Source of the DNA: Cadophora sp. MPI-SDFR-AT-0126
Lineage: Eukaryota > Ascomycota > Leotiomycetes > Helotiales > Ploettnerulaceae
Assembly: GCA_020747065.1 (NCBI GenBank)
Contig: JAGMVK010000016.1
Location: 682,001 to 746,000, forward strand
Length of the DNA stretch: 64,000 bases
Direction: 5' to 3'
Made by a program: the position numbers and the translations under genes. The notes beneath the pieces were generated by a model that did not search any database, had not been told where the DNA came from, and saw nothing but the letters and a program-made list of their open reading frames with translations. Below are positions 1-64,000 of the stretch, in pieces; positions within the stretch are counted from its first letter, which is position 1, and each line of letters starts with the position of its first letter.

Positions 1-156
1 GCAGAACTTTTTCTATCCTCGATCTATCGTTCCTTTCAACCTTCTTCAAGAGCTCTCTCGTCCCTCAGAGTTTCTGTTGGTCAACAAGACAAATTGTAAC
101 AATAAGTGTCTCAAGCCAGACCTCCGTATTGGTTACAACTTTCAGCATCTCTCAAG

Positions 157-1452
157 ATGATATCCTTTGGACTGGTACTATCCAAGTTAAGCACCTTGTG
201 TTTACTGTTCACCTTCACGATTGCACATGAAGACCAGGGCGCTCCTTCCTCGAGAACCTTACCGACACCAGAAGTACAGCCACTCGAGACGAACTCGCAG
301 ACTCGGGGTTCTGTATCCTCGGACAATCCTGTGTTTACCTTCACGCCACCGTTTGCCAGCCAGACCTTAGTTTCGATCTCGGTCCCACTATGTCATTTAC
401 AAGACCATTCATTGTCACCTTTGGGTTGCAGAGAACCAAGCACAAGCCTCACTTCTACAAACTTACCAGCTCCAAGGTCGACCAGCCATCCAGCAGAAGC
501 AACCGATGTTGTTTGGAAAACCATCAGGGTGACAGTGACCAAGACTCGAACGGTCTTCCGACCACAGGGAAGCACGCTCGAAACATACACCTCCAACCAC
601 AAAGAACCACAACTCTCACATCGCGCTGAACCTGGGTCCATTACGAAAGTCAACTCCGGTGACCAAATAAGCATCCAAGCAATCATAACCGTAACTTCCG
701 TCCTCGATAGCTGGGGCATACCTCAAGAGCCAGACACGTATACTCCACCTCCTCTTTCATCAACTTCGGCTGATGGTCCCCCAACCTCAACAACGGTGAA
801 TACTATCACAGACTCTTCCATATCACAATACGGAAGCCCAAGTCCAACTGTTCGAAATCAATACCCGACGCCGACGCCATGCTCTGCGAATACGGCTCAA
901 GACTGTGTGGATATTGGAGGGAGGACGTTCGTTGTGGGTGTCAGTAATGGGCAGGCTGTGCTGACGACGGATAGTGTACTGCATAGTACTGCGACGAAGG
1001 CTCCGAGTGTCGCCATAACGCCAGTGACAGAGGCGTTGAGTTCAGAGAGAAGTTTCATACCTTCCTCTACTTCAGGATCAAGTTGGAGTACAAGTTCAGG
1101 CCTGGCTATTCCAAATTCAAGCTCATCCTCCTCTTCACCTTCAGCATCTAGTCAGACATCGCCTACGACGAGCACCGGGCTACGAAAGACCAAAAATCCG
1201 TGGCTCTTGCTAGCCGTTTGTTGTGCAGGAGCTATGATGTATGAGATAGGTGTCTGGACTGAGAAGACCGAGGAAGAAAAAGCAAAGGCTGCTGAGGAGG
1301 AAGCTAAAAAGAAGTCGAATGACAAGGCAGAGAAGAAAGACACGAACGATGAAGTTGAAGAGGATGAGTCTGCTGGTAAATCGAAGGAGAACGTGCAGGC
1401 ACAAGAGGAAACACCTGTGAGAGAGTCATTGAATGAGTGGAATATTCTTTAG
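157..1452 (+). CDS. Ser/Thr-rich secreted or cell-surface protein with one membrane segment
   Basis: Single-exon gene of 431 aa; I do not recognise the family. The ATG at 157 is chosen because a hydrophobic signal peptide (about residues 3-24) follows at once; the only upstream in-frame start is a GTG. The body, about residues 30-340, is rich in Ser, Thr and Pro, as in heavily O-glycosylated fungal wall proteins. A hydrophobic segment near residues 347-367 (starting NPWLLLAVCCAG) looks like a membrane anchor. It is followed by a highly charged Glu/Lys-rich tail of about 65 residues, presumably cytosolic. This layout (signal, glycosylated ectodomain, one membrane pass, charged tail) recalls cell-wall stress sensors, but no WSC cysteine pattern is visible, so sensor function is only a guess. 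Confidence 0.65.
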   Translation: MISFGLVLSKLSTLCLLFTFTIAHEDQGAPSSRTLPTPEVQPLETNSQTRGSVSSDNPVFTFTPPFASQTLVSISVPLCHLQDHSLSPLGCREPSTSLTSTNLPAPRSTSHPAEATDVVWKTIRVTVTKTRTVFRPQGSTLETYTSNHKEPQLSHRAEPGSITKVNSGDQISIQAIITVTSVLDSWGIPQEPDTYTPPPLSSTSADGPPTSTTVNTITDSSISQYGSPSPTVRNQYPTPTPCSANTAQDCVDIGGRTFVVGVSNGQAVLTTDSVLHSTATKAPSVAITPVTEALSSERSFIPSSTSGSSWSTSSGLAIPNSSSSSSSPSASSQTSPTTSTGLRKTKNPWLLLAVCCAGAMMYEIGVWTEKTEEEKAKAAEEEAKKKSNDKAEKKDTNDEVEEDESAGKSKENVQAQEETPVRESLNEWNIL

Positions 1453-2383
1453 ATGGATGGGCCTGAAAACGTTGTGTTTAGGTTGCCCTCTGTGATGTTT
1501 TATGACGCACGTACATAAGTAATGTTGAAAGCAATGGTACGGTGCATTTGGATCAATTACTTTGCCTCGATCACATTCATGAGGTTCAGTAGTAAGTGTT
1601 TTGATACGCCTTATCTTTGCGAGCCGCCAACCCACAGGCATGTACAGGCTGTGGACCACGCAAAGCCCCCCCAGTTTCAGGGATCTGAAAAACCTTTAGG
1701 TCTTATTGCGGGGTAATTTTACCCCGCATTTACTGTGTTCAATGTAGAATTCGGACGATAATCAAGCTACTAATAGCCCGTTCTTTGCAGAGTGAGTTCC
1801 GTCATCATCTTTGGAACCTTCAAACAAGGCGTCATACTAATTTGATGCTGTGACATTGAGTTATCTGTTCGGGTGGTCACGTTGTACCAAAGCTTGGAGA
1901 ACTGGCGATCATCGCTAGAATTACAGGCAGCACGAAAATGTTTTCCGACCTTGTGCACATCACTTGAGAAGATTGAACGTCCCAGGAACGGCGACATCTC
2001 AACAATTAATTACTGGTGACTAGGATATATTGGTCTCTAATCTTGAGCCATACCAAGTCGAATGGAGAATCGAGTTGCTTCTATGCTGTCAAGTGAAGTC
2101 TGAGAGGAACAAAATGTCAGGTTCCATCTGAGGTTCAACCAGGTATGATTGAACACGAGGAAGAGAAGAGTTCCTGGAATCATGGCAAAGCAGGTATCCA
2201 CAGTTACACGTGTGACATCGTAACAGAGTCCCATGACGCCGATGTGTATCGTTGTAACTGATCTTCGTAAGGGGCCAAACGTCAACATAGTGAAGAGCTT
2301 TCCCATTGCCTCTCAATCTCCTTCCTAATATTTTCAGAAGCAAGCGATTTAAACTCTATTGACATTCAAAATTTTGATTAGAC
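1453..2383. other. Intergenic, no supported gene
   Basis: Only short overlapping reading frames on both strands, without recognisable domains or consistent splice structure. The one notable structure is a perfect hairpin at 1708-1727, listed separately. Confidence 0.5.
1708..1727. repeat. Perfect 9-bp inverted repeat with 2-nt loop
   Basis: The arms GCGGGGTAA and TTACCCCGC are separated by TT, about 260 bp after the upstream gene. It could be a 3' end structure or a relic of a transposon end; no second copy was noticed in the window. Confidence 0.5.
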
Positions 2384-3799
2384 ATGGACAGACTTTTCAA
2401 AGTCCTCGGTGCTCACGCCACAGCTCACGTTCTGCTCCACGCAGCGTTACTGACACCTCCCTCGGTCCTGTCACACACAGAAATCGCAGCTGCTTTCCTT
2501 CCACTGATATGGAGCTGTCATATCTACACCTGGAGCTTTGGTCTGGGCTACATAGCTTCAATCCATGCTCTATGGGCAACTGAGCTTCTCTTATTCCGGG
2601 ACCCAAGGAAAGACTTCGCTCTCTTGCATTTCGGAACTCCTCCACCATCTCCACCTGCTAAAGTCGCAGAAGAGAGGAAGGAAGACAGCGAGGAGGATAT
2701 CCTCAATATCTCTTCCGCCTCAATCTCTACCGATAAAAGTGACATCCAGAATCCCTCACCCAGAGCCAATGGGTCCCATCGACTTGCATGGAAAGAACCC
2801 TACCCCGTATCATGGTACAAACGCTTCATCTGGGTCACAAAGCTTGTCATCTCCTTCCGCTATATCAGCTGGGCCACATCCTCCAACCAAACCATTCTCT
2901 ACTCCTCTCAACCGCCCCCTCCATCCGCCAAATCCCGCACCACTTTCGTCATCCAGAAGATCCTCCTTATAGCCTTCTGCATGGGTGTCATGGACGTCAC
3001 GAATCTGTACCAGTACTTCGATCCGTATATGCAGATCGAGACCTCGATTGATGAGGCATTCCCGCGTCGGCTAGGAGGTTTCTTCACGAGATATCATCTA
3101 GATTTCCTTTCTCCGCGATTCGTGAGGATTGCCGTCCTGGGACTTCAGCAGTACTCCATATTCGCGTTGATTGGCGCTATTACTGCTGCATTTTTTGTCA
3201 CATTGGGTGGTGCCGGACTGGTTGACGATTTCTGGGGAAGAGTGGAGAATTGGCCGAATGTGATGGGAAGTCCGATTGCTATTACGGAACGTGGACTGAG
3301 AGGGTTCTGGGGAGGGTTTTGGCATCAGTTGTTCAGGAATGTGAGTTTTTACTTTCACAGATACTCTTAAGCATGCAATAGCTGATATTTAAAGCTCCTC
3401 ACCGGTCCCGGTAAAGCCTTATCTCGAGCACTCGACATCCCCGACAGGTCGATAACCAGATACGTCATCGTGGTCATTGTAGCATTTTGTCTTTCCAGTG
3501 CTCTCCATTCAGCTTCGCTACCCACAGATATCCCGAATGTCAGTGCTCTGCGATATGCCTCGTTCTTCTGGATGCAAGGCGCTTGTGTGCTACACGAAAT
3601 TGTTCTAGTACGCGCTGCTGCATTGCTGGGTCTGGATGGTCCGAGGCCATTGTGGGCATCAATTGGATTGGCAGTTTTGAGATTCTTTTGGGTTGGACTC
3701 GTTCTTTATCATACGGGTCCGGTCATTGAAGATGAGTTGACGAGAGTCTCGAGGATTTTCGGGTTGCGGCCGGTGTATTTTCTTGCTCTGCCGGAGTAA
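2384..3799 (+). CDS. MBOAT / wax-synthase-like membrane acyltransferase
   Basis: Two exons, 2384-3340 and 3395-3799, give 453 aa; the 54-nt intron has GTGAGT, a GCTGAT-like branch site and AAAG, and keeps phase 0. The protein is strongly hydrophobic with several membrane segments. The motif GLRGFWGGFWHQLFRN just before the exon junction matches the R-x-F-W-x-x-x-W-H-Q signature of fungal wax-synthase-domain (MBOAT_2) acyltransferases, in which the His is thought catalytic. Such enzymes acylate alcohols or secondary metabolites at ER membranes. A Ser/Glu-rich loop lies near residues 85-130. No biosynthetic backbone gene is adjacent, so the substrate cannot be inferred. Confidence 0.75.
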
Positions 3800-4279
3800 A
3801 GCCACTTTTTCGGGCGCCTCTTCCTTGGGACATGGGACATGCTTTCACATTCTTTCAGTGTCTTCTCTGCATGGAGTCAATAATTACCGGGGGTTTCTCA
3901 ATTTGGTACATGGTATTATGGGTAGTACACAATAACAGCTGAAGCCACTCTCCAACCTCTACAGCAAGCTTGGCATTTGTAGATTGTGAGTCTTCTTTTT
4001 GGATGATATCTAATTGATCTACACACAATTCATATTCTGCTGCTGAACACGAGCCATTATTCGTCCACGCTTCTATGTATTACCCGATCACATGTTGTTT
4101 TGGTCAGGTTACCAACAGGCAACCATTTTTGATCCCTGTGGGTCTTCCGCTTAAAAGCAAACAAACATCGCTTCTTTGATCCAGCTCTAGGTCCCCACAA
4201 TTTGAATCCTTTATTCATGGTCGAAAAGCTTAAATGAAATAAGTTTGAACCTAGCCGCTTGGAATCCCGAACCCTCACC
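3800..4279. other. Intergenic, no supported gene
   Basis: 3' region of the acyltransferase gene and upstream region of the next gene. Nothing beyond short frames. Confidence 0.5.
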
Positions 4280-5083
4280 ATGGCAAATAAACCCCTCGAC
4301 CCAGAAAACATCGCCATCGACTACGATACTCCTTTCAAACCGACCCGAGCCTTCTACATCCAGCGCCTCACCAGCGACACCCACATCACATCTCTCACAC
4401 CTAGCCTCAATGACATCTTCTCACCCGAGACCTGCATCTCAATCGACATTGCAACCAAACTCGTAACCTCAACAGTCATCACCCCCGCGTATGCGATCAA
4501 GAATACTAACTTACTCGGCACGCGTGTCAGCGTGACGAATGAGGTTGGGGAGCAGATAGCCGAGATGAAATGTCCGCTGTGGAGTTGGAATATGGGAACC
4601 ACGACGATTGTGATTGTGGGAGCTGGTGGTGGGGACCAAGGGGAGGTGGTGGAGATTAAACCTGTGGGGTTTGGGAGGAGAGCACAAGTATGTTTGTCTT
4701 TTATTCAGCCAGCCTGGTTGCAAAAAAGGCAGGAGGAGTAGCAGCTGACTGGAGGGAATTAGGTTTTCAAGAGAGGCGGAGTGACGTATTTTTGGGATGT
4801 TGAACCTCACAAACATGAACATAAATCTCTTTACAAGGTTCGTCAGATCTTCACTTGCGGACGCTATTTCACCCTCAGCATTAAGGTCAATAGCTGACTT
4901 TTCCACAAGGTAATAGAATCAAGCGATGTGGGTCCCAAGAAAGTTGAAGTTGCTCGTTATGTCCAAGAGAACACACGAACGAAGAAGGGTGTGCTGGTCC
5001 TTGATTCTGGTGGAGTCGAAACATTGGTTGGTATCCTGACCATTTGCGCCGTGTTAACGGTCAGAGAGCGCTTTACTAGGTAG
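4280..5083 (+). CDS. Conserved-looking hypothetical protein, possibly Tubby/LURP-one-like
   Basis: Three exons, 4280-4687, 4763-4837 and 4910-5083, encode 218 aa. Both introns (75 and 72 nt) carry GT, a GCTGAC branch site and AG, and phase is kept at 0. The ATG at 4280 sits in ACCATGG; a TTG seven codons upstream is not needed. The protein is mostly alternating beta-type sequence and ends with a hydrophobic helix (GGVETLVGILTICAVL) just before the C-terminus. That layout, a beta barrel closed by a buried C-terminal helix, resembles LURP-one/Tubby-like folds, but this is a structural impression and not a recognised signature. Function unknown. Confidence 0.6.
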
Positions 5084-5487
5084 AAGTTCAGGGGTGTCTT
5101 GTTGGTGTATCTTGCTTGTATTTACTTTCAGCTGCTGGGCTATATCGAATTGAGGGCATTCCCGTTTCCGCTGGTGAATGATCTTATTCGTGGCCACAAG
5201 CTTCTTCCAAGGCGTGTTCGGGGCTTCTACCGACAGATGGCCCGCTCGGCACAATGTTTTCTGGAGAGCGGGGTTCCCACAACCAAGTTCCTGGAAACGG
5301 GGCCCGACAACATGGAAACACGAAGCCATACGGCGAGACGGACAGATGCCGGAGTCTCTTTCCGAAAACACCTCTTCGATTGGGTAAAAATTGTAAAAGA
5401 AAGGTTCGTCAACGGAAATGTAAAAGACGACAGCATCCACACTTCTCCACCTTCCACGAAGCCGGCCCTTCGCTAAAACCTCGAACG

Positions 5488-7311
5488 ATGTCTCCAACGT
5501 TCGTTCTTGTTTTCCTAGCATCGCTCTTTGCAACCACCAATGCTTTGGTAACCACAACTCGCGACCGAGCTCATTCGACGAGGGAATCTCCTAAAGTCAC
5601 TGTGATAAATGGAACATGGCGAGGTCTCTACCTGCCAGCTTTTCATGAAGACGTATTCTTGGGTATTCCCTTTGCAGCACCACCGGTCGGAGATCTCCGA
5701 CTTCGTCACCCGAGACCTTATGGTCAAAAATGGAAGGGTATTCGAGCCGCGACCCAGAGATCTGCTTCCTGTCCTGGATATGCAGGATTCATGAAAGCTC
5801 TGCCTGTAGTTGGAGAAGACTGCTTGACAGTTGATGTGGTGAGACCGGCAGGAACGAATTCTCGTGACAAGCTACCGGTCATGGTATGGATCTATGGTGG
5901 AGGTGAGTCATCCTGTCGAAAACTATATATAATTTAGCTAAATCTGAAAAGGGTTTACTGCTGGAGGAAGCGCTGATGCTCGCTACAACACTTCATATCT
6001 CGTTAATGCATCGGTAGCAATCAACAAGCCAGTCATTGCCGTTTCTCTGAACTACCGAGTCGCCGGATTCGGGTTCCTGGCATCAAAGGAAGTCGTCGAA
6101 GCAGGAGAAGCCAACATTGGACTTTTTGATCAAAGACTTGCTTTAAGGTGGATTCAGGAGAATATTTATGCTTTTGGTGGTGATCCAAGCAAGGTAACCA
6201 TTTTTGGCGAGTCAGCAGGTGCTTTCAGCGTGGGGTATCACTTGACTGGATTTGATGGCAAGAATGATGGCCTTTTCCGAGCTGCCATCCTTCAGAGTGG
6301 ATCGGCACTAGGTCCTGGGAGTAAGTTCTGAAGTTTAGGAATAAGGAAAAGGAGCTGATGCCAAGTGCAGTCAACACGCCAGCTCAGCTGCCAGACACTT
6401 ACCAGCCAATTTACGATAACGTAACTATGACTGTGGGCTGTGCGATGGCAAAAGACTCTCTATCTTGCTTGCGGACAGTTCCTTACGAGTCTCTGTTGAA
6501 TGCATTTGCACCATTCGTGTTAACTCCGATTCTGGATGGTAATTTTCTCAAACGGCTTCCCTCGGAATCGTTTGCCAAAGGCTTGGTCGCCGAAGTTGCA
6601 ATTCTTGCTGGGACCAATACTGACGAAGGGACCGCTTCTTTCTTCGGTCCACGAGTTACTTTACAAAATAATGATGATATCCATAAACTCATCGCAGGAC
6701 TTGGTAATGGATTGTCGAACTCGACTGTGTCGGAAGTAATGCGACTTTACCCAGATGACCCTGCACAGGGCTGTCCATTCAACACCGGCGCTGAACGCTT
6801 TGCAGACCAAGGATACATGTACAAGCGTGGTGCAGCTATTGTGGGTGATTATGTGATCCATGCAGGCCGACGCTTCACGGCGGAGTATTTTGCATCCCGT
6901 CCAAAAAGCATCCGTCAGCCAGTATACAGCTACCGTTTCGATCAACCTCCCTGGGATGGAAAAGAAGAGCTTGTTGCTACTATAGCTCCCGTTTACTCGA
7001 CTCACTACGCTGAGATCTGTTTCGTCTTCAATTTAGATCCTAGTGCAAGCAGGAATAACTCGAATTGGATCGGGCCGTACGAGGAATTTCACGATTTGTC
7101 TGACTTCATTGCTAGGAGTTGGGTGAGCTTCGCACATGATCTGGATCCGAACGGGAATGGCTGCGGAAGAAAATACCCGAATTGGCCGGAGTACAGTAGG
7201 TCGAAGAGTAATATGGTGTTTAGAGCAGGAGGCTCGTGGGTAGAGAGAGACGTCTGGCGAGGGCCGCAGTTGAAGTTCTGGCCCAAAATTTGGAAGCAGC
7301 TCAAAACATAA
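5488..7311 (+). CDS. Secreted type-B carboxylesterase / lipase
   Basis: Three exons, 5488-5902, 5952-6320 and 6371-7311, encode 574 aa, normal for fungal type-B carboxylesterases. A signal peptide covers about residues 1-20. The family core is intact: the oxyanion-hole region WIYGGGFTAGG spans the first intron, the nucleophile Ser226 lies in GESAG, the acidic residue is probably Glu347 (NTDEG), and His473 lies in a THYAEICFVF context. The enzyme hydrolyses carboxylic esters outside the cell or in the secretory pathway; the exact substrate cannot be read from sequence. Introns are 49 and 50 nt with GTGAGT and GTAAGT donors. Confidence 0.9.
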
Positions 7312-7819
7312 AGGCATGTGCAAACGCACAACAGAAATAAGTTACCTAATGTTAAAATTGAACAAATAATGACATCTCGGAGACCTTGAAGTACGTTTGA
7401 ATGGCTCTGGGAGAGCTCGCACACCGGATATACCGCAAAGGACAAAGTTCACCCAACATTCCAAGTCCTTATATATTTCTCAAGCAAAAAACGACTATCA
7501 AGGAGCAACTTATTGCACAAGAGAAAAATCGGGTTTCCCCGCGATGGCGACGAGGCGTCTCTCGCACCCATTCTCAGAGTAATCCCTGGGTCCAAAATGT
7601 TTCGTCTGTCAACATTGGAGTCTGGGCAATATCAGCTCAGGTGCACATAGCCGAGATGACGTAATGCTCCTTGGCGAGAAACCAGACGGACAAAGCTCGG
7701 CAAATATCGTAGCTAATAAGTAGTCAAATAAGAAAATTTGCAGCATCTCGGTTAACCAACGGTCTTGTAAGCTTGCCCAATACACTGTCACGCCGCTCTC
7801 CACCTTCTTCTAACACATT
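7312..7819. other. Intergenic, no supported gene
   Basis: Region between the esterase gene and the first tRNA-Pro locus. Small frames only. Confidence 0.5.
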
Positions 7820-7957
7820 GCCTAGATGGTCTAGTGGTATGATTCTCGCTTAGGGATTACTCTGAGTATGATTGCGAGAGGCCCCGCGTTCGAATCGTAT
7901 GTGTATCTTAAAACCTTCCCAATTCGCATCAACTAACAACGACCAGGCGGTAAGACC
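7820..7957 (+). pseudogene. tRNA-Pro(AGG) copy, probably a pseudogene, with a GT-AG intron in the T arm
   Basis: A tRNA with anticodon AGG at 7852-7854. The 5' acceptor strand is 7820-7826, the anticodon stem CTCGC (7845-7849) pairs with GCGAG (7874-7878), and the usual intron after position 37 is 7856-7872. The T stem starts as CCGCG (7884-7888), loop TTCGAAT, then C61 at 7896. The sequence then switches to a GTATGT...ACTAAC...CAG segment (7897-7946) before GCGG resumes at 7947. Removing that segment restores a perfect five-pair T stem. The 3' acceptor strand (7951-7957) is degenerate compared with the second copy (one base missing, one G to A), so most pairs fail. Hence pseudogene or recently dead. 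The B-box core GTTCGAATC is left intact. Confidence 0.75.
7897..7946 (+). other. Spliceosomal-type intron (50 nt) inside a tRNA T stem
   Basis: Begins GTATGT, has ACTAAC 12 nt before the end and ends CAG, matching the protein-gene introns in this window. It lies between tRNA positions 61 and 62 and its excision rebuilds the T stem exactly. It has no run of four T on the sense strand that would stop Pol III. Confidence 0.7.
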
Positions 7958-9656
7958 CAAGTTATAATTTTTATTTTTTCAATATAAACTTGTCTCGCAG
8001 AACTAAGGAAATAGACTATTAAGAATCTTTTCTTTTAAAAGTCATTTTTAAAGTCTTAACAATACTTTAAAGTCTAATAAAGTATTTAAATTTTGGTTCT
8101 TAATTCTTTAGTACTAGTCAAAGAAATTCCACCCTTGATTAAAGCCCGCTTTTAAGGATTCGTATCTGCGACGCATATTACACGAGCTAGTAGGCTCTGT
8201 ATAATTTTGAGAAATAGCAGAAGTAGCCTCAGATTTGGAAGCAGACCTGGCAGTTATCTGAGAGCTTAATTAGATTTTTGATCTTAAGAATCATATACTA
8301 ACAAGTACTCGGGATCGTCTTGTGCTATTATAGAAGCTTGGGTATTACTTTCAAAGCAAGTGGTATTATGTCCAAGCCGCTCGCTTCCCCACCGAAGAAC
8401 CTTGAGGTGTAGAGTCGGGCTCCGGCAGGCATGCGAAATGACCCCGCCAATCACAAAGTCAGAACCTTGGCATTTACCCTCACTCAAATCATTCATCACA
8501 ACGGAAAGCATTAACCCACTAGTCCAGGGAGGCCCTGAAACTATTAAGATCTTACTTCGTTTAGCGAAGCCTCTCTTAAGTAGGAACCAGGAGGATGCGC
8601 CTTATTTGTGAAGGGAGATGTTTCGCGAAAATCACTACTTACGGCAAGGACTTCGAAAAAAGCAGTGTTGTTCTCACTCTCTCCTACTCGACCTTTTTAA
8701 GTACATATACCTATTTGTACACAGACGACAGAGAAATTTCTCAGTGTAAGGTAAATGGTTCGTTGCTCTCGATAGCAGCTCGGCTCACTAGTAAGGAGAG
8801 TTTTCTAATCAGTTAGGCGTGGTAAAGATCTCTTAACAATGTCGCCTTATTTCAAGCTGCTTGGTATCGGATCCTGAAAATGGCACACTTAGAACATCAC
8901 TCTCAGACTTTTTCCACCTGTGGTCTCTTTGTGATCCCCATAAATTTGACTTAAGGTGGCTCGATTAGCTATTCAAATTGCCTACCTCAGTGGACAGTTT
9001 TATTCCTTAGAGAAGATATTCGTTCTTTCTTTCTCGTCCGACAAACGAAGTCTGCTTCAGAGAGTAGTATAATAGAGCATCCCTTCTCTATTTAGTACTA
9101 CCATACTCGTAGTTAACTAGATTGTACATAGGTCACACTACTTTGGTCAAATTGCTCCCTCCAGAAATAGTTGGCAGCCATTTGTGATCCCGACGAGAGC
9201 CGTCCCAACACTCGACCACCTTTCCCGAAACTGATTTGTAGTCCAGACCCAGGGTAACGGCTCAAACGATGATTACAATTCAAGTTGGAATCATTTGAAA
9301 CATATCACAATTACTTCCTCAAAGTTTTCTAATTACTTGTAAGCATGTTGAGAAATACTATTGCGCAATCACTTCCACGATGTGGAGCGACAGCACGAGA
9401 AAATGAAAATTCGGGATTTTGATGCCTTAATCACTCTTTCGATTGCTACCTTTCTGATTCTTCTATTCTCTATCAATATTGCCTTTCAGCGTAGTATTCT
9501 GGATCAGAGTGCCCGAACTATAAATCTGTAAAGGAAGGAAGAACAAGCCCCATTCTCGGCTCGCTTAACCCCTGGCACTTTCCCACAAACATTCACATTC
9601 TGCTGTCTTCAACATATAACCAGATAAGCACTCCTCTTACATCAGCCAATCAAATA
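7958..9656. other. AT-rich intergenic stretch between the tRNA loci
   Basis: 7958-8300 is AT-rich, with T runs that could end Pol III transcription (from about 7968) and many TA steps, suggesting an old mutated repeat. 8300-9656 contains only short frames without recognisable domains. Confidence 0.5.
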
Positions 9657-9811
9657 GCCTTGATGGTCTAGCGGTATGATTCGTAAGTTTCTCCCATCAC
9701 TCAACACGAGTATATCTTCAAATCAAGATTCTAACATCCATCACAGTCGCTTAGGGATTTACTCTGAGTACAATTTGCGAGAGGTCCCCGGTTCAATCCC
9801 GGGTCAAGGCC
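9657..9811 (+). tRNA. tRNA-Pro(AGG) with a canonical intron and a second, spliceosomal-type intron
   Basis: The acceptor strands GCCTTGA (9657-9663) and TCAAGGC (9804-9810) pair perfectly. The D arm is 9666-9680, the anticodon AGG is 9753-9755, and the T stem CCCGG/CCGGG is intact with loop TTCAATC. The usual tRNA intron after position 37 is 9757-9775. The anticodon stem is interrupted: position 27 (C, 9682) is followed by GTAAGT...CTAAC...CAG (9683-9746), and positions 28-31 (TCGC) resume at 9747. With both introns removed all five stem pairs with GCGAG (9777-9781) form. A box and B box lie outside both introns. A T5 terminator follows at 9817. By structure the gene looks functional if the extra segment is removed. 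Confidence 0.85.
9683..9746 (+). other. Spliceosomal-type intron (64 nt) inside a tRNA anticodon stem
   Basis: GTAAGT donor, TTCTAACA branch-like site 15 nt from the end, and TCACAG acceptor: a textbook fungal mRNA intron, located between tRNA positions 27 and 28. It lacks TTTT on the sense strand, so Pol III could read through it. Position and sequence differ from the insertion in the other copy. Confidence 0.8.
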
Positions 9812-9816
9812 CTACC

Positions 9817-9821
9817 TTTTT
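9817..9821 (+). terminator. Pol III T5 terminator of the tRNA-Pro gene
   Basis: Run of five T, six bases after the last acceptor-stem base; standard class III termination signal. Confidence 0.75.
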
Positions 9822-10921
9822 GGTTTTAAAGCCTTGACTTTTAGTTCCGGGTATGCCTTTCTTTCTTTCTTTTTTGTCCAAACCGTGGTTGTCGCTGTTT
9901 AAGAGTCTAGCGAAAAGGTGGATCTATAATGTTTTGCATAGACGACAAAGTCGTGTGAAGAGTGCACTGATCTCGAAATTTTCGAAAGCGGAATTTGTGG
10001 TCCATCGCTAGGACACCAGATATACGACCCCCTCATATCTTCCTATCTTCACCTTCCTAAATCATTCCAGAGGATTCATTTTTACCCTCTACCCAAGCTT
10101 CTCATTCTATCCCATAAAATTTCGCTTTAAGCAACCCCTCTTGTGTGGGCTTTTCCCTCGTCCTTTCTCCCCCACCAAGATGTGTAAGCGAGGGCGAATA
10201 AACAGTCAGGCTACCGTAGCCAGCTCATTGGTACCGAGGTTCAGCCCGCCATCAGAAATACCTGTCACTTTAATGTCCCCAGATGGACAGAGAAAAGGAA
10301 TGGGAACTGCAATTCTGTATAGGTCGTTCATTTATCTAGTGATGATTTTCATAGAAATGGTTCAAGCCCTCTTCTGATGGCGAGGCAAAGTGTGGATCGG
10401 GATCTAAGTTAGTCTAATGAAGAAAGGTCAGTTGCTGTCGTCCTCGTCGTTTTCTAAGATGCGTCGACGTCCATTATCGCAAAAAGGTAAAAGAGACAGG
10501 AAATGAAAGCCTTTTTAATATTTGTATTTCGTTCCTCATATCTGTGTACGTATACTATTCCTAACATATACTCAAATTAACCATATCATCCCATTCTGTT
10601 CCATTCAAATAGACCTGACTAAATCCCACTACTAATCGCATCCGCCAATGATAAATATCCGTTTCAATTCCTTCTCGACTCGACAAACAGTAATATGCTC
10701 TCTCCATGATTTGCAATAATTCTCTCTCGGTCAGAGATAAATCCCATAAGATAGACTCTTGGTCCTGTAGTACACTCTTTCTTTCTTCTTTTGCTTCTTC
10801 ATCTTCCAAGATTTCCCTTTCAGGAAATATCAATACCCAAAACAAATAAACCAATAGACTAAACAGACGAAAGCAAAAGGAAAAGCGAGGCACGCTCCAA
10901 GGTACGGTCAAGAAAATCTCT
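9822..10921. other. Intergenic; 3' flank of the CCCH gene
   Basis: No supported gene. An open frame on the minus strand (10561-10932) starts only with TTG and overlaps the end of the CCCH gene, so it is more likely 3' untranslated sequence. Confidence 0.5.
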
Positions 10922-13358
10922 CTACCACCCAACCTGTTCCCTCAACGACTTCTCTTCCAAGGCCTTCACATGTGGCGGCTTGTACTTGTCAGCTGGGTCA
11001 CTCCACCCATTGTTCAAATGGTCCTGGTTCCAGTTGTCCGTGGTGCTTCCTTGAGGCTGTGCACTCTCTCCCCAACCGACTTCATCCTCTTCCTTCCAGT
11101 CCGTGCCATCATCCACAGTCTCCAACACCAATTCATCTTCCTCTTCCTCTTCGGCTCTCTCTTCAGATCTCTGCTCGTTCTCCTTGCGCCAAGTGGCGCT
11201 CCTACCAAACTCATCTGTTGCCTCAGACTTGCCCCAACGGCTCCAATTGCTCTTCCATCCGTTTGGCTTGGGAGCGACTCCAGCAGGACAATGATTATGC
11301 AGATACCTGCACTGTTCTGCCGTATTCTGGCAGGTTTCATTCGCCCAGTACCAGCATGTCTTGAAAGCTTTCGAAGTTCTCATAGACTCTCCATCACCTT
11401 GACCCAAAGCCAAGGGAGATGATGGTGTAGTGGCAATTTGAGCCTGGATCTGGGCCGTGGTGGGAGGAGAGATAGAATCGGCCAGAGCTCCCCAGGTGGG
11501 TTTGCCCATTCGAAGATTGGCAGGAGATGAGGTAGAATTAGGGAAGAATGAGTGAAGATCTCGGCACTCATCAGCAGTGAAACGACAACTTTTGTTTGGT
11601 GTTGCCCAAAACCAGCAAGTCGTCGTTTTGGGGGTAACAGGCTGGAGAGGTTCATTCATACTTGGTTTCTTGCTAGGACCAGTAGGAGGACTCGTGACGT
11701 TGCGAGATGCGAGCAGTTGTGCAAACTATCCAGATTAGCACTGTTGGTCAAATGTAGTAGGAAGCTTACCTTTTCATCGACCATCTTTGCGACCTCTTCT
11801 CTCGACACCATGTCTTCACTAGCAGAACTAACACTCTTCGTCTCATCCAAGACGGCATATCTAGATGCACCCAAACCACCAAAAGGCTTTGGCTTTGTGG
11901 GGATGACTGTAGGGTATCTGCTCGTGGCAGGCACATCGTCCCATTCAGCCGCATTCCTTCTCTCCATAGCATCAAGCCCATTTACGGTGCTGCTGATACT
12001 TGGTGTCCTCTGCGAGATTGCCCGTTGTTGTTCTACCAGTGGATCGGACTTCGGCGCAGCTGGGTTCTTCTTAAACACACTTTCAGCTATTTGACCTCTG
12101 AGGTTGGTTCGCATATTCTGCGCCTGATGAATTACGCCTGAAACATGCTTCAGAATCCGGATATGATCACCCGACTTGAGTTCAAGCTCGACAGTGCTCC
12201 GTTTTTGCTGGCTGCTTTGTGCAATGAGAATTGTGCCAGCTGCAACCTTTAATTGAGGGCCAGCAGACTTGGTTTTCTTGGTGGTAGTGACGATTCGAGA
12301 GGGAGAACGACGGTCCAATGGAACGAATGCGGGATTGTTGGGCTGAACAAGATCATTAACGCTTTTAGGTGGTCGGCCATAAGTCTTGACGAACTCGTTG
12401 GCAATGACCGGAAGCACTGGTTCTGGTGAGGGGATTTCGGGCAGTGGCTCTTGGACGTCGACTTCAGATGCCCATGATTGAATGCGATTTTCATGCTCGC
12501 TGGGAGTGGGGGCATATGTCGTTGGCTCGGAGGTATGAGAGCTTGGTGAAGGTGACTGTCCTCTGCGCTTCCCTTTCTTACCAGCCTTTGTGAGGTTCTG
12601 GTTGAAAGCCTTCACTTCATCCAATTGTGCTTGTGTATATCCGAGTGCGAGTCCACCGGCAGTTGGGATCTCAACCGCTTCGCGTTTTGGGATTTCGAGG
12701 GTTTCGGTAGGGGGTTCTTCGATGTTGGTAGGGGATGCAGTGGTTGTCAGGGTTTCGACGTCTGTTGACATCTCAATAGCCCAAGCTTCAGATTGCTGAG
12801 TGGGCTCGATTGGATTTGCAGTGGTGGTTTCAGCGGGAGTGTCCCATTGAGAAAAGTCGAACATCGCTGGGTCGGGTTCTGCCACTTTGGCCGGAACCTC
12901 GTCATCGGAAGAAGCTTCAATCGAGGTATCGTTCGAAATATCCTTTGAGGTTTCTGCCGGTTCGGTGGTAGATTCAGCACGGTCAGACTCAGTTGGGGTG
13001 TCGACTTGGGTCTCAGTGACCACAAAAGTATCCTCCCTCGCGGGGTCGAAGGACAAATTGGGCTTCATCTGGATGGTAAGGTCGTGTTTGTCGTTACCGT
13101 CGTCAAATGACATCAATTCCCCATCGAAGTTCCCATCGAGGAGCGAAGGACCATTTGTGAAGACGTACTTTCCTTTATGGATCAAGCCGTCGATTTTGAT
13201 CCATTCATCCTCAGTGAAGTAGGCAGCTCCATAGAGCATAAATAGGCCCTGAAGAGCTATGAGTATGCGGAACGCAGGAAGACACGATGGAACAGAGTTC
13301 CTACCATCTTCACTTGCTCCAACGCACGAGTAACGTGAGCAGACATGGGAGCAGCCAT
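10922..13358 (-). CDS. CCCH-type zinc-finger protein, 778 aa
   Basis: Three exons on the minus strand, 13305-13358, 11770-13248 and 10922-11725, joined in phase 0 by introns of 56 and 44 nt (GTAGGA...CTTCAG and GTAAGC...GATAG). Exon 1 starts MAAPMSAHVTRALEQVKM; the apparent long upstream frame is intron read-through. The middle, about residues 60-480, is low in complexity and rich in Ser, Thr, Glu and Pro. The C-terminal exon has two CCCH fingers: C-x9-C-x6-C-x3-H in a CWFW context and C-x7-C-x6-C-x3-H in a CWYW context, followed by an acidic stretch. Such fingers usually bind RNA or act in nuclear RNA processing or regulation; the target is unknown. Confidence 0.8.
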
Positions 13359-14325
13359 TGTTGGTATCGATTGCTAAATCGAGGGTTGAATGGTAATCTC
13401 TGGAGGAGTGATGAATATTATTGAGACCGGAACAAACACGATTGATCCTTTTCTGAGGCAAGGAAATGAAACGCCGCTGGACTATCTGTGGCCCGGCAAC
13501 CTTCCTTCACCCAATCCAGCCTACAAGGACTGAAAAGTTTTTGTCGTATCGGGCAGAATAATTTGAGCTTGGTTGTAGTAAGTACAGGATAAATTGACGG
13601 AAGGGCACCTGCCACCAGAGATTTGAAGTACTTTGATGTGATACTTTTGTACTTGGAAAACGAGGAGTCTCCCACGTCAAAGACAGGAGAAAAATGAGAA
13701 GGGGCCCCAGCTTGATAAAGTTCCATAATAATGATCGGCCACAATTCCAGGGTTCGCGTTGTGGGAGGACCCCCTGCAATCGCTTCATCTTTTGTGGATA
13801 TCCGCACATCTGTGCTCACCGCCTGGGTCCTTGGTCTAACACACCAATTGAATCTCTCCTTCTCCTGCGCGACCAAGGGCCAAACGGAACAGGCTTGGAA
13901 ATAGGAGGGCGGGCACCAATAAGAAGCATTGCTGTGATTATCATTTTGCTAGAAGACGCCGTTGGCGATAGAGTTGAATGGTAGTTTGAGCTGGTCGGGG
14001 AGAGATATTGGGGTTCCGGGTTGACGCGTTTGTGGAATAGAGAGACGCGATGTGTGCTCGGACCCCCTAGTCGCGTAGAGGTTCAATTTCATTTGCTTTT
14101 TCGAAGGTCAAACAATCGGATTCAATTGAATGAGCAGAAAATTCTTCAGCTGCACGAACCCCTAATCGGTAAATGTTCTCATGTATTGTACAGTCGACAC
14201 CATCTATCTACTCAATACAGAATTTGCAAGCTAGTATCTAGAGCTCACAGCTCTGCCCAACACGAGACCCCGCGTTTCAAACCCTCCATGTTTATCCCAT
14301 CCCTGTAACCCGTCCAACGTCAGCT
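13359..14325. other. Intergenic, upstream region of the CCCH gene
   Basis: Only short frames on both strands, none with domain-like sequence. Confidence 0.5.
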
Positions 14326-14687
14326 CTAGCAGTATCGATGCGAATTCCTTCTCAACTGCCGTTCTTCCATACTCTGAGTCGGAACTGGAAGATATCAAAA
14401 GTCAGCGTCATTCCGTGATGCCGTACGGATCCGGTAACCGACTCACACCCTGGCCAGAAATTGGTGTTTGCCTCCCTTCGTTCCTCCTCCCTTGCCAGCT
14501 TCTCCCTTCTGAATATCCAGAAGACGGCAGCGACGACGACGACGAAGCCCATGACTGTGACGAGGATTGAGGCAATCGTTAGCGCCGACCAGTCGTTTGT
14601 TGGATTCGAATTGGCGTATGGCGAACTTGGAGAAGGGATCGATGTGGAGTTGAAAATGACATCTGTGGCTGTTGAAGTTGCCGACAT
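14326..14687 (-). CDS. Small single-pass membrane protein
   Basis: Exon 1 is 14447-14687. A GTGAGT...GCTGAC...TTCCAG intron (14385-14446) joins it to 14326-14384, giving 99 aa; without splicing the frame stays open and would give 111 aa ending at 14352. A Ser/Thr-rich N-terminus of about 30 residues precedes one membrane segment (about 35-60, containing LVTVMGFVVVVAAVFWIF) and a basic Arg/Glu tail. This layout suits a small plasma-membrane or secretory-pathway protein with its tail in the cytosol. No family recognised; existence of the gene is moderately supported by the membrane segment plus splice signals. Confidence 0.45.
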
Positions 14688-16098
14688 GATGAACTGCGGA
14701 TTTGGGATGCAGAAGTTCTATGTGAGATGAGAGTTTGAGAGAGTTTTCGCTTGAGATCGTTGATTTTGGAAGAGGCCGGTGTCAAGAAAAGGAACGATCA
14801 ATACCTTTTAACAGATCCAGCAGAGGGTTGATGCAAGGGCGGCATGTCCATATATCGAGGGATGGGATATCTCAAGAGAAGAGCATTCAGAGTTTGGATG
14901 CACTGAGACAGGTTACATCCGCTCAATCCCTCCCTTGGTAACACATCTGGCAAACCTGCTCACATTGACCCTTTCCAGAGTCCTATTGAGATCTCCATTA
15001 CATTTCATTGCGAAAGGAGTCGATGAGCTACCATGCTCAAGCAAACAGACCTAGCATGGTTTGGAGGCCTGCAGTCTACAACCAAGCTTTCCTGATATTT
15101 GGAGAGATTGGCATTCAATTTGTGACACTTGACAGGCTCATCTCAACGGTTGTGCCACGTTGCTAGCATGCGTTTGATGCAAAAAGCCGCGAATCGAAAT
15201 CAGACTGAACGGTTGACGGCGATTGCAGCATTCAGAGACATGACAGGCAAGGAAGTAGGGGTAGAGGAAGTGGAAGTGGAAACAACTTCACCGTCCGAAA
15301 GGAAAGGTGTCTCTGAAGAAAGAAAAAAAGGAAGTTGTCAATTGTTGGGTCTACCCCAAAAGTTGATTAAGAGGGTCTCGCGAAGTGTAAGAAGAGCTGC
15401 CAGCAACTTCCAAAAGTCAGCATCGCTCCACGAGACTTCTGAGACGCAGTAGTTAGAAGTCTGCCCCTTCATGGAAGAGGAGGGAGGTTTACATGTCGCT
15501 GCCCAGCCTTGGATAGCCAACCAGACTTGCCAACTCTTCAACACTCCCTCGTTTCGGCTTGTTGCCTTCTTCGTTGTTACTTCCGACCAAAGTACTTCTA
15601 TGAGAAGACCCGGTACCAAGCGGCCCCTATTTTCAAGGGTGATTGACATGATTCAATCTGAACGCGACCCTGCGAGGGTAGGTCCACAACCGCACCATTT
15701 CTTTTGCTGTTACTCGAAACTTTCATTTGATTTGGGCAGAGATCAAAGTACCAGCTTGTTTGCTATTCATTGCAATTTCTTTGTAGTCATTGTCCTGGTG
15801 TGTCAATTTGCCTAGCGTTCCTTTTGGCGACGGTCAATCGTACACTGTCTTCCTTATGCCCTTGTTACAACTCGATGGGTTCTTCAAAAAATTCAACAAA
15901 GACTTAAGAATCGTATCTACAATGCCATTGTCAAAATCTAGCATCTTTATGTTGATGAACACTCTGCATCCAATGACGATCCATCTTGCCACTGTTTTAA
16001 AAACATTTGGCTGCGGAAATCTCCAGAACAGTACTGCCCTCACACATATATAAAACCCTCCCCATACCTCTCAAATCCTTCTCTCCCCACCCACAACC
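14688..16098. other. Intergenic, no supported gene
   Basis: Several short frames but no domain or convincing exon structure; the right end carries the TATA box of the next gene. Confidence 0.5.
16047..16055 (+). promoter_or_regulatory. TATA box
   Basis: TATATAAAA located 44 nt before the ATG at 16099, in a pyrimidine-rich leader typical of strongly transcribed fungal genes. Confidence 0.5.
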
Positions 16099-16437
16099 AT
16101 GCATCATACACTCCCAACCATGCTTGCCTTCCAAGCACCCTACACGTCTACAGCTTATCCCTACCAGCCGGAAGAGGAGTATTGCGACTTCTGCTCGACG
16201 TCGCCCTGCTCCTGTGGCTGGGCCGAGGACAACGAGACGATCCCCACCCAACCTCAACCAGACAATGGCGGCGCCGTCGGCTGCATGCTCAGTCCGTTCT
16301 GGCCAGTTCCGCGCGGAGGACCGACGCGCCCACGTCCTGTCAAGAGATCCGTGACGCCGGAAGATCGTGATCAACCTAAGCCTCCGCCCCCAAAGCCCCT
16401 GCCTCCCATGCTCCCTCCTAATCCTTACCCGTCGTGA
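16099..16437 (+). CDS. Small Pro-rich, Cys-containing hypothetical protein
   Basis: Single exon of 112 aa. A compact cysteine cluster, CDFCSTSPCSCGW, lies at about residues 29-41, followed by a proline-rich C-terminal third with a run of PPPPKP. There is no signal peptide, so the cysteines may bind a metal or a partner in the cytosol. The upstream TATA box and CT-rich leader support transcription. No family recognised. Confidence 0.5.
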   Translation: MHHTLPTMLAFQAPYTSTAYPYQPEEEYCDFCSTSPCSCGWAEDNETIPTQPQPDNGGAVGCMLSPFWPVPRGGPTRPRPVKRSVTPEDRDQPKPPPPKPLPPMLPPNPYPS

Positions 16438-16963
16438 GTTCGCTGGATGTTGTTTGGTTGATCTGCTGGTTGGATTGACTGACTGACTCCTGGGAGGGGA
16501 GGAACATTAGGGCGGTAGGCAGAGCTTTGAGTGGCTGTTTGATCTTATCCTGTAGGCATTTTCAAAGGTGCAGCGTTTCGTTACAGTCTTTCGTTACTTT
16601 TCCCTATAGAAAATGAGCCCAGTGGCTCAAAGAAGAGAATCAAAACCTTATTCCCTGTAGAAAATCCTGCCTCGTCACCTGCCCTTCCATTCACTGAAAT
16701 TGTGACAGTTTGCGTCCCTCTCTGCCGTAGAACCCATCCGGACTTAGGGTTCAGGGAGTACTTTGACTTCAGGCATTATAAAACTAAAACTATGTAAACA
16801 AGAGTAAATCTCAATAATTGTTTGAGAGTTATGTGCTATGGCTATCCAATATTCCTTCAAAACAACGTTCACTGTCGTGATTTGATTCGTGGTAAGGAAC
16901 TATATCTTACGGCAGAAAAGCAGAGTGATGAAAAGAACGGTGTTTGAAAAGACTTGTAACATT
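16438..16963. other. Intergenic between convergent genes
   Basis: 3' flanks of the small Pro-rich gene and the C2H2 gene. Nothing else seen. Confidence 0.5.
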
Positions 16964-18397
16964 CTAATTCGACAATAGCATGAGGCCACTGAACCCGAGA
17001 GCTTTCAGCTGCTCCTCCACGAAGGCAATCGCTTTGCTATACAAATCAGGCCCGCCTTCACACTTCCCGCTCTCTAGATGCTGAGTCAATCCACCCAAAG
17101 TCGAGAAGTGTCTAGCCTTTGATAGGTCTAGTGGTTTGGCCTCTGAGATGAGTGACAAGGGGCAATGGAAGATCTTCGGAGCGTGAGCTGCTGAATTTAC
17201 ATGCGCTTGGTAGGCTCTCATAGTGCGGAATGGTTTGCGGCTGGGTCCACAGAGTTGACAGTGCAGTTTCGGAGATCTGAAGTCTCTACGTGAAACAGCA
17301 TTGAGGTCTGTATCGAACGAAAGTGTGTTTGGCGATACATGAACGAGATCTTCGCTGACGAACGACCATTCACTGACATTATCACTATATGTAGGAGTTA
17401 ATACAGCACCACCGATGATTGACCAGTCGCTATGGCTAGTAGTAGGTGTTAATGGTCCACCGCCATCAGCGGACCATTCGCTGATGTTGTCGTCGTCATC
17501 ATCAGGAATTGGAGGAAGTGGTGTGGAGTGATCTTCAGGTGGATTTCCGGATGACGACTCGACGACATATGAGAGGTGCGAAGTGTGACTTTGATGGTTA
17601 GCTGTAAACGAATGCTACGGGAGAGGGAGGAAGTAGTACTTAGCAGATGTATGTTCAAAGGAGTGAATCGATTCAACTGCCTCAACCGATGTAATATAAC
17701 GATTCCGATCGTGGGCGAAAACGAGTTGGTGCATCTTGGCTCGAGTCATTCCCGAGCTACAGCAGCCGCTCTCAAGATGATTCAGGAGGGCAGATGGCAT
17801 CGCGAACTTCTTGTGGCATTCTTCGCCAGCTGGGCAAGGAATGCAACGAGGAGGTTCATGGCTTGGCTTATGCCCTTTTAGCTGTTTCTTGTGATTGAAT
17901 GCCTCGTGGCACTTGTTGCACTTGTATAGGAGATTGCGAGAGCTGCTCGACGTCGGGAGTCCGACTTTGCGAATATGCTTCTTCCCTGAGAAATGTCTTC
18001 GGAAAAGCTTTTGGTTTCGAAGCGACTCATCGCAGTCGCAGCAATGATAACTCAAGGTTTCTTGATTGGTGTACTCTCGATCGCAGTCACAGCAGTGATG
18101 TGGAGTCGTATGCGTAGTAGTTCGTGCATGCGTGAGATGCTCTCCAAGATTCGGAAAGTAGATATCACACTCTCGACAATAGCAGTGTTCTGTAATCTGA
18201 CGATGGCTCTGCAGCTCTGCTAGACCAAGAAATCTTTCTTTACATTGCTTGCACTTTGGATGCTCGTCCCATCTATGCTTGAGGGCTGTCTTTCGATCGG
18301 GGAATTGGAGGCTGCAAGTGGGGCAACTGAATGATTTCGTGGTCGCCGAAGCAGGCACGATCAACGGATTGATGATCTTCCCTGAGCGTAGACGCAT
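16964..18397 (-). CDS. Multi-C2H2 zinc-finger protein, 460 aa
   Basis: Two exons on the minus strand, 17640-18397 and 16964-17588. The 51-nt intron runs GTACTA...GCTAAC...AAAG and joins phases 2 and 1. Exon 1 holds a chain of Cys/His pairs, starting with C-x2-C-x12-H-x4-H near residue 25 and continuing as CKQC, CREC, CCDCD, CCDCD and CNKC fingers. Exon 2 has an acidic linker (about 275-330), another CQLCG finger and a conserved-looking C-terminal block with LGGLTQHLESG. This pattern of partly degenerate fingers with a terminal HLESG-type block is common in fungal C2H2 proteins of unknown role. Probably a nuclear nucleic-acid-binding protein. Confidence 0.8.
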
Positions 18398-19606
18398 GCT
18401 GCTGAAGCGTGGCAGGGGATAAGAAATCGATACTATTTTGATTCACTCAGAGAGTTCTTGGAGTATTTATGTTCATGGGAGCCATGAGATTGTGGATGGA
18501 ATGCGGGGCTGGAATGCGGGGATGGAATGTAGGGATGGAATGGGGCCATGGCGATATCCCCAAAGGAGAACACACCGCACCTAGTCGAGCTTGTCAGCTT
18601 CTTGTATGAAAGCAAGTTGCAGTGGGTCTTGTCCTTATCTACACCAGATATTCTGCTTTATTCTTAAGTCAATTTGTGGAGGAACCTCGAGAATTTCAGG
18701 CGTTTCATTGGAAGAACAACTTTACTGCCTGATCAGGTTGGACGAGACCTACTGCAAACCCCCTTTCGTCCCACGATGGTGAGCGAGCTGGCGAAGTCAG
18801 TAAAGGCCCGATCCGAAACGAATTGGTGAGATGCTGGAGGAGGAGATATACAGAGCCATGCAAACTGGTCCTCTTCAAAAACAAACCGAACCCAAGCTTC
18901 TATGACCAATAACTGAATGTTAAAATAGACGAGTGAGACGACCTTACCAATCGGCGGAAACACGCATGTAGGAGAGCACCAGCTGGAGAGGTCGGGAAAT
19001 TGCTTCTTCACTTATCTATGAAATTCTCGCTTGCCCCTCAAGGCGCCATCTGATATAAATTCGACAACCTGTCGCTGTTCATTCATGATACCATTGAATT
19101 GGCACTCCTCAATCAACTTAAGTTTTCCATTTGGACCATTGCCCGATCCCTGACCACAAACGGCAGCGGACACTCCAAGAAGTGAAACAACTTATCGCCC
19201 TCCTTTGCCGCATCTGGGACCCGACCCCCTCTTCCCAACCAAAATCGGCAAAATCGTCTTAAAACCTATGGAATAATGCACCGATTCCGAAATTTTGCAG
19301 GAGCTGCTCGGGTACTTGAGTTTCCATGCCCACCCTATGGAGGAGGACAAGGCAAGCTGGTTTAGCGTTGCTCAACGTGACTTCCTCAACCAGTGGCCCG
19401 AACTCCTTACAACCGCGCTCTAGATCCCGAGGACGCGCTGATTTACACCATTCACCCGATTGAAAAAGGCAAAAGATCAGAAGCTTGAAAGGCTCAATTA
19501 GAAATTTCCCTTAGCCACTGACCAGCAGACAAGTGCACCATTTCTGGATCCAAGGAGTAAGCTCCTATACCCAAAACCTCATTCATTTGAGCACCTGGAC
19601 TTTCAT
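18398..19606. other. Intergenic with possible decayed coding fragments
   Basis: Most of this stretch has no open gene. On the plus strand, about 19150-19430, short protein-like pieces (for example LQEVKQLIALLCRIWDP, then EEDKASWFSVAQRDFLNQWP) are broken by stops, suggesting a degraded gene or unrecognised small exons. No family recognised. Confidence 0.3.
18494..18546. repeat. Short imperfect tandem repeat
   Basis: About four units of GGATGGAATGCGG-type sequence in the upstream region of the C2H2 gene. Confidence 0.6.
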
Positions 19607-19936
19607 TCAGCCATTATAGCCTTGAAATATGATCCTAGGAATATCATTCCTTTCGGAATCAGTTTCTGGGGGAGCAATTGAGTTGTCTTTAGGCAGGAGT
19701 ATCTCGCGGGTCATGCCTGACCTTGCCTCAAACGAGGGCTTCAGAATATTGACCTCTCTCGCAGCCATGGCTCTTCTGAACTCCCTTTTCAGGTCTTCTT
19801 GGACTCCATGTGGCCCCCAACTCAATATATCCGTTTCGAGGGAACGAAATTCCTCAGCTAGCTCATTAATCGGCCCTTCTCCAACCGACAGATATACTTT
19901 CCTGGTCGGTGCTCTTTTGACCTGTGCAACAATCGC
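19607..19936 (-). pseudogene. In-frame continuation of the NLR after its stop codon
   Basis: Directly after the TAG that ends the NLR frame (19937-19939), the same frame stays open for 109 more codons to a stop at 19607. It reads as normal protein: it starts AIVAQVKRAP and later contains WGPHGVQEDLKREFRR. In related fungal NACHT proteins this region normally continues the chain. The TAG could come from CAG by one C-to-T change. Either the gene is truncated in this strain or the upstream protein really ends there. Confidence 0.45.
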
Positions 19937-22038
19937 CTAACAGATATATCGAGACGCGTCAAAAGTCTCCCCTTGCTTATCTTTGCTTAGCCACTCCTGC
20001 AATCTTTTCTTCGTCTTCGATTCTTCAATGAAGTCCCGCACAGTCCTGTGGAGGAAGTCGACTTTGTACTGGAAGTAAGCATCTATCTTTGGGGATTCTA
20101 TGATGTCAAGCAGATCTGTACATCTTGCATTGACTCTTCGCTGCGTTTTTCGTATCATGTCTTCCACTTGCATCTCTGAGGCCGGCTCGATCGCATTTAG
20201 GGCTCCGAAATTAAAGTTCTGCTCCTCGATAAAAGCAAACATCATCAAGTAAGGTTGCCGACGTGTACGTAACATAACTTGGTATATTTTGGTAGCCTCC
20301 GGTCGATATACTTTCTCAACCGAATCTAGCATTCGCTCAAAATACTCGTTCAAGTCATCGGGTAGTTCTGTGAGCCTTTCCTGAAGAGTTTTAAGCGAAT
20401 CCTCGCTTTTGATCCCCCTGATCGAGGATCTTACGACCAGATCGACCCACAAGAAAACTCCCGCAGCTTTGGTGACGACGGTGTCAACAAGTGTTTGGCT
20501 GTCCTGTTGGTTTTCTCTCGTCCATCGCTTGAATATCTCCTGCCCTGAAAGCTGTTTAGAAACGAAGGTCTTAATATCCGCCGCGTTCATTTCTTCCAGG
20601 TATATAGACCTCCCGCGGAACCCAGTGTCTTCCCCGAATGCAATCTGGAACTCGTTCCATTTTCCACTCGAAATACAGTACTTGGTATCCACAGATGTCG
20701 GTAATCTTCGTACTAAGCTTATAATCTGCTCAGGAGGACCTTTGAACTCATCAAGGCCGTCGATGAAGAAAAAGTACTTCATGTTGTTCTCCTCCCAGTT
20801 CATCGCTGCATCGATGGTTTGGAGTAGCTCGTCGGTATTCCAGAGATCAAATGTCGTTTTACCACCAGTGTACCGCTCCCATCGGAGGGTACATGCATGG
20901 TGGATAACAGTTGGATTCGACACTAGAATATCGAAAACCAATGCCCGGAGAAAACCGATCTCGTTTTTCAACATATCGGAACCCCCAGATATCCAGAAGT
21001 AGAATTGAGACTTGAACAACGTTTTAGGACTTGCCCACTCGCTGAGATATCTCATGACTGTATCGTCCGTCCATAGATGCTTCATCAGTGTCGACTTGCC
21101 AGAACCAGGTTTCCCACTAATCCAAAATAAATTGTCGCCTGATTCTCTGCTTTTCAACCATTCAGTGAAATGTACAGTCTTTCCAGAGCTTTGGTTGATG
21201 GATGAATTGGTCATCCACTGAAGTGTATTTTCTGTGGCAGGGTGAATATGATCGCGCCTATCTTGTCTTTCGGCGAAGTTCAGGCTCGCTAGAAGCTGCG
21301 TTTTGTGATTGACATCGACTGTGTGCTCGTGAAAATAGCCCATAAGCGACTCAACAGTATGAGAACTTGTAGCCCGAGAGGCGGATATCCGAGATTTTCG
21401 AATTCGGTCGATGATATCATTTTTCGCTGCCTTGATCTGAATGATGAGGTCAGTACCCATGCGCACATTCTGTTGAGTAAGGTGGTCGAGCGCTTGGTAG
21501 ATTGTCGAGGTTCGTTCACTTACTGCCATAACTGTCAGAAAATTATCGCTTGATGCTTATCTGGTAAGCTTGGATGAGGCGGGTGGATTACTTACTTGAG
21601 CATGCAGAGAATATACGTGTGAACTTCCTGCCTCAGGACTGCCAGCCTCTCCTTCAATTCTTCAAAAATGGGACTCTTCAACAGAATTTTGGAACTTCTC
21701 CCCACTGACTTGAACACTCTGATGATCTGCCCACCTATCTTCTTATCTGGAGAAGCGGGCAGTCCCAATTGAAGGTTATTTAAAAGAAGGCGCAATTCGG
21801 TTGCAGCAGCCTTACATTCGCTCACGATCTTTCTCAGACCCAGATCAGACAATTCTGGGGTTGAGCACTTGTCTGTTATGTCGGTCAATCTTTGAGCCTG
21901 GTCCTGCAATTCTGAATGATGTGCTGATACCCCAGATTCGGACTGGTACAGCTCTCGCGTGGTCGTAATAAGCTTGGCGCCAAAGTCAACAAACTGAAGC
22001 GTAGCGCAAACTACCGCCAGTGCACTCAGGGGCTCCAT
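19937..22038 (-). CDS. NACHT-domain NLR (STAND) protein, 684 aa up to first stop
   Basis: Exons 21596-22038 and 19937-21548; the 47-nt intron (GTAAGT...CAAG) joins phases 2 and 1. Residues 1-150 are a helical N-terminal domain starting MEPLSALAVVCATLQFVDFG, of the kind found at the head of fungal NLRs (HeLo-like or related). A NACHT-type NTPase follows, with Walker A GKPGSGKST (293-301) and Walker B FFFIDGLDEF (about 407-416), then the conserved FLHRTVRDFIEE block near the end. Fungal NLRs sense non-self or invasion signals and can trigger cell death. No ankyrin, TPR or WD repeats are encoded before the stop, and coding-like sequence continues past it, so the sensor part may be lost. Confidence 0.85.
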
Positions 22039-22458
22039 ATTTAAGGAGATTGAAAGAAGTGGATATCGTTCATGGACTACTACAGTCTGTCCGTGTAAGG
22101 AATCTTCGACTTGTAGTGCTATACGATGTCGTTGGAGGTCGCTTCCATGTGTTGCTTCAGCAAGGCAGATATGGGATGTCTCAGTTGGCCTGCAAGCGTG
22201 TCAGGCATCTTTGCAGGCGGCCGCAGCTTCCCAGGCTGGCCAATCAGGACAGAATATAAGATACCTAAAATAACCGAAGAGAGTGAGGGTCTATTGTTTC
22301 CAATTTCGTTCCAGTGAGAATCGAAGAAAGGCACATCAGTTGATGAAGATATTTCTTGCAGAGTAGCCTATAATTTGTCTCGTTACAGGGTGCGTTTCGC
22401 TACGCTGGGACAGACGTTACATCTTCTTCCGTGTCTACTCGCGCCTTCAACCTCCTCA
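22039..22458. other. Short intergenic region holding a solo transposon end
   Basis: Upstream region of the NLR gene and 3' flank of the MFS gene; contains the 46-bp repeat at 22374-22419, otherwise nothing. Confidence 0.5.
22374..22419. repeat. Solo copy of the 46-bp transposon terminal repeat
   Basis: From TTTGTCTCG to GACGTTA this segment matches, in the same orientation, the right terminal repeat of the element at 30201-34785, with a few substitutions. No partner end was found nearby, so it is a remnant or excision scar just 3' of the MFS gene. Confidence 0.7.
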
Positions 22459-24576
22459 TCAATCTCTAATCTTCGCCGCAACCCGACCCGTCAGATATTT
22501 TCTATTATTGCCCAAGAAACAAGCTGCAACAATAGCCACAACCCCAAACGCAATCGAAGTGTACCAAACATATCTCAAAGCATACGAATACGCCTCCTGC
22601 GATCCTCTCGTCGCCGCCGCCACAATCGCAGGGGTCGCCCCATGTACATTCATAATACTCGTCGGGTCAGTCAAGAAGGTCCCGACGAATGCCATGATAT
22701 CCGCTTGTGGGAGCCCAGCTGCAGCTACTGCATTCGCGACGTATGTTGGAAGTGCCTTCGTCAATTTGTCGCTGAAGATGTTGAAGTAGATGGTGTAGCC
22801 GATGGAGCCGCCGATGACGCGGATGGAAAGGGAGAGTGCGACGGTCGTGGCAATGAGACTGTCTGGGCAGACCGTAAGTGCGATCGTGGATGGGGGAACT
22901 AGAACGCCGCCGACGCCGAACTTCGAGAAAGTTAGCACTGTAAAACACAAAAATCTGGAAGATCAGGATATCGTTTGTTGGGAAACATGTCGCCGAGATC
23001 TCAGATCATTGGAAAAGGAAAAAAAAAAGGGGGGGGGGGGAGGGGGAAGTACATACGCCTGCGATAGTGCCGAGGGCAACTGCGATCTTGGGGTTGGTGG
23101 GGTTGACGACTGCGAGGGCGCCGCTGAATGCCGCTGAGGATAATTAATACCGGACTGAATGGAGGGAGGGGGACAGCTTACTCATGACGATGCAGCAAGC
23201 AATTATCAGCTCGCGATTGTGGTTCTTGAAGATCGAGAGAGCCCAGTTGATAATCGTCGCTCCCGCAGTAACACTGATGCCATAGCCGAGTCCTTTCAGA
23301 CCGACTTGAACTGGATCCGGAGCATAGACGGCGGAGAAGGTGAGTGGAAAGACTAGAAAGGTCAGGTCGGCTGCCATCCCAGACTTGAACTCGGGAGCCA
23401 CTTACAGTTGATCAGAGAATAAAAATTCATTCCGGCAACAAAGAGAAGCAGAAACGTCACTCCGATTGTCTGCTGTCCTTGGAAAAGTTCCCTTGGTACC
23501 ATCGGCACTTTTGCTCCTTTCCATTCCCAGATCACAAAGGCGATGATCAAAAGGATCCCGATTATGAGCTGTGCCAAGACGTAGGCGGAAGTCCAAGGAT
23601 GGGTATAACCACCGGCTTGAAGTGCAACAAGGCTAGAAGTCAGATCAGTCACAAGCTCATACATACCCAAGAGGTAGATTCTCACAAAAGAGTGATTCCG
23701 ACGATGGAAAAAACGGCACCCAGCCAGTCAATCTTCTTTAGGGTCTGCATCTTGCTCTCCTTTTCCAGAACGATATGCCTCTCTGGAAAGTAGGTGAGCA
23801 CCATTCCTACGAATGCGACGAAGTTGTAGATCCTACTTCGTCAGTGATTATTGAGGGGAAGGTTTGAGGGTATCTTACAAAGATATCCAAAAACACCATC
23901 GCCAACCTTCTGAAGTCCGGGTCGCCAAGAGCTGAGAGTATAGAACATAAGGTGTGAATGGGATCAGAAACGAGACAATTCCTCCGAGGTAGAGTCCACG
24001 ATGCTTGACAGGCACAAGCTCGGCAACACTGTATCGTCAGTCTCAGATCCTCTCGAGTTTTGAATCGAGCTTACCCTCCAAGAGCTGTCAGCTCTCCGAT
24101 ACCTGCTCCAGCTCCAGCAATCGACATTCCAGCAATTGCCTGCCCAAAATGATGTGCAGTTCCAACTATGGCAATGCCGACGATGATCAAGAGCGATCCT
24201 ATGAGTGTGATGTTTCGTCGACCAAAGATATCAGTCAAGTAGCCGGAGAAAGGCGCAACCGACGCCACTGCAAGGGTATTGCAGACCGGAATCCAGCTTG
24301 CAGACTTCAAAGCCTCTCCTCCGAGGTCAGCAGCCATGTATGATAGCATGCCGCCTGTGAAGTAAAGAGGGACTTGGGAACCTTGGAACTGTAAGTAAGG
24401 TCATTTTCAACCTGGAGTAGATCAGACTTACCAACCCAAAGTATGGAGAGCGAAATAGTAGCTATGATCTGTCGGACACTCCATTGCGCAGTGTTGTCAT
24501 CTTGGAATTGAGACTCAATATGAGCTTTCGAAGGGTCATTCTCATTGAACTCTTTCTCATCTCCTGAAGACACCAT
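22459..24576 (-). CDS. TRI12-type MFS efflux transporter, 561 aa
   Basis: Eight exons on the minus strand: 24432-24576, 24075-24381, 23879-24028, 23686-23832, 23406-23632, 23182-23352, 23057-23133 and 22459-22920. All junctions keep frame, and introns are 46-53 nt except the last (136 nt). The protein has a charged N-terminus of about 35 residues and then 12-14 membrane segments. The loop GYLTDIFGRRNITLIGSLL is the MFS signature between helices 2 and 3. AELVPVKHRGLYLGG and the C-terminal GFGVGGVLVPPSTIAL fit the fungal trichothecene-efflux (TRI12) group. Such pumps export toxins, siderophores or drugs across the plasma membrane. It is divergent from a Zn2Cys6 regulator that may control it. 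Confidence 0.85.
23019..23046. repeat. Polypurine tract (A-run then G-run) in MFS intron 7
   Basis: About ten A followed by about a dozen G and a further AGGGGG on the plus strand, inside the 136-nt last intron of the MFS gene; on the transcript it is a C/T tract. Confidence 0.7.
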
Positions 24577-25324
24577 TGCGACTGGATAGATAAAATGTAT
24601 TTGCTCAAGGGGATTCTGACTTTGAGAGGCCTAAGACATGAGCAGAAAACAGCTTTCGGAAGGACAGCAAAAAAGATGAGATCTTAGCACGCTTTTATAT
24701 CAACAGTCTACTGTTTCTGGCACAGACATCTGAAGTCAGAGCATCAACTCAGCCGGGGTAGCAAAATAAGCATGACTCCCCCGCACTGGCCCATGGCGCT
24801 GGGTCGGTAATTTGTCCCAGTGTCCAGACTCATGGAATTGGGCTTCACTTGTTCTCTCTGGCCCATTTTTTGACTCCTTCAATGTGAAGATAGAGCTTTC
24901 GCGGCTGAAGGAGGAAGCTCAAGCGGGTATCTGGCCAATGACGGCTCCCTGCCCAATGTCAACCGAAGATGCCATGGACTATCGGCAACCGGGACTCGGG
25001 GCGTCGAAGATCCCCCGCTACCCCGCACTCTTGGCAGGGAGCAGAGCGAGTCCATCTCAGAAAAGCATCGAGTTGATCTTCCGAAGTTTCGTCTAGTCTT
25101 CCGGATCATGCACATCTCCTTGACCGTTCCAATTTTCCATGATTTTATGTCTTTGGCGAGAAGTGACGCTATCGGAGAGTGAGTTTCCGGGATGTTAAAG
25201 CAACGGATAGGTGGCGATGAAAGCAGCTTCCACACGGCCGAAGTTAATATTTAAATGGGCGAAAAGTACTCCTCGTCACATTGCGCCTTAGCTAGACCAC
25301 CGAAACGGACAATAAGACGAGGAT
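24577..25324. promoter_or_regulatory. Shared divergent promoter of the MFS pump and Zn2Cys6 regulator
   Basis: 748 bp between two divergent start codons. It contains a CGG-N3-CCG palindrome at 24983-24991, the type of inverted triplet bound by Zn2Cys6 dimers. Site use is inferred, not shown. Confidence 0.45.
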
Positions 25325-28025
25325 ATGGACCTTGACGACTTCAACCAATTAACGGACTTTGTCTTTGATCAGTCTACCCCTGAATCGGGCGACGATGAGA
25401 CACAAGAGGCTCGCCCTGAGAAGGACGATGATGCCACTGCCTCTGGAGTTCACGATGTAGCCCAGAATAGTCGAATCATCCGTCGACGGGCAAGAAAGGC
25501 TTGTGTTGCGTGTCACAAGAGGTATTTCAGAGTGTTCGTGCCTCGGTATGAAACTGACCTTTCACAGGAAGGTTCGGTGCGATGTGATGAGCAGAGGGAA
25601 CACGTGTACGAATTGCCGTCTTGATGGGATAATCTGTGTGATCCGCGCTGGGTTTGTTCTCCGGAGGGAGTCATTGTCATGAAGCCATCACTAATCAACG
25701 TTCTGTAACAGGAAGAGGGTACGTCTGAACCCCCCAGAACCCGTCGATAATGTTCCAGTCTATCATACGGCCGAGATTTCGGGAACAAACCCATCTCTTG
25801 AGGATCTGCCAAGGACCGTGTCCCCATTCGCCTCTACTGGGGACAAGGGGCGAGGTCCCAGCAACTCCTTTGCGTCAGGAATTAACCCATTCACCAATTA
25901 TGCCTCGAACTCAAATCTCCATCCGGATATGATTTATACATATTTTGATTTCCTTGAGGCCGAGACCCTTTCTCATATTGCACCAGAGGACTTTAAGTTC
26001 CTTGAATACAAAGGATGTTTCCACCTGCCAGCGAGACCTCTACTGGATGATCTTGTCAAAGAATACTTTCTGCACGTTCATCCGGTGCTGCCGATCATCG
26101 ATGAAAAGGCTTTTTGGGAAATGTACTTTCCTCCCGAGGGAGGCGGCAAGCGAAGCGGGCATCGAAAAATACCATTGTTTGTTTTCAGAGCCATGCTATT
26201 CGTGAGCTGTGGTGTAAGTGCGACAGATCTAACAACAAATGAATCTCTGACGAAACAATTGCAGTTTATATCCGATCTCACTGTTCGGCAATTGGGATTT
26301 CAAAGTAATATCGAAGCGCGAACCTGTTTTTACCGTCGAGCGAAGCTGCTTCACGATTTTGACACAACTTCGGATTCAATAGCACTCTCTCAAGGAACAT
26401 TGTTATTGACCTATTACTCATCGGAGCGTGAAGCGGCAAGTGATCTCCAGTTATTCAAATCATCAGCTTACTGACGAGGGATGCAGATGTCGAACACATC
26501 ATGGCTGCGCCTCTCTATTCAATTTGCAAACGCCGCAAACGTGTCCATGTATCACCAGGATTTCACTCTTTCAGCTGAAGAGAAACTTCTTCGAAAGAGA
26601 CTTTGGTGGTATGTCCACATTCTAGACGTCAGATTCGTTCTTGGCAGCTGATACGACCAGGTGTATCATTCTAAGGGATAGAATTCTTCCTCTCGGTGTG
26701 CGTCGCTGCATCCAGATCACAGGAGCAAATTTCGATTTTTCTCAACCGCGACTTTGCCAGAAAGATCTGGAGCCCGAATTCAGATGTTCTTGTGTTTATG
26801 ACACAGAAACAAAGCGGGACCTCGCACAGGTGTTCTTAGTACAATTAGATCTGGCGGTGGAGTTGACCGATGCGCTCTCGTACGTGTACCCAGCTAATGG
26901 ATTCCGGTCTTTCGATAAACTGGATTACAATGATGTTATGTCTATGCCGAAGAAGATCGAGCAATGCCAAGACAGCTTGGATGCGTGGCACGCTCGCTTC
27001 GTCGAATGGGTTGTACCAGGAGAGTGGTCGAAGAAACACAAGTCGGTCATACTTTACAGTGGCTTGACGTCCATCTACTTTCAGTAATCCCCACTTCACT
27101 TGTCGATTTATAATTCACTTACTGATGAGTGTTCAGATCTGCCAAAGCAGCCCTCTACCAGATAGAATCTTTCATGTTGCAAGGAGATGACACCAAAATG
27201 CATGATGTACGCATGAAGCACCTCGGGAGTGCTCTCCACATGTCAATGTCAAGCATATCGGAAACAATCCGGGCATTCATTCAACTAGACATCGCGAAGT
27301 ATCTCCCTGTGAGCGCGTAAGTCACGCCGATTGCTCGTCTCCTCCAATCCGCTGCTGACAACGTTTCCAGTGTCGCTTACTTGGCTCTCCCAATCATTCT
27401 CAACTCAATCGATTTGCAAACTCTATCAGTAGCCAATTCAAGGGCGGAAGGGAAACGACGGCAACTGCGGCTCCTGAACGAAGCAATGGATTTATGCCAA
27501 GACCGATATACTGGAGCAGCAGTAGTGAAAAATGTTATCACCAAATCGGTCGAGACGGCACGTTCAGAAAAGAATGATATCGAAGGAAAGTCGAGTCTTT
27601 CGAGTTCCTTAACTCGGACTTCTCGCGTTCTTGAAGATTGGCTTGACGTGTTCATCAGCTCCCCCGTCTCTTTCCTCCGGATCTCGTTCGGTATAGACAT
27701 GTCATTAGCATCCGGACGATATCCAACTACCGAGGATCTCCCTCGTCGGTTATCTTCACCTGGGCGACTCCTTCCAAACAAGTCAATTCCACTGTCCCTT
27801 ATGCCTGCTATCGACAGTGCAGCCACTGAGGCAAATCCCGATGACGAGGTTACGATTCTGGAACCTACTAGGAATAGCTATCTTGACTATTTTGATTTTG
27901 GTCAATCTCAGGCAGAAACCAGATCAGATACGAATTCGTGGAGTGGGAAGCATGTCGACAAGATATTGGAGGAGGTTCTGGGTGGTGGAGAGAGATTTTG
28001 GGAACCGGATGCTGGTGCTTCGTGA
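25325..28025 (+). CDS. Zn2Cys6 fungal transcription factor, about 794 aa
   Basis: Seven exons: 25325-25521, 25568-25651, 25712-26435, 26487-26608, 26661-27083, 27137-27316 and 27371-28025. Residues 1-55 are acidic. The Zn2Cys6 cluster (CVACHKRKVRC, then CTNCRLDGIIC) spans the first intron. The rest matches the fungal transcription factor domain: the YFLHVHPVLPIIDE region, then NTSWLRL, and LLRKRLWW joined to CIILRDR across intron 4. Intron 3 is best read as a GC-AG intron (GCAAGT...GCAG); a GT donor four bases later with an earlier AG would add four residues. It lies head to head with the MFS pump and probably regulates it and possibly genes elsewhere. Confidence 0.85.
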
Positions 28026-28789
28026 TGCTAGCTCTTCCGGTGGTTTTCTCTTGCCGACCCAGCGGCCACGAGAGTGCATTGTACATTATTCTAGGAGACG
28101 CTCTCATGCGTCATAAATTATTTTGAGATGCATTTAGTCCTGGTCAGGATCCCTTGCTCACGTTGCACTACACACGCCACGTCGGATGAGATAGCGACCT
28201 TTGTACAATCACATAGGCGGATATGAATTCAAACTTAGCTCAACACAGTTATCACAGTTGGGACAGGAACGTTTGAAGATAATTTGAAGAGAGTCATCCA
28301 ACCTCGTGATTGGATTAAGCGAGGCTGTGTTTACTTTCGGCTTGTCGGTATGCAACACAGTCACCGGTTCCCATCGGAGACTTACATGGAGCATTGATTT
28401 GTCAGCTCACTCCCACAACGACCAACGGATAGCCTCAGTACCGCTAGGGAAGGCTTCACTCCCTCTGTGTCCAAGATATGTCAACGCTGCCCCTCATCAA
28501 AGAGCTTTGGCAAACAAAAGCAAAGTTGCAGCAACAATGAAGTCTTTCATCATGAAGCACAATGAAGGAAGAACAAGTCAATATAACGTCGTCACCTGAA
28601 AAAAATAACAAGCAGATCTTGTTGTCTTTGCAGGCGTTGTTCTAATCTCCAGCCATTGTTCCTCGATCGTTACAATGCATCCAAAACCAAAACATTCCCG
28701 GTCCTTCTATATATTTCCTCACTTATACGATCCAACTACATTTCCTTCCCCATGTATCTTCTTCCATATCACCAAAATATTTGCCAAAA
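28026..28789. other. Intergenic, no supported gene
   Basis: 3' flank of the regulator and leader of the next gene. Short frames only. Confidence 0.5.
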
Positions 28790-30040
28790 ATGCAATCACC
28801 AAACCAATCATGGGTCCCTGCCACCAGGGCTGCACCCACCAACGACAACGAGCCCTCCCTAATATGCCCTTCCTGCGACCGTGATACTGGCCTCTACGAC
28901 CACGATCTCGACTGCCCCGAAGCTTGGCTGGCCCAAGACAACACCAATTCACTTACTGGTAGCGAGTTCATTACCGAAGAAACAGAGTGTGGCTGCAAGA
29001 TCTGCACACGTACCAGACATCTCCGCGATGTGATTCTGCCGAGATTGCGTTCTGATGAGTCTCTTGATTGGACGCTTCTTGATTTGTTCGGGATTGAGCG
29101 GAAGGAGGCTGGTACTGAGATCGAAACTGGGACCAGACCGGAGCCTGAGCCTGAACGACCTGAGCCCGCTCGAAGAGGGTACACGCCGTACGAACCAACT
29201 CTAGCAGATTTCGAGGAGTACGATGCCTTACACTTATGTGAAAACTGTGGACGGTGCCACCGTCCTATCCCTGATGAGTCTGCTGTGCCAGAGCAAACTC
29301 CAGAAGATGATGAGGAGTATGAAGTTATCGAAGAAGACTTCTGGTGCGAATCTTGCAATTCCTTCCACGCTATCATCCTTGAAAGTGATGAATTGACAGT
29401 TTCAGCGCCCGCAACAGAGCCAAGAAGAGAGCAAGAGCACGATCACGAAGCACAGGCTGTCTCCGATGCAGTTCTTGATCTCGATTATATTGACTGGTGC
29501 GAGGCATGTGGCAGGTATCACCGCTCACTTGGGGATGACCTTCTGCCTGTGCCCACAACACCCGAAACAGACACAGAATACGATGCTGAAGACGAGGAAG
29601 AACAAGAAGAAGAAGAAGAAGAAGAAGAAGAAGAAGAAGAAGAAGAAGAAGAAGAAGAAGAAGAAGAAGAAGAAGAAGAAGAAGAAGAAGAAGAAGAATT
29701 CAAATCATCGGATTCGAAACCTGGCGCCGAAGGAGACGCGCACTGGTGCGAGTCCTGCCACCGCTACCACGACCATGAAGTTGACCCGGATAGTGACAGT
29801 GAGCACTGGAGCTCTGAGGACCCAATGGAATGGTGCGAGAAATGCTCGTCATACCATAAAGCCGCCGATGCCGTTCCTGCTGGTCAGGAACATGCAGAAT
29901 TCGCCAGGTATCTACCAGTGACACTCGGTAATGGACATTCACGATTTGAGCGTCTGGCCTCGAATGAGGAAATCCTTTGTATGCTGGAAGCTCTTGGCAT
30001 CGATATCAATGTCCGATGGATCGGAGAAGCAGTAAATTAG
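28790..30040 (+). CDS. Acidic protein with five WCExCxxxH-like motifs
   Basis: Single exon of 416 aa from the ATG at 28790; the TTG three codons upstream is ignored. No known domain recognised. A short motif recurs five times: LCENCGRCH (first Cys at residue 150), then WCESCNSFH (186), WCEACGRYH (237), WCESCHRYH (320) and WCEKCSSYH (349). Each gives C-x2-C-x3-H, half of a zinc site, and the conserved Trp-Cys-Glu suggests shared ancestry. Two further Cys groups lie near the N-terminus (CPSC and CGCKIC). Between motifs 3 and 4 is a run of about 34 Glu encoded by a GAA microsatellite. The C-terminus ends in a short helical block. Probably metal-binding; role unknown. Confidence 0.65.
   Translation: MQSPNQSWVPATRAAPTNDNEPSLICPSCDRDTGLYDHDLDCPEAWLAQDNTNSLTGSEFITEETECGCKICTRTRHLRDVILPRLRSDESLDWTLLDLFGIERKEAGTEIETGTRPEPEPERPEPARRGYTPYEPTLADFEEYDALHLCENCGRCHRPIPDESAVPEQTPEDDEEYEVIEEDFWCESCNSFHAIILESDELTVSAPATEPRREQEHDHEAQAVSDAVLDLDYIDWCEACGRYHRSLGDDLLPVPTTPETDTEYDAEDEEEQEEEEEEEEEEEEEEEEEEEEEEEEEEEEEEEFKSSDSKPGAEGDAHWCESCHRYHDHEVDPDSDSEHWSSEDPMEWCEKCSSYHKAADAVPAGQEHAEFARYLPVTLGNGHSRFERLASNEEILCMLEALGIDINVRWIGEAVN
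29606..29698 (+). repeat. (GAA)n microsatellite coding poly-Glu
   Basis: About 31 uninterrupted GAA units inside the WCExC-motif gene. Length changes would keep frame only in threes, as here. Confidence 0.9.
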
Positions 30041-30200
30041 AACGAAAAAAGCAAAAACATGGGCGGCGGTTCGGAGTTTTTGGTGTCGCAATGTACCAGA
30101 TATTCTGTATGTTCAGAGATGTCCTCCTACTATAAGTTAGATAATGAAATGATAAAACTTTTCGCTTGGATTTCAAAATTCAATTCACCTGAGGTAGCGA

Positions 30201-30246
30201 TAACGTGCGTCCCTGCGTCCCGAGACGCACCCTGTAACGAGACAAA
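30201..30246 (+). repeat. Left terminal inverted repeat (46 bp)
   Basis: Reverse complement of 34740-34785 with five mismatches. Its outer TA matches a TA target duplication. Confidence 0.85.
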
Positions 30247-30736
30247 TCTATAGTTTAGGAATTATAAAATTTTTCTTAGCTAGTCTATAAAGTTGTTATT
30301 AAAATGTTACTTTCTCTAACTATTTCTCCTTAAAAAGACTATTTAATAATAAGAAAAAGAGTCCAGTTGATTATACTATCAATTGTTTTAATCACGCTAC
30401 CGATCGCCGCTTCCGCTATCCCCCCCTATTTAATCGCGACTATCAAAGTCTTTTTAAAATTCGGAGCACTTAAGGAAAGGTCCTATCACGAAATATTATA
30501 GCTTTAAATTTTAAAGACACTTAGAGAGGAAAAGAATATAGTCCAGGACTTATGCTAGTGCGATAAGATAGTCTATATACCTTAATACTTAGTAATATAT
30601 ATTAGCTGAGAAAAGTTTACTATATTCACGCCCGGGCTCGCTATATCTTACTAGGCTATAATTCCTAAGCCTAATCACGTATATAACGTAAGAATACCGA
30701 GGCTAAGCTATTTCGTGACTAGTAAAGCGACCGTTA

Positions 30737-32060
30737 CCCCGTGCACTAGATTTATAAGGGATCCCCACTAAAACACCATGAATTCCAAAACAAACTCTAT
30801 ATTAAATAACTAATTTACAAATTAAAACTTAGTAACGTCGCCTTCTCGATTAATACATTAATTTACTCGCTCTTCCATAGTACTAATCAACTCATTGATT
30901 TCTTAAATAGTCAACTTCTCCCACTCTTCTTTAATATATTGCCGTAACTCGCGCTTGTTCTTTGCCTTTCTTCTTTTCACTCTTTACTTAATTATTCGCT
31001 ATACTCCTTCAATTAGATTAAGATCAGGAGAGTTAGTAGGGTAACAAGGCTTTAATTAACGTATTTTATACTTATTTTTAAAGTTGTTAGGAGCGTTTAA
31101 CTCAGATTTTATACTGTAAGCTCCCTCGTTATCTTCTTAAAAGAGCTACTTAAATACTCCTTTAGAACGTTAAATATCGAAGAAAGGCTTTATAACCGGT
31201 TCTAAGAAGTAATTAACGTAATCATCTCTATTAATATATCGTAGCAAGAAGACGAGCTTCGATTTATAATTCTAACTAATTATTACAGCAATTATAGAAG
31301 AAACCTTCTGAACCTCGAGTTGTTTTTAAGTCTTATTAAGTTGATTCCGTTGAAGAATTCCGTCTTAATCTCGTCCTCGCCGCCGCCAAGCTTTAACCTT
31401 CTTTCGTTAATTAACCGCAAAGTAAGAGGCGTCGGAATAAAGTACCTTCTTATATTACGGAAGTCGCCAGTTCTTCTCGTCCCTTAAAGTACGGCAAAAG
31501 CTCTCTCGAGTAGCCCGATTATCAGGAGTTAAGAACTTCGATTATACTACCTAAAAGTAACCGATTCCTTCCCTCCGAAACGAGTTAAGGAGTATTTAAT
31601 CACAGCAATCTAAGCCGTAGAACTCAATTAGCTCTGATATAGTTATCGAGCCGATTCCCCATTACCCGTCCATATCAGCCTTAATTGCAAGTACTTACTC
31701 AGTGGAAATCTTGAATTTCTTAAGCCTATTAGGACGAGCTCATCGAAAAAGGTTCTTATCGCGTTAGTAGATATCAGAGATAGTTTATTAAGGAATATCA
31801 AGGAAATCAGAGATCTCTATAACTATTTAATAAAGCTTTCTGAATCGTCGTATATTAACGTCTTTACAAATAGGAGTACTTTATTCTTTATAGTCTATAA
31901 GGCGTCGTAGCTTACCTAGAGGTCGAGGCTCAGAGAGAGGAGGAGGAGAAGGAGTACGTAGTAGAGGCTCGTCTATTTTGTTTTAAAGCTCGAATATTAT
32001 TTAGAAAAAGGAGTACATTATGTTTTAGTAGGGAAGCCTTAGAAAAACAATACACGGTCC
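30737..32060 (-). mobile_element. Nested, degenerate Tc1/mariner element with transposase remnant
   Basis: Inverted ends at 30737-30774 and 32022-32060 share CCGTG, TAAGG, TCCC and ACTAAAAC in register. On the minus strand near 30850-31060 the transposase C-terminus is readable: SPDLNLIEGV-stop-RIIK, followed by KRRKAKNKRELRQYIKEEW and further stop-broken sequence. This is the DDE-end block of fungal Tc1 transposases (SPDLNPIE type). Stops stand where Trp or Gln would be expected, as after RIP. Length about 1.3 kb, normal for small fungal Tc1 elements. Not active. Confidence 0.75.
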
Positions 32061-33798
32061 ACTAGCTGTTTCACCGGAGACGAAATTAGCCAGCCTCGTA
32101 CGTTTCTCGAACATTCTATCAGCAGGTAGCAGCACGTTAGTGCCTAGGCACTAATACACTATTACTTGTCTTCTTCTAATTCAGCGATTTATAACAACGT
32201 TAAGCTTTGCGCGAACAGACAGTCTATCGTCTACTATAAGCTGATTTCGTTCTATTAAGAATATTAGTAACTATTTAATAGCCGGAAGTAAAGCTCCGTA
32301 CTTAAACACTTTTTACAGTGTCTTTCCTCTAAATATCTGCTTATAAGTCCGGATAATAGACGCATAGCGCGTATCCTCCTCTTCCCCTATAACTCCCATA
32401 GCTACGCCGAGTTCATATATTCTATCCGCTTTATTAAGCTCCTAAGATACGCCTTTCAATAGCGTTAGCAGTTAAAAGGCATTCTAGAAAATATCTGCCC
32501 TAGATTTGGAATAATCTACTACCCCTAATAAAGATACATCCGAAGCAAATCCGAGTATTCTAAATATTCTATCTTAGGGATCAAGATATTAAAGTAGTGC
32601 AGATAATATAATAGCTGAATAAAAGGATAGACACTATAAGCGCGACTCGTTAGTATAGTTAGAGAAACGAATCTTTAAGAAATTATTAGCGGCCCTAAAT
32701 ATCTCGCCGCGTTCCGATTCATTAACTGCCCTATAAAAGTTCTATATTATATATCCATCTAAGTACTTCAAGTTAAAGAGTATAACTAACTTCTTAGCTA
32801 ACATAAACTCTTATAGCGCTTAAAGATAGGTCCAGTATCGTCAATAGAAGACTAATATTAATAGTTTTAAGCCTATAGAATAAAGATCTTTATTATACAG
32901 GTCCTTTTAAGTATAGTACTCGTCCTAAAGACTGTCGCGGAGGCGGATCTCTTAATTATTATAGTAGGTCTAGATATATTTATCGAATATATCCTCACTT
33001 TTCGCTAGTCGCTCGATAATAAGACTAATAAGTTGAATAAGTTTAGTAAAGTCCTATCCTTTATCTCCGAGCTAGATAATAACTTCTATTATATATTTAT
33101 AAATATTAGCTATTAATTATACCTATTATCCCCTTTCCTCTAGATTAGATTAGTTTATACAGACCTAATCGACCTAAATATATAAGGGGTAATCCCTCTT
33201 AGAAATACATAATTAACTAAGCACCTTCTATTCTATCAAACTTTTTAAAAACTAAAGAAGGTTTACTCGGACCCGAAATAGTCGTTTATTAACCAGAATA
33301 TTTCCTCCAAGATTCGCAGCTCCCTAAGTATAGGATAGGGTATAATAAACTAGTGCTTAACCGAGCTGAAAGCACTTAAGACTAAAGCATAGCTAAGCGC
33401 CGGGTTTAACAAGTAGAAGTCGAATCTCGTTTTTCTTCGCATCTAGCGATTAGTAGAGACGTTTTTTCATCTCTCAGATATGAATAAAATAACTTCAGTT
33501 ATTCGAAAGGAGGTATGAAACTCTGCATATTTTAAGTTCAGTAAGCTCAGCTAAGAGAGATAGAGCTTTTTATAACATATGGATTCACGATTCCTCTTAG
33601 TACCCGGAGTCGTCTTAACTAGTCCTAAAACCTAAGCTCTAATAGTCTTGAACTAAATAAGGTTAGTAAGCTAAAGCCGGTAAGACTAGTAGTTAGGATA
33701 CTAAATATATTATCGCAATTCTATAATAGCTTAATATAAAATAGTAAAATAATAATAAGAATATTAAGATAATATTATATAATCGTATAGCTAATAAA

Positions 33799-33821
33799 AC
33801 AATAATAATAATAATAATAAA
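33799..33821 (+). repeat. (AAT)n microsatellite
   Basis: About seven AAT units within the decayed transposon. Confidence 0.7.
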
Positions 33822-34739
33822 GAGGACGATAAGGGGGTATCCCCTTAACTTCTAGTGTCGTACTAAGTAGTTTAGTATATGTAAGGCTATTATCAGTTCC
33901 TTCTAAGTAGGATACAGCGACGATTTCAACTCTTATAGTTAACCTGAAGTTGCAGTAGCTAGTAGCGAGAGAGGAAACGAGGCTATATAGCTGCTAAAGA
34001 GATAATATTAATATCGAGTTTATACCTAAAGTAGCAAGTAATAGTAATAGAGGAGTACTAGAAGTCATTATAGAGCAGAACTAAAGCAAGTAGTAACTAG
34101 GAATTAAGAGTCTAATTTACCTTAGCTATATTGATATATCGGATTTCGAGAACCTAAAAGTAAACGAAATAAGTTAAGTCAACTTATAGTAAATACTAGA
34201 AGATAGCCGATTTTATTAGCTTAGCGCATAGGGCCACTTTTTACAGGGAGCGAGATTTCCGACAACGTACGCGCAGCTATAATTATCGCAACTACACTGT
34301 TTAGCTACCTCCAGATTTAATTACAACTTTAACCGAGATTACTATAAGCACACTGCCGCTAACTAGGATCCTTAATTACTTAATAGAAAGAGGTATCTAC
34401 TTATATAGCGACGTCGCATAATATAACGCGCCTTAATCGCTATAAGACTAATAATAGCTTCTAACTATCGTAATCAGATTCGGAAATCTATATATAATCG
34501 TTCTATAAGTTTAAAAAGCGAAAAGAGCTTAATAGTAGTGTCGCAGGTCGAGGGGTCCTTATTACACTATAATAAGAGGCTCTGTATAATTTAAGTAAGT
34601 AGCGACAACGCGATCAAAATTTTCGGAATTAATAGGTCAGGAGTATTCGGGAGAGGCTTATAACATAACTGAAATAAAGTAAATAGAAATTTTGATATAT
34701 TCGCAGATTTAGAGTCGCTTGAATTCGAAGTACCTCTGA

Positions 34740-34785
34740 TTTGTCTCGTGACAGGGTGCGTCTCGCTACGCAGGGACAGACGTTA
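34740..34785 (-). repeat. Right terminal inverted repeat (46 bp)
   Basis: Runs from TTTGTCTCG to GACGTTA; pairs with 30201-30246 and also matches the solo copy at 22374-22419. Confidence 0.85.
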
Positions 34786-35409
34786 CATCTTTTTGTAGTG
34801 ACAATCTAAACTGCTTAAAATCGAGTACTCGATGTAAGCGAATCTATGTTTTATCAACTGGATCCCAGGCAACACAGCTCAGATGGGTTTAAACTTGATC
34901 TAATGCTAGTGCTAATTCTCTCCGGGGAAGCGAAGAAGGTAAATATTACAAGCAAAAGCGGTGATTTCGAAAACCACAATGACAATTCTCAGTCTCCGGC
35001 CCAGCCGTAAGAAACTTCTGGGAGTCTTTTATGATGTCAGAGGTAGTACAATGATACCATCCTCGAATATAAAACATAGCCCTTCGAATGCAGTTCCTGA
35101 CTCAACCACACACATACGTGGCACAAAAATTTTGCCCCAACTGAACATCTTGTCGCTGGCAGCCCCATCTTATCAAGCCTGGAAGTTATGGAGGCTGCGC
35201 TGCAGGGCATATAATTGTTGTGGCGGCTGTGTTGAGGGCACCGAGTAGGAGATTAAAATCGTATCTAAGAGGAAGTCAGAATCCGCTACTTATATTCTCG
35301 CAGCCTCATAAGTGACATCTTTTACTTTCCGATTTACTATAGTGACGCTCTTGGAGTATTTCTCCAGCCTTTAGTATTTACGAAGGGAATCGTAAACCTA
35401 TCTGTCGAG
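34786..35409. other. Intergenic between transposon and actinoporin-like gene
   Basis: Base composition returns to normal here. Only short frames, none supported. Confidence 0.5.
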
Positions 35410-35989
35410 ATGTCATCAGACGAAACCTATACCCATCCACGCAAAAATCAAATCTTCTTGATCGTCGACAACCAAACTCCGTTTACTCTGATCCCAAATT
35501 CAACAATTTTCTCGGATTGGGGCGATTTTTCTTCTGGCCCAACGAGTGTAAGTTTTCTCGTGGGAATATCAAGACTATGTTGGTGCTGAGGAGCGTGAAG
35601 GTCAAACCCTCCGACCAAGGCCATGCAGGCCATATTATATCGTCAAGCGCACCATTCGTTGGCTCCGCAGGCATGGTCGGATACTCAATCACTGGTCCAG
35701 GCGGCACAACTATCTATATTCGCCTTCTTGCGAGTAACCCGTATATGAGTGTTCGGGGCAATTGGGCATGTGTCTCATTATCTCACGCCGAAGGAAGTAT
35801 CAACCAAGATACTTATAATGCCCACTATTACAATGAACCCCAAAGCGCCAGCTTATCCTTCGAAGGGAAGACCCTCAAGGTGAGTTATCACTCATTTGGT
35901 CTCTACAAAAGCTGACACGTTGGCAGCTTACTGCAACCATTGGCGGGGCAACGAAAGCCACTGCAACATATGTTTTGTCCTACGTGTGA
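35410..35989 (+). CDS. Actinoporin-like (cytolysin-fold) protein, 159 aa
   Basis: Three exons, 35410-35547, 35601-35879 and 35927-35989; introns are 53 and 47 nt and phase is 0 throughout. No signal peptide. Residues about 15-30 read as a beta strand with a VDNQTPFTL motif. Later come a Gly-rich turn and strand (VGSAGMVGYSI), then NP and GNW near residues 90-98 and a YNAHYYN motif near 120. Order and spacing of these elements resemble the actinoporin / fungal fruit-body lectin-like fold, whose members bind membranes and in some cases form pores. The amphipathic N-terminal helix of true pore formers is not obvious, so lytic activity is uncertain; it may act as a lectin-like defence protein. 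It lies about 0.6 kb from a decayed transposon. Confidence 0.5.
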
Positions 35990-37074
35990 CATGCTATGGT
36001 TGATGTCACGAGCTGAGTAGGCGTATACTGCTTTTACATATGGATGTGCGGTCACGTTTAGCGCAGCAATGGAAGTATATGGTTTCGCTCTTCTCAAAGG
36101 GGTAGTACGGGCGTGTGCCATATGCAACAAAACTAGATACTCGCCTCGCTCATCAACATCTACTCCGCCTGTTGATCTTTATCTGTTTTCTTGGACTTTC
36201 AATATCCCCTTCACCTCACCGTTGAACCATCCCCTAACCTGACCCTTATGCGCGAAAGGAGCTTGCGAAGTGCGATAAACCACCTCGTTCTTCAATTTCC
36301 GCTTCGCTTCACTTCACTCCAGACACTAGGTTATCGCCCACCACTCTACTTATATGGTGTTTACGTACCTCTCGTCCTCGTTCGCCTGCTAGTCACTCTC
36401 CCTAACAACTTGTCCCCCAATGCGCATGCGCGAATCGAATTAGGAGTACAATATGCACCAAACACTCCTTGCTCTTTTGTCTTGGCTACCCTCGCGTTCC
36501 TTTCAACCTGTCGACTGATTCATCCTTTCTCCTCTTTCCGTTTTCTCTCCAGTCCCACGAAAGTGAAGCGACACGACTAGGTTGGATTGCGTCGTTGTAC
36601 TAATGCAGACAACAAGGGGGAAGGAGAGGTTGAGAACGATGACTTGGGGATATTTCTAACAGTTCATTGTCATGCGATCATCATATGGCTAAAATCTCTC
36701 ATACAACCCGCCATATACACCCAGTCAACCTCTACATCCCATTCCAACTCATACTATTCAGATGCGCCCCGTTCGTATCGGTGAATGATCGATCGATCGT
36801 AGTCTAAAATCTAATGAAATGCCAGTACCGAGCCCATGTGTGTATCTAGGTTCCATGCGTGCCGAAAACGCCATACTCCAACCCAACAAAAATCAATTGT
36901 AATGAAGTTAAACAGAAGCAAAAGCCAATCTGATGTAAGTGTGGTCATCTGTGCTTAGAAAGTCCGCCTGTGGTGACTGGTATACTGCTATAGAATGTTG
37001 CAGTTCAGAAATAAGAAATGATGTCGAAACAGGAGGATTGTCGTTTCGTTGTATGTGCGAGAAGGAGGGCTGTA
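35990..37074. other. Intergenic between convergent genes
   Basis: One frame of 129 codons (36191-36580) starts with TTG and has no domain features; not called. Otherwise nothing seen. Confidence 0.5.
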
Positions 37075-39044
37075 TTAGATATTGGTGATTTCCTCGTCCA
37101 CGAGGACATCGGGGTCGATGTCTGCGCGTGGCGATTGCGTGTTGACTGTGATTTGGTCTTCGAGATAGACTGGACAAGAGAGTTAGCCAAGTGTAATGCT
37201 TTGGTACGCAGATAACAGGGGGAGGAGGAGAGGACCTACCATTCGGTCTGATAAACCAACTACACACCGAAGCCGCCACAAAGCAGCCCGTCAGGACCAC
37301 AAAGACAGTCTGTGGGAACGTGCCCACGGTACTGGCATAAATCAGATTGAACACCAAGGGGCACACCACCCTCGCCAGGGCATGCAACAATCCAGTAGCA
37401 CCAAGCAGCTGTCCCACCCTATCATGCGGCACATGTTTCGTAAGCGCAGACTGCAAAGTCGGACTGCCAACCCCTCCCAACGAAGCAATAATCCCCGAAA
37501 GTACGAACAGCGCCGGCGTCCTTGCCGCAGCGTATCCAGCAAAGCCGATGATTTCACAAACTACAGCGACACGGATGATGGCTAGGTCAAGAGAATCAGA
37601 GCCAGTATTTGGCTGCGGAACAGCGAAACCAGACTCTCTGCGCTCGCGGTTGGCGCGACGGGTCCGTACTAGGTAATTGAGGGATGGGAGGATGATGATA
37701 AGGGCGGAGACGCGGAAGATGTTGACGACGGAGCTGAAGACGCTGATCTCGGGAGTCTCCCAGCCGAATTGGAAACCAAGGTAGTAGACTACCACTGTGA
37801 GGGCGCCCATCGCGACGCCGAAGACAATCGTGTCGACTGTGGAGAGTAGGATGAGATTTGCACGGAGCTTGTTGGATGTGCCTGGGCCTGTTGGCCAGAG
37901 GATTTTGAGCGGTTCGAGGATGTTGGCTCTTTTGGCGAAAGCGAAGAGGCCGTTCTGGCCGCTTTCGGCGGCGAGGGGGTTGATGATATGTCCGTCCGGG
38001 TTGACACGCCCGGATTCTGCTAGATGTCTTGCCTGGGCTCGTTCTTGACGTTTCTTGGTCAAGGACTCGGGTACAACGAGGAGGACGAAGGTGATGAAAA
38101 ATGAGTGGACTGAGAGTGCAAAGTAGAAAGGCGTGATGATCGAGTCGGTTAATTTGACGAGGAGAGCAGCAATGAGAGGTCCGATTGCTATACCGGCGAA
38201 CAGACAAGCATGGAAATATCCAAAAGCGACAGCTCGTAGTGGAGGTGGAGTGCAGTCTGATGCATAGGCATGCGTGAGAGCCATTCCAGTCGTGAAAGAG
38301 CCACACAGACCGTCGAATACAGCGCCAACAAGCACCCACTTGTAACTGAACCGGTCGGGATAACTCGCCACGATGATGGTGATGACCTCTCCAACGAAAG
38401 CGCCTGCACTGGTAAGAGTGAGGAGCTTCAAGCGTCCATAGCGGTCAGACCATGCACCGATCTTGGGAGACATAACAGCACTGATGATCCCAGTAGTCAT
38501 TGTGATATAGAGTGTGAACTTTGTAGCCAAGGATTGGACCTCAGGGATTCGACATTGTGGATTACTGGAACCCAACACGACTGGCATGAGGATAGAATTC
38601 GGATTCGAAGCCGACTTCTCGAGGAAGTATTCACGGCATACGAGAGAGAGGAGAAGGTTCAGCTTTGGGACCATAATTCCGCCTCCTGCGATAGCAAACA
38701 GGAAGAATGGGGGTAACAACCAGTACATCTACCAGTATCAGCGCCAATTCCTCCATATTCAAGATATTGGCACAACTCACAGATGGCTTATGCCTCCAGT
38801 TCAAGCCTTCAAAGTCCGCATACCCCTCCCACTGCGGCCCATCTCCTCCATCTCCACCTCCATTACTCGTACTGTCCGAAGCACTGCTCCCACTTGCCAG
38901 CAGTGGGGTAACCTCGCTGTCCCTCTGTTTCCTGTCCAAACCAGCATGTCTCCTCAACGAGTTCTTCGCGCCCCATATGTCCTTTGCTGTGTCGCCATTA
39001 TTTCCTCCCCGCGCTATGTCCGCGCTGTCGTTGTCGCCGTTCAT
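37075..39044 (-). CDS. MFS transporter, tetracycline-resistance-like, 615 aa
   Basis: Three exons on the minus strand: 38781-39044, 37240-38728 and 37075-37169, with a 52-nt intron (GTGAGT...GGTAG) and a 70-nt intron (GTAGGT...GCTAAC...CCAG). Exon 1 supplies an 88-residue hydrophilic, Gly/Ser-rich N-terminus. Exon 2 holds about 12 membrane segments with the MFS loop motif GAWSDRYGRLKLLTL between helices 2 and 3, and a long central loop. Exon 3 adds an acidic cytosolic tail. The loop motif and long middle loop fit the drug:H+ antiporter-like fungal group similar to bacterial tetracycline carriers. The substrate is unknown; probably in the plasma or vacuolar membrane. Confidence 0.8.
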
Positions 39045-39991
39045 GGTTGTACACGCCACTCGTGTAAGCTTATCGCGTGGTACCTGGATCCCGCCGGTCG
39101 GGTCGTCTGTCTATGTCGCAAGAGCTGGAAATGCGCCTGGCTGGATTATCCGCAGCACTGCTTTCTAGACTTCAATCTTGCGAATATATTCGAATGGTCG
39201 ATGGCAGATCATGACAGGTGAAAGAAGGAGGTTGTAAAAAGAAAGTTTGTATCAAGAATGCGGAATGTCGTCCTCATCAACTGCCCAGATAGGCGGGTGG
39301 GTACGAGTACATTGCCAAGTGGGCGGTAGCGTGTCCAAGCTTGGCTATCAGCTTGGTTCCTTGCTAGATACTGGTGTCAGTGCTATTTCAACACGTCGAG
39401 AGATCCCATTTGCTGGGAATGATCCCTTGAAACACCGCTGGCGTATCACGATATGGCATTCTAGGAATTGTGGATTAAACCATTAGATCCGGAGTGTTGC
39501 TTTTGCCTGTGCGCTGCGTGCTTGATAATCGAACCCGGGAAGATGTACCTGCCGATTGGAACGCTGGATATAAAATGGTTTTAGCCAGTGCGAATGCCAT
39601 GCTGGCAACGATGCATAGCCAGTTTCTCAGGGCTTAGATTTTCATAGCTAAGACTACATTTGTCCATATGAAGGCGTTGTTCTTGCCTAATAACCAGAAA
39701 TACATCTGTTCTGGTCTTTTGACGACAGAATCAAAACAGACTTCCAAGAACGGAGGTTGACTTCGGGGACCGAGGCGTGCATTTCCAAGAGATCGAGTGG
39801 TGACATAATGCATTCCTAGCTGCATATTGTCCACACCACCACGGCGATAGCATCTAATCTCCATGTCGCGTCTAGCCGAGCCTTCGAGGGGCTCAAAATA
39901 GAGTTGAATAACCTCAAATTCTTCAAACAATATATACAGTGCGCTTTTCCTCTAACGTACACTTCTTCGTATCTTCTTCCCATGCCGATGC
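39045..39991. other. Intergenic, no supported gene
   Basis: Upstream of the MFS gene and 3' of ferrochelatase. Short frames only. Confidence 0.5.
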
Positions 39992-41385
<1,394 letters not shown>

Positions 41386-41770
41386 GCTGGGAGATGAAAT
41401 GGGCACAATCGAAGAGATGTGTTATGCTACAAACATCCCGAGGTTGATCTGTCTGTCTCAGTAGGCTGTTTGGGTAGCCTCAAGTCCACTCAGAACTTAA
41501 ATGTACAGGGTTTAGCTTATGACGGAGCTCTCGAGGGCCGAGAAGGTGGCCAATTAATGTTGGCCGATTTGAAGAGGGGCTTCACGTGCTTTCGTGGTCG
41601 CGACTTCTCTCCACGCGTCTGCCTGTTCTGTTCCATTCTCGAGCCAGCGACTTCAATTGCAGGCTCCTATGTAGCCATCCAACGCCAATCCTTTTCTGCT
41701 GTCACCACTCGCGATTCAACGACTCACGCGAATCTCCGCATGCGCCGATAACACAAGCAAGAGCATCAAC
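41386..41770. promoter_or_regulatory. Divergent promoter region of ferrochelatase and Ku70
   Basis: 385 bp between two head-to-head start codons. No specific binding site is claimed. Confidence 0.5.
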
Positions 41771-43807
41771 ATGTCAGAATCAAAACCATCATGGAAACCG
41801 GAAGAGGAGGAAGACGAGGAAGATTACGATGAGACTGTAAGCTCGCACCTCCTTCTCAATCCCATGCTAACAAGTTTAGAACTACGTCTCTCAAAAAGAC
41901 GCCGTGCTCTTCGCGATCGATGTTAGCTCTTCGATGCTCGCACCACCTCCTCCATCCGACGACAAGAAGGCCGGGACGGACAGTCCAACAATCGCAGCCA
42001 TCAAATGCGCCTATGAGATCATGACACAACGTATTATTTCGAGTCCAAAAGACATGATGGGAGTCCTACTGTTTGGAACGGAGAAGTCTAAGTTCCAGGA
42101 TGAGGATACAAGCAGTCGTGGATCGATCGCATATCCTCACTGCTACTTGCTGTGTGATCTGGGTGTTCCATCTGCTAAAGACGTGAAAGAACTGAAGAAT
42201 ATTGGAGAAGATTCGGCGGAAGCAGAGGAATTACTCGTGCCCTCTGAAGAGCCAGCTTCGATGTCCAATATGCTGTTCTGCGCAAATCAGATCTTCACGA
42301 CTAGAGCACCAAACTTTGGATCGCGACGTCTTTTCATCATCACTGACAGAGACGACCCACATTCCACGGACAAGGCTGCAAGATCACAGGCTACAGTCAG
42401 AGCGAAGGATTTGTACGATTTAGGTGTTATCATTGACCTGTTCCCCATTTCACATCCTGATCATGATTTCGATCGGTCCAAATTCTACGATGTAAGTAAT
42501 TGAAGCATAGTTGCCCCATCCCGCTGACTTGGCAGGATATCATCTATCGAGACCCAGCCGAGGGAGAAGATCTTGCTGTGGTGTCGTCGAACTTAAAATC
42601 ATCTGGAGAGGGCATATCTCTGCTTCACAGCCTAATATCAGACATTAACTCGAAACAAGTTGCAAAGAGAACGTTGTTCTCTAACTTGCCATTCGAGCTT
42701 AGTCCCAACCTTACCATCTCAGTAAAAGGCTACAATCTTCTTCAAAAGCAGGAGCCGGCTAGATCCTGCTTCATCTACGAAGGTGGCGAAGAGCTTCAGA
42801 TCGCCGAGGGTCGAACTGCCAAGTTCTCGGCCGAGACTGCAGATGAGGTGCAAAAGACGGAGATTAAAAAGGCGTACAAATTTGGAGGTAGCCAGGTTGT
42901 GTTCACAGTCGAGCAGCAGAAAAAGCTGAAACAATGGGAATCACCAGTGCTCAGAATCATCGGATTCAAGCCCCAGTCCATGCTTCCCACATGGGCGTCG
43001 GTGAAGAAAGCAACTTTCATCTACCCAAGCGAGGACGGCTACATTGGATCGACCCGAACGTTTGCGGCTTTATGGCAGAAGCTTCTGAAAGATAAACTCA
43101 TGGGTGTAGCATGGTTCATTGCTCGAGCCAACGCATCCCCTCTCATTGTTGCCATCCTACCTTCTGCAGAACGATTCGATGATGTTACGGGGGCACAGGT
43201 CATTCCTCCGGGACTGTGGTTGTATCCAATTCCTTTCGCCGACGATGTTCGCGAGGCTCCCCCGGTGCCAAAGCCACTTGTTGCTGGTGAAGAGTTGATC
43301 GATCTCATGCGAATGATCGTTCGACAACTACAACTTCCCAAAGCTATCTACGACCCGATGAAGTACCCAAATCCTGCTCTTCAATGGCACTACAAAGTCC
43401 TGCAGGCCATGGCACTTGAAGAGGAGCTACCAGAACAAAGTGAAGACAAGACGGTTCCTAAGTTCCGCCAGATCAACAAGCGAGCTGGCGAATACATCAA
43501 GAGCTGGGGAGCAGTTCTAGAAGAACAATCCCGCGCATACACAAGAGTTCATTATGGTGGTAACGACAATGCAAAGCTAAAGCGCGGCAGCGATGGGGAA
43601 GAAGGCCCCCATAAACGTATCAAGACGGAAAAGAAGGGGTTGGAGAGCATGAGTCATGGTGATCTGAAGAAATTTGTGGTTGCTGGTAATCTATCAAAGT
43701 ATACTGTGCCCGAACTGAAGGATTGGTTGACGTCGAAAGGATTGACTGCAACGGGCAAGAAGGGAGACCTGGTTGAGAGGATTGAGCAATGGGTTGAGGA
43801 GAATTGA
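41771..43807 (+). CDS. ku70: Ku70, DNA end-binding subunit for non-homologous end joining
   Basis: Exons 41771-41836, 41880-42491 and 42536-43807 encode 649 aa, the usual length for fungal Ku70. An acidic N-terminus (residues 1-22) precedes a von Willebrand A-like domain starting [13 protein letters not shown]. The central beta-barrel and ring region follows ([14 protein letters not shown] onward), including [20 protein letters not shown]. The C-terminal arm leads to a SAP DNA-binding domain in the last 50 residues ([23 protein letters not shown]). With Ku80 it forms the ring that binds double-strand ends in the nucleus; it also acts at telomeres. Known as mus-51 in Neurospora and nkuA in Aspergillus. 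Confidence 0.95.
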
Positions 43808-45478
43808 GGTCATGTTTTGCTGTTTGGGTTGTAGGATTATGGGACTGTAAAATCTGGGATGGGTCTGGCTTGGATGCAGCATTCTTCATCTTTGCGATGA
43901 GACAAGGAGTTCTCATGAATTTAATTGTTGAAGGTACATCGTCGCGCTGTTCCACACGTGATGAAATACAACGCATAATATCGTCCAGGAGCAGGGTTTC
44001 ATCATGACACCTGGGGCAGAGCACACATCATCACGGCCACGCAAACGTGTCTTAGGCCAAAAAAGCATCAAGGAAGTCCTGGCCTACGGAAACCAAATTT
44101 CCAATTGGGTCAAAAGTTGAAGATGCGATAGGTTCGAAGGGATGAAAAATCTACGATAATTAGTACAATCCGATCTGCCTTGCCGAATTAGGATCGGCGG
44201 TATGACGAAGGATGGGAGCCAGGAATGAGGAGGATTGATGGGGATGGCTGAGTCCCTTTGGCCAGCACATTGAGGAGTGTGAGCGTGGAGTGTGAAATGT
44301 GAGGTATGATTTAGGATGTGTTAGCCATGATGGGGGAGGAGGGACGGGTAGAGGGATCTGTTTATCCAAAATGAGGATATTCGAACGATGCTTGATACTT
44401 TGAATTTGCCAAGCAGAGAAGGAAAGTCTATGGTAAAGTTTCAAATGCCATCTCAATTCGAGTCAAGGCGTCGTCTGAAGGACAAAGAATGAAAGCGATG
44501 AGACGAGGTGGCTGATAATCAGACGCAAAAAATCCGCGCAACGTAAATTTCCAGACTGGGATATTCGTTCGCGGTGTTCGTATTGCATTTGTAGGATTGC
44601 TATGGATATGATTGCGCCACTTAACTGCTGCTGAAGGATACCACTAAAAGAAGTGATAGGTGTATACGATTGAATAGATAGAGGAAGAGAAAGATGGACA
44701 CGACGCAACAAATCACAAATCTGCAAACTCTCCAAGCCTTCAAAATCAAGAACTTCGCCCCTGAATCATTAGCTGCCAAGCATTGCTTGAGCGGTGCTTG
44801 GAAATCTTAAGTGGGTTCGACTGGCTGACGATGCACCTAAACGGCGGACGCGGAGCAGTGCAGCAGCCCACCACAAGCTAAATCCGTACGCCTGCGACAC
44901 GGAGCGGGCTAAGCCACAGCCACCCTTATGTATGGGAGTTTGATCAACAGCACGACTGCAACTTCTTTCGTGAATGACCAACAAACACCAACATACGAAG
45001 AAAAGAATATACGCTCCTTTATTACGACTTGACTCGGTTCTGCGCAATAAGAAAGAGAGAGAAAGGGCACAGTAGGGAAATAGAGAGGAAGCAACGACGA
45101 TACGACATTCTGACGAACTTGAATTTATTTACAAACCGGTACGAGGCTGGGCAACAGCGACCACGGAACCGCGGACTTTAATTTCTGAGAGCAGTTGGAA
45201 CTTGGCGCATCTTTGGACCTTTCTTGAGGCATTCATATTTCCAAGGTCGGAAGGGGATATCTACCGCGACAAGAAGATACCTGGGAGCCAGTCAGCAGCA
45301 GGGCGTGGTGAATCAGAAGTGGTGCTGGGAATACCGGAGACGGTGGATAACTCAGGACCTATAACAGGAAGTGATTGGGGAGGAGACACGATCTGCGAGA
45401 TCTAGAGACGGTAGCTGAGGACTTCCTGCGCCGTGGTGCTTCTTCTCGAATTGCTCTGGATGAGCAACAACCGCAAGG
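43808..45478. other. Intergenic, no supported gene
   Basis: Several minus-strand frames of 60-134 codons lack domains and splice support. 3' flank of Ku70 and upstream region of the DUF300 gene. Confidence 0.5.
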
Positions 45479-47418
45479 ATGGGCCTTCTTACTTTGAACG
45501 GAACATGCAATTCCACACTGGATGAGATGCGAAGTATATCTTTAAACTTACCAGTAGAGGGCATATGCTAATAATTACAGTCGGAAGCTCGGAAATACCC
45601 ATGGTTGGCACCATGACTTTCCATACCATAGGCTTGATCGTCGCAGCTGCATGCGCATTCATAGCTATCCTCCTCTCTTTCTACCTAATCTGGATGCATG
45701 CGCTACACTACACCAAACCCTATGAGCAAAGACAGTAGGTTTCTCGCCAGCTTCCAAAAGGAAATTTTCTAACAGACCCACCCAGCATCATCCGAATCCT
45801 CTTCATGATCCCAACATACGCTGCAGCCTCGTTCCTCCAATTCTACTACTACTGGCACGCCGTCTACTTCCAAGTCATATGTGACTGCTACGAAGCATTC
45901 GCCATCGCCTCTTTCTTCGCCCTCCTTTGTCACTACATTGCGCCGGATCTGCACGAACAGAAGATGTATTTCCGGAGCATTGAGCCGAAACCTTGGGTTT
46001 GGCCTATAACTTGGTTGAAGAGCTGTTGTTGTGGTCAGAGAGGGCCGTGGAGGACCCCTAGGAGTGGTTTGACTTGGTTCAATATCATCTGGACAGGTGT
46101 TTACCATTATTGCTTTATTCGAGTGTCGATGACCGTTACAGCAGTGGTCACACAGTACTTTGGAAAGTATTGCGAGTCGTCTAACTCGCCTGTCTTTGCG
46201 CATATCTGGGTATGTTCTTCCGCCCTTTTCCATGATTATGGCTGATTGTACTAGATCCTGGTGATTGAGAGTATAGCGGTTACAATTGCTATGTACTGTT
46301 TGATTCAGTTTTACGTCCAACTTCGCCATGATCTTGCGGCTCATAGTCCGTTCCTTAAGGTCCTAGCTATCAAGCTAGTCATCTTTCTGTCGTTTTGGCA
46401 GTCTTTCATGATCAGCATCCTCACCTCATCAACTTTAAACGTCGTTTCCCCAACAGCGAAAATCGCATACCCAGATCTGAAAGTCGGAATTCCCTCTCTG
46501 CTCCTTTGTATCGAAATGGCACTATTTGCCATCCTACACCTCTTTGCATTTTCCTGGAAACCCTACGCCTCCTCTTCGTCCGGCTCAGACTACCCGGTCT
46601 CCCACCTCAAAAACACCTTGGGCCCCAAACAAGGCGGTTTTCTAGGCATCAAAGCCTTCATCGACGCGATGAATCCCTGGGATCTAGTCAAAGCCTTCGC
46701 GAGAGGCATGCGCTGGCTCTTCGTCGGCGTTAAACACCGCGAAGATGATCCTTCTTACAAAAACTCCTCTTTCGATATCAACAACCCGCAAAACGACGAT
46801 ATGTCCCTGCAATCTACTGCGCCAGACGGCTACAAGCGCACGCAAAACTTACCTATCGCAGAGGAATTCCGCAGAAGCAGATTCGGCATGCCTGGGTTTG
46901 CATCAGGCAAGAAAGCAGATGATGAAGGCGCTGGGTTGATAGCGCATGCGCAACCGAATCCGCTGAACTCTGTCTCTTCGGGCTACGTTCCCGCAAAACA
47001 GAGATACGACATCAATGGCCAGGATATCAGCTCTGGCGGAACAGTATACAGTCCATATAACCCCGACCGGTCACAGACGCCAGCGGGAGATATAGGCATG
47101 GCTATTACGGATTCGCCGAAACCGTATCAGAGCCATGTTGTGCAGCAGACCTATGCGCCTCAGCAGCCTGAGGGAGCTTCTGTAGATGATTTGAGGCAGC
47201 AGAGGAGGAGACAACAGACGCCGTCGGAGCAGTGGGCGAATTCGAAGCAGCCATTGAGGGCGGAGGAGGAGGTGGACGATCCGAGGCGGCCGGTAGTGCA
47301 CAATGCGCTTTGGGGTGGACAGCAGTCACAATCACAACAGCAGAGTCAGCAACAACAACCGCCAAATCCAAGCTCAAATACTTATCATTATCAGCAGCAT
47401 CATCCGAATCAGTTCTGA
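45479..47418 (+). CDS. DUF300 / organic-solute-transporter-alpha family membrane protein, 598 aa
   Basis: Four exons: 45479-45533, 45581-45734, 45786-46209 and 46255-47418, all in frame with 45-51 nt introns. The short first exon starts MGLLTLNGTCNSTLDEM and is supported by a GTATAT...GCTAAT...ACAG intron. About seven membrane segments lie in residues 25-330. Family motifs include HYTKPYEQR with HIIRILFMIPTYA, then EAFAIASFFALLCHY and the FWQSF helix. The C-terminal 230 residues are hydrophilic, ending in a Gln-rich tail. DUF300 (Solute_trans_a) proteins sit in endosomal or plasma membranes; fungal function is poorly known, with links to transport or vacuolar membrane integrity. Confidence 0.85.
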
Positions 47419-48376
47419 GATCCTTTGAGAAAGGAAGAATGGATGTATAGTAGCACAGCGGGAAATCGAGGCTGGTTCCTAATGCTGTGATTTGATTTTG
47501 TTCGCAGCGTGGGTACTGGCTTATGTACAGTATGTAATATCGGCTGGCATGGCTTTGGCGTCGCACGGCGTGCCTCGGGAAGACAGGCGTTTCTGGAATT
47601 CAGAGCATGCGCAGACATTGGTTTGGCAACTGGGCGTTGGAACGTCGATTTTTGCTCTCAGAGGATGATGATAGTCATACTCAAAGCTGCAGATGATGCG
47701 GAGAAGTCGAGTCGCGGAATATCAGCTGAAGGCTGCGATGTGTGGTTGTAAAGTATTCTGCAGGGTGGATGAAGCGAGTCAGGCGAAGCGATGGCTCAGG
47801 GAAGGAATAAATGCAAAAAATCATCCAAACACAACTTGCCTTTTTTTCCCCCAAGTCTTCCTACCCAACTACCTAACTTAGGAATAATTCGAACCTTCGA
47901 GTAGGCTAGTCCCTCGTGGTAGCGTCAATACCGAAATTCTGGTCGGGTGGTTCACTAACATTACAGACTCGCTTAAGAAAGGGGGCAACAGTAATTTTGA
48001 CGCCAGCTTCAACAGCGTGGGCTAGGGATGCTGTCTAGACCGTTGATCGTGTTATGACGATGGCGGTGCTCACGCACAATGCTACAAATTTGAACAGTTG
48101 AAATGGCAATTTGGGAGGTACAATTCAAGCGCTCAACACTGGCAGGCGTCTACAGTTCTTTTTCGATGACTCAATGAGCGGCTTTATATCTTTATTGTCT
48201 GCGAAGTTAGGTCAAATACTTGGCTATAAGTCTTCTCGCCCATCTCAACTACATCTTCAATATCCACCTTTATACCCAATACTCGGCTATCATTCGTCTC
48301 AGCGCACTCGGTCACTGGAAAGCATCAAGCAGCACATACTGGACCGGATATCCAGTACCCAAAAAACCGATACGAC
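47419..48376. other. Intergenic, no supported gene
   Basis: 3' flank of the DUF300 gene and upstream region of the next gene. Nothing recognisable. Confidence 0.5.
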
Positions 48377-49758
48377 ATGGCACCCTCAACCACCATAATG
48401 GCAACTTCAACTTCGCGCTCAAACATGAGTAGCAGAGATATCCTCTACAGAATTAGCAAACCCGTTACCCGAAAGTATCTCGAAAAGAGCAACGAGAAGC
48501 GTAACATCAATTTCGCAAAAGCGCTCTTACGCACTAAGAGGGGAACGAGATCTGACCCAATTGAGGGTCGACCCCGATTCGGAAATGGAAATGGATGATA
48601 TGGAATTTTGTTCCCTGGCTGCTTACAAGATGGAACTGAAGAGCAGGGAGATGGAAGGATTTTCATCGACTTGACTAAAGACGAGGAAGAGGAGGATGAA
48701 GGGTTTTCTGAGATGGAGGAGAGTTTATTCCTTTCAAGAGAAAATACGCCTGATGGAGGTATATTCGGTACGAGAGAGTCGACACCCCAGGAAGAATCTC
48801 TTTTCCTTCGGAGAGTTTCAGCGCCGGACGACGAGAATCATTCTTCGGATTTGGTGGGCATTGGCGAGGATGAGGAGGAGGAAGAATCTCTCTTCCTCAC
48901 CAGAGAACCAATACCAGAACCCGACTCAGAACTCCCTTCCACACCAATCGCACTCTCCATCAACCCACTCATCCCCCAAAGTTCCATTATCCTCGCCCTC
49001 CCCCTCGAAATTCACCTCCAAATCCTAGACGCCCTCCAAAACATCCACCACACAATCAACCTCTCTCCAGGAACCCAACACATCCACCCCCTCATCGCCC
49101 TCTCCCGCAGCAATCGCTCCCTCTACCACACCTTCCACTTCTGGCTGCGCTCTCAAAAACGCCGCCATACGGAATTCATCAGGCATCCACGCTTAGGACT
49201 CTTCGTCCCGCGCTTGACGGCGTTTAGCATGTGCTGGATTGGGGGGTTGAGAGGTTTGATTGGACTTGTGATGGTAGATGTAGTGCGGAGGATATGCAGG
49301 AGCAGATGCTCCAAAGGATCTACGGCCCTGAGCAAGCAAGTCGACATATGGCAGCGCTAGAGCTTTGGCAGGAGGGGATGGATAGGACGGGTTCGATCCA
49401 CCACGCGTGCATCAATTTGGTAGTGAGACCGAATTCTCCGAGAAGGTTGAGGGCCTTTAATCATGGGGTTGAGAGTGGAGTTTTTGATTTGCCGGTTGTG
49501 GAGGTTGGGAGAGTGAGGGATGATGCGGAGTGGGAGGAGCGAGTTAAGGGGAGTATGTTGGGGGGCTTGCCGAGGATTTGGACTGAGAATTTGGAGAGGT
49601 ATGGGAGGGGGGAGAAGGGTGGGAGGGTGAGGTTGAAGTTGAGGTTGTGTCATCCGGGGAGTTCTGGGTGGGTGGAGGGGGAGGTTGAGGTGGCGTGGAG
49701 GGGAATGGAGCCGAGGCCGTTTCTTGGGTGGGAGGGGAGTTGGACGTTTAGGAATTGA
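48377..49758 (+). pseudogene. F-box-like protein gene with an apparent frameshift
   Basis: The N-terminal part (48377-48566) starts MAPSTTIMATSTSRSNM and is joined by a probable 63-nt intron (GTCGAC...TTACAAG, ends 48629) to a long frame. That frame has three repeats of an ESLFL-(S/R/T)-RE acidic motif and an F-box-like segment (ALPLEIHLQILDALQ) near 49000. It loses sense after about 49246, while the next frame becomes coding (RFDWTCDGRCSAEDMQEQ onward to 49758). The switch falls in a run of six G at about 49241-49246, where one base appears to be missing. Either a real one-base deletion or a sequencing error. Function unknown; possibly a ubiquitin-ligase adaptor. Confidence 0.6.
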
Positions 49759-50839
49759 GAGGGGGGTTGATGCCTGTAAAGGGATCGGAAGAGTTCTGTG
49801 GTGATATTTTGATGATCGTGTTGTACTTCTTGATGAAAGGACGTGGGCTTATTGTTGTGTGATTAGATGAAGAGGCTTTCATGAGCATTGGAGGTCGAGA
49901 TATCTGTTAACTGAATCATTATTATTTCCTTACACATGTTATTGCAGGTGTCTATGTGATGGTGTAAAACACTCTCTGGCGTTTACGTTATTTTGAATCC
50001 TTGGGGTTTCGTAATCAGTTATATGAATGTTTGTGAGTTCGCTTGTGGCGGTTGGATCGCCTCTCATCCGCATCCGCTCATCTCCAAAGAAATTCAACTC
50101 GGTAGAGATTTCAATATGGTCCGTTAGCACGTGCTAGATTCACATCCATTCCTCCTAGGATAAGGTGACCTGTGACCTTAACTCATGACCCCAACCCGTT
50201 GCCGTCGTGCTTTGAACCGCTCTGTTTACTGAACTCGCTTAAAATTTTGAGTGACGGTCAGGCTTCACCTTTCAGTTGAGACATTTTTTTCTTTGGTGTT
50301 GTGCAGGTGCATAAATTTAGGTTGAGATTGTTTGAGAGCAAAGGATGATGCTCAGTAGTGATCATTGTGTAAAGTTGCGCTTTTCGTGTTTACAATGACG
50401 ATTTTTTCGTTGGGGAGGTGCATTGGAAAGGTGAAGAGCTCTTCCTCTGCCCCGAGTCGAAGTGCAGACTTAGCTGCTTGAAAAATTTGGCCTCACAAGG
50501 TCATACTACGATAAGATAACACTGAATACATGTCAGTTCTACCAAGTTCTTTGGTTATCACACGATAATTGGTCACCCGCCATTTCTTGGTTAGTTACCT
50601 CGATCGCTGTTGAACGGTGAACTGCTGTGAAGTGACGTACGAACCGAGCACCTTCGTCGGAATCCACAACAACATCTGGGTGAATATCCAAAGATACTGT
50701 ATATCGAGACCCAGCTTGAAGATTTCTTCCTTCAGACACACGTCGCCGGCTTCTTGACAACTACATCGATTTCGCACAAGGAGCTGATCTTCTCTACTCC
50801 CTCCAAACACCCAGTTCTTACCAAGATCCAACTGCAGTC
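49759..50839. other. Intergenic, no supported gene
   Basis: Only short frames on both strands. Confidence 0.5.
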
Positions 50840-51981
50840 ATGGGAAAGAGATCACAGCGCAAGAAGCAGCTCCGTGCTCAGTACAAATGCCGCGAGAGGA
50901 AGAAGACCGAAGTCCATCCAGCTTCTATTCCAGTCAAGGCGCGTCGCAATAAACCTGAGTTGCCCACGCTACTTACTATTCCCCTTGAGATCCGCTTCAA
51001 AATCGTGAGTGTACCCGAAGAACTTTCTTCATCATTTCTATAGACTTCTCTCGGTTGAATAATCTTCTCTTTGGACAACCATCTCAATCCCTGAATCATC
51101 GAAATCTCTGGGCGAACATGATGCTGACTCTAGTTCCCTCCCAGTTTACCGCCATAGCCAGCGGAACACATACCATTACTATCGCACCCAACCTCCACAT
51201 CTACAGTCCTCTCACTGGCCTCACATATACTCACCCGCAACTCGAAGAGGAAATTGCGGAATGGCGCAAATGCTACACTCGTCCTGCCATCCATCCGGTC
51301 TTTAGTGACTTCGACCCCGCGCATACCACCTTCAGAATCACCTTTCGATCAAACGAGCGGAGAATCACACGTATATACGACCCTACCGAGGCGAAGACCA
51401 AGATGTTGAATCTGGAGCTGTGGAAGCGCGCCATGGATTTGGTCGGCACCAACAAGCAGTTTGAGGTCAACATGGCCATCCGTTACCTCACAAGACGATT
51501 GTGGGAGTGGAAGCCAGCGATGGGAAGACATAAGAAACACACAGTGGAGTTCCGACGCATGCAAGAGAAGTTGCGGTTCCTGGTCTTTGACGAAGAACGC
51601 CATGGCAATGTCTCCGCTATCACCTCTCCTCGGATGTATGAGGAACCATTCGGAGAGAAGCCAATGCCAGATGTCAAGCCTGCTTTGCAGGTCCGCCACG
51701 TCAACGACTCGAGCAACGAGTTGACATCCTACTATCGCAGCCTGGGTATCCAGGTCAATAATCTAGAGCTAAAGCACTTAGAAAGGGTTGGAGATCCTCC
51801 GGCCTTAGAGGAACATCTAGTAGTTCTCGACGATCTGAAGTTCAAAGACGGGCAGGAACTGTCTCGTGTGGATTCTCGCCCTTTAGCCACTGACATATGT
51901 CCATATTGCCGTGGACACATCTGCGCGAACAAGTTTAGCATCTTGCGTACCTTGTTTTCCCCTACTATGCTGGTCAGCTGA
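50840..51981 (+). CDS. F-box-like hypothetical protein, about 333 aa
   Basis: Exon 1 (50840-51004) begins MGKRSQRKKQLRAQYKCRE, a basic stretch suited to nuclear targeting, and ends in an F-box-like start (TLLTIPLEIRFKI). The best in-frame model joins it to 51145-51981 through a 140-nt intron (GTGAGT...GCTGAC...CCAG). A shorter intron ending near 51043 needs a different donor and would keep about 34 more residues. The body has the pattern of fungal proteins with an N-terminal F-box and an unknown C-terminal domain, including a CPYCRGHIC cysteine pair near the end. Possibly an SCF ubiquitin-ligase adaptor. The second intron boundary is uncertain. Confidence 0.6.
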
Positions 51982-52638
51982 ACTCTCTTGGGCTTTCAGC
52001 TTCCAGTCTGTCCCATCATACTTACAGTCGTGGACATTCCACGAAGTCAAGCTTCTCAAGACATAGGCTCAGGATAGAAGCACTAAGGTTGGCCATGATT
52101 CAGCCTCTACTTATCAAGTAGAATTTTCATTTCCAGAATTAGCATAGTTTAGGATCGCATGCACAATCATCATAAGCGTTTTATTCATGACGCAAATCTG
52201 CTCTCTGCTACCGTGGAACAACGTGTGATTCCTCATTTGAGTTGGAATCTCACCTGAAACGAATGCTGGCCTTGCTGAATCGTGAGAATGTAATGGCGGA
52301 TTCTGATCGCATTGTTCATTCCCAGCAACACTTTTAGAACTGAGTATATGGTCTTAATGTGATATTAAAAGTGCTGTCTGCTACTGCTAAGCTGCAAAAC
52401 ACAACCGCGAGAAGACAGGTATTTGGAACACATACGAATGTTCCATATACACACAGCAAACATGAGTTTTCTGATACTTCCGATAAAAACTTAGATGTTG
52501 GTGATACTGAACAGTTAGTCACATCGTCGGCGGATCAACACTCAATGAAATGAAGACGTCCTATATGATGGCTCGTCTTCCTCGTTGCCTGGTTTCAATT
52601 CATATATTTACACAGTAGGCCGCAGACCTCAAGTTAAG
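51982..52638. other. Intergenic, no supported gene
   Basis: Between convergent genes; AT-rich, short frames only. Confidence 0.5.
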
Positions 52639-53268
52639 TCATTCTCTGAGTTCAGCTTCTTCTTCCTCGCTAGAGACTCTGACCAAGACCTCGTTACTTT
52701 CAAAGTCACCCGTTCTCATTCCCTGGTCCATCACCAATTTCTCAACTTCTTCGCCGCTTTCATTGACCCAAACCCCCATCCATGATCCTATTGCCTTCGC
52801 TCTGTATTCCTCGCCCTTCACCAGTGCCACTTTAGGCTCTTTGAACTCCACAACAGTATCTACCTTCCCATTTGCTGGGATATGGACGATACTTTGATCA
52901 TGAATCGAAAAATAACCTTCTGGCGGCACACGATGGTTGATTTTCATGTCCAAGCATGGGGCTTGAATTCCTGTCTTCGTAGATGTGAAGGATACAAGTC
53001 CGGTCGCAGGGAGCGACGAATCTAATGGGGTTGACCATCGTAGCAGGAAAATTTCATGTGGCGAGGTGTTTTCGAGTGTGATGCGAAGCTTTGCCGAGCC
53101 GAGAATTGATTCTTCTGATATTTCCGGCGACAGAATAACCTCCAGTGGTATCGATGAGCTGGCCGTCATATTATGGGAAATGATTGAGAAGTTATCATGA
53201 AAAAGAAGCAGGGCAGCAAAAGCCAGAAATGTCACTGCTGTCGTCAAGAAGACACGATTGCTAGCCAT
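52639..53268 (-). CDS. Membrane-anchored protein resembling a deuterolysin propeptide
   Basis: Single exon of 209 aa from the ATG at 53268; the GTG 29 codons upstream is ignored. An N-terminal hydrophobic helix (residues about 6-23) can serve as signal peptide or anchor. Residues about 40-170 follow the order of elements of the M35 propeptide in the neighbouring deuterolysin: LEV-x-L-x-P, then a strand with N and a LL pair, T-x-LD, PE-x-YF, an (A/P)-(A/N)-G turn followed by T, and Y-x-x-x-A-x-G. There is no HExxH or any protease domain, and the chain ends in an acidic tail. A stand-alone prodomain-like protein could act as inhibitor or chaperone of M35 proteases; this is inferred from likeness and position. 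Confidence 0.6.
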   Translation of the reverse strand: MASNRVFLTTAVTFLAFAALLLFHDNFSIISHNMTASSSIPLEVILSPEISEESILGSAKLRITLENTSPHEIFLLRWSTPLDSSLPATGLVSFTSTKTGIQAPCLDMKINHRVPPEGYFSIHDQSIVHIPANGKVDTVVEFKEPKVALVKGEEYRAKAIGSWMGVWVNESGEEVEKLVMDQGMRTGDFESNEVLVRVSSEEEEAELRE

Positions 53269-55178
53269 TTGGTTCTCTGCCCGAAAAAGAGGTTGCGATA
53301 GAACCGAATGAGTTGAAATGCAGTAACAAGATCCAGGTGGGAAGATTAGAATCACGATTGCCTCAATGCATTACATAATAACAAGATTTAAACGTACGAG
53401 ACCAAGATTCCAAGCTCGGAGCTTCCTGTTTCATCCTTCAAGCTTTGTCTCTCTGCGGCCTGCGCCGAAATGCGTTTTCCAGCTGCCTCATTTGCGGGGT
53501 GCTTACAAACAAAAACATGTTAAGCGATCTATTACTTTGTTAGGCAGGTCTCCGATCGACACATCGCACATGGTGACAGGTCCCAGGATGTTATCTCTAC
53601 ACGATACAGATCACTTGTAAATCTGGCTTGATGCTCCCGCGATGCCTCCGAAGCCGATCGATCGCCCGTCTCAAATTTTCGTGGCAACGCCTACTGTACA
53701 TTTGGCAGAAAATGATGAACACGTACCGTTGGACTACCAAGCCCTCCAAGTCCTTCCAAGATCCTTCAAAGCTCGCTTGCGTTGCGTACCATTCGGCAGT
53801 TTGTCAAACTGCCGCTGTCCAAGAACCTCAAAGTAACTACGTACCAACGAGGAAGCTCACAATAAACCACAGGACACATTTTGTGCGCCCGTCATATTTG
53901 GCAAATTCTAGACCAAGAGGACGTTCCACCTCGATGCCGATCGCGACTAGATTTGCCGGATAACAAACTCCACTCTGGTTCATCCCGCCTCCGCCTCCAA
54001 GGTTATCTCAACATCGTGGATGGACTTGATTGGCGGTAAATCAATCCGGTAGAAGATGAAACTGCCCGAGGTATCGATGCATGTCATATAGGGTGTGATA
54101 AGACCTCAACCAGGTTCATGCTTAATCAAACCCGGTGTCTTTCTCCGAATCAGTGGGGGAGATAGAGATGCCAAGACTCGCTTCAATTTCACCTTCCCCA
54201 TTTGTGACATTCTCGCTTAACATCACATCTCAACCACAACAAGGTTCACTAGCAGTACTACAACCTAGATTTTGAGGATCTCGATGTTGCTGCTGGCACC
54301 GGCATGGGATTTATTAGGGAAGAATCTCTCTTTAGCTACTCATAATTAGTCAGGAACCAGCAATCATCAACCGGTGTTGTGAATTAAGCGAAGAAGTCAA
54401 CCTCAGGTCGTTTTCAAGTGTATCCAAGTTCAGCGGCATGATAGGAATGCGCATATCAACTCAGTATCTTCGTTTACACGGATACGACGGAGAGATACGA
54501 AAAAGAGAACAGAGTCAATGTTAGCTGTTCCTCCAAAGTGCATCGAGGTGTATGATTGGACTGATCACTGTGTGTAGATGCATCCAAGCCAGCGAGTCCT
54601 AAATCTTGCAGCCATATAATATGCTTAATGCATCTTGGCATTTCTTGGTACGCATCGTTTTTAATTTGGAGGAAACATGCCGATCTTCTTGGAGTCCGAG
54701 CTTCCTCATGGAGATTGAGAAAGAGGGACTGACTTCATGAGCGATACAGAACTTTGCCTGCCGTCAAATCGCATCACTTTCTAGTCCGAACATAGTTCGA
54801 GGAGAGTTTCTAGGGTTGGAAGATCTTCGATGTTGCCTCAATCTTTCAGCTCTAGCTTCCTGTTTCCGTAACCTATCTCCGTCCAGATGACTACCTACAA
54901 CTCGAAGCAGCAGTTCGTCCCATGTTGTGGATTTCCTCAGGTCCTTCTCAATCTGATAACCTTCTACTTTTGTATCGGACTTATCTCTTCCTCGCCTACA
55001 TCCCGGAGTGATTTCCTTGCTTTGTAAACTTTACTGTCGCTTGACTACTTCCGGACGAGACTCGACCTCATCTCACTTGAATATAAATATTCTCCTCGCT
55101 TCCCTCATTTCATCTTCATCTCAGCACAGCATCTCAGGACAGATCACATCCATACCTTGCTCTCACTCTTCCTTCAAG
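53269..55178. other. Long intergenic region
   Basis: 1.9 kb without a supported gene. Near 55082 there is a TATAAAT sequence about 97 nt before the deuterolysin ATG, a possible TATA box. Confidence 0.5.
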
Positions 55179-56418
55179 ATGCATCTCACTCCAGCTTTTG
55201 TGACTCTTTCGATTCTGTCGGCTCTTGGAGAGGCCGCAGTCATTGAGAATGGCAAGCGAGAACTTGGATTGGAGGTGACTCTTGCCCCAGCTGGAAATGC
55301 TGCCGAAGTCATTGCCACGGTCAAGAATGTCGGTGCTCAAGACTTGAATCTCTTGACACCAGGCACTTTCCTCGATACCGCACCTGTCCAGAAGTTGAGT
55401 GTTGTTGACGAAGCCAGTAATGGTCCCCTTCATGTCCATTGACATCGAAAATGCTGATTCGTTTAGATGCTCCTGTTGCTTTCACTGGCATCTATCGCCG
55501 TATGCAGTCTGCTGAGCTTGCCCCAGAGTACTTCAAGTTCCTCAAGGCGGGTGAAGAATTCACAACAACAATCAACACTGCTGAAGTGCACGACCTTCAA
55601 ACCAGTGGCACTTACACCTTCTCCGCTGAGGGTGCAATGAGATTTGCCATTGGAGAGTCCACTGAACTTTCTGGAGAGGCCGTTTCTTTCAAGTCCAATA
55701 CTTTGAAGATGCCCGTCGACGGAGCCGCCGCAGCTCTCGTCCCAAGAGCGATCGGCATGACTCTCGATAAGCGCACTGTGCTTCAATCGGGATGTTCCAG
55801 CTCACAATCCACTGCAACAAGAAACGCACTTAGCAACTGTGCTTCGCTCGCTAGAGCAGCGGCTTCTGCTGCCAGTTCTGGTTCCGCCACCAAGTTCAGC
55901 GAGTACTTCAAGACAACTGCATCAGGTACTCGCTCCACTGTTGCCGCTCGATTGACGGCCGTGGCTTCACAGTGTTCCTCTACCACCTCCGGAGCTACAG
56001 ATTACTACTGTACAGATGTTTACGGTAAAATCTGGTGACCTCATAATTTTCGGGAACGAGACTAACAGTGACTCTAGGCTACTGCGAGTCCAACGTCCTT
56101 GCATACACCATCCCTTCGCAGAACGTGATCGTTAACTGCCCACTGTACTACAGTGCCCTCCCGGCTCTGACCAGGACTTGCCACGCTCAAGATCAAGCAA
56201 CTACCACTTTGCACGAGATGACGCATGCTCCAGGAGTTTACAGCCCTGGAACCGGCGACAACGGTTATGGATACGCTGCGGCTACTGCCTTGACTAGTGC
56301 AAGAGCTGTTCTCAACGCCGACTCCTACGCACTCTATGCTAATGGTGAGTGATTGCACTTTTTCACTTCGGGAAAGCTCTCTGCTAACTTCATGACAGCT
56401 ATCTACGTCGGATGTTAA
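55179..56418 (+). CDS. Deuterolysin, M35 neutral zinc metalloprotease
   Basis: Four exons: 55179-55416, 55467-56024, 56078-56344 and 56399-56418, encoding 360 aa. Signal peptide about residues 1-19; propeptide to about residue 180, where a KR (TLDKR) marks probable Kex2 cleavage before the mature enzyme. The aspzincin signature is complete: HEMTH (zinc ligands His311 and His315, catalytic Glu312) followed by GTGDNGYGY with Asp326 as third ligand. The protein ends in NAIYVGC, with the family's conserved terminal Cys. Secreted and active at neutral pH on basic substrates. The last exon is only 20 nt. A propeptide-like protein lies 1.9 kb upstream on the other strand. Confidence 0.95.
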
Positions 56419-56826
56419 ATCACGACAGCACGAAGAGATCGAGGTCGTTGAGAAGGAAATTCAAGGAATTAGGTGTGATAGAGGCATAAGTAGGAAGTGG
56501 ATAGGAATTATGTGATTGTAGGTGTATGCAGCGAAAAATGATCCAAGCCACTAATGTGGGGACCCTCAATGCTTTCCCTTATCGTCTCATGCGAGAGTGA
56601 ACGTAATGTTTCTGTATCTAGAAGTTTCGCATATAAAAGAAGGCGCAAAGATCTCATGCCGTGTCGTTTGGCAGAACATAAAATGCATGAAGAGAAGCAA
56701 ATTTCCTTGGATAACTTCGTCCCTCGCCCTGTGATATCGGTAAATCGTTCAGGCTCAATGGTTCGGACAAGTCGGACTATTTGTTAAGAAGACCACATTT
56801 ACCGCGGCAAAACTAAGAAAGTATTG
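56419..56826. other. Intergenic between convergent genes
   Basis: 3' flanks only; no gene seen. Confidence 0.5.
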
Positions 56827-57750
56827 TCAGCCATTGAAACTTTTGATTCCGAGAAAAGCATACGCTGCTGTTGCTGCAAACACTTCAATTCGCCTTGCAC
56901 TTGTCATAATGGCAAGTGCAAGAGAGAAGCAAGCAGAGAATATAGCAATCATGCCAAGTCGCAGCCCGTTAGGCTGTATGAGATATAGTGCCACCACGGA
57001 GCTTATTGGAAGTAGTGAAGCAACGACTGTTGCTAGAATACTGAGACCTGACTCGAGACTTGACTCTCTGTAGTGGTATATACCAGACCCAATATCTCCA
57101 GGTAGCTCTTTCTGTTGCGCTTTAATTTCTATTTCTGCCAAATAATGCCGGCGAATACGTACCCGGAACCTCTCCCCGAAAACTTGATGATATCTTGGAA
57201 TGAAGGACTCCGAAAACCATTTTGAAAAGATATCTGGAGCTGCACGAGGCTTGATAGCTATGAGATCGCTCTCCGTCTTGCTATCCCAAGCATCTCTGTC
57301 GAGGCCAAGAAGCGGGAAGGCGCCCATACCCGGTCGGCAAAACCAGCTCCGCAAGAATTGTAAGTCATATTGTCGAGGACGTCCCAGTTTTCCCAAGGCA
57401 GCTTCCTTAAGCACAGCGTCATCTTAGACAAAGTCAGCAAATGGCTGATTTCAATGAGCCCCATACAAACTGTATTTCTCCAATTTTTCGCTTATCTCCA
57501 GGAATTTATTCCACTGCTCTAAATCTTCATCGGATTCTCCTTGGCTCAAAGACCACCAGTCCTTGCTATGGTACTGCCTTTCTCCATGAAGCGCGTCTCT
57601 TTTCGATAATTGTTCCAGGTCCGATTGAAGTTGAATTAATTCTCCTTGCATATAGAGAAGCCTCTGCATGTTGAGGGCCCCGAATCGGCGCACGATTGAG
57701 AACTCTTGTTGACTTGCCATTAGTTGCGCCACTTTCCCATAGCCTTCCAT
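56827..57750 (-). CDS. DUF6594-type fungal membrane protein, 291 aa
   Basis: Exons 57471-57750 and 56827-57422 on the minus strand, joined by a 48-nt intron. It begins MEGYGKVAQLMASQQEFSI, followed by RRFGALNMQRLLYMQGELIQ, the usual N-terminal block of this family. QFLRSWFCRPGMGAFPLLG is the second conserved block, and three hydrophobic segments at the C-terminus (about residues 215-290) end the protein. DUF6594 proteins are common in ascomycetes, often in several divergent copies, and have no known function. The helical N-terminal half plus membrane hairpins suggests a membrane-associated role. Confidence 0.8.
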
Positions 57751-58343
57751 TCTGCGTCACGAGAGCTTCTACTCAACAGAGCTTTGGCATCGGCTTTTTG
57801 GACGTCCTTCTTATGAAAGCATTTTCTCGTGGTCGGTGAGAGAATGGGGCGGGCATGTGCGACACTTGCATGTCCAACCTGCAAGGCTAGCCAATCCCTG
57901 GACATCGCGCAGTGAGGCAAAAATAAAGGCAGACGCACTTGCAACTCCAGAGGGCAGACTCCTGTTCATGAAGGCCCAACACAGCCTTGTCGCAATGAAT
58001 AAAGTCGACGTGGCGCCACTCTTTGGAATGGCACACCCTCCCTCAGAATAAAGTAAACCATAGGGTAAAGAAGGTGGAAAAGCAAGCGATTGAGATCTCT
58101 CCTCATTGGCCATTGAGGTACAATCTTCAACCATGTCCTATAATGATGTCGCCATTTATAAGTATGGCAATCAAGTCCAATCTTGTGAGTTGAGCTACCA
58201 TCTCCAGATAAAAACCGAGTTCTTTGACAGGAACTAAATCCTTCGCATCAAACGCAGCGGGCAGTAGGATCTTGGCAACTCGACCAGTGTTCTACCAAGC
58301 CACGACATTAGAACGATACACGCCGACTCACTCGAACCCTATC
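57751..58343. other. Intergenic between divergent genes
   Basis: No supported gene; overlapping short frames only. Confidence 0.5.
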
Positions 58344-59243
58344 ATGTCAGGCAGAAGTGGGCCGGACGACGAAGCTCGGCGCCAGCTTGAACGTACCTGG
58401 AGACAAGATCAACTCGATAAAGAACGCATGCTAAAACTTGGCTACGTGAATGGCATCCCCAGGAGTCCAGACCAGGAAGACTGGGAAAGACAACAAGAAT
58501 ACTTGAGCTTCGGGAAACAGGCATCCACAAACACTTCGGACTTTGTAAGACAGAAATCCGACGCCCCTATTGCTATTCACTGACAATGTCGTTCTACAAA
58601 GGAACAAAATACACCGCAATCGGGGAGCATACAGTACAAGTCGGCTCAAATTTTAGATCCAAAAGATGGCGTTTTGAGAGAAGTGATTGTGGTGGAAGAT
58701 TCTTGCTGCGAGGTCAATTTTGTTCATCCCGTGGTGGTTGAACACTGCCACTTGGTTGTACAGCCGGCCGAACCTATCAGGCATGTTGGGTATACAGGCT
58801 GCTTCGAATCCAGCGAGCAAGTCCAATTCTCTTGGATAGGACACGATGGGAGAAGAAAGGACCCTGTCTGGGCCTATGTATCTCCCCGAACTGCGCCGAT
58901 CCAAATCGGGGTGGCGTTTGGAACGGCCTTTAGTCGCGAGCATCCCAATGCCTTCGGATCTCAGGCCCTGCCAGCACCAGCTCTGTTGAATGTCCAGTCT
59001 CAAATGAAGGTAGGAATTGCGAAAGTCTTCGGTCCATACAAGGCTCTGTAAACACATTGCTGACTTGTAGATATGCAGCAAGTTGAGCAGTCCCAAATTG
59101 AAAGTGATAAGACGAGCGCAAATGCCCAAGCGGCGGAATTGGCAAGGAAAAGGCAGGCTCAGAATGAAAGGAAACAGAAGCAGAAGCAGAAGCAGAACAG
59201 CTCCTCTTCCTCGTCGAAGAATTCTCGTTCCTACAAGAACTAG
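58344..59243 (+). CDS. Unrecognised three-exon protein, 257 aa
   Basis: Exons 58344-58544, 58602-59009 and 59079-59243. Introns of 57 and 69 nt have GTAAGA...CTGAC...AAAG and GTAGGA...CTGAC...GCAG, and all junctions are phase 0. The first 65 residues are charged and helical (RRQLERTWRQDQLDKERML). The middle, about 85-200, looks globular and beta-rich, with VREV-like strands, two adjacent Cys (EDSCCEV) and several His. The last exon encodes a Gln/Lys-rich helix with QKQKQKQ followed by a poly-Ser run. The middle part may be a small conserved domain but I do not recognise it. Function unknown. Confidence 0.6.
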
Positions 59244-59928
59244 AGTGAGCGTCACTGAAGAAGCATTAGCGGGTAGTTAGAAGCGACTTCATGAATGGGA
59301 AGGAAACGGCAACACATCATCCACACGGGATGATTTGCAATGCTCGTACTGCTTGCTGGTTTCAAAAAATGCTATGTGTGATCGATATTGTGAAAGAAGC
59401 TCGCGGGATAAGTTTATAGGAGGTTGACGGCGGTCGGCAAGAAGACAGCATAACACGTGGCCGAAGCATCCCCAGGTTTTGGGTGAAACGCTGCAGAATA
59501 CCTGCGATTGATCGATAGATAGATAAGCATAAGCACGCCTGTGCGAATAAGACAGCGGCATCGGTAGTACTGGGTTTTGCTCCGGATTGAGAGACACCGA
59601 TACGTGATATCCAGCATTCCGAACCAGAGAGCAACTGCGGAGTCACTTCGCTTAGCACCCCCAGTCTCCGCTATTTCCACCCCACCGCATCCCACCCCAC
59701 CTTGCCCTTCCTTACCTGGCTCAAGACCATGGCTTCAGGTTCGTCCCTACTGTCTCGGCGCGGCTTGGGTAGGGTAGGGTGCATGCATGCTGACTGACGT
59801 CTAAGTACCTCCGTAGGTTTGGTTTGTATCGCATCGCCAACAACCTCTTCTCTCGAAATTCTGTCAACAAACAGACTTTCCCCCCCAGGATTCCAGAACG
59901 CCTTGCAGCTGGCCCAGATCGCAGATCC

Positions 59929-59960
<32 letters not shown>

Positions 59961-60198
59961 TTCGCTGGGACCAACCCGGCCACGCACTCTGCCTTTCAGA
60001 CTGGGAACTGGAAGCTCTGGCCCCTCCCTCACACTTCAATCACGACCACCCTTCTCTTCGGTATTGTGCAGCAACCTCTTCAACAACCGTGGCATCGCTA
60101 CAGCCATTCCGCTTCTCTAGGCAGCCTACCTAGGTAGTGTTGCCTTCGAGATGCAGTAGTACCTTTCCTACTCGCGTGCTCTCGACATTGCCAGCTCC
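59244..60198. other. Intergenic with AATC microsatellite
   Basis: No supported gene. Contains a (CAAT)n run at 59930-59959. Confidence 0.5.
59930..59959 (+). repeat. (CAAT)n microsatellite
   Basis: About seven tandem 4-bp units. Confidence 0.85.
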
Positions 60199-61173
60199 AT
60201 GGTTTCTCTCAGCAAACTCCAACTGGGCACAATCAATGGCGCCTTCAAGACCGCATTCGAAGAAGGCAGGGACTTCGCCACAGTGGAAGCTGTAGGCGAT
60301 TATCTGAAGGAAGCAGGTATCTCGGGAGACTTGATTGATCCGCACATGAAGGAGCTCTTCGGTTGCTATCTCGTCCAGTCCAAAGAGTTCAAGCACAGGC
60401 AGCTTCCAACCCCATCCTCAAGTCCCAAGTCGCAGACCAGCGGACTGGAAAGGGAAGACGGGAGCGAGCAAGCGCACCAGTCAGACCAGACTCGTGAAGC
60501 TATCCCCTCATTCATTTCACAGGTCAGCATCTCTAGCTTCAAAGTCATTTGACTTGGCTAACATATCCCGCATAGGACACCCAATTCATTAGCACCTTTC
60601 GACCTCACAACAACGACTGGGACTTGCTAGTGGCAAGGAAATGCGAGGGGGATACCACTTACGTCTCGGAAACGATTGTCAGCCAGTATCTCCTCGGCAC
60701 CCGATGTTCGCATATACTACTACGATGGCGGTATACAGGAGCTGATCAGCGCAAGCACTTCTTCAGGACGCGCTGTGAAGTTATCAAAGCGGAGCAGCTT
60801 CCAGACTGTGATATTGCGTTTGGCGAAAATTTTGGCACAGATGATGAAGAATCGCAGGGGGCAAAGGACAGGTTCGACGACTCGAACAGCCATCAGTCTG
60901 ACGATTCAGGTGAGCTACTCTCTCTTTTTAAAGCTGGATTCTTCTGACACGAGCGTAAAAGTGTACCAAGGATCAGAAGGGATAATACCTCATGGCAGGT
61001 CACCAGAGGAAGGGGCTCTGGAGGAAATGTTGACCAGAATCGGGACCAATGTGGCCGCTGGTGTGGTCACTAGGACGACTTTTCAGATCACAGAAGCCCT
61101 ACTCGGTTTGAAAAGAAGGGGACCATTGTTTGATGCTAGCGACATGCAAAGCAAAAGGGTCAGAAGGGGATGA
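60199..61173 (+). CDS. Unrecognised three-exon protein, 289 aa
   Basis: Exons 60199-60522, 60576-60909 and 60962-61173; introns of 53 and 52 nt carry GTCAGC...GCTAAC...ATAG and GTGAGC...CTGAC...AAAG, and frame is kept (phases 0 and 1). The start CCATGG at 60199 is a good context. Residues 1-70 are helical (TAFEEGRDFATVEAVGDYL). The region after the first intron, FRPHNNDWDLLVARK then CSHILLRWRY, is the most structured. An acidic Asp/Glu/Ser linker follows at about residues 195-218. The C-terminus is basic and ends in KRVRRG, possibly a nuclear localisation signal. No family recognised. Confidence 0.55.
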
Positions 61174-63060
61174 AGGCAATTCTACTAGGCATTGACGAAT
61201 TCGTCATTCCTTGCCCAGCCTGCGTGGCAAGTCGCCGATTACAATTCGAGGACTGCCTCGAGGAATGTCGTGCCGATTTGGTCCATCGGTGTTCGCTCAA
61301 CAGACGGACAGAGGTACTTTTTTCAATCAGCAAATATCTTCCAACATAATAGAACAGGCTCTTACGAGAGGAAAACTGTGGCGTACAAAGGATAGGGGTG
61401 TTTTCTTGGAAAGCTGGGAAATTCGCTACCAGGAAGGATGAAAATCATCTCGGCGTATGCGGTTTGGCGTCGTCCAAGAAACAACGGTGGACAAGTTCCT
61501 TTGAAATAAAGCTACACGGTTTGACATGTTGGAGTTGGTATTGGCGTTGAACTTCACGAGGCACTTTGTTTTGACGTGATCATGTGGTGCGGTTATTTGG
61601 CATGTATGTATATATATATATATACCTTCTTAGAGACAGATATCTGTACAGGGGATCACAAAGTGCTACCTCGGGTCAGGATTGGACGCTTCACTGCAGC
61701 TTGGCCCAATGCATACGTGGTACCACAACGTTGTCAAATGCGTTGTTCTGAACGACAGGTCTATTTCCGATCGCCTTACTCTAGAATCCCATGTGATCAA
61801 GTACATTGCATGCGCATGCTGAAGTGCACGCTGCGCTGAATGTGTGTCGGGCCCTTCCACGAGTTCTGGAGAGTTTCGCAGGGATGGCTTGGTAAGTGCA
61901 CAGGGCAGGAAAGGCATGGAAACGCCTGTCTAAGAATCAGGATGCCAGAAGGTTTTAAGGTTATCTGCCTGCATGGTACTACCCCACACTTGGTGGCACT
62001 TAAGGGCCAGGACAAACAAGTTGACCACCGACGCCGGCCGGCTGTAGTGCTGAGGGAGGGGCTTTTGTTGGTGGTGTCGATATTTTTGGGATGGCAAATC
62101 AAATCAAATCAAGTCAAGTCACATCACAGCTTTCTGTAATCATTCTGATTGCGCCTCAATGGTTTTCTTCCCGGTAGGACAAGTGTTCTGTATCACAAGG
62201 CTAGCCCGATAAGACTCATTGTCTGCGTGGTGGCATGAGCGTTCTAATTCTTCTTAGGGGATATTGAACTTTGCTCCTTCATGCTCGCAGTCGTGTCAGC
62301 ACTTACTGAAAAGACAAAATTATGATAAACTAGAGAGTCTAAGCTTTCACTGGTGAGGACGTTTTGTCGGTTTCAGAAATGCGACGCTTGATATCTTTCT
62401 CGACTTCTGTGCCATCCAGCATCAATTCTCACCATCACGAACTTGGCCTTCAGCCCGAATGAAACATCCCAGTAACTGTGTTGGCAACATCTTCCGAAGG
62501 TGAGTATCATGTTTGAACAGTATATGGGCTTTAATCATAGTGTCTCTGTGTTAGACCTTGCAAGTGACACTCAGCTTAATAATAACTAGGCAGGAAGAAG
62601 GACGTTTTATACAGATCCCAGCCAGGTATTTATCATTGAGGCAGCACAGATGTGGCTCTAGCAAGACAGGTATATGATATTTCCATGCCAATCGATCATC
62701 GACCGCTGAAATTTGGACCAATGAACTACCAAAGTCGATTGCCATGACTTATCCCTCGAACCTGTGTGGGGATCTGTTGCACAGCCACTTCGAGAACACT
62801 TCAGAGACATCCACACCAGTCCTGGTATATCAGGGCCCAGGATTGACTTGATGTTTTGCATCCTGCTGAGGTAGCACAATATTCTGTGGGACTGCACTGA
62901 ACCACCACTGTCATCGTATCGTTACCGAATATCCTGTCCGTCCGAGCCCGAAACTTCGAGTCCAATGAAACAGGCATTATACGATTACTTGGCGCTCAAA
63001 GAAAGCTCCATTGTAGTCTCAATTCGCCGAGTCAAGCCATCACGATCTTGACTAGATGTA
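61174..63060. other. Intergenic, no supported gene
   Basis: Short frames only. A short TA-repeat lies at 61607-61623 and an AAATC-type run near 62095-62118. Confidence 0.5.
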
Positions 63061-63404
63061 AAGTTCTTTCGTTTAGCTTACCAAAGTTCATAGACGAGAC
63101 TCGCGGAAAAGGGACCTCGGTTCGGGCATACCACCGCTTCAACCTTTCACTTTTCACATGTCTCACCAACAATTCCCAAATGCTGACAAACAATATCAGT
63201 ATATGATTTGCATAGAACCAGGAAATACCAATGCAACAGCAGATGTGATCCATCGCATTCATGATCCATTTTTGACGTATCGCATAACGTACAAATTTAC
63301 CGAACTTCCCGCCCCCTCGGCTACGACCCACAACGCCAACAGCGCCAACCCCATGGCGTAAGAAAAACATGTTCCAGGAGATCAGCTGGATTCTCAGCCA
63401 CGAG

Positions 63405-63843
63405 ATAAGGTTTACCAGAGTTGAGGGAATCGATGTGCAACAAAGCTCTTGTCATTGCTGTTGTTTCTAATGGTAACGGGAAGAAAGTTAGTTTCTGGTG
63501 GTGGTGAGGGGTCCGGAGACTGGAATGCATTGACGATGGCGCGGCTTAGCGAGGGATCTGATTGCTGCGGCTCTGGCACGGAATGCTAGGCTGTGAGGAT
63601 GAAATTGAGTTTACCGAAGTTGAGAGTATCGATATGCAACAGACTTTTCAGGTTTGTGTTGGTTGGTGATGAAACAGAAAAGCACCGTGAGGCTTACTGA
63701 TGGATGTTGATTTGGTAGTAGAAGGAATTGTCGAGTTAGGCTGATAGCTTCTCAGGCTCTCCGGACAGAGCATCCACGCCATCCATCCAGGCAGAATGAA
63801 ATTGAGCTTACCAAAGTTGAAATTATCGACATGCAACAAAACG
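63405..63843 (-). repeat. Diverged tandem repeats, about 198-bp spacing
   Basis: Three related blocks at about 63408-63440, 63605-63642 and 63802-63841 share, on the minus strand, TTGCAYRTCGAT, then TYAACT, then a GTAAGCTC/GTAAACTC donor-like step. Spacing is 199 and 197 bp. A weaker fourth match lies near 63080. Translated, each reads like LLHIDxLNFGKLNFIL. They may be repeated exons of a gene continuing past the right edge. Confidence 0.5.
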
Positions 63844-64000
63844 TCCAAAAACTGATTGAGAGATGAGATATCACATTGAAAATACTAGTCTAAGTTTGTC
63901 ATGGAGACGGGGCATTCGGAGATATTTTGTCAATAGCGCTCGCGGTTAGCGAATTGATCCCTGAACATCCGACCATCATGCCACCCGGAGGCTCCGTGCA

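Follow-up and report, generated by a model that had tools for sequence, protein, structure and literature searches.

Introduction

A tRNA-Pro(AGG) gene in the window (the whole 64,000-nt stretch of DNA that was analysed) has its anticodon stem split by a segment resembling an mRNA-type intron, and raises the question of what such a segment is doing in a tRNA gene and how a tRNA could be made from it. We consider it very probable from the sequence that the insert is a U2-type spliceosomal intron in a tRNA gene transcribed by Pol III, and that this genome has many more like it. The argument draws on the architecture of the intron, its borders, the stems restored by its excision, the recurrence of such introns across the genome, the contrast between exons and introns, and the upstream and terminator signals that the interrupted genes share with intact ones.

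Two interrupted tRNA-Pro genes

The features of the first gene (gene a, window positions 9657-9811) are as follows.

9617..9630, + strand: upstream Pol III promoter-like element TAACCAGATAAGCA, starting 40 nt 5' of the gene a tRNA
9657..9682, + strand: exon 1, tRNA positions 1-27 (direct reading, ARAGORN)
9683..9746, + strand: mRNA-type GT-AG intron, 64 nt, at tRNA 27/28 (restored stem and ARAGORN tRNA-Pro call)
9747..9811, + strand: exon 2, including the canonical intron; its last base is the discriminator C
9757..9775, + strand: canonical 37/38 intron, 19 nt (ARAGORN i(37,19))
9817..9821, + strand: T5 run, Pol III terminator-like

The first-pass annotation had described a 64-nt segment with GTAAGT, CTAAC and CAG between tRNA positions 27 and 28, and direct reading bears this out: the insert follows C27, inside the anticodon stem, begins with GTAAGT, carries CTAAC, whose branch A lies 12 nt before the 3' terminus, and finishes with CAG. 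A single placement of the 64-nt excision preserves the joined sequence. With the insert removed, the anticodon stem regains the five pairs that had been predicted (CTCGC/GCGAG, the junction falling after the first C), and the acceptor stem (GCCTTGA/TCAAGGC) and T stem (CCCGG/CCGGG) pair, in agreement with the earlier description of the other stems as intact. ARAGORN calls the sequence without the insert tRNA-Pro(agg), with a 19-nt intron at 37/38 that confirms the ordinary intron also proposed there. Given the unspliced gene, ARAGORN makes a wrong call, tRNA-Val, and in the raw window neither bacterial-mode ARAGORN nor an Rfam search at gathering level reports a tRNA. As a chance estimate, a loose GT..G / YTRAY / AG segment begins at 0.15% of window positions. 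Searching sets of viral contigs and genome contigs for an exact copy of the exon-intron junction gave no match.

The first-pass annotation was right about gene a and overlooked a second interrupted tRNA-Pro(AGG) gene (gene b, 7761-7958), 1.7 kb upstream, which we located via a D-arm pattern search of the genome (match near 7828).

7721..7734, + strand: upstream element TAGTCAAATAAGAA, starting 40 nt before gene b exon 1
7761..7766, + strand: exon 1, GGTCTT, acceptor positions 1-6
7767..7825, + strand: acceptor-stem GT-AG intron, 59 nt, GTAAGC...CTAAC...TAG
7826..7896, + strand: exon 2, including the canonical intron
7856..7872, + strand: canonical 37/38 intron, 17 nt (ARAGORN i(37,17))
7897..7946, + strand: GT-AG intron, 50 nt, at the 3' end of the T loop, GTATGT...CTAAC...CAG
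7947..7958, + strand: exon 3, GCGG followed by TAAGACC and the discriminator C

As it stands in the DNA, gene b is pseudogene-like, with D and anticodon arms intact and acceptor and T arms that appear broken. After the two excisions, the T stem (CCGCG/CGCGG) and the acceptor stem (GGTCTTA/TAAGACC) are both perfect, and the discriminator is C. A completion script was free to make, in each flank, a single GT-AG excision 40-75 nt long; it returned this arrangement as the sole solution, and it completed 1 of 20,000 random flank pairs from the window. On this figure, and on the many separate cases described below, a chance origin was rejected. The upstream element stands at the same distance, 40 nt, from genes a and b. 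Minimum-energy folds of both mature tRNA-Pro sequences gave no clean cloverleaf and were left unused.

Interrupted genes across the genome

How common such genes are, a question raised by the first-pass annotation, was addressed in the window's own genome (53,960,497 bases in 38 contigs, ~54 Mb). Loci were gathered with queries free of splice signals: the Rfam tRNA model, D-arm and anticodon patterns, the Rfam U6 model, and a pattern for the upstream promoter. GT-AG introns were read in 19 tRNA genes (25 introns) and in 2 U6 genes (one each), giving 27 introns in 21 genes; the earlier reading of the gene a insert as an mRNA-type intron is thus strengthened by the 24 others that tRNA genes of this genome contain. 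The Rfam tRNA model (RF00005) returned 51 matches from the 62 of 1,988 candidates that were scored, a list biased against interrupted genes, and the survey is incomplete; because so few candidates were scored and intact Glu genes were missed, the count of 51 is itself no evidence of interruption.

The interrupted tRNA genes are Pro(AGG) (two), Pro(CGG) (two), Ile(AAT) (three), Arg(TCT), Arg(TCG) (two), Thr(AGT), Met, Ala(AGC), Glu(TTC), Val(AAC) (two), Gly(GCC) (two), and His(GTG). Introns lie in the acceptor, D, anticodon, variable, and T regions, with up to three per gene: one Pro(CGG) gene has three and the other two, and the intron at 27/28 in tRNA-Pro(CGG) L004 occupies the same place as that of gene a. 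Another 58 tRNA genes are intact or have an anticodon-loop intron only, each with one ARAGORN call over it (the anticodon being wrong for some), and three tRNA-like loci (L071, L143, and L159) were placed in neither class. Among the promoter-pattern matches listed and read, 11 tRNA loci are interrupted, 12 are intact, and 2 fall in neither class; of the listed matches, 40 were retrieved for reading and 13 had been known beforehand.

At up to two mismatches (copies with more are missed), the D-arm pattern has five matches in the genome, one a non-tRNA and four tRNA-Pro(AGG/CGG). All four of these are interrupted, which gives no support to the alternative, entertained in the first-pass annotation, that an intact tRNA-Pro(AGG) gene supplies the cell. 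Within this incomplete survey, every copy found is interrupted for Pro(AGG) (2/2), Pro(CGG) (2/2), Val(AAC) (2/2), and His(GTG) (1/1); intact copies exist for Pro(TGG) (L030), Val(TAC), and Val(CAC). The notion that all isotypes missing from the first list are interrupted was rejected, as intact genes were read for Phe (3/3), Glu (6/7), Tyr (1/1), Cys (2/2), and Asp (1/1). Pattern searches of the genome did not find tRNA-Asn. The SRP RNA gene (one match over the cut-off) is intact, so interruption spares some Pol III genes.

When spliced, 17 of the 19 interrupted tRNA genes yield the expected tRNA in ARAGORN, and two (Met L044 and Val L127) are given a wrong identity; some intact genes, L020 among them, are also misidentified at the same settings. 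When unspliced, 13 receive no call, two a wrong call (Pro L003 and Glu L106), and four their expected identity (Ile L042, Ile L051, Arg L049, and Met L044), by way of a stretched loop or intron bases. Our reading of these genes, if true, would show that ordinary tRNA searches miss interrupted genes of this kind.

The two interrupted U6 genes, both Rfam U6 matches, are located as follows.

G000:C38:2221085-2221190: U6 gene L059, GT-AG intron between GGTCAAT and TTGAAACG
G000:C11:486589-486742: U6 gene L062, GT-AG intron between ATGGC and CCCTGCAC

They make the U6 precedent that had been cited for gene a a fitting one. By eye, there are four U6-like loci (L059-L062): L059 and L062, with introns excised, match what we take to be the usual U6 core, while L060 is intronless with a divergent core and L061 looks decayed. 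The L062 intron adjoins the U6 catalytic core, as in fission yeast.

Intron structure and borders

All 27 introns are short (47-64 nt), and their ends follow the U2-type pattern: each begins GTNNG, with G at +5 throughout (GTAAGT in 13, GTATGT in 4, GTAAGC in 3, GTAAGA in 2, and five single variants), and each ends in AG (CAG in 17, TAG in 6, AAG in 4). YTRAY branch sites occur in 26, the branch A lying 6-17 nt before the 3' terminus, and 18 of these sites are CTAAC; the lone intron without YTRAY, the second of L154, has CCTAAAC instead (by eye). The borders of these introns were drawn by eye on the expectation of GT-AG, so their splice-site conformity is partly by construction; the genes themselves were found without it, and paralogues and pairing provide an independent check. 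Excision has a unique placement, which is GT-AG, in 16 of 27, and two to four equivalent placements in the other 11. None of the 25 tRNA introns is at the canonical 37/38 position, where genes a and b each have a separate intron.

Comparing intact with interrupted paralogues fixes several borders. Met L044 is the tRNA of L020 plus 53 nt between AAAGG and TCGAG; likewise, Ile L011 lacks the intron that L042 and L051 have between GATCGC and TTAGC. Among Gly(GCC) genes, L031, L037, and L038 have no intron, and L145 and L152 have one between CCCCGGG and TTCGA; L152 has a second between GCGTTTGT and GG. The intact and interrupted members of Arg(TCG) (L010 and L055) and Thr(AGT) (L009 and L056) also agree on borders.

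For comparison with mRNA introns, the window contains a Ku70 gene fragment, whose best named protein matches are from Cadophora sp. DSE1049 (93% identity), Leptodophora, Oculimacula, and Rhynchosporium, which marks the fungus as a Cadophora-like helotialean. Its two introns, at 41837-41879 (43 nt, GTAAGC...CTAAC...TAG) and 42492-42535 (44 nt, GTAAGT...CTGAC...CAG), with ends read by eye from protein-guided exons, have the same build as the tRNA and U6 introns. No run of five or more T occurs in the 1,443 nt of intron sequence; as just ~1.3-1.6 would be expected, this is no evidence of selection.

Exon conservation and intron divergence

The exons of Ile L042 and L051 are identical (74/74), and their introns, 60 and 51 nt long, resemble each other no more than shuffled sequences do (alignment score 44; shuffle mean 32.8, maximum 50). 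The three other paralogue intron pairs have some residual similarity, which counts against our reading: the Gly pair scores 52, above all 200 shuffles (maximum 46), so that some common ancestry is likely, and the Val and Pro AGG/CGG pairs score 33 (shuffle maximum 35) and 31 (maximum 42), respectively. First exons of only 5-8 nt and their 3' partners keep pairing while the introns diverge. Between L048 and L011 the acceptor stem has changed on both sides, from GATCGCT/AGTGATC in L011 to GGTCGCT/AGTGACC in L048, a compensated difference. Compared all-against-all, the 27 introns share no stretch longer than 13 nt, and the common stretches are mostly branch sites or 5' ends; with no near-identical copies among them, an introner-like element family was rejected for these introns.

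These data bear on the strongest rival account, in which the interrupted copies are dead, being pseudogenes with inserts of introner-like or other mobile DNA, and intact tRNAs do the work. Passages of a review mostly take eukaryotic D- or T-arm insertions to be pseudogenes, a presumption made for lone insertions (PMC4090602), and several isoacceptors here do have intact copies as well. Yet dead copies would sit poorly with exons and pairing partners preserved beside diverged introns, with the compensated acceptor change, with inserts sharing so little sequence, with an upstream element and T run that are kept, and with the lack of any intact Pro(AGG), Pro(CGG), Val(AAC), or His(GTG) gene among the loci read in the incomplete survey. 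We regard this account as improbable.

A less likely account still, and one we hold to be very doubtful, is that these are non-canonical tRNA introns cut by the tRNA splicing endonuclease, of the BHB type of archaea, Cyanidioschyzon and nucleomorphs, with an accidental GT-AG appearance. Those lineages do have introns at many tRNA positions, several per gene, according to passages of the same review (PMC4090602). However, in a single-register test for the full BHB form, as distinct from the relaxed HBh' forms, the four-pair central helix is present in 0 of 27 introns and three pairs in 7 of 27, near the 15% random expectation; since chance alone would give just 0.6 full helices, the introns lack the required structure rather than avoid it. 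Moreover, GT-AG ends are found in all 27 and a branch site at mRNA-like spacing in 26, the U6 genes have the same introns, and the yeast endonuclease, as described in part of one paper, cuts at 37/38 only (PMC4033280).

Transcription signals

A conserved element (consensus TAAYCARATAAGCA) lies upstream of tRNA genes of both kinds. Its score is at least 11 of 14 in 41 of the 65 tabulated tRNA genes and in 11 of 13 interrupted ones, as compared to 1.75% of random 110-nt stretches, and at least 10 in 58 of 65 and 12 of 13, as compared to 10% at random; in 52 of 65 a score of at least 10 is reached 30-70 nt upstream of where the RNA begins. The element is at -40 to -42 in 7 of the 13 interrupted ones, including L002 and L004, whose first exons are predicted solely through splicing. 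No clear element precedes L055. The SRP RNA gene (L125) is preceded by a similar element (by eye). Downstream, a run of at least four T lies within 38 nt of 20 of the 21 interrupted genes, and at +70 in the remaining one, His L166.

That the upstream element and T-run terminators are common to intact tRNA and SRP RNA genes suggests transcription by Pol III, and the genes combine introns of mRNA type with signals that look Pol III-like. By eye, introns split the B box in Arg L055 and Pro L005, so internal Pol III promoters should be weakened there; transcription of these two may depend on the upstream element instead, of which L055 lacks a clear example. An alternative places the tRNA exons within Pol II transcripts, from which ordinary mRNA introns would be spliced first and the tRNA excised afterwards. 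It draws on the build of the introns, in which they cannot be told from the two mRNA introns of Ku70, but it is most unlikely given an upstream element that intact tRNA genes have at comparable spacing (as does, by eye, the SRP RNA gene) and the T runs that closely follow nearly all the interrupted genes.

The upstream pattern could find Pol III genes with no knowledge of the RNA: it has 147 matches, as compared to 74 for the reversed pattern. Behind the promoter element we also see a multi-copy RNA-like family (L128, L136, L138, L148, and L151) that ends in T runs and has shared stretches near GAACACCAA and CCTCACACGCATCCGA (by eye); Rfam at gathering level gave no match for L128, L136, or L138. 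Other loci have the promoter element and a T run and no recognised RNA (e.g. L131, L133, L134, L137, L146, L147, L155, and L156), and no Rfam match at gathering level was found for L131, L133, L134, L137, and L146. The motif AAGCGAG lies ~300-350 nt after the promoter element at L128, L129, and L133-L136; counted on both strands, it occurs 9 times in 26 Pol III-like loci and 0 times in 14 others. Trailers are conserved as well: all five tRNA-Lys(CTT) genes L022, L024, L025, L026, and L027 have the 3' trailer CAATTCCCGAGGTT, and the tRNA-Phe genes L067-L069 have conserved 3' trailers (by eye). A hairpin then follows, whose stem sequence varies between copies with pairing seemingly kept; it is perhaps a functional trailer or a linked small RNA.

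Proposed maturation pathway

From these features we infer Pol III transcription, removal of the introns by the spliceosome, and an order of steps. Pol III would transcribe the gene from the upstream TATA-like element, with the internal boxes where these are intact, to the T run. The major spliceosome would then recognise GTAAGT, CTAAC, and CAG in the primary transcript and join the exons, and only after this joining could the anticodon stem form. The tRNA splicing endonuclease and ligase would next excise the 37/38 intron, and RNase P and tRNase Z would trim the ends. In gene a the endonuclease should act second because, by what is established of tRNA splicing, it would need an anticodon stem that cannot form before the 64 nt are removed; trimming by RNase P and tRNase Z should be delayed in the same way where introns interrupt the acceptor stem.

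The spliceosome thus probably has a role in making this fungus's tRNAs, a job not known for it. As many isoacceptors also have intact copies, some interrupted copies could be dispensable. Evenly balanced, in our judgement, is a bolder proposal, that the spliceosome is obligatory for tRNA maturation in this lineage. Entire isoacceptor families, those of Pro(AGG), Pro(CGG), and Val(AAC) and perhaps that of His(GTG), would exist in interrupted form only, as would the U6 genes that are best conserved, so that translation would need splicing and the spliceosome would splice its own U6; the introns would have entered abundant Pol III RNAs repeatedly, perhaps by reverse splicing, leaving a record of gain free of reading-frame constraint. 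Since some tRNA families have members with and without introns and the borders are exactly known, this genome offers a clean system for testing spliceosomal intron gain.

Comparison with known systems

The closest parallel is the U6 intron of Schizosaccharomyces pombe, which is, like those described here, a short intron of spliceosomal type in a Pol III-type RNA gene, and the present genome has two such U6 genes. Unlike in S. pombe, such introns occur here in numerous genes, chiefly those of tRNAs, with as many as three per gene in addition to an endonuclease-type intron. Some basidiomycetous yeasts also have an mRNA-type U6 intron. Published passages on this subject deal with the U6 intron only (PMC10484740).

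Canonical eukaryotic 37/38 introns coexist with the GT-AG introns in genes a and b (9757-9775 and 7856-7872), and the latter differ from them in position, length, and borders and, by inference, in machinery. Archaea, Cyanidioschyzon merolae, and nucleomorphs likewise have more than one intron in a gene, in the D, T, anticodon, and acceptor regions; the review cited above describes non-canonical introns of nucleomorphs and of C. merolae, for which it holds BHB motifs to be critical in C. merolae (PMC4090602). The archaeal and C. merolae introns need a BHB-like structure and the splicing endonuclease, whereas none of the 27 introns here has the full central helix.

In lichen fungi, spliceosomal introns occur in rRNA genes. 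The SSU rDNA of Phialophora has introns of 63-75 nt, described in part of one paper as minimal group I introns (PMC3160393). Lichen and Phialophora rDNA introns are likewise short and in structural RNA genes of Pezizomycotina, but their hosts are Pol I rRNA genes. Portions of genome accounts (PMC8248866, PMC7864672) put the counts at 107 RNAs and 124 tRNAs in two Cadophora strains and at 136 tRNAs in Marssonina coronaria, and in those portions GT-AG tRNA introns are not mentioned.

An mRNA-type intron in a Pol III RNA gene is thus a known arrangement, and for tRNA genes as the host class we found no precedent, that is, no report of spliceosomal introns in tRNA genes among the open-access PMC papers listed. 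If our reading is true, the spliceosome can act on Pol III tRNA precursors, a single transcript would need the spliceosome and then the tRNA splicing endonuclease, and mRNA-type introns can invade tRNA genes at many sites.
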